A stretch of DNA of 54,771 nucleotides from an uncultured Clostridia bacterium. GTDB taxonomy: Bacteria; Bacillota; Clostridia; Christensenellales; Borkfalkiaceae. Positions 1 through 54,771 of the stretch are shown here, one piece after another. The stretch spans positions 1 to 54,771 of the forward strand of contig CANQNO010000009.1 of assembly GCA_947625245.1 (NCBI GenBank), read 5' to 3'. The notes beneath the pieces are model-generated. The model worked only from the letters and a program-made list of their open reading frames with translations, was not told the DNA's origin and did not search any database. How positions within the stretch are numbered: the stretch's first letter is position 1; every line of letters begins with the position of its first letter. Both the position numbers and the translations under genes were made by a program.

Positions 1-63
1 CTACTACAAACTGATTGATAAACCAAAAACGAAAAACGGATAAAACCTATTTACTGTCCATAA

Positions 64-1455
64 ATCAAGTTTACAAGCATAACTATCCCCGACAGCGTTA
101 CTTATATTGGTGAATATGCGTTCAATGGTTGCAAGGCAGAAATAAAATGGGGAGATAACCCCTCTATTAAAGAAATAGGAGACAATGCTTTCCGTAGATA
201 TTTAGGCACAAGCATAACCATACCAGACAGCATAACTTCTATCGGCGAGAGGGCGTTCTATGATTGCACAGCCGAAATTAAATGGGGCGATAATCCCTCT
301 ATAAAAGAAATAGGAAACTCTGCTTTCAGTGAATATAGAGGCACTAACATAACCATACCCGACAGCGTGACTTCTATCGGCAGTGCTGCGTTCGATGGTT
401 GCACAGGCTTTAAAAGCATAACCATACCCGACAGCGTAACCTCTATCGGCAGTGGTGCGTTTTATGGTTGCCTAAGTCTTAAAGGAGTATACATAACGGA
501 TATAGCCGCCTGGTGCAATATTGACTTTGGAAGTGATAACGCAAACCCGCTTTATTACGCACATAATTTATATTTAAACAATCAACTTGTAACCGAGCTT
601 ACCGCCGAAATGTTGCAAGGAGTTACCAAAATTAAAGGTAATGCGTTCGCGGGTTTCGGAGGCTCAAGCATAACCATACCCGACGGCGTAACTTCTATCG
701 GTCAATATGCGTTCAGTGGTTGCACGGCAGAAATAAAATGGGGAGATAACCCCTCTATTAAAGAAATAGGCAACGCTGCTTTCAGTGAATATAGAGGCAC
801 TAACATAACCATACCCGACAGCGTAACATCTATCGGCAGTTGTGCGTTCCTTAATAATTACTATCCGAATACATCCCTTGAAAGCATAACCATACCCGAC
901 AGCGTGACTTCTATCGGCAGAAGTGCGTTCTACAATTGCACGGCAGAAATAAAATGGGGAGATAATCCCTCTATTAAAGAAATAGTTGATTATGGTTTTG
1001 AAAATTATAAAGGCACAAGCATAACCATACCTGATAGCGTAACTTCTATTGGCTATGATGCGTTCAAGGGTTGCAAAAGCCTTACAAGCATAAACTTCGG
1101 CGATAAATCCCAACTTGCTTCAATCGGCAATTATGCGTTCTATGGTTGCACAAGCCTTACAAGCATAACCATACCTGATAGCGTTACTTCTATAGACAGT
1201 TGGGCGTTCTATGCGTGCAACAGCCTTAAAAGCGTAACCATAGGCAATGGCGTTACTTCTATCGGATGGGGTGCGTTCGGCTCCACCAACCTTAATACCG
1301 TGAAATTTAAAAATCCAACGGGGTGGTATCGCACAGAGGATTCTTCGGCTACAAGCGGAACGGATATATCAAGCAGTAGTTTGCAAAACTCCCAAACCGC
1401 CGCTAAATATCTTAAAGACACTTACAAATATTACTATTGGAAACGTAAATCTTAA
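64..1455 (+). pseudogene. 5'-truncated BspA-like leucine-rich repeat (LRR_5) gene fragment
   Basis: The frame is open from just after a TAA at 61-63 to the stop at 1453-1455, and it encodes about 20 degenerate repeats of the form SITIPDSVTSIGxxAFxGC. Repeat homology begins abruptly near 71. The 60 bases before it are unrelated and carry three in-frame stops. The first in-frame ATG is at 367, inside a repeat and without a ribosome binding site. There is no signal peptide. The C-terminus (TYKYYYWKRKS) matches the end of the complete BspA-like gene at 34633-37743, and long stretches are near-identical, for example the AEIKWGDNPSIKEIG block and the block running from AAWCNIDFG to MLQGVTKI. BspA-type proteins are cell-surface adhesion and binding proteins. 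I read this as a 5'-truncated paralogue, probably silent, or a recombination donor. A coding start at 367 is possible but unsupported. Confidence 0.75.
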
Positions 1456-1489
1456 ATTAAAAAAAATTTAATTACAAGGAGAAAATTTT

Positions 1490-1618
1490 ATGTGTTGTTA
1501 TGAACTTATAGAAACAATAGCGATTTCAATAACCGCCTTGCTTGCAATAGTGACATTAATTTTAAATATAATTAAAGAAACTTACAAATATTATTATTGG
1601 AAACGTAAAACGACTTAA
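1490..1618 (+). CDS. 42-residue hydrophobic peptide with C-terminal tail shared with the LRR proteins (possible holin-like or type I toxin)
   Basis: An ATG at 1490 follows a clear ribosome binding site (AAGGAGAA, 1477-1484). The product starts MCCYELIETIAISITALLA, has one transmembrane segment at about residues 5-28, and ends in a basic aromatic tail ETYKYYYWKRKTT. The size and the pattern of a short polar start, one helix and a basic end resemble putative holin-like toxins of type I toxin-antitoxin systems in Firmicutes. That comparison is by eye. The last 11 residues copy the C-terminus of the LRR gene that ends 35 bases upstream and of the gene at 34633, so the reading frame looks like a fusion made by recombination at the tail. 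A candidate antisense promoter lies inside it (1559-1587). Alternative: a chance remnant of LRR gene rearrangement. The ribosome binding site argues for translation. Confidence 0.55.
   Translation: MCCYELIETIAISITALLAIVTLILNIIKETYKYYYWKRKTT
1559..1587 (-). promoter_or_regulatory. Candidate antisense promoter within the 42-residue peptide gene
   Basis: Read on the minus strand, TTGTAA (1582-1587) and TAAAAT (1559-1564) are separated by exactly 17 bases. A transcript from here would start near 1552 and run antisense through the peptide's start codon and ribosome binding site. That is the arrangement expected of a type I antitoxin RNA. It is a pattern match only, in AT-rich DNA where chance promoters are common. 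Confidence 0.3.
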
Positions 1619-1640
1619 AGACGGCGGAATAAAGTGTGTG

Positions 1641-1676
1641 CCCCGCGGCGAAATTTTTGCCGCGGGGCTTTTTTGC
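1641..1676 (+). terminator. Rho-independent terminator
   Basis: The arms CCCCGCGGC and GCCGCGGGG are separated by a nine-base AT-rich loop and followed by CTTTTTTG. It lies 22 bases after the small peptide gene and would end transcripts coming from the LRR fragment and that gene. Confidence 0.8.
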
Positions 1677-1748
1677 TCATTTTGCGCGCAGGCTTTGCCC
1701 GAAGCTCCCGCCAGCGGCGAAACGCAGTGAAGAATTTCCCTATCCCTC

Positions 1749-2009
1749 TGTCATTCTGAATGCAGTGAAGAATCCCCCCGAAGTTGAGCGGAAGCACGGG
1801 CTTTTGTATACCGCTCTTCGCAATAGCCCTGAGCAGACCACCATGGGATTCTCTCGCTCGGTCGCGCGCCTTCGGCGCGTCTTCCTTCGACTCGAAATGA
1901 CATACTCGTAATGGGCGCAGTAATTATTTAGAAATCTCGGTCAATCGCCCGCTTCGCGGGTCTCATATCCCTCGAAATGACAAGCACGTAATTTGCTTTG
2001 CAGTTATTT
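1749..2009. repeat. Interspersed-repeat remnants in a 420-base gap without genes
   Basis: The gap 1619-2038 holds no convincing gene. After the terminator it contains TGTCATTCTGA (1749-1759), which is an imperfect inverted copy of TCGAAATGACA (1892-1902) and bounds a palindrome-rich stretch of about 154 bp. A direct repeat follows: CTCGAAATGACA plus a CGTAAT-containing tail at 1891-1929, copied at 1971-2009. Such TGTCATT...AATGACA units look like small non-coding palindromic repeats of the REP or MITE type. The apparent reading frames here have no ribosome binding site. Confidence 0.5.
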
Positions 2010-2038
2010 TTAAAACCGCGCCCGCGCGGGTTATTCGT

Positions 2039-2704
2039 TCACGGCATAAGCGCGCCGTCGCCGCCAGCCCACGAAGCCTGCAAGTAGGTTTCGGGGATTT
2101 TGCCCGCTATTACGCTTTCGCATATCAACACCTCTATCGTCGAGGCGAGGTTTGTGGATTTTGAAGGCATTATTATGGATATATCCGATACAATTTCAAG
2201 ATACAGCGAGTGCAAAGTCTGGTTTATGCCCGCCTCTTTGAATTTTGATACGAAGCGGCACTCCACGTTGGATATCGGTATGATTTTTATGTTTATCTTA
2301 CGCCCGAAGCCCGCAAGAGCCTCCACTCCCGTCAGCGCGCCTATCGGCACCATTATGCCCGCCGCGCTCATTTTTGTGAGGTTTTCCTGAGAAAGATATG
2401 CAGTGTCCCTTGCTATCTGGTTGATTTTTAAGCTGTTGGTCGTTATAGAAGTGACGTCGCCGTTTTCGTCGCGGTCTATCGTTATCAGGTCCTCGTACCT
2501 CAACGAATCGTTTAAAGTATAGTAAATGGCGTCGTTCACGGCAACGGTGGTTATGGAGCGGATAGTGGCTTCGCTTATGGAAATGAGGACGCGCGTGACG
2601 TTGCGCTGGAAATAAACCATAACGCCTATTGCCAAAAGGCAGAGTATGAACAAGAGCGCTTTAAAGCGCCTGAATTTTTTGCCCGTACGTTTTATGCGCG
2701 CCAT
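2039..2704 (-). CDS. yunB: Sporulation protein YunB
   Basis: The product is about 221 residues. It has a basic N-terminus (MARIKRTGKKFRRF), one transmembrane segment at about residues 15-35, and an extracytoplasmic domain with the YunB signatures: a VPIGALTG motif followed by a glycine-rich GFGRKI stretch, and the later segment from NQTLHSLYLEI to SIIMPS. In Bacillus, YunB is made in the mother cell under sigma-E and is needed for normal spore formation; its molecular role is unclear. It lies 59 bases downstream of spoVAE in the same direction and may be cotranscribed. The start is uncertain: an in-frame GTG at 2731 and an ATG at 2725 are also possible, and none has a good ribosome binding site. 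I chose the ATG at 2704 because the basic stretch before the membrane helix matches the family. Its start codon sits inside a hairpin. Confidence 0.85.
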   Translation of the reverse strand: MARIKRTGKKFRRFKALLFILCLLAIGVMVYFQRNVTRVLISISEATIRSITTVAVNDAIYYTLNDSLRYEDLITIDRDENGDVTSITTNSLKINQIARDTAYLSQENLTKMSAAGIMVPIGALTGVEALAGFGRKINIKIIPISNVECRFVSKFKEAGINQTLHSLYLEIVSDISIIMPSKSTNLASTIEVLICESVIAGKIPETYLQASWAGGDGALMP

Positions 2705-2723
2705 ACCATATTGTATGGCGCGC
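2696..2723. promoter_or_regulatory. Inverted repeat covering the yunB translation start
   Basis: GCGCGCCATA (2696-2705) and TATGGCGCGC (2714-2723) form a perfect 10-bp inverted repeat with an 8-base loop. The likely yunB start codon is in one arm. As RNA this hairpin would hide the ATG and could limit translation. As DNA it could be a binding palindrome. Neither role is demonstrated. Confidence 0.4.
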
Positions 2724-2762
2724 ATATGCACGTAAATGACGTTTTGTTACTCTTGATAAAAT

Positions 2763-3149
2763 TTAATTGCGCTTTGTGCGGGATTTGAAGATCAAAGCCA
2801 TTATAAAGGCGAACACCACCGCCGCCGTCACGCCCGCGCTTGCCGCCGTCAAAGAGCCTGTTATTGCATAAAAAAAGCCCTTTTCAGCTCCTTTCATGGC
2901 GCCGTTTGCAAGAAGATAGCCGAAGCCCGATATTGGAACGGTTGCGCCCGCGCCCGCAAATTCCACAAGCGGTTGGTACACGCCGATTGCCGTTAGAACC
3001 ACGCCGGCGAGCATAAAATACACAAGAATTTTGCCCGCAGTGAGGTCGGTGAAGTTAATTATGAACTGCGCGATTAGGCAAATTCCGCCGCCTACGGCGA
3101 AAGCCTTTAAATAGGTGAAAAGAATATCCAATATTTCCGCCTGAACCAT
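2763..3149 (-). CDS. spoVAE: Stage V sporulation protein AE
   Basis: This 128-residue membrane protein is of the SpoVAC/SpoVAE family, with the typical glycine-rich helix AFAVGGGICLIAQF near residue 20 and the conserved FAGAGATVPISGFG motif near 65. Four hydrophobic segments cover most of it. In spore formers the SpoVA proteins form the channel that moves calcium dipicolinate into the developing spore and releases it at germination. The gene starts immediately after spoVAD, completing the usual C-D-E order, and belongs to the same transcript. Length and motifs are normal. Confidence 0.95.
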   Translation of the reverse strand: MVQAEILDILFTYLKAFAVGGGICLIAQFIINFTDLTAGKILVYFMLAGVVLTAIGVYQPLVEFAGAGATVPISGFGYLLANGAMKGAEKGFFYAITGSLTAASAGVTAAVVFAFIMALIFKSRTKRN

Positions 3150-4145
3150 TTACACCTCCAAACGCACGGCGTGGCTTATGCAGGGAATAGATTCGCCCTG
3201 TCCCGAAGAAACGGTGGAAAGCAGGGCGCCCGTCGCGGCAAAGAGCACGCGTTTGTAAAGACCTGCGTTCATTTTGGTGAGGATATAGGAATTGAGCACG
3301 GTTGCCGAACAGCCTGCGCCGCTTCCGCCCTGAAATTCGCTTTCTATCACCTTATAAATTATTTCGCCGCAGTCGACGTGGTTATTTGAAATGTCAAAGC
3401 CCTTTTCCCAGGTTAAATCCTTGACTATGCGGCTGCCCAACGCGCCCAAATCGCCCGTTAAAATAAGGTCGAAGTCCTCCGGTCCGGTTTGGGTATCCCT
3501 GAAATGCCTTATTATGGTATCCGCCGCAGCGGGCGCCATTGCGGCACCCATATTGTTGACGTCGGTTACGCCGAAGTCGCAAACCCTGCCCATTGTACCG
3601 CAGGTGACCCTTATTCCCTTGTCCGACCTGCCGAGCAGAAGCCCGCCCGCGCCCGTTACCGTCCACTGCGCCTGCGGCGGACGGGTACAGCCGAGTTCCA
3701 AAGGATAACGGTACTGCCTTTCCGCAGAGGCGAAATGGCTGCCCGTGGCGCACACCGCCGTCTTTACGTATCCGCCGTCAACGAGCGCCGCTCCGAGTAA
3801 AATGCTTTCGCTCATAGTAGAACACGCGGAATACAAGCCCAAAAAGGGGAAAGTGAAGTCACGTGCGGCAAAACTTGCCGAAATTATTTGGTTGAGAAGG
3901 TCGCCCGACAGCAAAACGTCTATATTCTCCTCTTTCAGCCCGCTCTTTTCTATGACAAGGGAAATTGCCGAGGAGAGCATTTTGCACTCCGCCTTTTCGT
4001 ACGTGCTTTCGCCGAACATGTCGTCAGCCAAAGTTATGTCGGCGTACGAGCCTATTATGCCTTCGCTCTCTTTCGAACCGCAGACTGCCGCCGAAGATAA
4101 AATGCGGGGCGCGTTTTTAAAAAATACAGTATTGCTCTTATTCAT
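3150..4145 (-). CDS. spoVAD: Stage V sporulation protein AD
   Basis: This 331-residue soluble SpoVAD has a thiolase-like fold (family knowledge). It begins MNKSNTVFFKNAPRILSSA and contains the conserved GLYSACSTMSES segment around residue 110 and SGAGCSATVLNSYIL near 290. SpoVAD binds dipicolinic acid and works with the SpoVAC/E membrane proteins in uptake of calcium dipicolinate into the forespore. I chose the ATG at 4145 because it overlaps the spoVAC stop in the ATGA style usual for this operon. The same frame stays open further upstream, but that part lies entirely within spoVAC. Length matches the family, about 335 residues. Confidence 0.95.
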   Translation of the reverse strand: MNKSNTVFFKNAPRILSSAAVCGSKESEGIIGSYADITLADDMFGESTYEKAECKMLSSAISLVIEKSGLKEENIDVLLSGDLLNQIISASFAARDFTFPFLGLYSACSTMSESILLGAALVDGGYVKTAVCATGSHFASAERQYRYPLELGCTRPPQAQWTVTGAGGLLLGRSDKGIRVTCGTMGRVCDFGVTDVNNMGAAMAPAAADTIIRHFRDTQTGPEDFDLILTGDLGALGSRIVKDLTWEKGFDISNNHVDCGEIIYKVIESEFQGGSGAGCSATVLNSYILTKMNAGLYKRVLFAATGALLSTVSSGQGESIPCISHAVRLEV

Positions 4146-4591
4146 ATAAAATAATAAATCAAGCCGACGAGAACGCCCGAAAATACCCCGAAAACTATAA
4201 TTGCGCCCGCTACCGTAAACATTTTTGCCGCCATCCCGTATATCCAGCCTTCGGTTTTGAATTCGATTGCGGGTGAAGTGACGCTGTTGGCAAAGCCCGT
4301 AATGGGCACTATAGAGCCTGCGCCGGCGTATCTGCCTATTCTGTCGTATACTCCGAGCCCCGTCAAAAAACAGCCTATGAAAATGAGCACTACGGACGTT
4401 GCGCCCGCAAGCTCGTCGCCCGTAAGCCCCGCGTACATGAACATATAGCGGATAAACTGGCCTATGCAGCAAATAAGTCCGCCGACGCCGAAAGCCGCCG
4501 CGCAGTTTTTTAAATGTTTGGTGGGCGGGTCCTGCGTTTTTACGTAATTTAAATAATTGCGGTTATAATTTTCACGTGTTCTGCCTGTCAT
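4142..4591 (-). CDS. spoVAC: Stage V sporulation protein AC
   Basis: The 149-residue membrane protein begins MTGRTRENYNRNYLNYVKT. It has the family motifs FGVGGLICCIGQFIR (about residue 34), YAGAGSIVPITGFANS (about 88) and a C-terminal hydrophobic helix. SpoVAC is an inner spore membrane protein proposed to act as the mechanosensitive part of the dipicolinate channel. It is preceded by GGGAG 13 bases upstream and its stop overlaps the spoVAD start by four bases. The gene follows a short-chain dehydrogenase gene on the same strand with a 75-base gap. I could not pick out a convincing forespore sigma-G promoter there. Confidence 0.95.
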   Translation of the reverse strand: MTGRTRENYNRNYLNYVKTQDPPTKHLKNCAAAFGVGGLICCIGQFIRYMFMYAGLTGDELAGATSVVLIFIGCFLTGLGVYDRIGRYAGAGSIVPITGFANSVTSPAIEFKTEGWIYGMAAKMFTVAGAIIVFGVFSGVLVGLIYYFI

Positions 4592-4666
4592 TTTTTATCA
4601 AATCTCCCTTACGGGGCTTAATTAAGCTCTCCCTTTCGTCGCGGCGGGAAAGGTCTATTTCCTTTC

Positions 4667-5470
4667 TCATTGGTCGTACATCCTCTCGTTGATATTCAGC
4701 GTGACTTTTTCGGGCATAATCCGCGAGAAGAGCCTGTATACGGTATTTTTTGCGCCGCAGATTTTAATTACGGGAGGGTTGTCCATTGTGACGAGGCTGC
4801 ATATTATTTCGGCAACCTGCGCGGGAGACATGCCGCTCTGCTCCATATGTGCAAGCGCGGCGACCGCCTTGTTGACGCTTCCAGAATATGCGCCGACTTC
4901 GCTTTCGGAATAGACTTTTCTTTTAAAGGTAAAGCCTGTGGACGTGCCGCCCGGAAGGACGCCCGTCACCTTTATTTTATAGGGCTTCAATTCGGTATAG
5001 GCGTTGCGGCAAAGCATTTCGAGAGCCGCTTTGGAAGCCGAATAAAAGCTGTCGAAACTTATTGGAAGATTGCCGCCCAACGAGCCTATCATAATTATTC
5101 TGCCGCCCTTTTTCTTCATAAACGGAATTGCCGCCTGCATGGCTTTCAACGCGCCGAAAAAGTTGACTTCGAACAGATATTTATAGTCCTCTTCTTTGGC
5201 GTATTCTATGGGCGCCGCCATAGAAAAACCTGCGCTGTACACCAAAAGGGCGATCCCGTTTTTTAACGCCGCTTTTTTTATCGCTTCGCACAGCGCCGCG
5301 CCGTCCGCCGCGTCTGCCTGAATATTGGTAACTTTATTGCTTTTGCAGGGAGTACGCGAAACGTTTACAACGTTCCAGCCGCGGTTTGCAAGGCGCAGGC
5401 AGGTTTCGAAACCTATGCCCGAACTCCCGCCCACGATAACCGCAGTTTTTTTATCCGTTTTCTTTTCCAT
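4667..5470 (-). CDS. Short-chain dehydrogenase/reductase family protein
   Basis: This 267-residue classical SDR oxidoreductase has the nucleotide-binding motif VGGSSGIGFE near residue 14, the NNAG-equivalent YSAGFSM near 85, and the catalytic YxxxK pair in FYSASKAALEM near 155 with the upstream serine in MIGSLGG. The basic residues after the second strand (SRTPCKSNK) suggest NADPH preference, which is inference. The C-terminal region (SLVTMDNPPVIKICG to FSRIMPEKVTLNINER) resembles fungal and bacterial 'SDR family oxidoreductase' proteins of unknown substrate. I chose the ATG at 5470, 32 bases after the ZIP gene; upstream in-frame sequence lies inside that gene. Whether it has any role in sporulation with the spoVA genes downstream is unknown. 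Confidence 0.85.
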   Translation of the reverse strand: MEKKTDKKTAVIVGGSSGIGFETCLRLANRGWNVVNVSRTPCKSNKVTNIQADAADGAALCEAIKKAALKNGIALLVYSAGFSMAAPIEYAKEEDYKYLFEVNFFGALKAMQAAIPFMKKKGGRIIMIGSLGGNLPISFDSFYSASKAALEMLCRNAYTELKPYKIKVTGVLPGGTSTGFTFKRKVYSESEVGAYSGSVNKAVAALAHMEQSGMSPAQVAEIICSLVTMDNPPVIKICGAKNTVYRLFSRIMPEKVTLNINERMYDQ

Positions 5471-5502
5471 ATCCCTATCTTGCGGAAATTTTTGTAAATT
5501 AT

Positions 5503-6276
5503 TCAGCCGAAGGCGATATCTAAAATCATCATCAGGGCAAAGCCCGCCGTCACCCCGACGGTCGCCTTGATTTTGCCGTTTGCAAAGCTTTCGGGGACGA
5601 GCTCCGAACATACGACGGCGAGCATGGCGCCCGCCGAAAAGGACAGCGCCCAGGGCAATATTCCCGCCGCAACGGAAACTGCAGCCGCGCCCACAACGCC
5701 CGCGACTATTTCCACCGCACCCGAAAGCTGGCCTATAAAGAAGGACTTACCCCTGCCCGCGCCGTTTGCGCGCAGGGGAAACGCAACGCACATGCCTTCG
5801 GGGAAGTTTTGTATGCCTATCCCCACCGCCAGCATTACAGCGGCTATAGCGGCGGCGTATTGCCCCGTGCCCGCCGCGCCGCACGCAACCCCCACGGCGA
5901 GGCCTTCGGGAATATTGTGCATGGTAACGGCTATGCACATTACCGCCGAAGAGCGCTTTTTTGCATTATACGAAAAAAAACGGAATTTCCCTATCAATAC
6001 GTCGGTGACTATGATGAGCAGCCCGCCCAAAACAAAGCCTAAGGAAAGTATCAGCCATTTGGGTTCGGCTCCGCTTTCCATGGCGGGCAAAAGAAGAGAA
6101 AAAAAAGTCGAAGCGAGCATTATGCCTGCCGCACTCGACATCATGAACGAAAAAGCAGAATTGTTTACCTTTTTACAAACAAAAACCAACGCAGCGCCCG
6201 CCGCCGTCATAAGATATGTGAACGTCGTGGCGAGAAGAGCAAGCCATACGCCGGACAAAGAAGCTATCCACTGCAC
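5503..6276 (-). CDS. ZIP family (GufA/ZupT-like) divalent metal transporter
   Basis: The 257-residue integral membrane protein has about eight helices. The metal-binding signatures are in order: MHNIPEGLAVG in helix IV near residue 118 and IQNFPEGMCVAF in helix V near 155. These His/Asn/Glu motifs form the zinc or manganese path in ZIP transporters, so the protein probably imports Zn2+ or a related divalent cation. Translation starts at a GTG (6276) preceded by CGGAG. A TATAAT lies about 30 bases further upstream. The gene is divergent from the ABC exporter and is followed 32 bases later by the SDR gene. Substrate is not certain from sequence. Confidence 0.9.
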   Translation of the reverse strand: MQWIASLSGVWLALLATTFTYLMTAAGAALVFVCKKVNNSAFSFMMSSAAGIMLASTFFSLLLPAMESGAEPKWLILSLGFVLGGLLIIVTDVLIGKFRFFSYNAKKRSSAVMCIAVTMHNIPEGLAVGVACGAAGTGQYAAAIAAVMLAVGIGIQNFPEGMCVAFPLRANGAGRGKSFFIGQLSGAVEIVAGVVGAAAVSVAAGILPWALSFSAGAMLAVVCSELVPESFANGKIKATVGVTAGFALMMILDIAFG

Positions 6277-6372
6277 TTTTGAATTTCTCCGAGTAGAAAA
6301 TTATAGTACATTGTATGAAAAAAACCGCGCCGCGCGTTAACCGCGCTTTTTAAAAACACCCGGATTATAAGG

Positions 6373-6401
6373 TTGATTTTATTTAACGGAAATGCTATTA
6401 T
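6373..6401 (+). promoter_or_regulatory. Promoter of the ABC exporter pair
   Basis: TTGATT (6373-6378) and TATTAT (6396-6401) are separated by 17 bases, 31 bases before the ATG of the ATPase gene. This is a good fit to the vegetative sigma factor consensus. Confidence 0.6.
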
Positions 6402-6432
6402 TTTGTGGAACGGATATACGCGGGTGTGAAAT

Positions 6433-7323
6433 ATGATTCTGGAATTTAAAGACGTAACCAAATCTTTCGGCGACAAGAGAGTGCTTCGCGGCATATCTTA
6501 TAAAGCCGAAAGCGGAAAAACTTTTGGGCTTTTGGGCAGGAACGGCGCGGGAAAAACTACCGCCATACGCATTTTGATGAACGTTTTCCCCTGCGACGGC
6601 GGGGAAATCACTATTGACGGCAAGCCGATAAATTACTCCGAAATAAAATTGGGATATCTACCCGAAGAACGCGGGCTGTATCCCCGAAAAAAAATTTTAG
6701 AACAGCTGGTCTACTTTGCCATGCTTAAAGGTATGGATAAAAAAAGCGCCGCAGCCGCGGCGGAATTCTGGCTTAAAAAGCTGGATATGTACGCATATGC
6801 CGACAAGCGGCTGAACACCCTTTCGAAGGGAAACCAGCAAAAAATACAGTTGATTACCGCCCTGTGCCATGACCCCGCGGTTATAATCCTCGACGAGCCA
6901 TTTTCGGGACTGGATCCCGTAAACGCGGCTACAATGAAAGACGTTATAAAGGAACAGATCGCTTTGGGCAAAACCGTGCTGTTTTCGAGCCACCAAATGA
7001 GCTATATAGAGGAATTCTGCGACAGCATAGCCATTTTGAACGCGGGCGAAATAGCGCTGTACGGGGATTTGCGCGAAATAAAGAGAAACTACCCGAGGAA
7101 CCGCCTTGTGATTTCTTCGGAAAATCCCGAACCCATAATAAGGGATTTCGGCGAAAGCTGCGTTATGAACGGCAAAAATTCGGTGACGGTGAAACTCAAA
7201 GACCCTTCGGAAAAGCAAAGCGTAATGCGGCGGATAGCGGAAAATTACGACGTGGACGAAGTGAAAGTGTTTGAACCCTCTTTAAACGATATCTTTGTGG
7301 AATATGCGGGCGAGAGGGAATAA
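6433..7323 (+). CDS. ABC transporter ATP-binding protein (NatA/YhaQ-like)
   Basis: The 296-residue ATPase contains Walker A GRNGAGKTTA near residue 36, an early Q-loop region (GYLPEERGLYPRK), the signature LSKGNQQKIQL near 132, Walker B VIILDEPFSGLDP near 153 and the switch histidine in SSHQMS near 190. The C-terminal extension of about 80 residues (residues 215-296) is typical of the NatA-type subfamily (DUF4162). It pairs with the permease gene that starts 10 bases downstream. Such pairs export sodium ions or small molecules such as peptides or antibiotics. The substrate cannot be read from sequence. Confidence 0.9.
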   Translation: MILEFKDVTKSFGDKRVLRGISYKAESGKTFGLLGRNGAGKTTAIRILMNVFPCDGGEITIDGKPINYSEIKLGYLPEERGLYPRKKILEQLVYFAMLKGMDKKSAAAAAEFWLKKLDMYAYADKRLNTLSKGNQQKIQLITALCHDPAVIILDEPFSGLDPVNAATMKDVIKEQIALGKTVLFSSHQMSYIEEFCDSIAILNAGEIALYGDLREIKRNYPRNRLVISSENPEPIIRDFGESCVMNGKNSVTVKLKDPSEKQSVMRRIAENYDVDEVKVFEPSLNDIFVEYAGERE

Positions 7324-7332
7324 GGAGATTTT

Positions 7333-8577
7333 ATGAAACAATTTTTAAACATATTTCTCTTTGAGCTGAAAGGATATCTGAAAAACAAGTTGTTTATCGG
7401 GATAACTATATTTTTGATAATAGCCATGACGGTTGCAGTGTTTATACCCAACATCATTGCCGCCGCAAACAGCGGAAGCGAGGATAAGAAAAGCGCCGTA
7501 ATGCTTATAAGTTCGGAACAGCCCGGGGTTGTGCAACTTGCTGGGCAATACTTTGAAGAGGCTTTTGAAAATTACGCCGTTACCCCGACGGACGCGTCGG
7601 TGGACGAAATAAAGGAAAAGATTATCAAGGGCGAAGCGGAGTGTGCTTTCGTATTTGACAGCCTGTCCTCCTATACCTATTACGTTAAAAATCTTTCTTT
7701 GTACGATACCAACACCGCGGTTGCGGACGCAGTGCTTACCGAAGTAAACCGCATTTTTGCAATGACGGCAAGCGGGCTGTCGCCCGAACAGGCACAAGCA
7801 ATAATGTCCGTGCAGATAGAAAGCTCGGTTTTGCCGCTCGGCAAAAACCAGATGAAGAACTTTTTGTACACCTATATAATGATATTTGCGCTGTACATGG
7901 TAATTCTGTTATACGGGCAGATGGTGGCTACGAACGTAGCCGCAGAAAAGAGCTCGCGCGCAATGGAATTGCTTATTACAAGCACAAAGCCCGTAAACCT
8001 GATATTCGGAAAGGTGCTCGCCTCCTGCTCGGCGGGGTTTATGCAACTCGTCGCGCTGTTCGGCTCCGCCGTTATTCTGTTCAACATAAACAAGCAGGCG
8101 TTGGGCGGGAATATAATTATGCAATCAATATTCGGCATACCGATAGGGTTGCTGTTTTATATGCTGGCGTTCTTCGTTCTGGGATTTTTGATTTACGCCT
8201 TTTTGTACGGCGCGCTGGGCTCCACTACTTCCAAACCGGAGGACGTGAATACCTGTATTATGCCCGTGACTTTTCTGTTTATAATTGCCTTTTTTGTGGT
8301 GATATTTTCTATGACGAGCGGAAATGTCGACAATATGGCAATGCTTATATGCTCGTATATCCCCTTCACTTCGCCCATAGCGATGTTCACGCGGATTGCA
8401 ATGAGTACGGTAGCCTGGTACGAAATATTCATATCCATAGCAATACTTGCGGCTTCGGTGGTAGCCGTAGGGTTTATCGCCGCAAAAATTTACCGCGCGG
8501 GCGTGCTCTTATACGGGAAACGCCCGAAGTTGGGAGAAATACTTAAAACGGTGTTCAAAAAGCAGGGTACAAAGTAA
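7333..8577 (+). CDS. ABC transporter permease (NatB/YhaP-like, ABC-2 type)
   Basis: This 414-residue permease has one N-terminal helix (residues 18-40), a large extracytoplasmic domain to about residue 175, then five or six clustered helices. The sequence VAAEKSSRAMELLITSTKPVNLIFGK is the coupling-helix signature of ABC-2 permeases of the NatB/CcmB type. It follows an AAGGAG site and forms a transcription unit with the ATPase upstream, ending at two hairpins after 8577. The large extracytoplasmic domain is typical of sodium or drug efflux permeases, but the cargo is unknown. Confidence 0.88.
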   Translation: MKQFLNIFLFELKGYLKNKLFIGITIFLIIAMTVAVFIPNIIAAANSGSEDKKSAVMLISSEQPGVVQLAGQYFEEAFENYAVTPTDASVDEIKEKIIKGEAECAFVFDSLSSYTYYVKNLSLYDTNTAVADAVLTEVNRIFAMTASGLSPEQAQAIMSVQIESSVLPLGKNQMKNFLYTYIMIFALYMVILLYGQMVATNVAAEKSSRAMELLITSTKPVNLIFGKVLASCSAGFMQLVALFGSAVILFNINKQALGGNIIMQSIFGIPIGLLFYMLAFFVLGFLIYAFLYGALGSTTSKPEDVNTCIMPVTFLFIIAFFVVIFSMTSGNVDNMAMLICSYIPFTSPIAMFTRIAMSTVAWYEIFISIAILAASVVAVGFIAAKIYRAGVLLYGKRPKLGEILKTVFKKQGTK

Positions 8578-8582
8578 TTTTA

Positions 8583-8655
8583 AAAGCGCCTCAGACCAAC
8601 GGTTTGAGGCGCTTTTAAATTGAATCCGCCCGCCTGTAAACGGCGGGCGGATTTT
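8583..8655. terminator. Two back-to-back terminator hairpins between convergent genes
   Basis: GCGCCTCAGACC and the facing TTTGAGGCGC, followed by TTTTAAAT, end the plus-strand ABC operon (8586-8620). A second hairpin, CCGCCCGCC and GGCGGGCGG at 8627-8651, sits just after the aspartate kinase stop read from the minus strand. Confidence 0.7.
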
Positions 8656-8656
8656 G

Positions 8657-9961
8657 TCAATTGAAAAATTCACTGTATAAAGTTTTAATGCAATTTTCAA
8701 AGTCCCCGTCGCGGACGGAAACGGTAAAGCTCAGCCTGTTGGCGCCGTATTCCGCCGAATACACTTCGATGCCGGCGGCGGCAAGCGCCGAAAAAATTTT
8801 CTGCGGCAAGGCGCAGGACGAACCCAAACCGTACCCCACTACCGAAACATAGGATAAATTTTTTATTACCCTAACCGAATCGGGCTGCAGTTCCTCTTCC
8901 AGAGACGAGGAGATTTCGCCTGTAACATCGTCGGACAGGTTGCGGAAAGCGAGCGACAAACTGCCCGCATAGCCCGCCGTACGCTCCGCCGCCGCTCTTC
9001 TTCCGCAAATTTCCAGAGCGCGGCGCAGAAACGACGGATCGGTCTCCGCAGACGCCTTATATAGAACTACCGCGGTATAATTTTTGTTGCCAGAAATGCC
9101 AGTTACGGGTCCGTTTCCGGGCAGATAGTCCGAAACGGGCAATATGACCGTTCCCTCATCCTGCGGGCGGAAAGTGTTTTTGATAATAACGGGAATTCCA
9201 GCTTCGCGCACGGGCAAAACGCTTTGGCTGTGCAGAACGCCCGCACCCATGAAACTCAGCTCGCCCATCTCTTCGTAAGACAACGACTTTATGTGCCGCG
9301 GACTTGCTACTATGCGGGGGTCGCAGGCGTAAAAGCCTGAAACGTCCGTCCAGTTTTCGTAAACAGAGGCTCGGATGGCGCGGGCTATGAGGGCGCCCGT
9401 AATATCGGAACCGCCGCGGGAAAAAGTCTTTATTTTGCCGTCGGAACCTGTGCCGTAAAAGCCCGGGAAAACGACAAAGTCGTATTTGGAGCAGACTTCT
9501 TTTACGGCTTTGTACGTCCTTTCGCTATCCACTCCCCCGTCGGCGCCGAAAAAAATCACGTCCCTGGCGTCGCAGAATTTTGCGCCGAAAACTTCGGCGG
9601 CTATGCGGGCGCACAGATACTCCCCGCGCGACGCGGTAAAGCCCGCGTCCGCGTTTTCAAAGATCTCCCTTTCTGTTTCGTCGAGGACGGCTTTGACGGC
9701 AAGACCGCAATTCAGTTCCCTTGCAATCGATTCGAAACGGGCGCGGACGGGCGCGAAAGCCCTCTCTTTTTCCGTGCCGTGCGCGGCGTGGCAGGCGTAC
9801 AGGAGGTCGGTAACCTTTTTGTCGCCCGAAAAACGTTTGCCCGGCGCAGAAACGACGATATAACGCCTACCCGCGTCGGAGCAAATTATGTTTTTAACGG
9901 CATTTATCACATTGCCGTCGGCCATGGAAGTGCCGCCGAATTTGCAAACTTTAACCGACAT
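8657..9961 (-). CDS. lysC: Aspartate kinase
   Basis: The 434-residue monofunctional aspartokinase phosphorylates L-aspartate at the first step to lysine, methionine and threonine, and supplies aspartate semialdehyde. Visible motifs are VCKFGGTSMADG at residues 5-16, FSRGGSDITGALIARAI near 178 and the substrate loop NWTDVSGFYACDPRIV near 200. Two ACT-type regulatory repeats follow (about residues 290-434; NLSYVSVVGYGLG belongs to the second), implying feedback control. Typical length is 400-460. A ribosome binding site AAGGGAA lies right before the ATG. It is transcribed after the DUF1015 gene with a 63-base gap containing a weak hairpin. Aspartate semialdehyde is also a substrate of the carboxyspermidine pathway encoded elsewhere in this window. 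Confidence 0.9.
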   Translation of the reverse strand: MSVKVCKFGGTSMADGNVINAVKNIICSDAGRRYIVVSAPGKRFSGDKKVTDLLYACHAAHGTEKERAFAPVRARFESIARELNCGLAVKAVLDETEREIFENADAGFTASRGEYLCARIAAEVFGAKFCDARDVIFFGADGGVDSERTYKAVKEVCSKYDFVVFPGFYGTGSDGKIKTFSRGGSDITGALIARAIRASVYENWTDVSGFYACDPRIVASPRHIKSLSYEEMGELSFMGAGVLHSQSVLPVREAGIPVIIKNTFRPQDEGTVILPVSDYLPGNGPVTGISGNKNYTAVVLYKASAETDPSFLRRALEICGRRAAAERTAGYAGSLSLAFRNLSDDVTGEISSSLEEELQPDSVRVIKNLSYVSVVGYGLGSSCALPQKIFSALAAAGIEVYSAEYGANRLSFTVSVRDGDFENCIKTLYSEFFN

Positions 9962-10024
9962 TTCCCTTAAATAAGATCCTGCCGCCCCGCAAGAGGGCGG
10001 CGGACCGATTCTTTACAAGATTTT

Positions 10025-11200
10025 TTACTTTATGAGTTTTGCTTCGATATAATAGCGCTTTTCGTTGCCCTCGCCCATGCTGAAAGTTTTGCGGGGCAAG
10101 TTGCCGCCTTTGGAGATGAGGTCGAAGAAATCGCCCTTTTTGATGGCGGGCAAAATAATGCCTGCGCCGCCCTCTTTGGTGAAATCGAGAAGTTCTTTAT
10201 CGCCGTGGATATAGTCTACTTCGCCGCCGTTTTCGGCAAGGTACGACTTTATGTATTCGTCGAGGGAGCGTATGCCTTCGGGCACGTTTTCGGGGAAAGG
10301 AATTTTTTCGGACTTGCCGCCGATTGCAAGATATGCCGCCGACTTGCCTTTGAGCGACAATCCCTTTTTGAATTTGGCGGGGTCGGATATTTTGACGAGC
10401 CTGTGTATGGGTTCGAAGTTCAAGGCTTTATCGTAAATGTTGACCGCTTCCACCAGCGCGAAACGTGCGGGATGAGTCTCCCTTTCGGCTGCGGACAGCG
10501 TGGGTTTTAAATTCTCCCAGCAGGTTTTTGCGGTTGCGAGCGAGTGGTTGCCGTCGCCTACGGCGAAGAGGAATTTATCCTCTTTGTCCGCAACGAGCGC
10601 ATACAACGCGTCGGTGACTTTTTGGGCGTTTTTGATATACGTGCCGACAATGTGTCCGCCGTTCATGTTAAGGTCGAAGTCGTACAATACTTCGCCGCGC
10701 TCAGCTGTTTTGAGGACGGAATCGTCGGGGTCGTTGTACAACAACATTATATGCGGCAATTCCACGGGTGCGTTTTTGCGTATCTCCACGCGGGGAGGAA
10801 TTCTTTCGAGAATAGTTGCCTCGGTGGAACGAACGGGAGTTTTTGCGCCCTTTTCAAAGGAATAGTCTTCAAGGTCGATCGCAAGCACTATACCCGTGCG
10901 CACACCCGATTCGGTGGAGCGCTCTACGAGTATGAAACCGCCCTCTACCTTTTTGAACACACCCTCTTTGAGATACTTTTCCATTGCCGCGTTTGCTGCC
11001 GCAATGCGCGCGGGAGCGTTGTCTTTCAAATAGATTTCAGGGAAAATCATATTGAAAGTTGAGAGCTTGCCGCGGGTGAGTTTTTCAACTTCTTCCCAAT
11101 ACTTGTAGTCGGAAGTGAACTGGTCGCATGCGTTAACCGCCCACGCCGTCATATCCGCGTTTTTGGGAAGGAGAATTTGGGGAATTTTTACCGTTTTCAT
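10025..11200 (-). CDS. DUF1015 family protein
   Basis: This 391-residue protein has the family hallmark AVGDGNHSLATAKTCWE near residue 220 and the N-terminal segment NACDQFTSDYKYWEEVE near 23. DUF1015 (SpoIIE-unrelated, HTH-free) proteins are widespread in Firmicutes and Thermotoga. Their biochemical role is not established, although they are often found near serine biosynthesis genes, which are absent here. The ribosome binding site GAGG overlaps the TGA stop of the small CdaR-like gene upstream, so it is almost certainly translated from the dacA transcript. No signal peptide or membrane segment is visible, so it should be cytoplasmic. Confidence 0.85.
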   Translation of the reverse strand: MKTVKIPQILLPKNADMTAWAVNACDQFTSDYKYWEEVEKLTRGKLSTFNMIFPEIYLKDNAPARIAAANAAMEKYLKEGVFKKVEGGFILVERSTESGVRTGIVLAIDLEDYSFEKGAKTPVRSTEATILERIPPRVEIRKNAPVELPHIMLLYNDPDDSVLKTAERGEVLYDFDLNMNGGHIVGTYIKNAQKVTDALYALVADKEDKFLFAVGDGNHSLATAKTCWENLKPTLSAAERETHPARFALVEAVNIYDKALNFEPIHRLVKISDPAKFKKGLSLKGKSAAYLAIGGKSEKIPFPENVPEGIRSLDEYIKSYLAENGGEVDYIHGDKELLDFTKEGGAGIILPAIKKGDFFDLISKGGNLPRKTFSMGEGNEKRYYIEAKLIK

Positions 11201-11211
11201 AATTTTTTACC

Positions 11212-11319
11212 TCATATATTTATTAATATAACCGTAAGAACGGCAATGAACACAGCAAGTATTTTGATGGGGATATTTTTGGTGAACAGCCCCTTTAAAA
11301 ATTCGGAAACCTTTTTCAT
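11212..11319 (-). CDS. 35-residue membrane peptide resembling the N-terminal anchor of CdaR (YbbR)
   Basis: The ATG at 11319 directly abuts the dacA TAA. The peptide begins MKKVSEFLKGLFTKN and continues IPIKILAVFIAVLTVILINI, then stops at TGA (11212-11214). The pattern of a basic start, a K-N-x-P/x-K-I-L motif and one hydrophobic helix is that of the first 30 residues of YbbR-domain proteins. CdaR, which carries YbbR domains outside the membrane and controls the c-di-AMP synthase, is normally encoded at exactly this position after dacA. Here no YbbR domain follows. It is either a reduced CdaR that keeps only its membrane part, or the remains of a deleted one. Tight coupling to dacA and to the next gene suggests it is translated. 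Confidence 0.65.
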   Translation of the reverse strand: MKKVSEFLKGLFTKNIPIKILAVFIAVLTVILINI

Positions 11320-12132
11320 TTATTTGCCCTCCGCGGTCAAATCGGACCAATAGTATTCGCTCAATGCGTTTTTGAGGTCGGAAGCGTCGGCATAGCGCTT
11401 TACCACCGCCCCGTTTTTGACTACCGAAATTATGCCCGTCTCTTCGGAGACGACGATCGCCGTGACGCTGGCAACCGAAGTTACGCCCAGCGCGGCGCGG
11501 TGGCGGCTGCCCATATCTTTGGGAAGGTTGTCGCTTTGCGCAACGGGCAAAAAGCAACCCGCGGCGTAAATTTTGTTGCCCTCTATAATCATTGCGCCGT
11601 CATGCAAAGGCGCTTTGGGATAGAACACCGCCTCTATCATCTGTGAAGTTATGTCGGCGTTTACTATCGTGCCGCTCTGTATTATACCTTCGGGCAGATT
11701 GTTGTTGGAAAGGACTATAAGCGCGCCTATGTCCTTTTTGGACATATTCTGCACCGCGCGTATGGTTTCGGTTATTATGAGCTGTACGCCCGAAACGGTG
11801 AGCGCGCCGACGTGGCGGGAATTCGAATCGAGAAGCGAACGCTTGATTTCCGAGTGGAACATGGTGAATATCAATACGGAAATCATTATTATTATCAGGA
11901 ACAACACGCAGTTGTCGAAATCGGAAAACGCGAAAGCGACGCCGCACAGCAATACCACGAATACGATTACGGCGATAAATTTGGAAGCTTTATTGTCCTT
12001 TAGCACCTTGAACATGTAGTAGTATACCAACGCGATGAGTATGAATTGCAATATAAGCGTTATATAATTTTCGGCAATGCCGTGCAGGAAAAAATATTTT
12101 ATGTTTTCCCACAGTATCCGCCCGTGCTCCAT
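11320..12132 (-). CDS. dacA: Diadenylate cyclase CdaA (c-di-AMP synthase)
   Basis: The 270-residue protein has three N-terminal transmembrane helices (about residues 25-45, 51-68, 74-91) and a DAC domain from about 105. Catalytic motifs are LHDGAMII (DGA at 178-180) and SRHRAALG (RHR at 210-212), both intact, so the enzyme should make c-di-AMP from two ATP. This second messenger governs potassium and osmolyte balance and cell wall homeostasis. GGAGG sits six bases before the ATG. A CdaR-like peptide gene follows with no gap. A glmM gene, the third usual member of the cluster, is not in the window. Confidence 0.95.
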   Translation of the reverse strand: MEHGRILWENIKYFFLHGIAENYITLILQFILIALVYYYMFKVLKDNKASKFIAVIVFVVLLCGVAFAFSDFDNCVLFLIIIMISVLIFTMFHSEIKRSLLDSNSRHVGALTVSGVQLIITETIRAVQNMSKKDIGALIVLSNNNLPEGIIQSGTIVNADITSQMIEAVFYPKAPLHDGAMIIEGNKIYAAGCFLPVAQSDNLPKDMGSRHRAALGVTSVASVTAIVVSEETGIISVVKNGAVVKRYADASDLKNALSEYYWSDLTAEGK

Positions 12133-12187
12133 ATCCGCCTCCTTGTGCCGTCCGTTGTATTTTTGCGACGGTCGTCAAATTATATTA

Positions 12188-12216
12188 TATATACAAAATG
12201 TTGAAAAATAAAGCAA
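12188..12216 (-). promoter_or_regulatory. Promoter of the dacA operon
   Basis: On the minus strand TTGCTT (12211-12216) and TATATA (12188-12193) are 17 bases apart, 56 bases before the dacA start and downstream of holA. Confidence 0.5.
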
Positions 12217-12231
12217 TTTGAGGTATTTAAT

Positions 12232-13218
12232 TTATTCCCGCCCGAAAAAAATTGCGGTTTCGCACTTTAAAAGCGCGGAAGCGGGTACCGACACGCCGTT
12301 TTTTATGTCCGATACGGCGCCGTATACCATATTTACGTACGAAGCGAGATTTTTTGTACCTATCGCAACCGCCTGCTCGCGGTTCTTTTTTACGGCGTAT
12401 TCTTTTAATCCGTTTTCACGGGCGTAAGCCGCGTCGGAAAGCGGAGAACAAGCCGCCGAAAGCAGATTTTTGAAATAATTCAAAAGCCCGTTCAGCACAG
12501 CCGTCTCGTCCGCGCCCTTGCTTTTAAGGTCGTTGGAAATTTCGCAGTATTTGGAATAATCCCTGCGCGCTATCGCGCCCGTCATTTCGTATATCCTGTA
12601 ATCGGCGTCCTTGTAGACAAGCGCGTCCGCCTCCTCCGCCTTAAGTTCGCCCGAAACTTTGTAGTCGATCAGCTTTCTGACTTCGGCGTCCACGCGCGCC
12701 ATGTCGCAAAGACAGTATGCCGCAATGTTTTCGGCTATATCCGCGGAACAGGTAATGCCCGCCCTTTTGAAAGTTATATAGATCCAGCGGGCTACCGTTT
12801 CGGGTTCGGCTTTGCCGCAGTCGACAAAAGTCACAGCCTTTTTGCGCTTTAAATCGGCGCCCTTTTTGCCCGCGGGGGCGGAGTTTACTATCAACAGTAG
12901 CCCCGACGGCGGGAAATCTTCGAAAAGCGGCTGCAAATATTCGTTATATTCGGCTTCGGTCGGATAGAAATCGGTCACTTTGACTATCCGCTTTTCCGCC
13001 ATGAAGGGATAATTTTCGAGCGCGGCGACAAGCCCGTTAAGCGCAGCGCCCTTGAGCGTTTCGCCCCCGAAAACAGAAAAATTCAGTTCGGGATTTACCA
13101 AAAACGCCTGCTTTATCATCTCCTCGCCTTTCATGCGGAAATAGGCGTCCTCGCCTTCGAGCAGATATACGGGCTTTGCGCCCTCTTTTATGCTGTCTTT
13201 CAAATCGGTGAATTTCAT
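12232..13218 (-). CDS. holA: DNA polymerase III subunit delta
   Basis: The 328-residue clamp-loader subunit starts MKFTDLKDSIKEGAKPVYLLEG, where PVYLLEGEDAYF is the family's N-terminal signature in place of a working P-loop. A mid region (LLIVNSAPAGKKGADLKRKKA) and the C-terminal helical domain with KNREQAVAIGTKNLASY fit HolA/YqeN. Delta opens the beta clamp during its loading on DNA. I chose the ATG at 13218; the longer frame runs back into the acyltransferase gene. It overlaps that gene's stop by four bases, so the two are translationally coupled. Sequence divergence is high, as is usual for HolA. Confidence 0.88.
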   Translation of the reverse strand: MKFTDLKDSIKEGAKPVYLLEGEDAYFRMKGEEMIKQAFLVNPELNFSVFGGETLKGAALNGLVAALENYPFMAEKRIVKVTDFYPTEAEYNEYLQPLFEDFPPSGLLLIVNSAPAGKKGADLKRKKAVTFVDCGKAEPETVARWIYITFKRAGITCSADIAENIAAYCLCDMARVDAEVRKLIDYKVSGELKAEEADALVYKDADYRIYEMTGAIARRDYSKYCEISNDLKSKGADETAVLNGLLNYFKNLLSAACSPLSDAAYARENGLKEYAVKKNREQAVAIGTKNLASYVNMVYGAVSDIKNGVSVPASALLKCETAIFFGRE

Positions 13219-14024
13219 TTTTCCGCCTCCGCGGCGTCCGCCGTTTCCTCTTTGGGGCGGTAAATGTATTTTATAAACTCGCAATCGCTGAGTTTTGCCC
13301 TTTCGCACATGGCGGCATACACCTCGTCCCTGAGCTTTTTGACCGCCGCTTTGGAAGGCAAAGTTTTATCGGGGAAAAACGGACCGTCGACATAGACGAA
13401 CCGCTTGGGGTAGCGCGAGTGTTTGCGCTTTTTGTAGACCATTGTATACGAAAAAACGGGCGCGCCGCATTTTACGGGATAGGCGAAAGATACGGACGGG
13501 AAAGGGCGGATACCCGTGTAATAATGCCAGATATGGGCTTCGGGATATATGGCTATCCAGTGTTTTTTTTCGTAAGCTTCCTTTATCGCGGCGTTGAAAC
13601 GGGACATTGCGTGAAAGCCTTCGGGCACGGGAAAGCCGCCCACTGCCTTAATAAGCCACGCCAGACCCTTTATTGAAATAGCGTCCGAATTTACGACCAC
13701 ATCCGCGGGGCGGGGATAGGCGAGATAGCTCGGGTTGAAAGCGTCGAGTATCATGGACGTATGGTTGCCGTAGATGAACGCACCGCCCTTTTTATAGCCT
13801 TTCATATTCTTTTTGCCTACATAGGTGACCCTTTTTATGATTTTGTTGTAAAAAAAGCCTATCGGGCGGACAATTCCGTAATAAAACATCCCGCGCAAAA
13901 ACTTCCGCCAGAAGCCTTTGTTGAGGTATTCGTAATTTTCCGGCACGGGTTTGTGGTTTATATCGAGCCCCGCAAAATCGTCGTTGACCGGGTCCGAATA
14001 GTAATATACTTCCTGCAATTTCAT
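13215..14024 (-). CDS. 1-acyl-sn-glycerol-3-phosphate acyltransferase (PlsC-like)
   Basis: The 269-residue enzyme belongs to the lysophosphatidate acyltransferase superfamily. Motif I is read as GNHTSMILDAF near residues 86-96 and motif III as YPEAHIWHYYTGIRPF near 160-175. The spacing in motif I is H-x5-D (H88, D94) rather than the textbook H-x4-D, and the PEG motif is replaced by PEAH. Both may be features of this Clostridia subgroup. It should acylate lysophosphatidic acid in membrane phospholipid synthesis at the inner membrane face. A hydrophobic stretch near residues 45-60 could anchor it. It lies six bases after mnmE and overlaps holA. Confidence 0.75.
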   Translation of the reverse strand: MKLQEVYYYSDPVNDDFAGLDINHKPVPENYEYLNKGFWRKFLRGMFYYGIVRPIGFFYNKIIKRVTYVGKKNMKGYKKGGAFIYGNHTSMILDAFNPSYLAYPRPADVVVNSDAISIKGLAWLIKAVGGFPVPEGFHAMSRFNAAIKEAYEKKHWIAIYPEAHIWHYYTGIRPFPSVSFAYPVKCGAPVFSYTMVYKKRKHSRYPKRFVYVDGPFFPDKTLPSKAAVKKLRDEVYAAMCERAKLSDCEFIKYIYRPKEETADAAEAEK

Positions 14025-14030
14025 ATCACG

Positions 14031-15332
14031 TCATTTACCTACGCAGAATTTGGAAAATATTCTGTTAATAACTTCTTCGCTTGCCGTTTCGCCCGTGATC
14101 TCGCCCAAAGCATTCCAGGTCTCGCGCAGGTCCACCGCTATCATGTCGCAAGTGAGGCTGCCGATGGCGGCGACGGCTTCGTCCAAAGATTTTTTTGCGC
14201 GCAGAAGCGCGTCATAGTGCCGCTCTTCCACTATAAAGGATTTGTCGAGGGCGTTCTCCCCCACGGCTATGGCGGAAAGCAGTTTTTTGAGCTCTTCCAC
14301 TCCCTCGCCCGTAAGCGCCGAAACAGCCGCGTCGTATTTTCCGTAAGGCTTTAATACGTCCGACTTGTTGAAAACGGTTACAAGCTTGCCGCAAAAGCCT
14401 TTGGGCGGGGTATCGGCGCCTTCGGTTACGAAAAGCACGATATCCGCCGTGCGTATTGCGTTTTTTGCCCGTTCGATGCCTATTTTTTCTATTTCGCCCG
14501 CGCCGTCGCGTATGCCCGCCGTGTCGTAAAAGTTGAAAATAACGCCGCCGATCTCCGCAGAACCTTCGACCGCGTCGCGGGTGGTGCCGGCTTCGGCGGA
14601 AACTATGGCTTTGTCATAGCCCAAAATTGCGTTTAGAAGGGAGCTTTTGCCCACGTTGGGCTTGCCGCAAATGGCAACGGAAACCCCGCTTTTTATCTTT
14701 TTGCCGCACGAATAGCCTGCGGCGAGCGCGGAAATCTTTTGGGAAAGCGCGCATACGTCCCGCTTTATGGCGGCGAGGTCAAGCCCGTCGGTATCCTCTT
14801 CGGGATAGTCTATTTCGGCGGAAATAGCCGCGAGGATATCGGTAAGCCCGTCTTGCAGCGCGCGCACTTCGCCCGTAAGCTTTTCGGAATACAGCATGCC
14901 GCCCGCCCTGAGCATTGCAAGACTTTCGGCGTTTATCATGTCTATCATCCCCTCCGCGGAGGCAAGCGACAGTTTGCCGTTCATAAAGGCGCGGCGGGTA
15001 AATTCGCCGCGCTCAGCCGCGCGCGCGCCGAGGGAAATGGCTTTTTTAAGTATGCCGCGGGCGATCTGGACCCCGCCGTGGCAATGAAATTCCACCGAGT
15101 CCTCGCCCGTAAACGAGCGGGGCGCGACAAAACAAACCATAAAGCCGTAATCTGTAAAGCCCTCGCCGCAAATCGTGCCGGGGTACATTTTGTTCGGTTC
15201 GAAAACTTCCGTCTTTTGCGACGGCTCGAACATCCTGCGCGCGAGCTCCGCAGAACCCGCTCCGCTTATTCTTATTATTGCAACGCCGCCCGTGCCGTTC
15301 GCGGTGGAAACGGCGGCAATACACTCTCCCAT
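14031..15332 (-). CDS. mnmE: tRNA modification GTPase MnmE
   Basis: The 433-residue protein begins MGECIAAVSTANGTGGVAIIRISG, the folate-binding N-terminal domain. G-domain motifs follow: GKPNVGKSSLLNA near residue 222, DTAGIRDGAGEIEKIGIERA near 268 and NKSDV near 320. It ends FSKFCVGK, the conserved C-terminal C-x-G-K that marks active MnmE. With MnmG it installs the carboxymethylaminomethyl group on U34 of several tRNAs. The length is slightly shorter than the usual 450-460. The ribosome binding site is GGAG eight bases upstream, and a clean promoter lies before it. MnmG is not in the window. Confidence 0.95.
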   Translation of the reverse strand: MGECIAAVSTANGTGGVAIIRISGAGSAELARRMFEPSQKTEVFEPNKMYPGTICGEGFTDYGFMVCFVAPRSFTGEDSVEFHCHGGVQIARGILKKAISLGARAAERGEFTRRAFMNGKLSLASAEGMIDMINAESLAMLRAGGMLYSEKLTGEVRALQDGLTDILAAISAEIDYPEEDTDGLDLAAIKRDVCALSQKISALAAGYSCGKKIKSGVSVAICGKPNVGKSSLLNAILGYDKAIVSAEAGTTRDAVEGSAEIGGVIFNFYDTAGIRDGAGEIEKIGIERAKNAIRTADIVLFVTEGADTPPKGFCGKLVTVFNKSDVLKPYGKYDAAVSALTGEGVEELKKLLSAIAVGENALDKSFIVEERHYDALLRAKKSLDEAVAAIGSLTCDMIAVDLRETWNALGEITGETASEEVINRIFSKFCVGK

Positions 15333-15350
15333 CGCCCGCTCCTTTGAAAA

Positions 15351-15379
15351 ATTATACCATATAGTTTTTTGGTTTGCAA
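15351..15379 (-). promoter_or_regulatory. Promoter of mnmE
   Basis: Minus-strand TTGCAA (15374-15379) and TATAAT (15351-15356) are 17 bases apart and 18 bases before the mnmE start. Confidence 0.65.
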
Positions 15380-15408
15380 GAAAACAGCGCTCTTATCGAG
15401 CGCTGTTT
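15375..15408 (-). terminator. Rho-independent terminator
   Basis: ACAGCGCTC and GAGCGCTGT flank a five-base loop, with TTTT on both sides. Read on the minus strand it follows the membrane protein gene by a few bases. It overlaps the -35 of the mnmE promoter. Confidence 0.75.
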
Positions 15409-15410
15409 TT

Positions 15411-16277
15411 TCAGTTTTTGAATTCGTCGAAGGGGTCGTCGCCGCCGCCGTCTTTTCCGCTACCGTACTCCGAAAACGGTTCGTCGTTCCCGTCCGTACC
15501 GCCGCCGCGGGGAGTTTCGTACGGGTCGTTGCCGTAGCCGCGTTCGTAGGGGTTGCCGTACGCGTTCTGCTGGTTGCGGTAACGCATATACGCCTGCTCC
15601 TGCATTCTGCGCACGTATTCGGAATAGCTCATGGCGCGGTTGTTCCTGACTACGAAAACCATAATGCCCTGTATGGGGAAGAAAATGCATGCAAGGGTAA
15701 ACAGGAAATAGTGCTTTGCGGAATAGGTCTGGAAGAAGCAGTTTAAAATTACGACGAGTATGAAAAGGTATACGAGTTCGACAATACCGAGAATTATGTC
15801 GAGATAATTATAGCACCAGCCAGCCCAGGCAAGCGCGGGGTGGTCGGAGGCAAAGCTGTCGGGGAGAAATATGTTTTCGGTTGCGGTTTCGCCCGCTTCG
15901 CCTACACGCGAGACCGTTTCGAAGAGGTTATTGGCTTCGAGCGTGGCGAGCGCGACGTAAAAGAGCGTGTACATGGCAAACAGCACCGCTTCGGTTATAG
16001 CCGCGGCAATTGCGATTTTTTTGGTATCGATATTGAAAAACCTGTTTTTCTGCCCGCATACGCCTAAATAATAGGTGTTGAAAAAGGGCAGAAACGCCAT
16101 CCACCTGTGGTTAAACCCCTCGCGGCGGGCAATGGTGTAAAGCCCTATGGACTGAAAGATATAGACTATAAGAAAACATGCCCCGCCTACTATCATGGAA
16201 ACCCAGAATTCGAGCCTTTCGCCCGGGAACAAATCCAAAATTTGTCTTGTCAGGTCGGTATATTCGAAAAAATCCAT
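15411..16277 (-). CDS. Multi-pass membrane protein of unknown function
   Basis: I do not recognise this 288-residue protein. It shows an N-terminal membrane segment (about residues 20-42), a conserved-looking loop EGFNHRWMAFLPFFNTYYLG (small-residue pattern seen in DUF5684-like and signal-peptidase-associated membrane proteins), three to four further helices to about residue 205, then a hydrophilic tail of about 80 residues rich in Gly, Tyr, Asn and Asp (YRNQQNAYGNPYERGYGND and DGGGDDPFDEF). The tail is probably disordered and cytoplasmic. I chose the ATG at 16277 because GGGAGGAG lies two bases upstream of it within good spacing. It stands alone between mnmE and truA with its own terminator. 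Confidence 0.75.
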   Translation of the reverse strand: MDFFEYTDLTRQILDLFPGERLEFWVSMIVGGACFLIVYIFQSIGLYTIARREGFNHRWMAFLPFFNTYYLGVCGQKNRFFNIDTKKIAIAAAITEAVLFAMYTLFYVALATLEANNLFETVSRVGEAGETATENIFLPDSFASDHPALAWAGWCYNYLDIILGIVELVYLFILVVILNCFFQTYSAKHYFLFTLACIFFPIQGIMVFVVRNNRAMSYSEYVRRMQEQAYMRYRNQQNAYGNPYERGYGNDPYETPRGGGTDGNDEPFSEYGSGKDGGGDDPFDEFKN

Positions 16278-16375
16278 AACTCCTCCCTGCCGCACCCCTC
16301 AGCGGCATACCAGCTATATAATATAGCGCAAAAGATTGAACGTAATGAAAACAATGTGTGAAAAACAAGTAAAAT

Positions 16376-17158
16376 TTAAGGCTGTTTTGCCTTTCCGGCG
16401 CCGAACAGGTCGAAGCCGTAATCGACGCTTTCGAGCGTCAGCCCCCTTGCGGGCATGGTCTTTCCGACAAAGTCTCTATTGCCCGTTTCAAGCGATTTTA
16501 TAACCCGCTCTTCGCCGAGCGCGCCGTTTGCAAAATACAGCGCGGTGCCCGCTATTGTGCGAACCATGTTATAGAGAAAGCCGTTGCCCGTAAGATAAAT
16601 TTCCACGTTTAAAGCCGTTGGGGAACTTTGGGCGCGAAGGGTTGCCGAATAGATGATCCTTGTAAAAGTTTTTGCCGCCGTACCGCTTTTGGCATAGGCG
16701 GAAAAATCGTGCTCCCCCTCGAAAAATCGCAATACATATTGCATTTTTGCTATGTCCGCGCTCCCTTTCACCCATACGGAATATCTGTCGGAAAGGGGAT
16801 TGCGGCGCGGTGAAAAGTACATTCTGTAACAATATGTTTTTTTCTTAGCGCTCCTGTTTGCGTCAAAGCCTTCGGGCGCGGTTACCGAAGAAAGTACGCT
16901 TATGTCTTCGGGCAGGCGCATGTTGAGCGCGTCGGCGATCTTGCCCGCCGGCACCGACGTTTCGGCGTCGAGGTGGCATACCTGCGCCCTTGCGTGAACG
17001 CCCGCGTCCGTCCTGCCGCTTGCCGTGACGGCTGTCCTTTTGCCGAACAGCCCTAAAGCGGCGTCTTCGAGCTTTTCCTGTACGGAAACGCAGTTGTTCT
17101 GCACCTGCCAACCGCCGTAATTTGTGCCGTCGTACGAGACGAGAAGAGCGTATCTCAT
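16376..17158 (-). CDS. truA: tRNA pseudouridine synthase A
   Basis: The 260-residue enzyme makes pseudouridine at positions 38-40 of the tRNA anticodon stem. It starts MRYALLVSYDGTNYGGWQVQ and carries the catalytic aspartate in SGRTDAGVHARAQVCHL near residue 50. FLYNMVRTIAGT near 198 is the second family signature. The ATG overlaps the ecfT stop (ATGA). The order ecfA-ecfT-truA is common in Firmicutes. Length and motifs are normal. Confidence 0.95.
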   Translation of the reverse strand: MRYALLVSYDGTNYGGWQVQNNCVSVQEKLEDAALGLFGKRTAVTASGRTDAGVHARAQVCHLDAETSVPAGKIADALNMRLPEDISVLSSVTAPEGFDANRSAKKKTYCYRMYFSPRRNPLSDRYSVWVKGSADIAKMQYVLRFFEGEHDFSAYAKSGTAAKTFTRIIYSATLRAQSSPTALNVEIYLTGNGFLYNMVRTIAGTALYFANGALGEERVIKSLETGNRDFVGKTMPARGLTLESVDYGFDLFGAGKAKQP

Positions 17159-18003
17159 CGGCTTAACCTTAAATATTCATAGATTTGCGGGAAAATTTGC
17201 GCGGCATAGATATTGAGCAGCACCACTCCCGCTATCAGCACGGCAAACGCCGCGAACACCGCCGCGTCGCGCGCGCCGAAATGAAGTTTTTTGTATTTTG
17301 TGCGGTTTTTGGAACCCGTATAACAGCGGGCGTCCATTGCGTCGCCCAACTCCTCCGCGCGGCGGAACGCGCTTATGAGCAGAGGAATTAAAATAGGCAC
17401 TATTGCCTTTATGCGCTTAAAGATATTGCCGCTTTCAAAATCCGCGCCCCTCGCTTTCTGAGCGGAAATTATGCGGTTGGTTTCGTCTATGAGCGTGGGA
17501 ATAAACCTAAGGGCTATGGACATTATCAGGGCAAGCTCGTGCACGGGGAATTTTATATATTTTAAAGGTTTTAAAAGGCTCTCTATCCCGTCGGTCAAAG
17601 ACACGGGCGTGGTTGTAAGCGTAAGCACCGAAGAAGCCATTACAAGGAAGAAAAGTCTAAGTACGAGAAATACTGTGAAAACCACTCCTTCCAGATAGAT
17701 TTTTATGAATTTCCACTGAAACAGGAGACGCTCGCCGCCGTGGAAAAAGAGATTGAGTACGGAGGTAAGAACGAGGATGAATATTATCCCCTTTATGGAG
17801 CGCAGAACGCTGCCCAGCGGCAGCCGGGAAAGGAGTATTGCCAAAAACAGCAGCGCCGCGCAGGCGAGCAGGGAGTAGAAGTTATTTGACACGAACAGTA
17901 AAACTATAAAGGCTATCAAAGCCAAAAGTTTGGTGCGGGGGTCGGCTCTGTGCAAAAAGGATTTGCCGGGGTAATATTGCCCGAATGTTACGTCGTTAAG
18001 CAT
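17155..18003 (-). CDS. ecfT: Energy-coupling factor transporter transmembrane protein EcfT
   Basis: The 282-residue membrane protein starts MLNDVTFGQYYPGKSFLHRADPRTK, where GxxxPGxSxLHRxDPRTK is the family's entry signature. It has five to six helices. The two coupling motifs of the cytoplasmic helices appear as QKARGADF near residue 180 and DAMDARCYTG near 225. EcfT joins the ATPases to interchangeable vitamin-binding S components. No S component is in the window, as expected for a group II ECF system with one shared module. The start overlaps the end of the fused ATPase gene by eight bases. Confidence 0.95.
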   Translation of the reverse strand: MLNDVTFGQYYPGKSFLHRADPRTKLLALIAFIVLLFVSNNFYSLLACAALLFLAILLSRLPLGSVLRSIKGIIFILVLTSVLNLFFHGGERLLFQWKFIKIYLEGVVFTVFLVLRLFFLVMASSVLTLTTTPVSLTDGIESLLKPLKYIKFPVHELALIMSIALRFIPTLIDETNRIISAQKARGADFESGNIFKRIKAIVPILIPLLISAFRRAEELGDAMDARCYTGSKNRTKYKKLHFGARDAAVFAAFAVLIAGVVLLNIYAAQIFPQIYEYLRLSR

Positions 18004-19813
18004 TTGCGCCCCCGTATATCCCTATTACTTTCGACGTGAAGTCCTTTGCCGTGCAGTCGCTTTGAACCGCTATCCCGTTTTCGGCAAGAAGGGAAGATAT
18101 TTTTACCGTAAGCGGCACGTCGAGCCCTAACGCGCGAAGTTCGCTTTCCCGCGCGAAGAGGTCGGCGCAAACGGCGCAGTCGAACACCCGCCCTTCGCTT
18201 ATCACTGCGGCGCGGGTGCAGTTTTCAGCCACTTCGTCCATATCGTGCGAGACTATTATTACCGTTTTGCACCACTCTTCGTGGAGTTTGTGCAAAAGCT
18301 CCATGATCTCCTTTTTGCCCTTAGGGTCGAGGCCTGCGGCGGGCTCGTCCAAAACCAGAATATGCGGCTTTGTGACTATTACTCCCGCTATCGCCACTCT
18401 TCTTTTTTGACCGCCCGAAAGGTCGAAAGGAGACTTGTCCTTTACCTCTTCGTAGTTCAGCCCGACTATTTCCACACTGCTCTTTACGGCGGCTTCGATT
18501 TCTTCGTCGGTCAGATTTTTATTGAAATTTTTAAGCCCGAAAGCCACGTCGGCGAACACCGTTTCGGCAAAGAGCTGGTATTCGGGATATTGGAATACCA
18601 TTCCGACAGAAGCGCGCAGGGCTTTGAAATCGGTCTTTTTGTCGGCAAGGTTGAATTTGCCTATTGTGACCGAGGGTTCGGGCGGGGGTACGACTCCCTT
18701 TTTTGCTTTGGGTTTATGATAGCGCTTTTCCGCCTGAGGCAGTTTAATAAGGGCGTTGAGATGCTGTATGAGCGTGGATTTGCCGCTCCCCGTGTGCCCG
18801 ATTATGCCGAAAAATTCGCCGTCGTCTATATGCAGATTTACGCCTTTTAAGGCGTTGGTCGCAAACGGAGATTTTTTGGAATACGTGTAGGACAGATTTT
18901 TTATGTCGATATCCCAAAGATGGTCCGAAATAATCTGTGCGGATTTTGGCTTTCCGGTTTGCGCGCTGAAAATTCCGCGCGAGTGTAGATTTTTAAGAAT
19001 ATCTTCCGCAAGCCGCGAAGGGGTAAGGTCATTGCCAATTTCCATGCCCGCCGCCCGCAGGTTTTGGCAGATGACCGATATTTCGGGAAGGCGCAAATTG
19101 AAGGTTTCGAGCGCGTCGCCGTTTTCGAATATCTTGTCGGGCGTGCCTTCGAGCGCAATTTCGCCCTTGTTTAAAACTATGGTACGGTCGGCAAGAAGGG
19201 CTTCGTCCATAAAGTGGGTAATCAAAATTATGGTCATGCCCTCTTCCTTGTTCAGGCGGCGCACTACGTCTATAACTTCACGCCTGCCTCGGGGGTCGAG
19301 CATTGCCGTGCTTTCGTCCAGAATAAGCACGTCGGGCTTGACGGCAAGAACGCCCGCCACGGCTATGCGCTGTTTTTGCCCGCCCGAAAGACGGGACGGG
19401 GTTGCGGTACGGAATTTTTCCATGCCGACGGCGGAAAGCGCCCACTCTATGCGGCGCCCTATTTCTTCCCGCTCCACGCCGAGATTTTCAGGTCCGAAAG
19501 CCACGTCGTCCTCGACTATCGAAGCGACGGTCTGGTTGTCGGGGTTCTGGAACACTATCCCGACGTGCCTGCGGATCTCCGCAATGTTCTCGCGCAGGGA
19601 GACGTCTTTCCCAAAAACCGTAATCTTGCCCTCGTTAGCCGTAAGCAGCCCGTTAAAGAGCCTTGCAAGCGTACTCTTGCCGCTTCCGTTATGACCTATT
19701 ACGGACAAAAACTCGCCCTTGCCGACGGTAAGGTTTATACCGTTGAGGGCATACCCCTCCTGCCCGGGATAGGCAAATTTTAAATTTTGGCATATTATCA
19801 CAGGTTCGGACAT
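17996..19813 (-). CDS. Fused energy-coupling factor ATPases EcfA1-EcfA2
   Basis: The 605-residue protein has two complete ABC domains in one chain. Domain 1 (about 1-280) has GHNGSGKST at 40-48, LSGGQKQRIAVAGV and LILDESTAMLDP, the EcfA1 pattern. Domain 2 (about 305-605) has GHTGSGKSTLIQHLNAL near 335, LSGGQKRRVAIAGV and LVLDEPAAGLDP, the EcfA2 pattern. In most Firmicutes these are two adjacent genes. Here there is no stop between them and a linker of roughly 25 residues joins them. Both nucleotide sites look intact. I chose the ATG at 19813 because GGGG lies six bases upstream; a TTG at 19825 is less likely. It powers ECF vitamin uptake with EcfT. Confidence 0.93.
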   Translation of the reverse strand: MSEPVIICQNLKFAYPGQEGYALNGINLTVGKGEFLSVIGHNGSGKSTLARLFNGLLTANEGKITVFGKDVSLRENIAEIRRHVGIVFQNPDNQTVASIVEDDVAFGPENLGVEREEIGRRIEWALSAVGMEKFRTATPSRLSGGQKQRIAVAGVLAVKPDVLILDESTAMLDPRGRREVIDVVRRLNKEEGMTIILITHFMDEALLADRTIVLNKGEIALEGTPDKIFENGDALETFNLRLPEISVICQNLRAAGMEIGNDLTPSRLAEDILKNLHSRGIFSAQTGKPKSAQIISDHLWDIDIKNLSYTYSKKSPFATNALKGVNLHIDDGEFFGIIGHTGSGKSTLIQHLNALIKLPQAEKRYHKPKAKKGVVPPPEPSVTIGKFNLADKKTDFKALRASVGMVFQYPEYQLFAETVFADVAFGLKNFNKNLTDEEIEAAVKSSVEIVGLNYEEVKDKSPFDLSGGQKRRVAIAGVIVTKPHILVLDEPAAGLDPKGKKEIMELLHKLHEEWCKTVIIVSHDMDEVAENCTRAAVISEGRVFDCAVCADLFARESELRALGLDVPLTVKISSLLAENGIAVQSDCTAKDFTSKVIGIYGGANA

Positions 19814-19842
19814 TGCGTTCCCCAAATTATTTATCTTAAATA

Positions 19843-19871
19843 ATTATAGCAAATCGTTTTATTTTATTCAA
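19843..19871 (-). promoter_or_regulatory. Promoter of the ecf-truA operon
   Basis: Minus-strand TTGAAT (19866-19871) and an extended -10 TGCTATAAT (TATAAT at 19843-19848) are spaced by 17 bases, about 30 bases before the fused ATPase start. Confidence 0.65.
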
Positions 19872-19956
19872 CTGTTAACGCACGGATAATTGCAAATAAA
19901 TTAATTAAAAAATACAGAAGGGCAAAAGCTTTTTTAAATAAATCCGATAAGGTTAA

Positions 19957-19985
19957 TTGACTTTTTTATACGCGCATATTATAAT
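19957..19985 (+). promoter_or_regulatory. Strong promoter of the PFOR gene, with a structured 5' leader
   Basis: TTGACT (19957-19962) and TATAAT (19980-19985) are exactly 17 bases apart. The roughly 85-base leader that follows contains a GC-rich hairpin with outer arms TATACGC and GCGTATA (about 19996-20036) but no U-tract. It may act as a 5' stabilising structure. A clear AATCGGAGG ribosome binding site then precedes the ATG. Confidence 0.75.
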
Positions 19986-20076
19986 TGAATATGTATATAC
20001 GCCCCGACGCGATCCGCGCGGGCGATACGCGTATAGTATAAAAAACAAATTTATTATAACAATCGGAGGTTTTTTG

Positions 20077-23000
20077 ATGAAAAAATTGACTATCGACGGC
20101 AACACCGCCGCCAGCCATGTCGCCTATGCCTTTTCGGAAGTAGCGGCGATCTATCCCATCACCCCCTCTTCGCCCATGGCGGAGGTTGCGGACGAGTGGG
20201 CAACCGCTGGCAGGACGAATATGTGGGGTCAGAAAGTAAAGATTGCCGAAATGCAGTCCGAAGGCGGCGCGGCGGGCGCCGTGCACGGCTCGCTTTGCGC
20301 GGGCGCGCTCACCAGCACGTATACCGCTTCGCAGGGGCTTCTTTTGATGATCCCCAACATGTATAAAATAGCCGGCGAACTTATGCCCATGGTAATGCAC
20401 GTTTCCGCACGTGCGCTTGCGGCACATTCCCTTAACATTTTCGGCGACCATGCCGACGTTATGGCTTGCCGCCAGACAGGTTTTGCAATGCTCTGCGACG
20501 GCTCCGTACAGGAAGTTATGGATCTCGCGCTTGTGGCGCACCTCTCCACGTTAAGGTCGAGAGTGCCTTTCATTAACTTCTTCGACGGCTTCAGAACCAG
20601 CCACGAAGTTGCAAAAATAGACGTATGGGACGAAGCCGACAACTATGCCGAAATCCGCAAAATCTGCGAAGAAGTTGGCATAGCCGACGATATAAAAGAT
20701 TTTAAGAGCCGTGCGCTCAACCCCGAACACCCTATCCAGAAGGGCACCGCGCAGAACGGAGACACCTATTTCCAGAACAGGGAAACGGCAAACTGCTATT
20801 ATGCTGCCGCACCCGCTATCGTTCAGGAAATGATGGACGTCGTTTCGAAGCACTGCGGAAGAAATTATCACCTGTTCGACTATGTGGGCGCACCCGACGC
20901 GACCGAAGTTATAGTATGTATGGGTTCGGGCTGTGAGACGATAGAAGAATCCATAAACAAACTCAACACGATGGGCAAAAAGTACGGACTTATAAAAGTA
21001 CGTCTGTACCGTCCTTTCGTTGCCGACGCGTTTGTAAAGGCTATCCCCGCAACAGTTAAAAAGATGGCGGTTCTTGACAGGACGAAGGAACCCGGCTCTT
21101 TGGGCGAACCCCTCTACCTCGACGTTTGCTCGTCACTCCTCGAAAAAGGCGTGAAGAACATAAAAGTATACGGCGGCAGATACGGTCTCGGCTCAAAGGA
21201 ATTCACACCTTCGATGGTAAAAGCCGTTTATAAAAATCTTGAAAAGAGACAGCCCAAAAACCACTTCACGATAGGTATCCACGAGGACGTGACCAATTCG
21301 TCGCTCGACTTCTCGGAAAAATTCGACGCCGCACCCGCAGGTTCGACGAGCTGCAAGTTCTACGGTCTCGGCTCGGACGGCACCGTTGGCGCGAACAAGA
21401 ACTCCATTAAGATAATAGGCGACCATACCGACAAACACGCGCAGGCGTACTTCTTCTACGATTCGAAGAAGTCGGGCGGCATCACCGTTTCCCACCTCCG
21501 TTTCGGCGACAAGCCCATACAGTCGGAATATCTTATAGACTCCGCAGACTTCGTGCAGTGCTCCAACCCCTCCTACATAACCCGCTACGATATGACGGGC
21601 GACATTAAAGAGGGCGGCACCTTCCTTTTGAATACCGGCGCGACGACGGTGGAAGCGCTTGAAAGCTTTTTACCCGCAAAAGTAAAGAGAGACATTGCGC
21701 AAAAGCATATCAATCTGTATGTGATCGACGCAATCGAAATAGCCGGAAAACTCGGGCTGAAAGGCAGAACGAACACGATATTGCAGTCGGCGTTCTTTAA
21801 AGTTAACCCTCAGATCATGCCCTACGAAAAGGCTGTGGAATATATGAAATACATGGCTACAAAGTCCTTTGCGAGAAAGGGCGACGCGGTCGTAAAGATG
21901 AACCACGACGCGATAGACAGCGCGGATTCGCACCTCGTTAAAATAAACGTTCCCGCAGAGTGGGCAAAAGCCACCAAAGGCGCCGAAATGGTAAAGGGCG
22001 CGAAGAACGCTTATTATCAGGAAATTATAAAGCCCATCCTCTACCTCAAGGGCGACGAACTGAAATCCTCGCAGTTCAATGCGGACGGACATGTTCCCAC
22101 CGGCACCACGAAGTTCGAAAAACGCGGTGTTGCGGTGCTCGTTCCCGAAATAGACATTTCGAAGTGCATACAGTGCGGCAGCTGCTCGTTTGTATGCCCC
22201 CACGCTTGTCTCCGCCCCGCATTGTTCGCCGCAGGCACCAAAAAGCCCTCTTCCTTAAAGGCAAAGGCGGCTATCGGCTTGCCCGGCTATGAATACAAGA
22301 TGCAGGTTTCGCCCCTCGACTGTATGGGCTGCGGCGTGTGCGCTACCGTTTGCCCCGTAAAGGACGGCGGTGCTATCAAGATGGTTCCCTTACAGCAATC
22401 CCTCGACAAGCACGAGGACAAAAACTGGGAATTCGCGGTAGAACTTCCCGAAGTAGACACTTCCAAATTCAAGAAAGACACCGTAAAGGGCTGCCAGTTC
22501 GAGACTCCTCTCTTTGAGTTCTCGGGCGCATGCGCGGGTTGCGGCGAAACGCCTTATGTAAAGGTAGTTACCCAACTCTTCGGCGAAGATATGATTATCG
22601 CCAATGCGACGGGCTGCTCCTCCATTTACGGCGGCTCCTCGCCCACATGCCCTTATGCAAAGAACAAGGCAGGCCGCGGACCCGCATGGGCAAACTCCCT
22701 CTTTGAGGACAACGCCGAATTCGGTTACGGCATGAATCTTGCATACACGGCAAGGCGCAACGCCGTTAAGGCGAAAGTTGAAAGGCTTGCCGAAATTTCC
22801 TGCGGGGAAGGCAAGACGGTTTGCGAGGCATACCTTGCCGCGTTCGGCGACAGGGAAGCTTCCAAAAAGGCGGCGGCAGACCTTGTTGCGGCGCTTGAGC
22901 ACTGCCATAAGTGCGACGGCGAAGCGGGTGAACTCGTAAAAGAAATTCTGGAATCCAAAGACTGCCTTGCAAAGAAGTCCATATGGATAATCGGCGGCGA

Positions 23001-23604
23001 CGGCTGGGCTTACGATATAGGTTACGGCGGTTTGGACCACGTATTGGCTTCCGGCGAGGACGTAAATATCCTTGTTCTCGACACCGAAGTTTACTCCAAC
23101 ACGGGCGGTCAGGCATCCAAATCCACCAACATAGGCGCGGTAGCCAAATTCGCTTCCGCGGGCAAGCGTGTAAAGAAAAAGGATTTGGGCATGATAGCAA
23201 AGACTTACGGCTACGTTTATGTTGCGCAGTGCGCAATGGGCAGCAACCCCGCGCAACTTCTTAAAGCGCTTACCGAAGCAGAAGCTTACCACGGTCCCTC
23301 CATCATTATCTGCTATGCGCCTTGCATTAACCACGGCATTAACATGACGAAGAGCCAGCTCGAAGAAAAAGCGGCAGTCGACTGCGGTTATTGGCAACTT
23401 TACAGATACAATCCCGAAGGCGACGTATTTACTCTCGATTCGAAAGAACCCACGGGCGACTATCAGGCGTTCCTTGCGGGCGAAACGAGATTTGCTTCCC
23501 TTGTTAAAACGCAGGGTGCGGAAGTTGCGAACGACCTCTTTAAACAGACCGAAGAGTCCGCAAAAGAGAGGCTGGAAGGCTATAAAAAGCTTGCGGGCAA
23601 ATAA
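20077..23604 (+). CDS. nifJ: Pyruvate:ferredoxin (flavodoxin) oxidoreductase
   Basis: This 1175-residue homodimeric PFOR oxidises pyruvate with CoA to acetyl-CoA and CO2 and reduces ferredoxin. It is the main acetyl-CoA source of anaerobes. Domains appear in order: pyruvate-binding domain I with YPITPSSPMAEVADEWA near residue 28; a 4Fe-4S ferredoxin-like domain with CIQCGSCSFVCPHAC near 697 and CMGCGVCATVCP near 748; and a TPP domain with GACAGCGETPYVK near 817 and GDGWAYDIGYGG near 974 followed by NTGGQASKST. The cysteines for all three clusters are present. I chose the ATG at 20077 because GGAGG lies 8 bases before it. It is monocistronic, between a strong promoter and a terminator, and codon use is clean. 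Confidence 0.97.
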   Translation: MKKLTIDGNTAASHVAYAFSEVAAIYPITPSSPMAEVADEWATAGRTNMWGQKVKIAEMQSEGGAAGAVHGSLCAGALTSTYTASQGLLLMIPNMYKIAGELMPMVMHVSARALAAHSLNIFGDHADVMACRQTGFAMLCDGSVQEVMDLALVAHLSTLRSRVPFINFFDGFRTSHEVAKIDVWDEADNYAEIRKICEEVGIADDIKDFKSRALNPEHPIQKGTAQNGDTYFQNRETANCYYAAAPAIVQEMMDVVSKHCGRNYHLFDYVGAPDATEVIVCMGSGCETIEESINKLNTMGKKYGLIKVRLYRPFVADAFVKAIPATVKKMAVLDRTKEPGSLGEPLYLDVCSSLLEKGVKNIKVYGGRYGLGSKEFTPSMVKAVYKNLEKRQPKNHFTIGIHEDVTNSSLDFSEKFDAAPAGSTSCKFYGLGSDGTVGANKNSIKIIGDHTDKHAQAYFFYDSKKSGGITVSHLRFGDKPIQSEYLIDSADFVQCSNPSYITRYDMTGDIKEGGTFLLNTGATTVEALESFLPAKVKRDIAQKHINLYVIDAIEIAGKLGLKGRTNTILQSAFFKVNPQIMPYEKAVEYMKYMATKSFARKGDAVVKMNHDAIDSADSHLVKINVPAEWAKATKGAEMVKGAKNAYYQEIIKPILYLKGDELKSSQFNADGHVPTGTTKFEKRGVAVLVPEIDISKCIQCGSCSFVCPHACLRPALFAAGTKKPSSLKAKAAIGLPGYEYKMQVSPLDCMGCGVCATVCPVKDGGAIKMVPLQQSLDKHEDKNWEFAVELPEVDTSKFKKDTVKGCQFETPLFEFSGACAGCGETPYVKVVTQLFGEDMIIANATGCSSIYGGSSPTCPYAKNKAGRGPAWANSLFEDNAEFGYGMNLAYTARRNAVKAKVERLAEISCGEGKTVCEAYLAAFGDREASKKAAADLVAALEHCHKCDGEAGELVKEILESKDCLAKKSIWIIGGDGWAYDIGYGGLDHVLASGEDVNILVLDTEVYSNTGGQASKSTNIGAVAKFASAGKRVKKKDLGMIAKTYGYVYVAQCAMGSNPAQLLKALTEAEAYHGPSIIICYAPCINHGINMTKSQLEEKAAVDCGYWQLYRYNPEGDVFTLDSKEPTGDYQAFLAGETRFASLVKTQGAEVANDLFKQTEESAKERLEGYKKLAGK

Positions 23605-23670
23605 GGGCTCACGTTGACGTGCCTTACGGCACAACAAGTTTTTGACGTTCTCAAACAGATATAAAAATAT

Positions 23671-23712
23671 CGCGCGCCGCGGCATTTGCCGCGGCGCGCT
23701 TTGATTTATTTT
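23671..23712 (+). terminator. Rho-independent terminator after the PFOR gene
   Basis: GCGCGCCGCGGC and GCCGCGGCGCGC (23672-23699) enclose a four-base loop, followed by TTTGATTTATTTTT. It may work in both directions because the lipoprotein gene converges on it. Confidence 0.75.
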
Positions 23713-23727
23713 TACAATTAAACCGAA

Positions 23728-24432
23728 TTATTTGGAAACCCAAAAAGTAGCTTTTATGTTTCTGTTTTGCCAATCGTCGTCGTTTTTACCCGAAGCCCCG
23801 TACCTTATGTACAAATCGTCCTTTAGCCTGTTCATCATGATTGTGGTACTGAATTCGTGAACCGCCCAACTTGTGTTGGCTTTGCCCGTACCGCCGTGTT
23901 CGAAGCGGTATTCGTATAAAAGGCTCGGGTCGGCAGGGTCGTAAAATTCGTCCAAAACTTTATCGAAGAAGGTATTGCTCTTACAATTCTTGTCGGCATA
24001 CAAAAACACATATTGATAACCGGAGTCAATTTCTTTGGCTTCAAGCGAAATTGTAACGTTCAATTTAGTATAGCCCGAATTATATGCCGACGTTACGGAA
24101 AAATAATTTGAAATCAGCAAAGTGTCCATTTTTTGATACGCCCTGCCCGAATCGGTCACCTTTGCCGAATCCTCCCTCAAAACGACGGTAAACTTATCCG
24201 TGGGGATACTAACCGGTGCTGAGGGTGCCGGCGTTTTGGAAGAATTATTACCGCCTGACGTTCCGCCTGACGCCGAACCCTGCTCTGTTGAACTTTCACC
24301 GCTTTTAAAGCAAGCAGTGAAACAAGACGCTATGCATATAACCGCAATAATAAGAAATATTGCCAACACAAGCTCGCCCCGTTTACCCGAACTGCGGCGG
24401 GCGCAGTTTCTGAAATCTTTTGCATGCAACAT
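23728..24432 (-). CDS. Lipoprotein-like exported protein of unknown function
   Basis: I do not recognise this 234-residue protein. It has a long basic N-terminus (residues 1-20), one hydrophobic segment LVLAIFLIIAVICIASCFTAC with cysteines at 37 and 41 that could serve as lipidation sites, then a low-complexity Ser/Gly/Thr linker (about 45-75) and an exported domain of about 160 residues. The domain is rich in beta-type alternation (SYLKLNVTISLEAKE-like strands) and ends TFWVSK. The start has AGGAG seven bases upstream. Its promoter contains a perfect palindrome and lies back to back with a small XRE repressor gene, so its expression is probably switched by that repressor. It is convergent with the PFOR terminator. 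Confidence 0.7.
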   Translation of the reverse strand: MLHAKDFRNCARRSSGKRGELVLAIFLIIAVICIASCFTACFKSGESSTEQGSASGGTSGGNNSSKTPAPSAPVSIPTDKFTVVLREDSAKVTDSGRAYQKMDTLLISNYFSVTSAYNSGYTKLNVTISLEAKEIDSGYQYVFLYADKNCKSNTFFDKVLDEFYDPADPSLLYEYRFEHGGTGKANTSWAVHEFSTTIMMNRLKDDLYIRYGASGKNDDDWQNRNIKATFWVSK

Positions 24433-24464
24433 ACTTAACTCCTGTTTGTGCTTATTTTACCGTA

Positions 24465-24508
24465 ATTATAGTACGTTAATAACGTACTTGTCAAGTAATA
24501 ACGTACTT
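24465..24508. promoter_or_regulatory. Divergent control region: promoter with palindromic operator in its spacer, plus a second half-site
   Basis: For the minus-strand lipoprotein gene, TTGACA (24489-24494) and TATAAT (24465-24470) are 18 bases apart. The spacer is almost entirely a perfect palindrome, GTACGTTAATAACGTAC (24471-24487). A second copy with one intact arm, TAACGTAC, lies at 24499-24506, 19 bases away. The neighbouring XRE protein is the obvious candidate to bind here, repressing the lipoprotein gene and, through the second site, itself. Confidence 0.7.
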
Positions 24509-24528
24509 ATTGCATATAATTTTTTTAT

Positions 24529-24738
24529 ATGGAAAAGACGACGAAGTTCAAAGAGAGGTTTAACGAAATATTAAAATATTCTTATGTGAAGCAGACCGAG
24601 CTTGCAAAAGCCGCAAAAGTTTCGAAACAGTGCATATCCGACTACAAGGCGGGAAAAAGCGAGCCGAGCATTGACACTTTGTTTTTGATTTGCAAGTATC
24701 TGGACGTTTCGTCAGATTATTTGTTGGGTTTGGATTGA
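24529..24738 (+). CDS. Small XRE-family helix-turn-helix repressor
   Basis: The 69-residue protein is little more than a DNA-binding domain. KQTELAKAAKVSKQCISDYKAG (about residues 21-42) is the helix-turn-helix, and EPSIDTLFLICKYLDVSSDYLLG completes the five-helix fold. No ribosome binding site is visible. A TATAAT at 24515-24520 places the expected transcription start within about two bases of the ATG at 24529, so the mRNA may be leaderless, which would keep levels low. It is divergent from the lipoprotein gene across a palindromic operator and ends at a terminator. A partner sensing domain is missing, so any signal must act on this small domain or through another protein. Confidence 0.85.
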   Translation: MEKTTKFKERFNEILKYSYVKQTELAKAAKVSKQCISDYKAGKSEPSIDTLFLICKYLDVSSDYLLGLD

Positions 24739-24741
24739 AAA

Positions 24742-24831
24742 GCGGCGGCGCTGACGCGCCGCCGCATATTTTTTAAGATAATATCACCCAAAAATTATAT
24801 CCCCCGCCTAAGCCTGCGGCTACGGCGGGGG
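24742..24831. terminator. Pair of terminators between convergent XRE and aguB genes
   Basis: GCGGCGGCG and CGCCGCCGC followed by ATATTTTTT (24742-24774) end the XRE gene on the plus strand. TCCCCCGCC and GGCGGGGGA with an AT-rich run on the left (24790-24832) end the polyamine operon on the minus strand. Confidence 0.8.
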
Positions 24832-24837
24832 AAAGTT

Positions 24838-25713
24838 TTATTTTTTAACCAAATCTTTATATACGAGAGGACGGCGGTCGCGGAAAAGCCCCCACTCCAA
24901 ACGCTGTTTTTGAAGTTCGTCGAGGTCGAATTCCGCGCAAATCGCGCCCTCTTCGGTGTTTTTAAAGCTCTTTACTATTTCGCCCGTGCCGTCCGCAATG
25001 AACGAGTTGCCGTAAAAGGTGAGAGAGGAACTTTGGTTGCCGTTCTCCGCGCACGGGGTAACGCTTTCGTCGCCTATTCTGTTTGCGGCGACTACGGGCA
25101 TGAGGTTTGCCGCGGCGTGACCGCACATTACCCTTTGCCAATGCCCGGAGCTATTGGTATTTAAAATTGGTTCGGAGCCTATCGCGGTGGGGAAAAGCAG
25201 GATTTCCGCGCCGTTCAGCGCGAGGGCGCGCGCCGTTTCGGGAAACCATTGGTCCCAGCATATTCCCACGCCTATCGTGCCGAAAGTTGTTTTAAAGGTC
25301 TTAAAGCCCGTATCGCCCGGGGTGAAGTAAAATTTTTCCTGATAATAATGGTCGTCGGGGATATGCGTTTTGCGGTATATTCCCTTTAATTTTCCGCAGT
25401 CGAGAATTTCTACAGAGTTGAAAAGGAGATTGCCGCAGCGCTCGTAAAAGCTGACGGGCACCACTACGTTCAACTCTTTGGTCACGGGCGCCAGGGCGCG
25501 GATCGCGGCGTTGGCGCGGGGTTCTTCGGCATAGCCGTAAAAGCCGTAATTGCGCTGCTGGCAAAAATAGGGGCGCTCGAAAAGTTCGGGCAACAGAATT
25601 ATGTTTGCGCTCTCCCCCGCCGCAGATTTTATTAAATTTATCGCCTTTTCTATATTTTCTTCGCGGCTTTCGGAGCACTTCATCTGCACCGCCGCAACGG
25701 TAGTTTTGCGCAT
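24838..25713 (-). CDS. aguB: N-carbamoylputrescine amidohydrolase
   Basis: The 291-residue nitrilase-superfamily enzyme cleaves N-carbamoylputrescine to putrescine, CO2 and ammonia. The catalytic triad is visible: Glu in ILLPELFERPYFC near residue 42, Lys in IYRKTHIPDD near 117 and Cys in GVGICWDQWFPE near 153. It begins MRKTTVAAVQMKCSESREENI. It is the last gene of the polyamine operon, 13 bases after aguA, with AAAGGAG at the start. A terminator follows. Length matches AguB, about 290-300 residues. Confidence 0.93.
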   Translation of the reverse strand: MRKTTVAAVQMKCSESREENIEKAINLIKSAAGESANIILLPELFERPYFCQQRNYGFYGYAEEPRANAAIRALAPVTKELNVVVPVSFYERCGNLLFNSVEILDCGKLKGIYRKTHIPDDHYYQEKFYFTPGDTGFKTFKTTFGTIGVGICWDQWFPETARALALNGAEILLFPTAIGSEPILNTNSSGHWQRVMCGHAAANLMPVVAANRIGDESVTPCAENGNQSSSLTFYGNSFIADGTGEIVKSFKNTEEGAICAEFDLDELQKQRLEWGLFRDRRPLVYKDLVKK

Positions 25714-25726
25714 TTTCTTTTCTCCT

Positions 25727-26782
25727 TTACAGCGGCACCTGCTGTGTAAGGCAGTGGATATTTCCGCCGCCGACTATAAGTTCGCGGGCAGGAACGGGAA
25801 TTATTTTTCTGCCCACAAATGCCGTTTTTAATACCTGTATCGCGTTTTTGTCGTTTTGGTCTCCGAATTGCGGCACAAGTACGCCTGCATTGCAAATATA
25901 AAAATTGACGTAGCTTGCGGCAAGGCGTTCGCCCTCTTTGCGCACCGCTTCGCCCTCGGCAAACCTGAAGCCCTTTAAATCGTACGAGGAGACGGCGACG
26001 GGCTTTTCGGGCAGGGTAAGTTTTGTTACATTTAAGCCGCTTTCCGTGAGTATGCGGTAATTCTCTCGGCAGATTTCGCCTTGTTCACCCGCGTCGTTCC
26101 ACGCCAATACCACGCTTTCCTTGCCCGTAAACGCGCAAATGTTGTCAACGTGACCGTCCGTTTCATCGCCCACAATGCCGCGTTTAAGCCAAATTATTTT
26201 TTCCGCGCCGAGATACTGCTTCAATTTTTCGGAAATCTGCGCTTTGGAAAGCGACGGGTTGCGCCCTTTGCTCAAAAGGCACTCCTCCGTTGTTATTATT
26301 GTGCCGCAACCGTTTGAGTGTACGGAGCCGCCCTCCAGCACGAACGGGCGGGCGTTTATGCACTTTACGCCGAGACGGGCGCAGGCATAAGATGCGAATT
26401 TGTCGTCGTTGAAATAGTCGCCGTACAGCCCGTTATAATCACCGCCCCAGGCATTGAAAGCCCAGTCGACGCCAAACCTTTCTCCGCCGCGTTTTATGAA
26501 CGTGGGCGCCATGTCGCGCGCCCAGCAATCGTCGGTTTTTACACGCCATAACTCAACACGTTCCGACAATATTTCATTTTTCAACAGCTCTTTTGCGCTG
26601 CTTTCGCCCGCTTCGGAGACGGCGAGAAACACCTTTTCGCCTTTGGAAATTTCGCTTATTATCCGCGCGAAAACGGGGCGGGCGGGCGCCGCGTTATAGG
26701 GCCAGCTGCCGGGGCGTTCCGGCCAAATCATTACGGTGCCGAAATGGGGTTCCCATTCGGCGGGCATTACGGTCTTTTCCAT
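25727..26782 (-). CDS. aguA: Agmatine deiminase
   Basis: The enzyme of about 351 residues turns agmatine into N-carbamoylputrescine and ammonia. It is a guanidine-modifying enzyme with the catalytic Cys in VGGGNIHCLTQQVP at the very C-terminus and the substrate-binding segments MPAEWEPHFGTVMIWP near residue 6, DCWARDMAPTF near 87 and EGGSVHSNGCGTIITT near 145. The ATG at 26782 overlaps the nspC stop in TGATG; a GTG three bases earlier is equally open. All catalytic motifs are present. Neighbouring aguB completes putrescine synthesis from agmatine. Confidence 0.95.
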   Translation of the reverse strand: MEKTVMPAEWEPHFGTVMIWPERPGSWPYNAAPARPVFARIISEISKGEKVFLAVSEAGESSAKELLKNEILSERVELWRVKTDDCWARDMAPTFIKRGGERFGVDWAFNAWGGDYNGLYGDYFNDDKFASYACARLGVKCINARPFVLEGGSVHSNGCGTIITTEECLLSKGRNPSLSKAQISEKLKQYLGAEKIIWLKRGIVGDETDGHVDNICAFTGKESVVLAWNDAGEQGEICRENYRILTESGLNVTKLTLPEKPVAVSSYDLKGFRFAEGEAVRKEGERLAASYVNFYICNAGVLVPQFGDQNDKNAIQVLKTAFVGRKIIPVPARELIVGGGNIHCLTQQVPL

Positions 26783-27894
26783 CACAGCCTCGATTTGAAA
26801 TCTTCATAGCCGAAAGTCTTAATAAGCGAATATTCGCCGTCTTTCAGCTTTGCTATAGCAGGCAGCGGCATGCCGTTGAAGGTGTTGTTTTTGACCATTG
26901 TGTATATTGCCATGTCCTCAAAACTCAACACGTCCCCGCAATTCAGCGGTTTATCGAAGGAATAATCGCCTATTACGTCGCCCGCAAGGCAGGTGCGTGA
27001 AGACAGGCGGTAAGTGTATTTTTTTACCCCCGCTTCCGCCGCGTCTTTGAGGGGCGGACGGTAGGGCATTTCGAGAACGTCGGGCATATGGCACTCCGCC
27101 GAAGTATCCAAAATGGCTATATCTATGCCGTTATGCACCGTTTCGAGCACTTTTGTGCAGAGATATCCCGCGCCGAGGGCAACCGCCTCGCCCGGTTCCA
27201 AGTAAATCTGCACACCGTATTTGTTTTGCAGGCGGCATATTTCCCTCTCCAACAGGGGAATATCATAGCCCTCTTTGGTTATGTGGTGACCGCCGCCGAG
27301 GTTTAGCCATTTGATCTTTTTGAAATATACGCCGAAATCCCGCTCAAAGACTTCAACCGTTTTACATAGCTCCTCCGCGCCCTGTTCACACAGGGTATGA
27401 ATATGGAAACCTTCGAGAAAACTCAACACGTCCCCGCAAAATTGCTCTTTTGTGACGCCGAGGCGAGAGCCGTATGCGCACGGGTCGTATATGGGGTTGC
27501 GCTGTGTGGAAAAGCAGGGGTTTATCCTTAAGCCCAGACTTTTGCCCTTTGCGAGGGGCGCAAATTTTTTTACCTGCGCCACTGAATTAAAGACTATGAA
27601 GTCACAGATTTTGACTATTTCCCCAAACTCGCTTTCGGTATAGGCGGGGCAGTATACGTGGTTCTCTCCCCCCATTTCCTCGTGCGCGAGACGGGCTTCG
27701 TAGAGCCCGCTCGAAGTCGTGCCGCTTAAATACTTTGAAATGAGCGGGTAAAACGTATAGCACGAAAAAGCCTTTTGGGCGAGCAGGATTTTACAGCCCG
27801 TGCGACGCTGCACACCCGCGAGAATTTCGAGATTTTTTATGAGCTTGTCCTCGTCTATCACATAGACTGGCGTAGGTAATTCGCTGAAACGCAT
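26782..27894 (-). CDS. nspC: Carboxynorspermidine/carboxyspermidine decarboxylase
   Basis: The 370-residue PLP enzyme of the alanine racemase-fold decarboxylases removes CO2 from carboxyspermidine to give spermidine. Markers are the PLP lysine in ILLAQKAFSCYTF near residue 41, the glycine-rich LNLGGGHHITKEGYD near 198, YLEPGEAVALGAG near 235 and SRTCLAGDVIGDYSF near 308. TSAECHMPDVLEMPYRP near 267 is characteristic of NspC rather than of LysA. It lies three bases after the dehydrogenase gene. Whether it prefers the norspermidine or the spermidine precursor cannot be told by eye; with putrescine made by this operon, spermidine is likely. Confidence 0.93.
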   Translation of the reverse strand: MRFSELPTPVYVIDEDKLIKNLEILAGVQRRTGCKILLAQKAFSCYTFYPLISKYLSGTTSSGLYEARLAHEEMGGENHVYCPAYTESEFGEIVKICDFIVFNSVAQVKKFAPLAKGKSLGLRINPCFSTQRNPIYDPCAYGSRLGVTKEQFCGDVLSFLEGFHIHTLCEQGAEELCKTVEVFERDFGVYFKKIKWLNLGGGHHITKEGYDIPLLEREICRLQNKYGVQIYLEPGEAVALGAGYLCTKVLETVHNGIDIAILDTSAECHMPDVLEMPYRPPLKDAAEAGVKKYTYRLSSRTCLAGDVIGDYSFDKPLNCGDVLSFEDMAIYTMVKNNTFNGMPLPAIAKLKDGEYSLIKTFGYEDFKSRL

Positions 27895-27897
27895 TTT

Positions 27898-29154
27898 TTA
27901 ATCCACTAAAACGGGGTTTTCGACAACTTTCCAGGGAAGACCGTACTTGTTGAGGGCTTCCATATAGGGGTCGGGGTCGAACTCCTCGCAGTTGTAAACG
28001 CCCGCTTTTTGCCAAATGCCCTTTACCACGAGCATTGCGCCTATCATTGCGGGTACGCCCGTGGTGTAGGATATTGCCTGCGAGCCGACTTCCTTATAAC
28101 ATTGCTGATGGTCGCAGACGTTGTAAATGTATACGGACTTCTTCTTGCCGTCCTTTATGCCCGTAAAAATACAACCTATGTTGGTTTTGCCTTTGGTGCG
28201 GGCGCCGAGCGAAGCGGGGTCGGGCAAGAGCGCCTTTAAAAACTGTATGGGCACTATCTCTTTGCCCTCGTAATTTACGGGCGTTGTGGAGAGCATGCCG
28301 ACGTTTTTAAGGCAGTTCATGTGTTGGATATAGCTTTGCCCGAAAGTCATGAAAAAGCGTATTCTTTTTACACCCTTTATGTTTTTGGCAAGGCTTTCGA
28401 TTTCCTCGTGGTGCAAAAGATACATATCCTTTTCGCCCACTCCCTCAAAGTTATAGCTCCTTTTGATTTCGAGAGGTTTTGTTTCGACCCACTTGCCGTC
28501 TTCCCAATACGAGCCGTTTGCCGAAACTTCGCGAAGGTTTATTTCGGGATTGAAATTCGTGGCGAAAGGATAGCCGTGGTCGCCGCCGTTGCAGTCGAGA
28601 ATATCTATGGTCTCTATTTTATCGAAAAAGTGTTTTTGGGCGTACGCCGCAAACACCTGCGAGACGCCCGGGTCGAAACCCGTGCCGAGAAGGGCGCATA
28701 TTCCCGCTTTTTTGAATTCGGAAAAGTAATCCCATTGATAGGAATAGTCGAAATACGCGGTAAAGCCCTTAGCCTTTACGCGCTTTTCGTAATTTTTGCG
28801 CCATACGGGGTCGTCGGTGTTTTCGCACTCGTAATTGGCGGTGTCTATATAGTGTGTTTGGGTTTTTAGACAGGCTTCCATTACCGTAAGATCCTGATAG
28901 GGCAGGGCGAGGTTTAAAACGGCGGCGGGTTTGAAAGAGTTTATAAGCTTTACAAGCTCCTCCACGTTCCCCGCGTCCGTCTGCGCGGTGGAAATCAGGG
29001 TTTTGGTTTTGCCTTTAAGTTCGGCGGCTATGGCGTCGCATTTGGATTTTGTGCGGCTGGCGATCAGCATCTCGGTAAAGACGTCGTCCGCCATGCAGCA
29101 TTTTTTTATTGCGACCTGAGCGACTCCGCCGCAGCCTATTATCATTATCTTCAT
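27898..29154 (-). CDS. Carboxynorspermidine/carboxyspermidine synthase (saccharopine dehydrogenase family)
   Basis: The 418-residue NADPH-dependent enzyme condenses putrescine with aspartate semialdehyde to carboxyspermidine. It has an N-terminal Rossmann motif IIGCGGVAQVAIKKC at residues 5-19, DTANYE near 101, and ALLGTGFDPGVSQVFAAYA near 152. The DCNGGDHGYPFATNFNP segment near 185 is typical of the CASDH group as opposed to lysine-pathway saccharopine dehydrogenases. The gene overlaps speE by four bases and precedes nspC. Recent work shows relatives that use agmatine as the amine; this sequence alone does not decide between putrescine and agmatine. Confidence 0.92.
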   Translation of the reverse strand: MKIMIIGCGGVAQVAIKKCCMADDVFTEMLIASRTKSKCDAIAAELKGKTKTLISTAQTDAGNVEELVKLINSFKPAAVLNLALPYQDLTVMEACLKTQTHYIDTANYECENTDDPVWRKNYEKRVKAKGFTAYFDYSYQWDYFSEFKKAGICALLGTGFDPGVSQVFAAYAQKHFFDKIETIDILDCNGGDHGYPFATNFNPEINLREVSANGSYWEDGKWVETKPLEIKRSYNFEGVGEKDMYLLHHEEIESLAKNIKGVKRIRFFMTFGQSYIQHMNCLKNVGMLSTTPVNYEGKEIVPIQFLKALLPDPASLGARTKGKTNIGCIFTGIKDGKKKSVYIYNVCDHQQCYKEVGSQAISYTTGVPAMIGAMLVVKGIWQKAGVYNCEEFDPDPYMEALNKYGLPWKVVENPVLVD

Positions 29155-30014
29155 TTCTTTTCTTCCTCCGCCGTCATTAAAATTTCTTCAACGTATTTCG
29201 GCAGCATGAACGCGCCGAGATGCAAGTTGGTGGTGTAGTATTGGGTGGGAATTTTGCGTTCGTTCCACTTCTTTGCGTCAAAGTCCTTTAAAGGGTGATA
29301 TTTTTTGCTCGCAAACCCGAAAAGCCAATAGCCCGACGAACATGTGGGGATATGCGCCTGGTAGACCCTTGAAACGGGAAAGCACTGGAATACCTTTTGG
29401 TGCATTTTGCGGCATTCTGTTTCGTCGTCCGCATAAAAAGGACTGCCGTGCTGGTAAACCATTATGCCCGTATCGTTTAAAGCCTTAAAGCAACTGCCGT
29501 AAAACTCCTTTGTGAAAAGCCCTTCGGTAGGTCCGAACGGGTCGGTGGAATCGTTTATTATAAGGTCGTATTCGCCGTGCTTGCCGCGGATGAATTTTAG
29601 CCCGTCCTCAATATAGAGATTTACGCGCGGGTCTTTAAGCCCCTCCGCCGTTTCGGGAAAGAACTTTTCGGAAACGTACACAAACATTTCGTCCTCTTCC
29701 ACCACGTCAATGCGCTCGATTTCGGGATAGCGGCAGAGCTCTTTTGCCACCCCGCCGTCGCCGCCGCCTATCACAAGCACTTTTTTGACGCAGGGATGAA
29801 CAGCCATGGGCACATGGGTCACCATTTCGTCATAGATGAACTCGTCCGCTTCCGAAAACACGACGTCGCCGTCAAGCGTTATGAATTTACCCAAATCCTC
29901 GCTGTCGAAAACATCGACCTGCTGGATATCGCTCTTTTCCGAAAAGAGCTGCTTTTTTACGCGGATATTCAGTTTTATGTTGGGGGTGTGAATATCCGAA
30001 AACCACATTTCCAT
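29151..30014 (-). CDS. speE: Spermidine synthase (polyamine aminopropyltransferase)
   Basis: The 287-residue SpeE begins MEMWFSDIHTPNIKLNIRV. The dcSAM-binding motif VIGGGDGGVAKELCRYP is near residue 82, and the catalytic region IINDSTDPFGPTEGLF near 153 keeps the DSxDP core. YADDETE and the later IPTCSSGYWLFGFASK fit the family. It normally moves an aminopropyl group from decarboxylated SAM to putrescine. No speD (SAM decarboxylase) gene is in the window, although the operon already encodes the alternative carboxyspermidine route. Its real substrate is therefore open: dcSAM made elsewhere, or another acceptor such as agmatine. It lies 18 bases after speA. Confidence 0.93.
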   Translation of the reverse strand: MEMWFSDIHTPNIKLNIRVKKQLFSEKSDIQQVDVFDSEDLGKFITLDGDVVFSEADEFIYDEMVTHVPMAVHPCVKKVLVIGGGDGGVAKELCRYPEIERIDVVEEDEMFVYVSEKFFPETAEGLKDPRVNLYIEDGLKFIRGKHGEYDLIINDSTDPFGPTEGLFTKEFYGSCFKALNDTGIMVYQHGSPFYADDETECRKMHQKVFQCFPVSRVYQAHIPTCSSGYWLFGFASKKYHPLKDFDAKKWNERKIPTQYYTTNLHLGAFMLPKYVEEILMTAEEEKK

Positions 30015-30032
30015 AAAATTCCCTCCCTTAGC

Positions 30033-31472
30033 TTATTTTAAAACGTTTATTCTTTCCACCGAAAAGTCCTCGGTGCCCTGTACGTTACAGCCCTTTGCTT
30101 TGGCGTACTCTATATATTCTATTATTTCGCCCGTCACAAGTTCGCCCGGGGCGAGAATAGGTATGCCGGGCGGGTAGCACATTACAAACTCCGTGCAGAT
30201 CCTGCCCTCGGTCTGCCTTAACGGCAGAGAAATTTTGTCGGCATAAAACGCGCGGCGGGGCGGTACGGCGACTTTGGGCGAAAGATATTCCGAAGAGAGC
30301 ATGCCCGCTTTATCCTTTTTGTAAAGACGCTTTATGTCGTCGAGCGCGCCCACAAGCCGCTCTATGTCCTGATATCTGTCGCCTATGGAGACATATGCAA
30401 GCATATTGGAAATGTCGCCGAATTCGATTTGTATGCCGTATTCGTCGCGCAAAATGTCGTATACCTCTATTCCCGCAAGCCCCATATCCCTTGTGAATAC
30501 GGCAAGCTTTGTGACGTCGAAATCGAATACAGAAGTACCGTTTATAAGCTCTTTGCCGAAAGCGTAAAAACCGCCGAGGGAATTTATTTCGTCGCGGGCG
30601 TAATCCGCCATGCGTATAACCCGTTTAAAGGAAGCTTCGCCGTGCAGGGCGAGGTTTCTGCGGGTTATGTCGAGACTCGACATAAGAAGATAGCTCGCGC
30701 TGGTGGTCTGTGTCAAATTTATTATCTGTCGGACGTAATCGGCGTTTACCCCTTCGTTTAAGAGCAAAAGTGAGCTTTGGGTAAGGCTTCCGCCCGATTT
30801 GTGCATGGAAACCGCGGACATGTCCGCCCCCGCCTGCATGGCGGATACGGGGAGCTCGTCGCCGAAGGAAAAGTGTGTGCCGTGCGCTTCGTCGGCAAGG
30901 ACTTTCATGCCGTGGCAGTGCGCTATTTTAACTATCTCGCGCAGGTTTGAGCAAATGCCGTAATACGTGGGATTGTTAACGAGGACGGCGACGGCGTCGG
31001 GGTTGTCCTTGACAGCCTGTTCGAGCTTTGCCGGCTCCATGCCGAGGGATATGCCGAGCCTGTGGTCTACTTCGGGATTGACATATACGGGTATTGCGCC
31101 GCACAGCACAAGGGCGTTTATTGCGCTTTTATGCACGTTGCGGGGCATTATGATTTTATCCCCCTCTTTGCATACCGAAAAAATCATGCTCTGCACGGCG
31201 GAAGTGGTGCCGCCCACCATAAAGAAGGAGTGGGCCGCGCCGAACGCTTCGGCGGCAAGCGCCTCCGCGTCGCGTATTACAGAGGACGGGTGGCATAAGT
31301 CGTCGAGCGGCTTCATGGAATTCACGTCGAGCGAAACGCACTTTTCGCCCAAAAGACTTACAAGCTCGGGATTGCCTCTGCCGCGTTTGTGGCCGGGCAC
31401 GTCGAAAGGCACTACTCTCTGCTTTCCGAACCGCTCCAACGCTTCGAAAAGGGGCGCTTTTGTCTGATCCAT
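30033..31472 (-). CDS. speA: Arginine decarboxylase (Orn/Lys/Arg decarboxylase, short type)
   Basis: The 479-residue fold type I PLP decarboxylase is of the Bacillus SpeA length. It has DEAHGTHFSFGDELP near residue 194, the PLP lysine in VSMHKSGGSLTQSSLLL near 222, and the C-terminal YPPGIPILAPGE motif near 435. It commits arginine to agmatine. The two downstream agu genes consume agmatine, which supports arginine rather than lysine or ornithine as substrate. GGAGGGG lies before the ATG. It is the first gene of the six-gene polyamine operon, and its start is separated from the promoter by a leader of about 270 bases that ends in a terminator hairpin. Confidence 0.92.
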   Translation of the reverse strand: MDQTKAPLFEALERFGKQRVVPFDVPGHKRGRGNPELVSLLGEKCVSLDVNSMKPLDDLCHPSSVIRDAEALAAEAFGAAHSFFMVGGTTSAVQSMIFSVCKEGDKIIMPRNVHKSAINALVLCGAIPVYVNPEVDHRLGISLGMEPAKLEQAVKDNPDAVAVLVNNPTYYGICSNLREIVKIAHCHGMKVLADEAHGTHFSFGDELPVSAMQAGADMSAVSMHKSGGSLTQSSLLLLNEGVNADYVRQIINLTQTTSASYLLMSSLDITRRNLALHGEASFKRVIRMADYARDEINSLGGFYAFGKELINGTSVFDFDVTKLAVFTRDMGLAGIEVYDILRDEYGIQIEFGDISNMLAYVSIGDRYQDIERLVGALDDIKRLYKKDKAGMLSSEYLSPKVAVPPRRAFYADKISLPLRQTEGRICTEFVMCYPPGIPILAPGELVTGEIIEYIEYAKAKGCNVQGTEDFSVERINVLK

Positions 31473-31490
31473 ATTATTTCCCCTCCGCTT

Positions 31491-31525
31491 TAAAAAATAA
31501 AAACGACCTTTTTTAAGGTCGTTTT
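31491..31525 (-). terminator. Attenuator-type terminator directly upstream of speA
   Basis: AAAACGACCTT and AAGGTCGTTTT form a perfect stem with a four-base loop, followed on the minus strand by a U-rich run. It ends only a few bases before the GGAGG of speA, so full termination would silence the polyamine operon. A promoter lies upstream with no gene between them. Confidence 0.8.
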
Positions 31526-31740
31526 CGAAACGGCGGATAATCCCCCTTTTACGTTTTTCGTGGTTTGGACTTTTTAGAGTCTATATAGCAAATACTTTTA
31601 CTACTCTTATTGACCGTTTCACAAGTGACCTTTGGTTTCGATTATAAAGTAATCAACTTATAAAATTTGAGCTTTTAACTCAATCAATAATGCGGCAAAG
31701 CCGCTTAATATTTGCATGACTCTAAAAGCGCCATACTTAT
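31491..31740 (-). ncRNA. Structured leader RNA of the polyamine operon, candidate riboswitch or attenuator
   Basis: Read on the minus strand, a possible closing helix pairs TTTTAGAGTC (31718-31727) with GACTCTAAAA (31572-31581), ten perfect base pairs about 136 bases apart. Between them lie GCGGC/GCCGC (31692-31704), TTGAG/CTCAA (31667-31683) and GATTA/TAATC (31640-31654) hairpins. Downstream comes a perfect 11-bp terminator stem (31500-31525) with a TTTTTATTTTTT run, immediately before the speA ribosome binding site. The AAAGGTC at about 31628-31634 could pair with the terminator's GACCTT to form an antiterminator. It does not match the riboswitch consensus sequences I know. The gap 31473-31786 holds only this leader and its promoter. 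Confidence 0.65.
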
Positions 31741-31746
31741 ATAACG

Positions 31747-31775
31747 AGTATAATTCAAATGAAATTTTTTGTCAA
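31747..31775 (-). promoter_or_regulatory. Promoter of the polyamine operon
   Basis: Minus-strand TTGACA (31770-31775) and TATACT (31747-31752) are exactly 17 bases apart. This places the transcription start near 31740, about 268 bases before the speA ATG. Confidence 0.8.
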
Positions 31776-31786
31776 TAGTTTTTAAA

Positions 31787-32773
31787 TCAAATATTCGCCA
31801 AAAAACGGGCGATTTCGTCCAGGACTTCGCCGTCCTCCGCGGTTGCCCCTTTAAAATCGAAATTTTCGAAATATTCTTTGCCCGTTTCACCGCGCCTGTA
31901 CGCCGAAAGATTTTGCGCAAGGCTTTTAAGCAGCGCTTCGGCTTCCGCGGTGTTATAGGGGTTGTGACCCTTACCCTTTGCGAGATATTTCAAAACGGAC
32001 GGGTTATTCGAAGCGCCGTATGCGGAATTTTCGATAGAGACGAGCGGGTCGCACTCGCCGTGTATCAAAAGGACTTTTGCGCGGCAGTGGTCGGCGGCGT
32101 ATGCCGAACTCTCTCCCCCGCAAACCACGCAGAGAAAGGGATATACGAGATTTGCCAAAAAGGCGGGCATTTTCTTTTTGAGCGTGGCGTGCATTACCTT
32201 TTCGGACCTGTCGGGCGCGGACATCGAAACCACGGCATTTACGAGGTCGCCCGCTTCGTATGCGGCGCACAGCGCGGAGTGCCCGCCCCAACTGTGCCCG
32301 ACGAGGATCGTCTTTTCATAGCCGAGGGTTGTCACGGCGTATAAAATTGAGGCGAGAACGCACTGCTTGCCGTTGTCGATATTTTTTATGGTTTTACCGT
32401 CGGAAAGGTTACATCCGTAGTAGTCGGGCGCGAGCACGGTGTAGCCGAGATTGCAAAAATAGGCGATTTCGGTAGTGTATGCTATGTGCCCGGGTCCCAT
32501 GCCGTGGCAGAATATGAGCAATTCTTTTTTGGGTTCTGCGCCCTCTTTTTTATAAATGACCCCGCGGAGATCGTTGTTCTTGTTGCGGGCGATGAGCACC
32601 TGCTTTTCGTCAAGCCCAAAATCCGCGGCGGAGAAATATTTTAACAGCGGATTTTTGTCGTGCCGCGCGCCGAAAGTCTTTTTGTTAACGTAATACGCAA
32701 AGCCGAAAAGGGCGGCAATAACAAGCGTTATTGTTCCGCAGACGGCTATAATCGCTATGTACAGAGCATCCAT
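31787..32773 (-). CDS. Membrane-anchored alpha/beta hydrolase
   Basis: The 328-residue protein has one N-terminal transmembrane helix (residues 5-28) and a serine hydrolase domain from about 80. The oxyanion segment is FCHGMGPGH near residue 90, the nucleophile elbow GHSWGGHSA near 160, the acid probably Asp in HGECDPLVS near 243 and the histidine in GKGHNPYNT near 270. LLIHGECDPLV is typical of dipeptidyl peptidase-like and lysophospholipase-like hydrolases. The substrate is unknown. It sits between pgi and the polyamine leader with no operon partner; its start has a poor ribosome binding site but a TATAAT-type -10 lies upstream. Confidence 0.8.
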   Translation of the reverse strand: MDALYIAIIAVCGTITLVIAALFGFAYYVNKKTFGARHDKNPLLKYFSAADFGLDEKQVLIARNKNNDLRGVIYKKEGAEPKKELLIFCHGMGPGHIAYTTEIAYFCNLGYTVLAPDYYGCNLSDGKTIKNIDNGKQCVLASILYAVTTLGYEKTILVGHSWGGHSALCAAYEAGDLVNAVVSMSAPDRSEKVMHATLKKKMPAFLANLVYPFLCVVCGGESSAYAADHCRAKVLLIHGECDPLVSIENSAYGASNNPSVLKYLAKGKGHNPYNTAEAEALLKSLAQNLSAYRRGETGKEYFENFDFKGATAEDGEVLDEIARFLANI

Positions 32774-32790
32774 AATTTGTTTTTACCGTT

Positions 32791-32816
32791 GGGCGCGGCG
32801 GACGCCTGCCGCGCCC
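32791..32816. terminator. GC-rich hairpin after pgi
   Basis: GGGCGCGGC and GCCGCGCCC pair over an eight-base loop. Read on the minus strand it follows pgi by about 25 bases but lacks a proper U-tract. It lies between pgi and the hydrolase. Confidence 0.45.
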
Positions 32817-32840
32817 GCCGCGCTTTTAATTAAATTTTAA

Positions 32841-34277
32841 TTATACTATATATTTATTGTTTTGGGAAACGCCCGCGTCCATTTCCTCTTTGAGCGCTTC
32901 GTATCCCTTTTTGCCGAGCAGGGCGAAAGTTGCCTTTTTGCCGTTTTCGACACCCGGCTGGTTAAAGGTGTTAATATTGAGCATCGCGCCCGCGTAAGCC
33001 GTCTGCAATTCGAACATATACATCAGCTCGCCCAGCGTGAAGGCGTTGATTTCGGGCAAGTTTATCGTGTAGTTCATCCTGCCCGCGCGCATAAGCGCGT
33101 ACGCCGTGGCTTTGTTTTCGGCTTGAATCAACTCTTCCATCGAGTGCCCGCCCAAAAACGCAACGTCGGGGATATCTTCAAAACCCTCGGGTATGGGCAT
33201 GCCGACGTTATAATTTTTAACGGAAATAAAGGTTATAACCTTGTCGTAAGGTCCTTCGATATAGAGCTGTACCTGCGAGTGCTGGTCTGTAACACCCAAA
33301 CTTTTTACGGGCGTCGTGCCCGAATTTACCGTGTTGCCCGCATTATCGACGGCTTTACCCACCGATTCCGCCCAAAGCTGGCAATACCAATCCGCCATAA
33401 GCTTCAATCTGTCGGAATAGGGCATTAAGACGTTTATGTTTTTGCCCTTTTCCATAGATATATATTGCAGTGCGGCGCAAAGCAGAGCGGGATTTTTGTT
33501 TATATCGGGTTTGGAGCAAATTTCGTCCATATAAGCCGCCCCCGCAAGCATACCCTTAATGTCTATGCCCAAAACCGCCGCGGGAAGAAGTCCCACGGGG
33601 CTGAGTTCGGAAAATCTTCCGCCCACTCCGTCGGGTAAAACGTACTTCTTGAATTTACCGCCATACTTTTTATCTATCTTAACGAGGTTCCCGCGCGCCG
33701 CGTCGGTGGTGAAAATCATGTTGTCGGCAAGCTCCACCCCTCTCTTTCCCAGCTCTTTTGCAATTATCAAAAACTGCGCCATGGTCTCGCTCGTCGCGCC
33801 CGACTTGGAAATTACGTTAAAACATGTCTTTGCCGGGTCGATCACGTCAAAAAGCGCCGCCATGCGTGTGGGGTCTACGTTGTCCTCAACATAAAACGCA
33901 GGACCGCCGCGCATGCTTTTGGGCAGCTCGTTATAATGCAGGTGCTTTAAGGCGTTGAATACCATAGAAGGTCCCAACGCGCTTCCGCCTATGCCCAATA
34001 CCACAAAATATTTAAATTTCTTTCTTATTTCCTTCGCCGTCGAAAGAATATCCGCAACTATCGCTCTTTGGTTATAGGGCAACTCCGTCCAGCCCATAAA
34101 CAGCTCGTCCTTGCCGCGGTTTTCCGATACGTAAGAAAACGCGTTTTTGGCTTTACCCTTTATTGCCGAAAGTTCGGCGTCGGATATGCCCCTTTCGCCC
34201 ATCACGTTTTTCATCATATAGCCGTAATCTACAGTTACGCGCATTTCCTTGCGCCAACTTTTGGTTTTATATGCCAT
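32841..34277 (-). CDS. pgi: Glucose-6-phosphate isomerase
   Basis: The 478-residue PGI interconverts glucose 6-phosphate and fructose 6-phosphate. It shows VVLGIGGSALGPSMVFNAL near residue 92, ISKSGATSETMAQF near 156, LPDGVGGRFSELSPVGLLPAAV near 213 and the late SLGVTDQHSQVQLYIEGPYDKV near 330. The signature set is that of the bacterial PGI family, with a length typical of low-GC Gram-positives (about 450). A clear GGAGG precedes the ATG and a canonical promoter is upstream. An N-terminal MAYKTKSWRKE leader precedes the RVTVDYGYM start seen in most PGIs, so translation could also begin at the internal M12. Confidence 0.93.
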   Translation of the reverse strand: MAYKTKSWRKEMRVTVDYGYMMKNVMGERGISDAELSAIKGKAKNAFSYVSENRGKDELFMGWTELPYNQRAIVADILSTAKEIRKKFKYFVVLGIGGSALGPSMVFNALKHLHYNELPKSMRGGPAFYVEDNVDPTRMAALFDVIDPAKTCFNVISKSGATSETMAQFLIIAKELGKRGVELADNMIFTTDAARGNLVKIDKKYGGKFKKYVLPDGVGGRFSELSPVGLLPAAVLGIDIKGMLAGAAYMDEICSKPDINKNPALLCAALQYISMEKGKNINVLMPYSDRLKLMADWYCQLWAESVGKAVDNAGNTVNSGTTPVKSLGVTDQHSQVQLYIEGPYDKVITFISVKNYNVGMPIPEGFEDIPDVAFLGGHSMEELIQAENKATAYALMRAGRMNYTINLPEINAFTLGELMYMFELQTAYAGAMLNINTFNQPGVENGKKATFALLGKKGYEALKEEMDAGVSQNNKYIV

Positions 34278-34309
34278 TAAATACCTCCGATGGCTGAATT
34301 TCTTAATTA

Positions 34310-34338
34310 ATTATAAATCAATCGCAAAATATAGTCAA
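34310..34338 (-). promoter_or_regulatory. Promoter of pgi
   Basis: Minus-strand TTGACT (34333-34338) and TATAAT (34310-34315) are 17 bases apart, 32 bases upstream of the pgi ATG. It is divergent from the BspA leader promoter. Confidence 0.75.
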
Positions 34339-34395
34339 TAAAATTCAAAAAAAATCCCCGCGCGGCGTATGTTGCGGAAATGCTTTTGCAATTCC

Positions 34396-34424
34396 TTGAC
34401 AAAAAATTTTTGCGGTGTTATATT
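34396..34424 (+). promoter_or_regulatory. Promoter of the BspA-like lipoprotein gene
   Basis: TTGACA (34396-34401) and TATATT (34419-34424) are 17 bases apart. Transcription from near 34431 would begin just inside the structured leader that follows. Confidence 0.75.
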
Positions 34425-34427
34425 TTA

Positions 34428-34612
34428 GTTACCACATTTTTAACACAATATGGGGATTTTATGCCCCATGAATATTTTCTTGTCAAATACACAATCTGGC
34501 ATTGTGTATCTCTTTTCAATTTTTGATAAGAAAATAATTGATGTGTTAAAGGTGTGGTAACCGTAAGAGATACCGTGCGGTGTACTCTTTCGGGAGTACA
34601 CCTTATTTTTTT
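34428..34612 (+). ncRNA. Structured leader RNA of the BspA-like gene, candidate riboswitch or other cis-acting RNA
   Basis: GTTACCACA (34428-34436) pairs with TGTGGTAAC (34553-34561), and TTTAACACA (34439-34447) with TGTGTTAAA (34542-34550), a two-part closing helix of 18 pairs around a small internal loop. Inside it are a hairpin ATGGGG/CCCCAT (34450-34469), and a long stem with ATTTTCTT/AAGAAAAT (34474-34481 and 34528-34535) and TCAAA/TTTGA. Within that long stem lies a perfect hairpin TACACAAT/ATTGTGTA (34488-34508). The result is a three-way junction followed by ACCGTGCGGT and a perfect terminator (34579-34612), then the ribosome binding site. The nearly perfect terminal repeat also allows a small insertion element. 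I know no matching RNA class. The gap 34278-34632 contains only this leader and the two promoters. Confidence 0.65.
34579..34612 (+). terminator. Attenuator-type terminator upstream of the BspA-like gene
   Basis: GGTGTACTC (34579-34587) and GAGTACACC (34594-34602) form a nine-pair stem with a six-base loop, followed by TTATTTTTTT. The BspA ribosome binding site (AAAGGAG) begins eight bases later. Confidence 0.85.
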
Positions 34613-34632
34613 ACCGCGCAAAGGAGAAAAAA

Positions 34633-37600
34633 ATGAAAAAATTGTTGGTTTTGTTGTTGACCGCAGCCTGCGCTTTATGCCTCGCTTTTGCGGTTGCGGG
34701 TTGCAAGCCTGACGGAGGCGAAAGTTCGGGCGGCACGAACACCCAACAGGGCGAAACGGGCGGCTCGGAAGAAACGGGCGGCTCTGAAGAAACGGGTGAT
34801 ACGAGCGACGGCTCAGACAATACTGACGACTCGGGCAATTCGGGTGATACGGGCGACTCGGAAGAAACGGGCGGCGGAAACTACATATATAATTGTAGTC
34901 AAACGGAGCATTGGCAGGTAAATTCAGACGGCGAAGAGACGGCGCACAGTACCCATAACGTTGCAGACGGTGTCTGTCCAACTTGCGGCTACGTGGAAAA
35001 ATGCACCGAGGGGCTTGAATTTACTGAAATTAAGGAAGGCGAAGAGACCATAGGTTACGAAGTGTCAAGAGGCACGGCGACAGACAGTGATATCTATATC
35101 CCCTCTTTTTACAACGGATTGCCTGTAATTTCTATCGGTCAATGTGCTTTTACGTTTTTTTCACCACACTATGATGAAAACCTTAATCTTCAAATTACTG
35201 AATATTATGACGAAGACCTTGAAAGCATAATTATAGGCAACAGAGTAAATTCTATCGAAAGCAGTGCTTTTGAGGGCTGCGTAAACCTTAAGATGGTCAC
35301 CATACCTGACAGCATGACTTCCATCTGCGAGAGTGCATTCTATTATTGCACAAATCTTACAGACATAACCATACCCGACCGCGTTACTTATATCGGCGAG
35401 TGGGCGTTCTACAATTGCGATTTTACAGAACTAAATATACCGAGTTATGTAACTTCTATCGGCAAAGGAACGTTCGGATATTGTACAAGCCTTAAAAGCG
35501 TAACCATAGGCAAGGGTGTGACCTCTATCGGCGAATATGCGTTCGAGGTTTGCACAAACCTTACAAGCATTTCCATACCAAACAGCGTAACTTCTATCGG
35601 CAAATATGCGTTCGTGGAGTGTACAAATCTTGAAAGCGTATACATAACTGATATAGCCGCCTGGTGCAATATTGATTTTTATGTAGATAATAATTTTTCC
35701 GCCAACCCGCTGCTTTTTTACGCACATAATTTATATTTAGACAGTCAACTTGTAACAAAGCTTACTGCCGAAATGTTACAAGGAGTAACAAAAATTAAAG
35801 ATTATGCGTTCTCTTGGTGTACAAGCCTTACAAGCATAACCATACCAGACAGCGTAACTTCTATCGGCAATGGGGCGTTCGAGGGTTGCGAAAGCCTTTC
35901 AAGCGTATACATAACAGATTTAGCCGCCTGGTGCAATATTGATTTTGGAAGTTATGACGCAAACCCGCTTTATTACGCACATAATTTATATTTAGACAGT
36001 CAACTTGTAACAAAGCTTACTGCCGAAATGTTACAAGGAGTAACAAAAATTAAAGATTATGCGTTCTCTTGGTGTACAAGCCTTACAAGCATAACCATAC
36101 CAGACAGCGTAACTTCTATCGGCAATGGGGCGTTCGAGGGTTGCGAAAGCCTTTCAAGCGTATACATAACAGATTTAGCCGCCTGGTGCAATATTGATTT
36201 TGGAAGTTATGACGCAAACCCGCTTTATTACGCACATAATTTATATTTAAAAGGTAAACATGTAACTAATCTTGAAATACCTCAAGAAGTTATCGAAATT
36301 AAAAAGTATGCGTTCTATAATTGCAACAGCCTTACAAGCATAACCATACCCGACAGTGTAACTTCTATCGGTCAATATGCGTTCAGGGATTGCACAAGCC
36401 TTATAAGCGTAACCATACCCGAAAGAGTTACTTCAATCGGTAATAATGCGTTCTATGGTTGCACAAGCCTTGAAAGCATTACGGTTTCTGATCGCAATAC
36501 TGCATACGCAAGCCAGGACGGAATTTTATACAATAAAGATAAAACCAAATTTATACATATCCCACAAGCTATAAAAGGCGCCGTAATACCCGACGGAATT
36601 ACTTCTATCGGCGATTATGAGTTCAGTGGTTGTAAAAGACTTGAAAGCATAAGCATACCCGACAGCGTAACTTCTATTGGCAGTAGTGCGTTCAAGGATT
36701 GCACAAACCTTATTAGCGTAACCATACCTGATAGCGTAACTTCTATCGGTCAATATGCGTTCAGTGGTTGCACAGCTGAAATAAAATGGGGAGATAACCC
36801 CTCTATTAAAGAAATAGGAGACTATGCTTTCGATGACTATAAAGGCACAAGCATAAGCATACCCGACAGCGTAACTTCTATCGGCAAATATGCGTTCAGT
36901 GGTTGCACAGCCGATATCAAATGGGGAGATAACCCCTCTATAAAAGAAATAGGTCAGTATGCTTTCAGTGGATATAAAGGCACAAGCATAACCATACCCG
37001 ACAGCATAACTTCTATCGGCTATAAGGCGTTTGAAAATCGCAAAAACCTTACAAGCGTAACCATAGGCAACGGCGTAACTTCTATCGATAATAGTGCGTT
37101 CTATAATTGCACAAGCCTTGAAAACGTATACATAACTGATATGACCGCCTGGTGCAATATTGATTTTGGAGATGATGACTCCAACCCGCTTTATTACGCA
37201 CATAATTTATATTTAAACAATAACCTTATAACCGAGCTTACTGCCGAAATGTTGCAAGGAGTTACCAAAATTAAAAGTTATGCTTTCGCAGGTTTCGGCG
37301 GCACAAGCGTAACCATACCCGACAGCGTAACTTCTATCGGCAGATATGCGTTCTATGGTTGCACAAGTCTTGAAAGCATAACCATACCCGACAGCGTTAC
37401 TTCTATCGGCGAATATGCGTTCTATAATTGCACAAATCTTACAAGCGTAACCATAGGTAACGGCGTTACTTCTATCGGTTATATGGCGTTCAGAGGTTGC
37501 ACAAACCTTACAAGCGTAACCATACCCGACAGCGTAATTTCTATCGGCTATAGGGCGTTCTATGGGTGTACAAACCTTGAAAGCGTTACCTTTAATAATC

Positions 37601-37743
37601 CCAACGGGTGGTATCGCGCTTCAAGTTCTTCGGCGACAAGCGGAACGGATATTAAAAGCGAAGATTTGCAAAAACCCGAAACCGCCGCTCAATATCTTAG
37701 AAGCACTTACATGGATTACTATTGGAAACGTAAAACGACTTAA
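34633..37743 (+). CDS. BspA-like leucine-rich repeat surface lipoprotein
   Basis: The 1036-residue protein has a lipoprotein signal peptide (MKKLLVLLLTAACALCLAF, lipobox AVAGC with Cys24), a Gly/Ser/Glu/Asp/Thr linker (about residues 25-82), a CPTCGYVEKC pair of cysteines near 115, and then about 30 LRR_5 repeats with the core SITIPDSVTSIGxxAFxGC. It ends TYMDYYWKRKTT. BspA-like proteins of gut and oral bacteria bind host matrix proteins or other cells; this one should be exposed on the cell surface. It contains an exact 255-bp tandem duplication. Transcription is set by a promoter, structured leader and terminator just upstream. The coding sequence is AT-richer than its neighbours. A truncated paralogue lies at 64-1455. 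Confidence 0.92.
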   Translation: MKKLLVLLLTAACALCLAFAVAGCKPDGGESSGGTNTQQGETGGSEETGGSEETGDTSDGSDNTDDSGNSGDTGDSEETGGGNYIYNCSQTEHWQVNSDGEETAHSTHNVADGVCPTCGYVEKCTEGLEFTEIKEGEETIGYEVSRGTATDSDIYIPSFYNGLPVISIGQCAFTFFSPHYDENLNLQITEYYDEDLESIIIGNRVNSIESSAFEGCVNLKMVTIPDSMTSICESAFYYCTNLTDITIPDRVTYIGEWAFYNCDFTELNIPSYVTSIGKGTFGYCTSLKSVTIGKGVTSIGEYAFEVCTNLTSISIPNSVTSIGKYAFVECTNLESVYITDIAAWCNIDFYVDNNFSANPLLFYAHNLYLDSQLVTKLTAEMLQGVTKIKDYAFSWCTSLTSITIPDSVTSIGNGAFEGCESLSSVYITDLAAWCNIDFGSYDANPLYYAHNLYLDSQLVTKLTAEMLQGVTKIKDYAFSWCTSLTSITIPDSVTSIGNGAFEGCESLSSVYITDLAAWCNIDFGSYDANPLYYAHNLYLKGKHVTNLEIPQEVIEIKKYAFYNCNSLTSITIPDSVTSIGQYAFRDCTSLISVTIPERVTSIGNNAFYGCTSLESITVSDRNTAYASQDGILYNKDKTKFIHIPQAIKGAVIPDGITSIGDYEFSGCKRLESISIPDSVTSIGSSAFKDCTNLISVTIPDSVTSIGQYAFSGCTAEIKWGDNPSIKEIGDYAFDDYKGTSISIPDSVTSIGKYAFSGCTADIKWGDNPSIKEIGQYAFSGYKGTSITIPDSITSIGYKAFENRKNLTSVTIGNGVTSIDNSAFYNCTSLENVYITDMTAWCNIDFGDDDSNPLYYAHNLYLNNNLITELTAEMLQGVTKIKSYAFAGFGGTSVTIPDSVTSIGRYAFYGCTSLESITIPDSVTSIGEYAFYNCTNLTSVTIGNGVTSIGYMAFRGCTNLTSVTIPDSVISIGYRAFYGCTNLESVTFNNPNGWYRASSSSATSGTDIKSEDLQKPETAAQYLRSTYMDYYWKRKTT
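35721..36230 (+). repeat. Exact tandem duplication of 255 bp inside the BspA-like gene
   Basis: Bases 35721-35975 are repeated at 35976-36230, by eye without a mismatch. Each copy encodes 85 residues covering the AEMLQGVTKIKDYAF to AAWCNIDFGSYDANPLYY region. A third, partial copy of the first 19 bases follows. The length is a multiple of three, so the frame is kept. It implies a recent event and possible copy-number variation. Confidence 0.9.
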
Positions 37744-37756
37744 AAACATAAAAAAA

Positions 37757-37892
37757 TAGACCGCCCGCGCGGGTTTATCCCGCGCGGGCGGTTCAAGCTT
37801 GACCGGAATTAAAGTTGGTCTATTATACAAGCAATAAAGATATATGGTCAAGCGTTATGCTTGCGCCGCGGCGAATTTTCGCCGCGGCGCTG
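37757..37892. terminator. Two GC-rich hairpins between convergent BspA-like and deoC-like genes
   Basis: CCGCCCGCGCGGG/CCCGCGCGGGCGG (37761-37792) stands 17 bases after the BspA stop but has its T-run on the left, which suits minus-strand transcripts. GCGCCGCGGCGAA and TTCGCCGCGGCGC (37863-37890) form a second perfect hairpin before deoC. Together they isolate the two units. Confidence 0.6.
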
Positions 37893-37921
37893 TCTAAATA
37901 ATTTCAAAATAATTTAAATCT

Positions 37922-38677
37922 TTATGCCAAAGCTTCGTTTTTGGCGGCGGCGAGGATATAGCGCGCAACAGACGGCGCGTTTTTGCTGCCTACCACCACC
38001 GCGCCCATATCTATTGCCGCGGAAAGTTCGGTTACGCTTGCTATGCCCTCCGCCTTTATGGCGCACCTGTCCTTTATTGCCGAACGGATATCGGCAATTG
38101 TTTTGCCGTCGTCATCCCTTACCGAAGAAGAAGTTTTTACGGAATCGACCTTGCAGTCGGCGGCTATAAGGCACAGCCGCTTTACGTCGTGACCGGCAAG
38201 CAGGGAACACTCCGCGGAAATTCTGAGCGATTGGTTTTTGGCGGCTTTGCGCAATTTTTTGAACTCACGCTTGACGTACTGGAAGTTGCCGTCGCGGACC
38301 TGCGCTATGGGGGCGGTGACTTCCACCTCGTCCGCGCCGTCCTTGATAGCTCTTTTTACCGCCTTTACCTTAATATCGGTCGTATCGCCGCCGTTGGGAT
38401 AGCTGATGCAGGCTATTACCGCGCTTTTGCGGTTTTGGCGGCTGCCCAAAAATGCCGAACAGGATTTTACGAAGCTGGGCGCAACGCATACCCCGCCGAG
38501 GCGCAGTGACGACGCGTCCGCGCATGCCGCCTTTATTGCCGAAAGCCCCGAAGTAACGTCCGAAAGATTGTATTCCAACTTTTTGATTTGAGCCTGCGCC
38601 GCCTGTAAATTCATTTTTCGTTTAAAGTCTTCAAAGAGCTCCTTTTCTTCCTTTTTAAATGCCGAAAATTCGTCCAT
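37922..38677 (-). CDS. Divergent deoxyribose-phosphate aldolase (DeoC-like)
   Basis: The 251-residue class I aldolase-fold protein resembles DeoC, which splits 2-deoxyribose 5-phosphate into acetaldehyde and glyceraldehyde 3-phosphate. The Schiff-base lysine context is VDSVKTSSSV near residue 180 and the second lysine AIKAEGIAS near 205. Compared with classical DeoC, the Asp of GADEVDVV is Glu here (GADEVEVTAP near 115), the glycine-rich phosphate loop GGVRT after the second lysine is EGIAS, and the C-terminal G-S/T-S-S loop is VVGSKNAPS. So phosphate binding may differ. An N-terminal charged extension of about 25 residues precedes the aldolase part. Start: ATG 38677 with GGGAG 15 bases upstream. 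Confidence 0.7.
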   Translation of the reverse strand: MDEFSAFKKEEKELFEDFKRKMNLQAAQAQIKKLEYNLSDVTSGLSAIKAACADASSLRLGGVCVAPSFVKSCSAFLGSRQNRKSAVIACISYPNGGDTTDIKVKAVKRAIKDGADEVEVTAPIAQVRDGNFQYVKREFKKLRKAAKNQSLRISAECSLLAGHDVKRLCLIAADCKVDSVKTSSSVRDDDGKTIADIRSAIKDRCAIKAEGIASVTELSAAIDMGAVVVGSKNAPSVARYILAAAKNEALA

Positions 38678-38744
38678 ACTTTTCTTTTAAAACTCCCATA
38701 AAATTACAATATGTATTAAGTTTTACCGCTTATAAAGCTTTAAA

Positions 38745-38969
38745 ATGCCTCGTATGGGATTTGTTTATTTGTTGTTGACCTTTTTGTTTTGTTTTATTCT
38801 TGTGCACCTTGTCAAACTTGCGGCGTTGGGATTGATTTCCGTGAAAAAGCCGCCCGAAGAAGAAAAAAAGCCCGAACCGAAGCCCGAGCCCGTATATTAT
38901 ATTGTTGAAAAAAAGCGCGCAAAAAAGCGCTATTCCGATCCTAAGGAAATAGAGTTCAAAAAGAATTAA
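38745..38969 (+). CDS. Small single-pass membrane protein, unknown function
   Basis: The 74-residue product MPRMGFVYLLLTFLFCFILV... has one N-terminal transmembrane helix (residues 5-32), then a Pro/Glu/Lys-rich stretch (PPEEEKKPEPKPEP) and a basic C-terminus ending EFKKN. It is not similar to anything I can name. The ribosome binding site is weak. It is divergent from the deoC-like gene and convergent with rsfS, overlapping it by four bases. Codon choice and the hydrophobic start support a real gene, but a chance frame is not excluded. Confidence 0.55.
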   Translation: MPRMGFVYLLLTFLFCFILVHLVKLAALGLISVKKPPEEEKKPEPKPEPVYYIVEKKRAKKRYSDPKEIEFKKN

Positions 38970-39316
38970 TCCGTGTAGCGGACAAGGTTTTCGCCGTCCT
39001 CCCAAAGGCGCTCGAGGTTATAAAAATCGCGCTCTTCGTCGCCGAAGATGTGGACGATCACGTCGGAATAGTCCAGCACCGCCCAACGGCCTTCGCGCAC
39101 GCCCTCAAAGCGGCGGGGCGACATGTCAAAGTCTTTTTTCATCTTCTCTTCAAGGTTTTCGGCAAGCGATTTTACCTGCGTTTTGGAACTGCCGCCGCAA
39201 ATTACGAAGTAATCGCAGAGGCTCGTTTTATTTTCGACGGCGATATAGACTATGCCGCGCGCCTTTTTGGAAGATAATATTTTGCAGATTGTTTGGGTTT
39301 TTTGTAAACTTGTCAT
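38966..39316 (-). CDS. rsfS: Ribosomal silencing factor RsfS
   Basis: The 116-residue protein of the RsfS/Iojap family binds ribosomal protein uL14 and blocks joining of the subunits when nutrients are scarce. The signatures are SLCDYFVICGGSSKTQVKSLAENLEEKMK near residues 32-60 and EGVREGRWAVLDYSDVIVHIFGDEERDFYNLERLW near 70-105. Its position right after nadD-yqeK matches the Bacillus order. Family length is about 105-120 residues. Confidence 0.95.
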   Translation of the reverse strand: MTSLQKTQTICKILSSKKARGIVYIAVENKTSLCDYFVICGGSSKTQVKSLAENLEEKMKKDFDMSPRRFEGVREGRWAVLDYSDVIVHIFGDEERDFYNLERLWEDGENLVRYTD

Positions 39317-39326
39317 TTTCCTTTCC

Positions 39327-40454
39327 TCATAAATTTTCTTTGAGATATTCGTAAGCCCGCCCCGTGAGAGGATATACGGGCTTTTTTTGCGATTCGAGAT
39401 ATTTTATCTGGTGCTCCAGTGCGGCAAGCAGACATTTGTCCGCGTCCTTTTTAAAGAGTTCCCTCAGCTCTTCCACTCCCCCGAACGCCCTGTCCTTTTC
39501 GAGCAGGTCGGCAAGGTAAATGAGCTTTTCGATATTGCTCATATTTTCCCTGCCGCTGGTATGGTAGCGCACGGCGTTTAAAATTGCCTTATCCGTTATG
39601 CCGAAAGTGTGTTCTGCGACGTATGCGCCCGCGTATTGGTGCATTACGGGGGGAGGAACGTTTTCGGGCGGTATAAACCCGCTTAAACAGGGCGCGCAGG
39701 CTTCGGCATATTTTGCGCAGTCGTGCAATGCAGCCGCGACAATGGCGTCGTATTCGAAAACTTTGAATTTGGGGGCGTTTTCCGCCGCGAAAACGGCGAC
39801 GTTCACGGTGTGGCGCCAACGCTCTTCCGTAAGCATCTTTTTTACCCCCCAAACTTCTTTTACCGCGTACAAATTGCGGGAACGTATTAAGTTTTTCACC
39901 TCTTCGGGCACGTAAGCAGAGATATCTTCGCCCAGAGCGGCGAGAGCGCGAACTTCGGTGGAGCTGACGTTTTTGCCGACATAACCGAAAGTGACTATGT
40001 CGCTTTTGAAGTTTTTGGAAAATTCCACGACGTATTTGCGGAGTTCCTCTTTTACTACCCGTGCGCAGACCGCAGGCGTAACGCACTTTAAAATTTCCGA
40101 AGGCTCGCGCCAGCTTGCAAAGCTTTTGAGCATGTCCGCGCCCATTATAAAATAGAGCTCGTCGCCGGGGTAAAGTTTTTTGAAACGGCGGCAGGTGACG
40201 TACGAATAACTGACTCCACCGCGCCTTATTTCGCAGTCCGAAATTTCAACCTTGTCCATCTTGCCGAACGCGAGGCGGCACATATCCAGCCTGTCCTTTG
40301 TGCGCGGCGTCAAAAGCCCGCTTTTATGCGGCGCGGCGTTTGCGGGAACTATAATCAGCTTGTCCAGCCCCAACTCTTCGATGGCGGCGGAAGCGATATT
40401 TACGTGTTCGTTGTGCACGGGGTTGAAAGAACCGCCGTAAATGGCTATTTTCAT
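39327..40454 (-). CDS. Fused nicotinate-nucleotide adenylyltransferase and YqeK HD-domain hydrolase
   Basis: The 375-residue protein joins two enzymes. Residues 1-195 are NadD, which makes nicotinate adenine dinucleotide in NAD synthesis: YGGSFNPVHNEHVNIA at the start and VSSTEVRALAALGED near 165. Residues from about 210 are the HD-domain protein YqeK, which cleaves Ap4A symmetrically: RWRHTVNVAVFA near 213, ALHDCAKYAEA near 243, VMHQYAGAYVAEHTFG near 265 and LADLLEKDRAF near 318. All HD metal ligands seem present. In Bacillus the two are separate adjacent genes. Here they are one chain with no stop. RsfS follows ten bases later. Confidence 0.93.
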   Translation of the reverse strand: MKIAIYGGSFNPVHNEHVNIASAAIEELGLDKLIIVPANAAPHKSGLLTPRTKDRLDMCRLAFGKMDKVEISDCEIRRGGVSYSYVTCRRFKKLYPGDELYFIMGADMLKSFASWREPSEILKCVTPAVCARVVKEELRKYVVEFSKNFKSDIVTFGYVGKNVSSTEVRALAALGEDISAYVPEEVKNLIRSRNLYAVKEVWGVKKMLTEERWRHTVNVAVFAAENAPKFKVFEYDAIVAAALHDCAKYAEACAPCLSGFIPPENVPPPVMHQYAGAYVAEHTFGITDKAILNAVRYHTSGRENMSNIEKLIYLADLLEKDRAFGGVEELRELFKKDADKCLLAALEHQIKYLESQKKPVYPLTGRAYEYLKENL

Positions 40455-40489
40455 AGTTTGTTTTTTTTAACAGCGGCAATAATCTAAAT

Positions 40490-41236
40490 ATGAAAAAAAT
40501 CAATCTGCCGCTTGTAATGGATACTTTTTTTGCGGGAACGTGTGCATTTTTGCTGTTTTTTACCGCCGTGAGGTATTACACCAAAAGCGTTGCGGCGGCG
40601 CTTGTCTTCGGCATTGCCGCCATGCTGCTGTTCGGCGCGCTCGGCTATTTGTACATAAGCCGCAAACAGAACAAAAAGCTTATCGTTACCCGCGACGAAA
40701 AGGAGAAAAAACTGCTGTCGTTACACCTTTCCCTCTCTTCGGACGCGTATATAAAAAATCTGCTCCGCTCCATGTTGGGCGAAAACGCCCGAATAAGCGG
40801 TAAAAAGATAATTTGGGACGGCACGGCGCACTTTTTCGATTTTAAAATGCAGCCACTTTCGGAGGACGACGTAGCGCAGGTGATAAAGTACGGCTACAAC
40901 GGCAAAAAAAAGATTTTCTGCACAGCCGTCTCGCCGCAGGCGGCGGCTCTTGCCGGAAACTTTTCGATAGAAACGGCGGCAATAGACGAAGTGTACGAAA
41001 ATCTGAAAAAGAAACAGCTTTTACCCGAAAAGTACGTCTACGAGGAACCGCCCAAACAAAAGCTTCACCAGCGGATAAAAGCCCGCTTTTCGAGAAAGCT
41101 TGCCCTTCCGCTCTTCTGGTCGGGCGCGGGGCTTCTCGCTCTGAGCTATGTTGCCTTTTTCCCGCTCTATTACGTGATCAGCGGCTCGCTCGTGCTGGCG
41201 CTCGCGGCTGTTTCGTTCGTTTTCGGTCAGAGATAG
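40490..41236 (+). CDS. Membrane protein with a soluble middle domain resembling an Mrr-type nuclease fold
   Basis: I do not recognise this 248-residue protein as a named family. Two N-terminal helices (about residues 10-30 and 35-57) and two C-terminal helices (about 200-220 and 225-245) frame a soluble domain (about 65-195). In that domain IIWDGTAHFFDFKMQPLSEDDVAQVIKY near 107-134 followed by KKIFCTAVSPQAAALAG near 140 resembles by eye the D...(E/Q/D)xK core and the next beta-strand and helix of Mrr-like restriction-endonuclease folds, with DFK as the possible QxK equivalent. It interrupts the otherwise conserved yhbY to nadD cluster, on the opposite strand, and overlaps the yhbY stop by ten bases. 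Confidence 0.7.
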   Translation: MKKINLPLVMDTFFAGTCAFLLFFTAVRYYTKSVAAALVFGIAAMLLFGALGYLYISRKQNKKLIVTRDEKEKKLLSLHLSLSSDAYIKNLLRSMLGENARISGKKIIWDGTAHFFDFKMQPLSEDDVAQVIKYGYNGKKKIFCTAVSPQAAALAGNFSIETAAIDEVYENLKKKQLLPEKYVYEEPPKQKLHQRIKARFSRKLALPLFWSGAGLLALSYVAFFPLYYVISGSLVLALAAVSFVFGQR

Positions 41237-41520
41237 ATATGTTCCACGTCGTCGCGTGAAGAACGGCGGTACAAAACCGCCTTTCTGCCTATTACTATCA
41301 CGCATTCGGCGGATAGTTCTTCGGCAAGCCTGCGCCCCGTAACCTGCGGATCCTCTTCGCAATTTTCAAGAATATTTATCTTTATGAGTTCCCTCTTTTC
41401 GAGGCAATCCGAAAAGCTTTTGAGCATATTTTCGTTTATTCCGTCCTTGCCCACCTGCCCTATGGGTTGCAAATTTGCGGCAAGGCTTTTAAGTTTTGCG
41501 CGCTGTTTTGAAGTCAGCAT
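41227..41520 (-). CDS. yhbY: YhbY-family RNA-binding protein (CRM domain)
   Basis: The 97-residue CRM-domain protein begins MLTSKQRAKLKSLAANLQPIGQVGKDGINENML and ends with GRKAVLYRRSSRDD. LxPIxQVGKxGI and the IGRKAVLYR strand are the signature of YhbY/YqeI, which binds pre-50S ribosomal RNA. It follows obgE as in other Firmicutes and converges with the membrane protein gene by ten bases. Length is the family norm. Confidence 0.95.
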   Translation of the reverse strand: MLTSKQRAKLKSLAANLQPIGQVGKDGINENMLKSFSDCLEKRELIKINILENCEEDPQVTGRRLAEELSAECVIVIGRKAVLYRRSSRDDVEHIYL

Positions 41521-41556
41521 AGTTTACTCCTTGAACGGTTTTTACCGTTCTGTTTT

Positions 41557-42837
41557 TTATGGTACGTAATCGAATTCCACTTCGCCTATCGATACGGTGT
41601 CGCCCTCTTTCATGCCCATTTCGAGAAGTTTTGAAATAACTCCCTTATCCCTTAAAATCTTTTGGAAATAAGCCATGGAATCGGGATCGGACAATACGAC
41701 GTTTCGGCAAAGCATGTCTACAAGCGAACCCACGACGAAATATACTCCCTTATCGATAAAAATTTCGAAGTCGAGATTGCCGCTCTTGCGGTAAGTGAAA
41801 GTTTCGTCGCGCTCTACCCTGCGCACGGGCGGAAGGGTCTGCAATTCTTCGAATACGGCTTTTATAAGACTTTCGGTTCCCTCACCGCTGACCGCGGTAA
41901 TGGGAAAAATTTTGTATTTTTTTCCGTATTTCCTTTTGAACGCCTTCATGTTGTCCGCCGCGCCCTCTATGTCGCATTTGTTAAGGGCGATTATCTGCGG
42001 GCGCGAGGCAAGTTCTTCGGAATAGCTTTTGAGTTCGGCGTTTATGCGCACAAAATCCGCGCAGGGGTCTCTGCCCTCCACGCCCGATATATCCACTACG
42101 TGCAGGAGCATGCGGGTGCGCTCGATATGCCTTAAAAAGTCGTGGCCGAGCCCCGCGCCTTCCGCCGCGCCCTCGATAAGCCCCGGTATATCGGCGGCTA
42201 CAAAGGAATTATCGTAATATTGTACCACCCCGAGATTGGGCGAAAGCGTGGTGAAATGGTAGTCGGCGATTTTGGGTCTTGCCGCGGAAATTTTGGATAA
42301 GAGGGTGGATTTGCCCACGTTAGGAAAGCCGATAATGCCCACGTCGGCAATTACTTTTAACTCCAAAATAAGCACATGGGGTTCGGTTTTTTCGCCTTTT
42401 TGGGCAAAGTTGGGCGCGTGGCGCCGTGATGTTGTAAAGCGCACGTTGCCATTTCCGCCCCTGCCGCCTTCGGCTATAAGCACGGATTCGCCGTCCTCGA
42501 ACATGTCGCCGATGACCGCGCCCGTCTCCTCGTCCTTTATGACAGTTCCCACGGGCACTTTTATTTTTACGTCCTCGCCGTACTTGCCGAAACGCTTGTT
42601 CGAGCCGCCCCTTTCGCCGTTGCCCGCATAATATTTGGAGACGTATCTGAAAGCGAGCAGGTCGTTGACGTTTTTATCCGCAACGGCGTACACGTTTCCG
42701 CCGTTTCCGCCGTCGCCGCCGTCCGGACCGCAGGCGGGCTTGCCTTTGTACGACTTGAACGAATTCATCCCGTCGCCGCCGTCGCCCGATTTTACTGTTA
42801 TTTTTACTTTATCGCAGAATAGATTTCTTTCAGCCAT
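41557..42837 (-). CDS. obgE: Obg family GTPase (CgtA)
   Basis: The 426-residue protein has the glycine-rich Obg fold first (FCDKVKITVKSGDGGDGMNSF near 6; repeated GG motifs to about 155). The GTPase domain follows with GFPNVGKSTLLSKI near 167, FTTLSPNLGVV near 194, DIPGLIEGAAEGAGLGHDFLRHIERT near 214 and NKCDIEGA near 283. The C-terminal OCT domain covers about 345-426 and ends VSIGEVEFDYVP. Obg acts in large-subunit assembly and stress signalling and is essential. It overlaps the Rho-like gene by eight bases. All motifs are intact. Confidence 0.96.
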   Translation of the reverse strand: MAERNLFCDKVKITVKSGDGGDGMNSFKSYKGKPACGPDGGDGGNGGNVYAVADKNVNDLLAFRYVSKYYAGNGERGGSNKRFGKYGEDVKIKVPVGTVIKDEETGAVIGDMFEDGESVLIAEGGRGGNGNVRFTTSRRHAPNFAQKGEKTEPHVLILELKVIADVGIIGFPNVGKSTLLSKISAARPKIADYHFTTLSPNLGVVQYYDNSFVAADIPGLIEGAAEGAGLGHDFLRHIERTRMLLHVVDISGVEGRDPCADFVRINAELKSYSEELASRPQIIALNKCDIEGAADNMKAFKRKYGKKYKIFPITAVSGEGTESLIKAVFEELQTLPPVRRVERDETFTYRKSGNLDFEIFIDKGVYFVVGSLVDMLCRNVVLSDPDSMAYFQKILRDKGVISKLLEMGMKEGDTVSIGEVEFDYVP

Positions 42838-44164
42838 CTGTCAATTCCCTTATTATCTGCCCGTTGTTAGCCGTTCCCGTAAACAGTGCGGCAATTTCTT
42901 CGGGCTCGGCTTTGCCGCGTATTATGCGCTTGCGGAGGGCAGCCGCCGCAAAGAGCTCGTTGCGGGTTTGAAGCGCTTCCGCGCCCGTCGTGAAAGTTTT
43001 AAGCACGTCCAGCGGCGGATTTATGCCTTGAAGGGCAAAATTCAAAGACATATAAGCCCGCATGTTGGCGACTTCGGATAAATCGCGTTCCAGCTCCCCG
43101 TCCTCCGCCGAAAGCGCGGCGAGAACGGTTAAAGAAACTTCGTCCGTGCAGACTGCCGACGACAAAAACCGCTTTGCCGCACCCGGCGCGCCTACCGCCG
43201 CGGCGGCGCGTTCGAGCCTTGCAAGCCCGTCGGCGAGTAGCACTACGTTTTTGCCGCATTCCGCCTGCCTTTTGCAGTAGTTTATAACGAACTCCGCCCC
43301 GCTTACCACATTGCCGTTACCTTCGGAAAAATATGTGTAAAAAATTTCCGCTCCCAAATCCGCGATCCTGAAGGAATTCACCGCTTCGGGGCTTTCCGCA
43401 ATGAGGCAGATAACTACCTGCAAATCCCGTTCGTTAAGGCATATTGCCAGCGCGATTTGCTTTAACAGGTTTATTTCGGCGGCTGTGCAACCGCCGCTTA
43501 TTAGTCCTCTTTGCCCCCTTCCGACGGGCGCGAAAAAGTCGACCATTCTCGCTTCGGCGTCCTCGGCGCGGGCAAATATTTTGAGGCGGGTCTCGGGATA
43601 TACCGCCGTGAGATCTGTTAAGGGCGTTCTTTTGAGGTCTCCGGGAAGAAAGCCGTTTATCGTCTTTAACGAAACCAGCGCACCTCCGCCTTCGGCGCCG
43701 CACGTCTGCATACCGCATACGCGGTCGCCCTCTTTTAGACCGTAACGGTTGACGAACGAATCGTGCACCGCGATATCGGAAGCGGAACAAAGGCAACCCG
43801 CCTGCAATACATATCCCTTACCCGAACGTGACAGTACGCCCGAACATTGCTTGCGGGCGGAGCCGTCGGAAACGCCTCCCTCATCGCTGCGGACGCCTTT
43901 TATTGAGCTATAGTGCGCCCTGCACTCCTCTATGTCGGCGACGAGTTTTTTGTCGTATTCGGACGATTTGGGCGGGGCGCCGCGTAGCGAACGGGGCGCG
44001 GGATCGGTTTTGCAGGTCGCAATGCTTATCATTTCGTCGATAAGCCGCTCCTTTTTCCCGTCGGCAGGGCGCGAAACCCCCACAGCGCGGGCAATCTGGC
44101 GCAGTTCGTATATAGTTTTTTTCTGGGCGCGCAACCTGATATCGGCTATAATACCGGAGTCCAA
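42830..44164 (-). CDS. Degenerate Rho-like protein lacking the ATPase motifs
   Basis: The 444-residue protein has the layout of transcription termination factor Rho: a Rho_N helical domain (about 15-50), an RNA-binding cold-shock-like region (about 105-195) and a RecA-like core that opens with FAPVGRGQRGLI at 211-222, a strong Rho signature. After it the P-loop is ISGGCTAAEIN, with no GKT. The ERPEEVT region is AESPEAVN, Walker B is weakened to LLADGLARLERAA, and the R-loop GTGNxELxLxR with its arginine finger reads SEVANMRAYMSLN. It should not bind or hydrolyse ATP normally, but it may still bind RNA or a partner. It lies three bases after the MBL gene and overlaps obgE. A standard rho may exist elsewhere in the genome. 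Confidence 0.82.
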   Translation of the reverse strand: MDSGIIADIRLRAQKKTIYELRQIARAVGVSRPADGKKERLIDEMISIATCKTDPAPRSLRGAPPKSSEYDKKLVADIEECRAHYSSIKGVRSDEGGVSDGSARKQCSGVLSRSGKGYVLQAGCLCSASDIAVHDSFVNRYGLKEGDRVCGMQTCGAEGGGALVSLKTINGFLPGDLKRTPLTDLTAVYPETRLKIFARAEDAEARMVDFFAPVGRGQRGLISGGCTAAEINLLKQIALAICLNERDLQVVICLIAESPEAVNSFRIADLGAEIFYTYFSEGNGNVVSGAEFVINYCKRQAECGKNVVLLADGLARLERAAAAVGAPGAAKRFLSSAVCTDEVSLTVLAALSAEDGELERDLSEVANMRAYMSLNFALQGINPPLDVLKTFTTGAEALQTRNELFAAAALRKRIIRGKAEPEEIAALFTGTANNGQIIRELTDG

Positions 44165-44167
44165 ACT

Positions 44168-44812
44168 TTACGACCTCCTTAATACTATTATGCGCGTTTC
44201 ACCCGTTAAATCATTTCTTGAAAGTTCGATTTCGTCGGCGTCCTCTTCGGTTACGAGTTCGTCGTCGAAAAGATTTATAAATTCGTCTACTTTTTCAATG
44301 TCTATTTTTGTTTCCTTCGTGCGGTAATGCATGGGGATAACTATTTCCGGCATAAGCCTGTCTACGTATTCTTTAGCCGTTTCGGCGTCTATGGTATAAT
44401 TTCCGCCCACGGGTATCAAAAGCACGTCGACGGGGAGAATAAGTTCAATAAGTTCAGCCGTGCAGGCTTCGCCGAGGTCGCCCAAATGGCATATGTCGAG
44501 GCCGTCCATGCGGAATTTGAAAATTACGTTTTCGCCCCGCTTTTTGCCGCGGACGCTGTCGTGAAAGCTCTTTATGGCATGAATTTCCACGCCCGGGAGA
44601 TCGTAACTTGCTTCCTTGTCGATAATTTCGGGGTTACCGCCCACCGCATTGACGTTGTCGTGGTCGAAATGGTGATGCGATACGGTGACGGCGTCCGCCG
44701 ATACCTCAGGCATGCTAAATCCTATCTCGGGCGAATAGGGGTCGGTAACAACAGACGTGCCCGTGCTTTCGGTCAGTTTGAAAGACGAATGTCCAAGATA
44801 TTTTATTTTCAT
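44168..44812 (-). CDS. MBL-fold metallo-hydrolase (UlaG/YtkL-like)
   Basis: The 214-residue metallo-beta-lactamase-fold protein begins MKIKYLGHSSFKLTE. The metal-binding motif HHHFDHDNV fits HxHxDH near residue 46, with further ligands in HLGDLG near 110 and PMHYRTKE near 160. It belongs to the UlaG/YtkL-like group of small hydrolases; the substrate is not known from sequence. AGGAG is present eight bases before the ATG. It heads the tight cluster leading to the Rho-like gene and obgE, with only three bases between it and the next gene. Confidence 0.85.
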   Translation of the reverse strand: MKIKYLGHSSFKLTESTGTSVVTDPYSPEIGFSMPEVSADAVTVSHHHFDHDNVNAVGGNPEIIDKEASYDLPGVEIHAIKSFHDSVRGKKRGENVIFKFRMDGLDICHLGDLGEACTAELIELILPVDVLLIPVGGNYTIDAETAKEYVDRLMPEIVIPMHYRTKETKIDIEKVDEFINLFDDELVTEEDADEIELSRNDLTGETRIIVLRRS

Positions 44813-44847
44813 TTTTTCTCCTTTAAAAACGGCTTAAAAATTAAAAG

Positions 44848-45204
44848 CTATATAAGCTCTGCGGACAGCGACAATTCTCTCGCTTCTCCGCCCAAAAGAT
44901 ATTTAAGTTCAACCAAAGCGCCACGTGCTGTAACAGAGACCGAAAGGCGCAAAGTCTTTACGGGCACAGAACCCGAAAACCCGCCCGAACGCAGAACGCA
45001 AGCCGTCTCTTCCCCCTCCCTGAACGAGACGTCAAAGCCGAACTCGCCCTTACGGGTTTGGAAGGCGGTACCCTCAAAATAGGAAAAATCGCAGCCGTCG
45101 CCGTCGGTCACATAGCGGATATTAAAGCCCTTTTCGGTGAAAGTAAGCGTTCCCTGCGACACAACGGGGATTTCGGCGTTTGAAATTGTCACTTTGCAGT
45201 TCAT
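44848..45204 (-). CDS. DUF1934-like beta-barrel protein
   Basis: The 118-residue protein starts MNCKVTISNAEIPVVSQGTL and shows beta-strand alternation throughout. The sequence from SGSVPVKTLRLSVSVTARGALVELKYLL resembles the last half of DUF1934 (calycin-like, YwiB-type) proteins, which are about 120-145 residues long and have no known biochemical role. It has no clear ribosome binding site. A TTGTAA to TAGAAT promoter with 17-base spacing lies 30-60 bases upstream. It is followed by the MBL gene 35 bases later and may be the first gene of that unit. Confidence 0.6.
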   Translation of the reverse strand: MNCKVTISNAEIPVVSQGTLTFTEKGFNIRYVTDGDGCDFSYFEGTAFQTRKGEFGFDVSFREGEETACVLRSGGFSGSVPVKTLRLSVSVTARGALVELKYLLGGEARELSLSAELI

Positions 45205-45233
45205 TTTTCAATAAAATTCGGGTTGTTTTTTAT

Positions 45234-45262
45234 ATTCTAACATATAAATGATTTTTTTACAA
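45234..45262 (-). promoter_or_regulatory. Promoter upstream of the DUF1934-like gene
   Basis: Minus-strand TTGTAA (45257-45262) and TAGAAT (45234-45239) are 17 bases apart. Confidence 0.5.
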
Positions 45263-45275
45263 TTGTTTTGCGGGG

Positions 45276-45315
45276 CAATAAAAGGGTGCGGCGGAAATTT
45301 GTTTCCGCCGCACCC
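45276..45315 (-). terminator. Rho-independent terminator of the membrane-protein operon
   Basis: GGGTGCGGCGGAAA and TTTCCGCCGCACCC (45284-45315) form a perfect 14-pair stem with a four-base loop. On the minus strand it is followed by TTTTATTG and it lies 23 bases after the last gene of the operon. Confidence 0.85.
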
Positions 45316-45338
45316 GCTTGATTTTAAACCGAAATTTT

Positions 45339-46379
45339 TCAAATATCCGATATTTCTTTCGGAGTAAATTTCATAACCAAAAACCACGCCGTTAGCAAAA
45401 GGAAAATAGGGAAATAAACACTTTTTACGGAGTACCACCACGTTGTAATAATACTTATGGAGATTTGTTGAAATTTGCTCAATATCAATCCGTTGAATAT
45501 AAACTGCAAAGACAAAATCACTATCGATAAAATCCACGACTTTTTAACCAAAGTTCTAGAATCGTTACGGTTTACGTAATAGCTCGACAGATTGTAGTCA
45601 CAAGCTTTCAAAATCCAGATTGCGGCTATGAAATACAAAACAGGCATGACAAAATTATTAAAAAGTTTAATCATAAAGACATAGACGTCCGAAAACAATA
45701 TGCCTTTAAACAGCATCTTACAGCCGTTGACAAAATCCATAATTACGGCTTTATTCAACATTACTAAAGCTATGGCAACAGCCGCAAACCCGAGTAAAAA
45801 TTTAATGCATTTGTATACCGATTCCGATAAAGTAAACTTGTTTGTTTTTACATAACAAAACACACCTTCATGAAATGTCAATGCTATTCCCGTAAGACAT
45901 AATGACGCCGTTGCCGTAGAGCTTATTTGATTGCCGTAAAACCCGTTTGAAACGATTATAAAAATAAAGCTGAGAATTAATATGAACGTACCGTTTTCTT
46001 TTATACTCAATATCGTATCCGTCCGTGAATTGTTTTTGAACAAAAATGTAAACTTTATCGTCTGTATCAACTTTATAATCATAACTACCGCAAACGCTAC
46101 ATACAAAATTGCAAGTAATGCGGAAACTATAAGCCTGAACCCATTTACGGCGTTATAGTTGAACAAATCGCCGAATATGTAAAAACATTTTAAAAGCGAT
46201 ATTTTTTCACCGAATACATATGCCGAACCGGTAAAATAAAAAATTACGGTTAATGCCTGCACTAACGTTAAAATAGCCATATCCGTGCATTTTAAAATTC
46301 TTCCGGTATCTATGCTCTTCTTTTTGTTTTCAGCGACGTTTTCTGCCACGCCGCTTTCAGTTGCCGTTTTCTCTTCCAT
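45339..46379 (-). CDS. Multi-pass membrane protein, unknown function
   Basis: The 346-residue protein has a charged start (MEEKTATESGVAENVAENKKK) and about eight hydrophobic helices, with long polar gaps near residues 80-100 and 185. I do not recognise a family. I chose the ATG at 46379 because GGAGGG lies ten bases upstream, at the end of the preceding gene. It is the second gene of a two-gene unit with the exported protein gene, controlled by a divergent XRE repressor, and it is AT-rich compared with the flanking housekeeping genes, which hints at horizontal gain. It could be a membrane channel or a permease without an ATPase partner. Confidence 0.75.
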   Translation of the reverse strand: MEEKTATESGVAENVAENKKKSIDTGRILKCTDMAILTLVQALTVIFYFTGSAYVFGEKISLLKCFYIFGDLFNYNAVNGFRLIVSALLAILYVAFAVVMIIKLIQTIKFTFLFKNNSRTDTILSIKENGTFILILSFIFIIVSNGFYGNQISSTATASLCLTGIALTFHEGVFCYVKTNKFTLSESVYKCIKFLLGFAAVAIALVMLNKAVIMDFVNGCKMLFKGILFSDVYVFMIKLFNNFVMPVLYFIAAIWILKACDYNLSSYYVNRNDSRTLVKKSWILSIVILSLQFIFNGLILSKFQQISISIITTWWYSVKSVYFPIFLLLTAWFLVMKFTPKEISDI

Positions 46380-46380
46380 T

Positions 46381-47424
46381 TTAACCCTCCACAATTTCCA
46401 CGAACTCTTCAAAACTTAATGCGTTTTTTGTGTTCGGCGTTTTAATTACCGTATTGTTGATATTTTTAAAAGTAAGCAAGTCGTACGAAGAAGCGTTATA
46501 AAAAATTATGCTTTGAGACCTGTCGTCGGAATTTTGCACCTTACGGCTTGACCTGTTTACAGATAACTTCATTTGCGGCTCGGTTTTATTGCTTAAATCA
46601 ACCGTGAAAGAAGCTTTATCCGATTCGTCAGAAAATCCGCCGTTTCCAAACTGCGCAATCAGCAAGTCGTCGATAAATTGTTGACTGTAATCTTTAAGCA
46701 ACGTATATTGCTTGCCATCCTTTTTGAACAATGAATCATCACGCAAATATCTCGCAATCACTCCGAAAACATCGAAATTGCTGCTGTTTATTGAATTGAG
46801 CATCGAAACCATTTCACCGTATTCTGATTTTTCGTCTGCCGATATATACAGCCATTTCCCCAAAACCTTATATATATTGCTGTTTGCAAGCCCGTAATCC
46901 ACTTCGTTATCCTCTTCAGCCGCTTTCACCACATATACAGCGTCGTATTTGTCAAAGCACAGCATGACAAAATCTTTTTCCATATAGATATGAGCCCTGA
47001 AATTGATAAACGTTTTGGTCTGAACCGATTCGTCGTAATCTTCTGTATTTTTGTTGTCGGGAATTCCCGACTCACTTTCAACCGTGCAATCCGTTATGTA
47101 GTAGCTTGCATTTTCAGTCGCAAACAACGTCAACTCACGCGAAAAAGATAAAGAATCATTGTAGTTTGCGACGGAAGTTTGATACAGGGTAAAACTTTTG
47201 TATTCCTCCTCGCTTGTGTTTACCGAAGGCAGCCTGTATCCGAGCCGCTTGTTTAAATCTTCTATTACCGAAGATAACCCGTCAATGGTCTCTATTTTTG
47301 CGCTTTTTCCATTACCTGCTCCCGCCGACAATCCATTGACATTGAGAGAGAGAATTGCAGCCGAAACAATAAGCGCAATGCAAACCACAATAAAAGCTAT
47401 TTTTTTAATTAAGTTTTTGTTCAT
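46381..47424 (-). CDS. Membrane-anchored exported protein, unknown function
   Basis: The 347-residue protein begins with a basic start and one helix (MNKNLIKKIAFIVVCIALIVSAAI, residues 8-28), then an extracytoplasmic domain rich in Asp, Ser and Tyr with no motif I can name. It ends with SYDLLTFKNINNTVIK and FEEFVEIVEG. The promoter spacer contains a palindromic operator, and the divergent XRE gene is the presumed repressor. AAAGGAGA precedes the ATG. It overlaps nothing; the next gene starts two bases after its stop, and the two products probably act together at the cell surface. AT-rich, likely accessory. Confidence 0.75.
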   Translation of the reverse strand: MNKNLIKKIAFIVVCIALIVSAAILSLNVNGLSAGAGNGKSAKIETIDGLSSVIEDLNKRLGYRLPSVNTSEEEYKSFTLYQTSVANYNDSLSFSRELTLFATENASYYITDCTVESESGIPDNKNTEDYDESVQTKTFINFRAHIYMEKDFVMLCFDKYDAVYVVKAAEEDNEVDYGLANSNIYKVLGKWLYISADEKSEYGEMVSMLNSINSSNFDVFGVIARYLRDDSLFKKDGKQYTLLKDYSQQFIDDLLIAQFGNGGFSDESDKASFTVDLSNKTEPQMKLSVNRSSRKVQNSDDRSQSIIFYNASSYDLLTFKNINNTVIKTPNTKNALSFEEFVEIVEG

Positions 47425-47465
47425 TTAGTTTCTCCTTTTAGTTTCGCCTTTGCCAAACGACCTTA

Positions 47466-47519
47466 ATTATATAGAAATTTTTCCTATAAGTCAAGCAAAT
47501 TATAGAATAAATTTCTATA
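47466..47519. promoter_or_regulatory. Divergent control region: promoter with two palindromic operators
   Basis: For the minus-strand genes, TTGACT (47489-47494) and TATAAT (47466-47471) are 17 bases apart. The spacer is filled by TATAGAAATTTTTCCTATA (47470-47488). A second site, TATAGAATAAATTTCTATA (47501-47519), lies 31 bases away, three helical turns, on the side of the XRE gene. The consensus is TATAGAAA-N3-TTTCTATA. Both fit a dimeric repressor. Confidence 0.75.
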
Positions 47520-47540
47520 TTTTTAGCAAAGGATAATATT

Positions 47541-47753
47541 ATGAATATTTCTAAAATTGTTGGCGAAAACCTTAAAAAGGCGAGGATGTTTAAAGGCATA
47601 ACCCAAAAACAGATTGCGGCTGAGCTTAAAAAATTCCAATCCGATTACAGTGATTACGAAACGGGAAAAATTCAGCTCGATTACGAAAAGATAGTCTACC
47701 TCTGCAAAAGATTTGACATTACGCCTAACGAACTGTTCGGCTTTGACGAGTAA
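47541..47753 (+). CDS. Small XRE-family helix-turn-helix repressor
   Basis: The 70-residue protein contains ITQKQIAAELKKFQSDYSDYETG as its helix-turn-helix (about residues 20-42), followed by KIVYLCKRFDITPNELFG. Like the protein at 24529 it is just a DNA-binding domain, but the two are clearly different in sequence. AAAGGAT precedes the ATG. It is divergent from the two-gene membrane operon across two palindromes and is followed by the pgk promoter. It is the probable repressor of the operon and of itself. Confidence 0.88.
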   Translation: MNISKIVGENLKKARMFKGITQKQIAAELKKFQSDYSDYETGKIQLDYEKIVYLCKRFDITPNELFGFDE

Positions 47754-47784
47754 GCCCGTGATTTCCTTATTTTAGCTATTTCTA

Positions 47785-47813
47785 TTGACTTTCGGGCGGA
47801 ATTTATCTATAAT
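47785..47813 (+). promoter_or_regulatory. Promoter of pgk
   Basis: TTGACT (47785-47790) and TATAAT (47808-47813) are exactly 17 bases apart, just downstream of the XRE gene. Confidence 0.8.
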
Positions 47814-47844
47814 TAGTTAAAACCAAATCAAAGGAGTTTTGTTT

Positions 47845-49155
47845 ATGAATAAGATGTCCGTTAAGGATCTTAAAGACCTTAAAGGCAAAAAAGTTTTGGT
47901 GCGGTGCGATTTCAACGTGCCCATGAAAGACGGCGTGATTACAGACGAGAACAGAATTACGGGCGCTCTTCCCACTATTAAATACCTTTTGGAAAGGGGC
48001 GCGCGCGTTACGCTCTGCTCGCACATGGGCAAACCCCACTCTGTTTTTTCGGACGAAGTAAAACTTAACAAAAAGGATTTGAAAAAGGTTGAAAACGGCG
48101 AGACGACCGCGGAAGCCATTATAGAAAAAGCCAAAAAGGACGAGCCGAAAAAGCTCACTTTGGCGCCCGTAGCGGCAAGGCTCAACGAGCTGTTGGGCGG
48201 AAAAGTTGCTTTTGCAAAGGACGTTATAGGTCCCGACGCCACTAAAAAACGCGATAATTTGAAAGACGGCGAGGCTGTGCTTCTGGAAAATCTGCGCTTC
48301 CATTGGGAAGAGGAAAAGAAAGACGAAAAGTTTTGCCGCGCTTTGGCGCGCGACGCCGAAATTTATGTGAACGACGCGTTCGGCACGGCGCACCGCTCCC
48401 ACGCCTCCACCGCCGCCATTGTGGAATACGGAATTATAAAGACCGCCGTTTGCGGCTTTTTGATAGAGAAAGAGCTGGAAGTTATGGCGGACACGCTTGA
48501 AAATCCCAAACGTCCCTTTGTTGCGATTTTGGGCGGGGCGAAAGTTTCGGATAAGCTGAACGTAATATCCAACCTTTTGGAAAAGTGCGATACCCTTATA
48601 ATCGGCGGCGGCATGGCTTATACCTTCCTTAAAGCAAAGGGTCTGGAAGTGGGCAAGTCGCTTTTGGACGAGGAAAAAATAAGCTACTGCAAGGAAATGA
48701 TAGAAAAAGCCGAAAAGGCGGGCAAGGAATTGCTCTTGCCCGTGGATACGGTAGTGACCGACCGTTTCCCCGATCCCATCGACGCGGAAATTGCGACAGA
48801 GACGGTGCCGTGCGACAAAATACCCAAAGACAAAATGGGCATGGATATCGGTCCCGAAACCTGCAAGCTGTACGAAAGCAGGATAAAAAAGGCGAAGTCG
48901 GTTATATGGAACGGACCTATGGGCGTGTTTGAAAACCCCACGCTTGCGAAAGGTACGATAGCCGTTGCAAAGGCGTTGGCGGACGTTTACGGCAAGTGTA
49001 CCACCATTATAGGCGGCGGGGATTCCGCGGCGGCTGTACAGCAATTGGGCTTTGCCGATAAAATGACACACATTTCGACGGGCGGCGGAGCGTCGCTGGA
49101 ACTGTTCGAGGGGAAAATTCTTCCCGGCATAGCTTGCTTGAACGACAAAAAATAA
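47845..49155 (+). CDS. pgk: Phosphoglycerate kinase
   Basis: The 436-residue enzyme makes ATP from 1,3-bisphosphoglycerate in glycolysis. It shows [13 protein letters not shown] near residue 17, CSHMGKP near 60, [14 protein letters not shown] near 232, GGGMAYTF near 254, WNGPMGVFE near 355 and the C-terminal [10 protein letters not shown] near 390. It is about 40 residues longer than standard bacterial PGK. The extra part is a charged helix ([21 protein letters not shown] and the following [14 protein letters not shown]) after the SHMGKP loop. I chose the ATG at 47845, which follows AAAGGAG by seven bases. It is monocistronic, with its own promoter. Confidence 0.95.
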
Positions 49156-49164
49156 AATTTAAAC

Positions 49165-49188
49165 GGGGCGGCATTTTAATGCCGCCCC
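49165..49188 (+). terminator. Hairpin after pgk
   Basis: GGGGCGGCAT and ATGCCGCCCC pair over a short loop, ten bases after pgk. The T-run that follows is weak (TCTGATTATT), so some transcription may read into the next gene. Confidence 0.5.
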
Positions 49189-49208
49189 TCTGATTATTGG
49201 TGAAAAAA

Positions 49209-49535
49209 ATGGCTACGTTTGAGGATTTTTTAAAGCTGGATATACGGGCGGGAACCATCGTGCGGGCGGAAAGGTCGCAAAAAGCCAAAAAACCCGCTTA
49301 TAAGTTGCAGATAGATTTTGGGGAACTCGGCATAAAAAATTCTTCCGCACAGATAACCGAACGGTATACCGCGGAAGAACTTATAGGCAAGCAAGTGCTT
49401 GCGGTTGTCAATTTTCCGCCCAAACAGGTTGCCGATTTTATTTCGGAAGCGCTGGTTTTGGGCACTTATTCAAAGGGCGGCGTTGTGCTTGCCACGCCCG
49501 ACTTTGCCGTTAAAAACGGCGACAAATTGGGGTGA
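49209..49535 (+). CDS. csaA: CsaA-like tRNA-binding domain protein
   Basis: The 108-residue protein is a free-standing EMAP/OB-fold tRNA-binding domain: MATFEDFLKLDIRAGTIVRAE at the start, YKLQIDFGELGIKNSSAQI, IGKQVLAVVNFPPKQVADFISEALVLG and VLATPDFAVKNGDKLG at the end. CsaA forms a dimer with a chaperone-like and tRNA-binding role; its function is not settled. TTG and GTG codons lie in frame a few bases before the ATG at 49209, which I prefer. No strong ribosome binding site. It lies 50 bases after pgk, possibly cotranscribed by readthrough. Confidence 0.85.
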   Translation: MATFEDFLKLDIRAGTIVRAERSQKAKKPAYKLQIDFGELGIKNSSAQITERYTAEELIGKQVLAVVNFPPKQVADFISEALVLGTYSKGGVVLATPDFAVKNGDKLG

Positions 49536-49560
49536 AATAAACAAAACGCAAAAACTAACC

Positions 49561-49598
49561 CGCCCCGCGGTTTTTGCCGCGGCGCAAGGTGTTTTTTT
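49561..49598 (+). terminator. Terminator after csaA
   Basis: CCGCGG in CGCCCCGCGG pairs with CCGCGG in GCCGCGGCG over TTTTTG, and a GTTTTTTT run follows seven bases later. Confidence 0.6.
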
Positions 49599-49618
49599 AA
49601 TTGTAATTACAAAGTCAG

Positions 49619-49760
49619 AAACCGCGGAGAAGCGAGTTATGCAAGGAGTGCGAGGATAACCCGAAGGAGCGTACAAAGAAGTACGTGTCGTACCGAAGGC
49701 GTTAGCCTTACTGAGGGTTGCCGCAGCACGACACCGCAGAACGAAGCTTATACGCGGTTT
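49619..49760. repeat. Palindrome-rich intergenic element of about 142 bp with 8-bp inverted ends
   Basis: The element begins AAACCGCG (49619-49626) and ends CGCGGTTT (49753-49760), a perfect terminal inverted repeat. Inside are hairpins such as AAGGC/GCCTT around 49697-49710 and GTAC-rich short repeats. It has no open frame with a ribosome binding site. Placed between the csaA terminator and the proS stop, it resembles a non-autonomous mobile or REP-like element, or an unusual small RNA. I could not find target-site duplications. Confidence 0.4.
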
Positions 49761-49770
49761 GCGGTAGTTT

Positions 49771-51198
49771 TTAATAGGCGCGGGCGAAGATAATTACATG
49801 CTCCGCCTTCTTTCCGCAGACCGCGCATTTTTCGGCGGTCTCGCCCTCGGCGTAAACGCGCGCGCTGGCGGCGGTTTCAGCCTTTATTTTGTCCTCGCAG
49901 TCGCGGCAACAGCACCAACCTGCTTTTACAAAATTGCCGCCCTCCACGCCCTTTAAAATTTCAGCCATGCTGTTTGCGTAAACTATTCTGCCGTCGCGGC
50001 GGACGCGCGCCGCTTCGAGCATATCCTTTTGTACTATTGTAAGAAGTTCCGCAACAGTATTTTCTATGCCGTCGAGGTTGTAACTTTCTTTAGCGCACGT
50101 ATCGCGGCGGAAAATCATAGCCTTGCCGTTTTCGATATCGCGGGGACCTATCTCTATCCTCAAAGGTACGCCTTTCATCTCCCACTCGTTGAATTTCCAG
50201 CCGGGGCTTGCGTCGGTGTTGTCGAATTCTACGCGCACACCCGATTTTTCAAGGCTTGCCTTTAATTTTTCGCAAACTTCGATAACTCCGCCTTTTTTTG
50301 CGGCGATGGGAATTATAACCGCCTGAACGGGCGCGACTTTGGGGGGAAGCACAAGCCCGCGCTGGTCGCCGTGCGCCATTATGAGCGCGCCTATAAGCCT
50401 TGTGGAAACGCCCCAACTTGACGTGTAGGCGTATTTTTGCGAACCGTCTTTATCCAAAAACTTGATATCGAACGCCTTTGAGAAGTTCTGCCCCAAAAAG
50501 TGCGAAGTGCCCGCCTGCAAGCTCTTACCGTCTTTCATCATGGCTTCCATGCCGTATGTGGCGACGGCGCCCGCAAATTTTTCCTTTTCGGTCTTTCTGC
50601 CCGTGATCACGGGAATTGCGAGCACGTTTTCGGCAAATTCCTTATATACCCCCAACATCTGCATTGTTTCGGCTTCGGCTTCCTCCGCCGTGGCGTGGGC
50701 GGTGTGACCTTCCTGCCATAAAAATTCGGAAGTGCGCAAAAAAGGACGGGTAGTCTTTTCCCAACGCATAACGTTGCACCACTGGTTGATTTTAATGGGC
50801 AAATCACGGTAGGATTGGAGCCATTTGGAGTACATACTGCCTATCACCGTTTCGGAAGTGGGGCGGATAGCCAAAGGCTCGGCAAGTTCTTCCCCGCCCG
50901 CGTGGGTGACGACCGCGACTTCGGGCGCAAAGCCCTCCACGTGTTCCGACTCCTTGGTGAAAAAGCTCATGGGGATAAGAAGCGGGAAATATGCGTTTTT
51001 ATGACCCGTCGCCTTGAAGCGGGCGTCGAGTTCGGATTGGATGTTCTCCCAAATCGCATAGCCGTAAGGACGGATTACCATAGTGCCCTTTACGGGACCG
51101 TAATCGACGAGTTTGGTCTTTATAACCACGTCGGTGTACCACTGCGGGAAGTCCTTTTCCATGTCTGCGATCTGCTCAACAAAGCTGTCGTTTGCCAT
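49771..51198 (-). CDS. proS: Prolyl-tRNA synthetase (archaeal/eukaryotic type)
   Basis: The 475-residue class II synthetase is of the short type without the editing insertion. It starts MANDSFVEQIADMEKDFPQWYTDVVIK. Motif 2 is VMRWEKTTRPFLRTSEFLWQEGHTAHA near residue 140, and motif 3 region is GASTRLIGALIMAHGD-like SWGVSTRLIGALIMAHGD near 266. A C-terminal domain with CCCRDCEDKIKAE and CAVCGKKAEHVIIFARAY could bind zinc. The ending ARAY is typical. It charges tRNA(Pro). This form is found in many Firmicutes along with mycoplasmas. It is monocistronic and divergent from the transketolase gene. Confidence 0.95.
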   Translation of the reverse strand: MANDSFVEQIADMEKDFPQWYTDVVIKTKLVDYGPVKGTMVIRPYGYAIWENIQSELDARFKATGHKNAYFPLLIPMSFFTKESEHVEGFAPEVAVVTHAGGEELAEPLAIRPTSETVIGSMYSKWLQSYRDLPIKINQWCNVMRWEKTTRPFLRTSEFLWQEGHTAHATAEEAEAETMQMLGVYKEFAENVLAIPVITGRKTEKEKFAGAVATYGMEAMMKDGKSLQAGTSHFLGQNFSKAFDIKFLDKDGSQKYAYTSSWGVSTRLIGALIMAHGDQRGLVLPPKVAPVQAVIIPIAAKKGGVIEVCEKLKASLEKSGVRVEFDNTDASPGWKFNEWEMKGVPLRIEIGPRDIENGKAMIFRRDTCAKESYNLDGIENTVAELLTIVQKDMLEAARVRRDGRIVYANSMAEILKGVEGGNFVKAGWCCCRDCEDKIKAETAASARVYAEGETAEKCAVCGKKAEHVIIFARAY

Positions 51199-51308
51199 AA
51201 ATATATCCTCTTTATAAATTCTATTGCGATTATAGCATAAGTCGGTTTAAAAATAAAACGTTTTGACGGTTAAGCTTTAAAAAATTATTTTTGATTCTGT
51301 AATATCGC

Positions 51309-51337
51309 TTGTAATTGCGGGGGAAATATTGTATAAT
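51309..51337 (+). promoter_or_regulatory. Promoter of the transketolase gene
   Basis: TTGTAA (51309-51314) and TATAAT (51332-51337) are 17 bases apart, 31 bases before the ATG. Confidence 0.7.
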
Positions 51338-51368
51338 TTTCGGGAACAATATTTTTAAGGAGAGATTT

Positions 51369-53348
51369 ATGTCCGTCAACACTAAATGCGTGAACGCCGT
51401 AAGAATTCTTTCGGCTGAAGCCATACAAAAGGCAAATTCGGGTCACCCCGGGATTTGTCTCGGCGCTGCGCCGATAGGCTATGAGTTGTTTGCCGAACAC
51501 CTGAAATTCAGCTACAAAAACCCGAAGTGGGACAACCGCGACCGCTTTGTACTTTCCGCGGGGCACGGAAGCATGCTTTTGTACTCCCTTTTGCACCTCT
51601 TCGGATATAACGTGACGACGGAAGATTTGAAAAATTTCCGCCAGCTCGGTTCCAAAACGCCCGGTCACCCCGAATACGGCGTTACGGACGGCGTGGAGGC
51701 TTCCACCGGTCCTTTGGGGCAGGGAATAAGCAACGCCGTGGGCATGGCGCTTGCAGAAGCGCACCTCGAAGCCGTTTTCAATAAGCCAGGCTTCCCCGTC
51801 GTGGATCACTTTACCTATGTGTTGTGCGGCGAAGGCTGTCTGGAAGAAGGCATAGGCTATGAGGCTTGCTCCTTTGCGGGTACGCAGAAACTCGGAAAAT
51901 TAATTCTCTTTTACGATAAAAACAATATAACCATAGAGGGCGGTATAGACAGCGCCTTCGGCGAGGACGTGGCAACGCGCTTTGTTGCGCAGGGCTGGCA
52001 GGTCGTGCGCGTACAGGACGCAAATAACCTTACGCTTTTGGATAAAGCCATAAAACTTGCAAAGAGCGACCTTTCGCGCCCGTCGGTAATTATTTGCAAT
52101 TCGGTTATAGGGTACGGCTCGCCCGTACAGAACACAGCGGACGTGCACGGCGCGCCGCTCGGTGCGGAAAATCTGGCAAGGACAAAGGCGTTTTACGGCT
52201 GGAATTATGCGCCTTTTGAAGTACCCGCGGACGTGAAGGAACACTGCCGCGCGATCGCCGAAGAAAGAGCGGTGTGCGAAGCGGAGTGGAACGCGCTGTT
52301 TATGCGGTATTCGGAAACATATCCCGAACTTGCACAAAAATACAAGGATTATATGCGCGGCTATACGCCCGACTTCAATGCGCTGTTCGAAAAGGCGGAT
52401 TTTTCAAAACCCGAAGCGACGCGTTCGAGCGGGGGCAAAATATTAAACGATATAGCTAAACTTCTTCCCAACCTGCTTGCAGGCTCGGCAGACCTCTCCC
52501 CCTCCACAAAAACGGAAATCAAGGGCGCGGGATATTTTTCGCCCGAAAACCGCACGGGGCGGAATATTCATTTCGGCATACGCGAACATGCCATGGCGGG
52601 CATTTGCAACGGCATACAGCTCCACGGCGGGCTGAGGATTGTTTGCTCCACCTTCTTCTCTTTCTCCGACTATATGAAGTGCGGCATGAGAATGAGCGCG
52701 CTGATGAATATACCCGTTATATATGTTCTTACGCACGACAGCATAGGCGTCGGCGAGGACGGCCCCACGCACCAACCCGTAGAACAGCTTGCAACGCTGC
52801 GCTCGGTGCCCAACCTTAAAGTATTCAGACCCGCCGACGGGAAAGAGACGGTTGCGGCTTACGTTTCGGCGCTCACGCAAAATTCTCCTACGGCAATAGT
52901 GCTTTCGCGGCAAAACCTTGCCCAAAATGCGGCTTCGGGCTTTAAAGCCCTTACGGGCGGATACGCTTTGAACGAAGAATTCAAGCCCGACGTGCTTTTG
53001 ATTGGCACCGGCTCGGAAGTAGCCCTTTGCGAGGGAGCGAGGGAAATTCTCGCCGCGAAAGGAATACGCGCGAGGGTAATTTCGATGCCCTGCACGGAAG
53101 AATTCGAAAGGCAGACGGCGGAATACAGGGAAAGCGTTATTCCCAAAGCCGTTAAGGCGCGCGTATGCGTGGAAGCGGGTTGCGGCATGCCCTGGTACAA
53201 GTATGCCGGCGACTGCGGCGAAATTATCTGCATAGACGGTTTCGGGGCTTCCGCTCCCGCCGACAAACTTTTCGAGCGTTTCGGCTTTACGAAGGAAAAC
53301 GTGGCGAGAGCCGCAGAAAAATCTTTGGAAAACGTAAAAAGACAGTAA
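51369..53348 (+). CDS. tkt: Transketolase
   Basis: The 659-residue thiamine diphosphate enzyme of the pentose phosphate pathway moves two-carbon units between sugar phosphates. Motifs: AIQKANSGHPGICLGAAPIGYELF near residue 18, GHPEYGVTDGVEASTGPLGQGI near 99, GEGCLEEGIGYEACSFAG near 156, the TPP-binding Asn in DKNNITIEGG, and HDSIGVGEDGPTHQPVEQLATLRSVPNL near 455. The ribosome binding site AAGGAG lies 8 bases before the ATG at 51369; the frame is open further upstream without support. A hairpin follows. The length is normal. Confidence 0.96.
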   Translation: MSVNTKCVNAVRILSAEAIQKANSGHPGICLGAAPIGYELFAEHLKFSYKNPKWDNRDRFVLSAGHGSMLLYSLLHLFGYNVTTEDLKNFRQLGSKTPGHPEYGVTDGVEASTGPLGQGISNAVGMALAEAHLEAVFNKPGFPVVDHFTYVLCGEGCLEEGIGYEACSFAGTQKLGKLILFYDKNNITIEGGIDSAFGEDVATRFVAQGWQVVRVQDANNLTLLDKAIKLAKSDLSRPSVIICNSVIGYGSPVQNTADVHGAPLGAENLARTKAFYGWNYAPFEVPADVKEHCRAIAEERAVCEAEWNALFMRYSETYPELAQKYKDYMRGYTPDFNALFEKADFSKPEATRSSGGKILNDIAKLLPNLLAGSADLSPSTKTEIKGAGYFSPENRTGRNIHFGIREHAMAGICNGIQLHGGLRIVCSTFFSFSDYMKCGMRMSALMNIPVIYVLTHDSIGVGEDGPTHQPVEQLATLRSVPNLKVFRPADGKETVAAYVSALTQNSPTAIVLSRQNLAQNAASGFKALTGGYALNEEFKPDVLLIGTGSEVALCEGAREILAAKGIRARVISMPCTEEFERQTAEYRESVIPKAVKARVCVEAGCGMPWYKYAGDCGEIICIDGFGASAPADKLFERFGFTKENVARAAEKSLENVKRQ

Positions 53349-53354
53349 AATTGC

Positions 53355-53376
53355 AGGCGCGCCGTTTGGCGCGCCT
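53355..53376 (+). terminator. Hairpin between tkt and the nitroreductase gene
   Basis: AGGCGCGCC and GGCGCGCCT form a perfect nine-pair stem with a four-base loop, six bases after tkt. The T-run is weak, so it may only attenuate. Confidence 0.55.
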
Positions 53377-53397
53377 GTATTGGATATGAGGTATAAT

Positions 53398-53931
53398 ATG
53401 GATTTGGAAAATTTGTTTTTAACACGGCAAAGCACCCGCGAATACTCCGGGAAACCCGTTGCGGACGAGACTTTGAAAGAAATAATAAGGCTTGCAAAGC
53501 TCGCCCCCTCCGCCGTCAATTCACAACCTTATAAAATTTATGCGGTAAACGGCGAAAAGGCAAAGGCGTTTAGCAGGAACGTGCAGGTTATGGGCGGAAA
53601 CAAGTGGGCTTCGGACTGCCCCGCGTTTATAGTAATTGAACAGGGCAAACCGCCGCTTGTGGAAAGATTAGGGCAAAAGATTTTAAAGACCGAATTCGTG
53701 CCGATAGACATAGGTATTCTTACGGCTTATATTACGCTTGCCGCCGAAAACCTGGGAGTGCAGACCTGCATTTTGGGCATGCGCGACGAGAAGGGAATAG
53801 CAAAATTTTTAGGGCTGGGAGAAGACTCCAAATTCCCTCTCGTAATTGCCGCGGGGTATAAAAAAGAGGGCTATCCCGTGCGGGAAAAAACCCGAAAGCC
53901 CTTTGACGAAAACGTGAAATTCATTACTTGA
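53398..53931 (+). CDS. Nitroreductase family protein
   Basis: The 177-residue FMN-dependent oxidoreductase starts MDLENLFLTRQSTREYSGKPV, the family's N-terminal FMN-contact motif, and continues LAKLAPSAVNSQPYKIYAV near 37, AAENLGVQTCILGM near 119 and VIAAGYKKEGYPVREKTRKP at the end. Substrates of this family are nitro compounds, quinones or unknown. GAGGT lies eight bases before the ATG at 53398; the upstream MDMRYN frame is possible but lacks a ribosome binding site. It ends at a strong terminator. Confidence 0.9.
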   Translation: MDLENLFLTRQSTREYSGKPVADETLKEIIRLAKLAPSAVNSQPYKIYAVNGEKAKAFSRNVQVMGGNKWASDCPAFIVIEQGKPPLVERLGQKILKTEFVPIDIGILTAYITLAAENLGVQTCILGMRDEKGIAKFLGLGEDSKFPLVIAAGYKKEGYPVREKTRKPFDENVKFIT

Positions 53932-53945
53932 TTTAAAAAAATATT

Positions 53946-53980
53946 GGCGGGCGCGGAAAAATTCCGCGCCCGCCTTTTTT
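53946..53980 (+). terminator. Rho-independent terminator after the nitroreductase gene
   Basis: GGCGGGCGCGGAA and TTCCGCGCCCGCC enclose a three-base loop and are followed by TTTTTTTGC. Confidence 0.85.
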
Positions 53981-54133
53981 GCTAATCTCTTGCTTAACAT
54001 CTTATATAATCACACAAACATCGATTTGATAAGCTAAAATATTTGTATCGTGGGTTAATACTTGCTTTTTGGTCATAGTTTATGTTAAAATAAATTTATA
54101 AAATTTATTTTCACAAATACAGGGGATATTCAA

Positions 54134-54771
54134 ATGAAAAAGATTAAAATATTTTTAGCTTCTTCCATTACAGAACTTGAAAGCGACAGGGATAAATTTC
54201 AAGCGTTTATCGACCAGCTTAACGAGTTTTATTTTGATTACGGCATAAGGATCTCCCTCTACCGTTGCGAAACGGGCGATATAGCCGTTTCCGGCGAGGC
54301 GGGCGGAAAACAAGCCAAATATGATAAAGAAATCCGCGACAGCGAGCTCTGCATTTTCTTGTTCTTCAAAAAAGTGGGCGAATACACCCGCCACGAGTTT
54401 GAAGTGGCGTTGGAATCGTTCAAAGATTGCAAAAAGCCCAAAATAGTTACGTATTTCAAATACGTCAACACTCCGGAAGAGGCCTCGGACGAAGTAAAAA
54501 GCTTTATGCAGCTCTTGGACGGTGAAATTAAGCACTACTATAACATCTATCAAAATATTGACACTTTTAAACTCGGCATTTTAATGCAGTTGAAGTTGAT
54601 GAAACTCGACGGTGCAGAGCCTTGCGTTGAAAACGGAAAAGTCATGCTAGGCAAAGAGGAAATCGCCGACACCGCCAATGTGCCGATTTTTACAGGTAAC
54701 GGTTCGCTGACGCAATATAAAAAAGAGTTGAAAGAACTAACCGAAAAGTGCGAAGACCTTAGAAGAAAGAG
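54134..54771 (+). CDS. DUF4062 (TIR-like) domain protein, 3' end outside the window
   Basis: The frame is open from ATG 54134 to the end of the window (212 codons, no stop). It begins MKKIKIFLASSITELESDRDKF, the DUF4062 signature at the start of a Rossmann-like, TIR-related domain, and continues RDSELCIFLFFKKVGEYTRHEFEVALESFKDCKKPKIVTYF. A charged, probably helical region follows (QYKKELKELTEKCEDLRRK near residue 195). DUF4062 is often the N-terminal domain of STAND NTPases and TPR proteins linked to prokaryotic immunity or signalling. An AGGGGAT site lies upstream. The downstream domain cannot be seen, so its role is unknown. Confidence 0.75.
   Translation, partial: MKKIKIFLASSITELESDRDKFQAFIDQLNEFYFDYGIRISLYRCETGDIAVSGEAGGKQAKYDKEIRDSELCIFLFFKKVGEYTRHEFEVALESFKDCKKPKIVTYFKYVNTPEEASDEVKSFMQLLDGEIKHYYNIYQNIDTFKLGILMQLKLMKLDGAEPCVENGKVMLGKEEIADTANVPIFTGNGSLTQYKKELKELTEKCEDLRRK

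Follow-up and report, generated by a model that had tools for sequence, protein, structure and literature searches.

A Leader RNA before a Clostridial Polyamine Operon: An Arm-Less Relative of the ldcC RNA and Probable Polyamine-Sensing OFF Riboswitch

The Locus

The stretch of DNA analysed here (the window) comprises 54,771 nucleotides and is one contig of a 1.42-Mb assembly of an uncultured Clostridia bacterium of the Borkfalkiaceae. Its minus strand carries a polyamine operon that begins with speA (30033..31472), which the family searches (Pfam only) place in the Orn/Lys/Arg decarboxylase family as a whole, without a particular substrate. Behind it lie speE (29151..30014), a Lys1-like carboxy(nor)spermidine synthase/dehydrogenase gene (27898..29154), nspC for carboxynorspermidine decarboxylase (26782..27894), aguA for agmatine deiminase (25727..26785) and aguB for N-carbamoylputrescine amidase (24838..25713), all on the same strand. 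speE and nspC scored above the NCBIfam cut-off, and the Lys1-like gene, aguA and aguB carry the names of their best NCBIfam matches, which fell below it. The operon includes speE, but the window genome G000 has no recognised SpeD to provide the aminopropyl donor (0 matches to PF02675; of 14 genomes searched, 8 were positive for the control profile), and the carboxyspermidine route may supply spermidine instead. Elsewhere in the window, positions 34633-37743 of the plus strand hold an open reading frame of 1036 amino acids built of leucine-rich-repeat-like units, which is BspA-like by eye.

Upstream of speA, a promoter (TTGACA-17-TATACT, 31747..31775, minus strand) matches the consensus at 11 of 12 positions, although the number of promoter-like sites in the region as such is not above chance (2, versus 1.2 +/- 1.3 in shuffles). 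Given a predicted transcription start at 31740, the leader spans 31740-31473 of the minus strand, i.e., 268 nt, and ends in an intrinsic terminator hairpin of 12 pairs (31499..31526, minus strand) with a T-rich tail that reaches to about 31491. The terminator stands directly 5′ of the Shine-Dalgarno stretch (31490-31481), which is followed by the speA ATG at 31472; seven terminator-like sites were counted in the region, versus 2.2 +/- 1.3 in shuffles. None of 200 dinucleotide shuffles of 31745-31473 reaches the folding stability of the actual sequence (z -4.17). A first-pass annotation, made from the letters alone, had placed the promoter, a leader of about 268 bases and a terminator before speA, and these positions were confirmed when the minus strand was read back. 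It had also seen no gene between promoter and terminator, in agreement with the absence of any open reading frame of at least 80 amino acids (the lower bound of the frames considered) overlapping 31473-31740.

Distribution of the Leader RNA

A close speA orthologue was found in 30 of 93 genomes of the same genus, two of them fragmented. A nearly invariant core is common to 27 of the 28 leaders that were read, and hexamers resembling the window promoter stand 5′ of the RNA in many of the aligned leaders (by eye). The one leader without the core, L005 (G021:C23), keeps a promoter and a short terminator-like hairpin before speA by eye, and is a natural deletion of the putative sensing part.

A covariance model, R1, was built from 21 same-genus leaders that had been picked for their position before speA; for subsequent hits, only the RNA itself served as the criterion. 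R1 matched 39 of 93 genomes of the genus with one copy each, 73 of 301 of the family (8 of 18 genera), 26 of 297 of the order (15 of 125 genera) and 20 of 398 of the phylum (15 of 267 genera), in samples that overlap. An 18-base core pattern searched over named genomes found at least 118 stretches. Among the 80 pattern matches listed, 72 also match R1 (E up to 0.1), including those in Ruminococcus flavefaciens, Acetobacterium, Blautia, Sporobacter and a Bacillus. Three of the eight listed without an R1 match (L188, L218 and L237) still precede speA, and at the other five a clear polyamine gene is absent.

Comparative Structure

The loci were reduced stepwise for alignment. From 172 model hits, 10 were dropped as too short (contig ends), two because the anchor was missing (L019 and L025) and seven as duplicates (L138, L183, L220, L190, L169, L201 and L191), and from 19 phylum loci seven without anchor and one duplicate were dropped, so that 164 loci overall remained. 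Removal of two loci without the 5′ anchor and thinning of near-identical sequences then gave 136, and L236 was left out. The resulting 135 cores were aligned with MAFFT (alignment A4) without fitting to any structure, and 27 proposed pairs were tested.

The first-pass annotation had drawn three hairpins enclosed in one helix. The comparative model replaces this picture by three long-range helices (P1, P2 and P4) and four hairpins (P3, P5, P6 and P7), all given here in minus-strand orientation. P1 joins TTTTAGAGTC (31718..31727) to its complement GACTCTAAAA (31572..31581); the ten-pair closing helix proposed earlier is thus present as complementarity in the window, but only AGAGTC/GACTCT recurs among relatives. 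P2 joins GCAAATATT (31707..31715) to AGTATTTGC (31588..31596), and P4 joins TTATTGATT (31682..31690) to GGTCAATAA (31607..31615). The hairpins are P3 (GCGGC-TTT-GCCGC, 31692..31704), P5 (TTGAG..CTCAA, 31667..31683), P6 (GATTA..TAATC, 31640..31654) and P7 (ACC-AAA-GGT, 31628..31636). Arm and helix details vary at three same-genus loci and at others.

Standard pairs fill 87.0% of the cells in the 27 pairs over the 135 cores, versus at most 47.0% when the partners were slid. Double changes occur in 252 cells, versus a mean of 97.8 in shuffles (0 of 500 as high) and at most 130 in slid versions, and the covariation score is 0.179 versus 0.110 (shuffled) and at most 0.075 (slid). Two further measures are barely higher than in the version slid by -1, namely the pairs with a double change (18 versus 17) and the further pair types (54 versus 53). 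Double changes are present in P3, P5, P6 and P7, which covary in related leaders; a covariation test of helices in related speA leaders had been proposed in the first-pass annotation. P7 is paired in 59.5% of cells. P4 is 98-99% paired and nearly invariant, and together with much of the core it is too invariant for covariation.

The outer helices were followed by comparing pairing within a leader to pairing with the strands of other leaders. In 85 leaders that carry an additional arm (see below), the sequence immediately 5′ of the arm pairs with the 3′ strand of its own P2/P1 at -12.98 kcal/mol and with those of others at -9.98 kcal/mol (z -10.1). Among 24 arm-less leaders of the genus, P1 shows a cis preference (z -3.9), and the nearly invariant P2 shows none. 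A test of all pairs against a tree-based null gave eight pairs at E of about 0.05 or less: three helix pairs (in the arm, P3 and P6), one off-register in P3 and four that are not pairs. This test was confounded because arm-less leaders had been aligned into the arm columns, and it was superseded by the core-only alignment.

Relation to the ldcC RNA

The first-pass annotation could not assign the leader to an RNA class, took it for a candidate new riboswitch or attenuator and proposed an Rfam search. In the window, Rfam gave no match at gathering scores, the leader alone gave only sub-threshold matches (up to E 10), and RF02440 has no match in the window's own genome. In 15 of 20 relatives scanned with Rfam, RF02440, listed as “SpF59_sRNA (ldcC RNA)”, was found at or within the 5′ part of the R1 match. 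A search of the 398 phylum genomes gave 17 RF02440 hits above the cut-off and one weak hit; each of the 17 overlaps with R1 in its own genome, and RF02440 is therefore read as one arm of the RNA. Phylum R1 hits that lack it are those in the window's genome, G884 and G637. In relatives, the arm lies just 5′ of P3. Within the genus, it occurs in only three of the 39 RNA-bearing genomes (G034, G041 and G084) and is missing from the other 36, the window's included, which is why Rfam is silent on the window copy.

The window leader is a version, lacking the arm, of an RNA that has been described incompletely; it is homologous to the carriers of RF02440, and the arm was presumably lost in the window's genus rather than gained elsewhere. 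The RNA is accordingly not a wholly new class. The two occupy the same position in relatives but differ in extent: the Rfam model, which was the basis of the comparison, is 54 nt long and describes one arm, whereas the leader RNA measures about 150 nt without the arm and about 200-230 nt with it. The ldcC RNA was reportedly put forward by Weinberg and colleagues in 2017 as a candidate cis-regulatory motif. A literature search brought up no paper recognisably about the leader RNA.

Genes behind the RNA

The gene nearest to the RNA was determined at 188 loci, i.e., the 172 model hits and 16 phylum loci (L296, L305 and L306 lacked the anchor), with at least seven duplicates still counted. It was speA at 71, speD at 67, potA at 35 and a carboxyspermidine dehydrogenase gene at 10; the five loci without a recognised gene all lie on contigs that end within 72 nt. 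A gene of polyamine synthesis or uptake was thus nearest at 183 of the 183 loci with enough sequence, at a distance of at most 338 nt, where the choice was among 14 reference proteins (E 1e-6) and a small unrelated intervening gene would escape. The name speD is backed by PF02675 in one representative and by similarity in the others.

In 11 genomes of the same genus, the RNA is present without a close speA orthologue. In nine of these, the RNA is followed directly by a complete ABC operon of four genes; in the other two, the contig ends inside the third gene (L075) or before any gene (L076). At L082, the first gene is PotA above the NCBIfam cut-off, and the best NCBIfam matches of the other three are parts of spermidine/putrescine transporters, below the cut-off. 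The potABCD-bearing genomes keep a distant decarboxylase paralogue of about 30% identity.

This exclusive position before polyamine genes bears on the typing of RF02440 as “Gene; sRNA” in Rfam. A terminated leader would resemble a small RNA, but that the molecule acts mainly elsewhere is very improbable in view both of its position and of the cis-specific antiterminator complementarity described next.

Probable Antitermination and Switching

The first-pass annotation had noticed that an internal AAAGGTC (31627..31633) is complementary to GACCTT in the terminator (31515..31520; both minus strand) and could form an antiterminator. A recognisable terminator is present in 121 of the 135 leaders, in which the mean energy for pairing of the strand made of the P7 3′ half and ACUUGUG is -13.96 kcal/mol with the 5′ half of the leader's own terminator and -10.48 kcal/mol with those of other species; none of 20,000 permutations, which ignore kinship, reached -13.96, and the proposal gained support in this way. 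Under the same permutations (again 0 of 20,000, kinship ignored), the preference holds in 23 arm-less leaders of the same genus (cis -13.73 versus trans -11.43) and in the remaining 98 (-14.02 versus -11.19). A 22-nt sliding scan that made no prior choice of strand was dominated by offsets -30 and -20 (AAAGGTC-ACTTGT), with z of -13.6 and -8.6 overall and -5.8 and -2.3 in the genus only, the runners-up being -4.8 at offset -40 (all leaders) and -2.3 at offset -110 (genus).

In the window transcript up to the terminator loop, the antiterminator fold (-55.5) is favoured over the core fold (-54.4) by about 1 kcal/mol; with the full terminator transcribed, the balance shifts to the core fold plus terminator (-68.6, versus -57.7 for the antiterminator). 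A factor that stabilises the core would promote termination, and the arrangement is therefore that of an OFF switch. Comparison and computed folds together give a conserved structured domain joined to an expression platform with mutually exclusive folds, which is one mark of a riboswitch beside direct, selective ligand binding that alters expression. The RNA, its gene company, its covarying helices and the cis-specific antiterminator pairing are established by comparison of sequences among genomes, and the suggestion that the polyamine operon is preceded by a leader RNA of attenuator type is borne out to that extent.

Such an attenuator might instead sense the polyamine through a protein or the ribosome (an RNA-binding protein or a leader peptide), with no direct binding. 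There is precedent, since speF and related polyamine leaders work through upstream open reading frames (PMC10319736); they resemble the present leader in placing polyamine genes under leader control and differ in that it conserves no such frame. A leader-peptide attenuator was rejected, as a short frame behind a Shine-Dalgarno-like stretch occurs in only 19 of 135 leaders and no upstream frame is conserved. What is conserved in the core, moreover, is its structure, in which indels occur and the hairpins vary, and indirect sensing of either kind appears rather improbable. A T-box was also considered and dropped, as neither the window nor 20 relatives gave a match.

The preferred reading is that the leader, an arm-less RF02440 relative, is a polyamine-sensing OFF riboswitch that acts by transcription attenuation and answers most likely to spermidine; this is held to be probable. 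For direct ligand binding, ligand identity and the direction of switching, we infer the following sequence of events. At low levels of the polyamine, most likely spermidine, AAAGGUC (the P7 3′ strand) would be free to capture the 5′ strand of the terminator, GACCUU, and polymerase would continue into speA. When spermidine is plentiful, it would bind the conserved multi-helix core and keep it closed, the terminator would form, and the operon would be off.

The Probable Ligand

Polyamines are abundant and bind RNA. Spermidine is the most likely ligand because all the regulated genes have it in common as product or cargo. Arginine, agmatine, putrescine and spermidine had been named in the first-pass annotation as natural candidates; spermidine fits best among them, and arginine and agmatine became less likely because potABCD, too, has the RNA in front of it in genomes that lack a close speA orthologue. 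A riboswitch for another compound of the pathway (putrescine, norspermidine, agmatine, arginine, decarboxylated SAM or methylthioadenosine) would suit an operon that starts from arginine/agmatine genes and includes speE, as in the window, and also the 67 of 188 loci at which speD comes first. Against this stand the 35 loci headed by potA, where arginine, agmatine or the SAM products would hardly be sensible, the transporter-only loci arguing in the same sense despite the distant decarboxylase paralogue in their genomes, and the lack of a PF02675 SpeD in the window genome. Such a ligand seems unlikely, although putrescine and norspermidine keep some plausibility.

An RNA and a Protein Regulator before potABCD

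Relatives of PotB were found in 61 of 93 genomes of the genus, 11 of which are those that carry the RNA and lack a close speA orthologue. From the remaining 50 PotB loci, 20 were examined, one of them cut by a contig end; two of the genomes examined, G041 and G084, have the RNA before speA. R1 found no match at the 19 complete RNA-less pot loci (best E 3.9), and at all 19 potA is immediately preceded by a gene for an HTH-cupin protein of 177 amino acids. Pfam, applied to two of the proteins, gave HTH_3 and Cupin_2, and the one compared with NCBIfam has PuuR as its best match over its length, below the cut-off. At 12 RNA-bearing pot loci, no HTH-cupin motif was seen in the locus stretch examined. 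Since either the RNA or the HTH-cupin gene stands before the same transporter, the two, an RNA and a polyamine-type protein regulator, alternate within the genus. The PuuR-type repressor takes the place before potA that the leader RNA occupies elsewhere in the genus; being a protein, it shares with the RNA at most a role. In E. coli, PuuR answers putrescine.

Relation to Known Spermidine Riboswitches

The known spermidine riboswitch is a rare SAM-I variant with 13 examples, an OFF switch that acts via transcription termination, before which no spermidine riboswitch had been definitively demonstrated (PMC10853860). That RNA likewise serves in Gram-positive leaders of polyamine genes, but it has the SAM-I fold, and the leader RNA is a different RNA; no SAM-I match was found in the window or in 20 relatives, and identity with this variant was rejected. 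A leader before potABCD is also described for two Gammaproteobacteria (PMC2965389).

The wider proposal is that the leader RNA represents a second natural class of spermidine riboswitch, structurally unrelated to the SAM-I variant and far more widespread, of which the Rfam sRNA is one dispensable arm, and which governs polyamine synthesis or uptake depending on the genome and takes the place that a PuuR-like repressor has in sister species; the balance tips slightly in favour of this proposal taken as a whole. The question of a spermidine riboswitch becomes directly testable with a separate RNA that is widespread and accompanied only by genes of polyamine synthesis or uptake. An Rfam “sRNA” is, moreover, indicated to be one arm of a cis-regulatory RNA, with arm-less clades missed by annotation, and an RNA and a protein regulator are seen to alternate before one transporter within one genus.

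Some individual copies deserve mention. One family genome (G183) holds two copies of the RNA (L085 and L086). A weak copy of 42 bits (L186) precedes speA, speE and speB on a contig filed under Bacteroidota (Salinivirgaceae), which may reflect mis-binning or transfer. At L109, a raiA RNA (RF03072, 155 bits; positions 42-241, minus strand) lies a few hundred bases upstream of the leader RNA, on the opposite strand.
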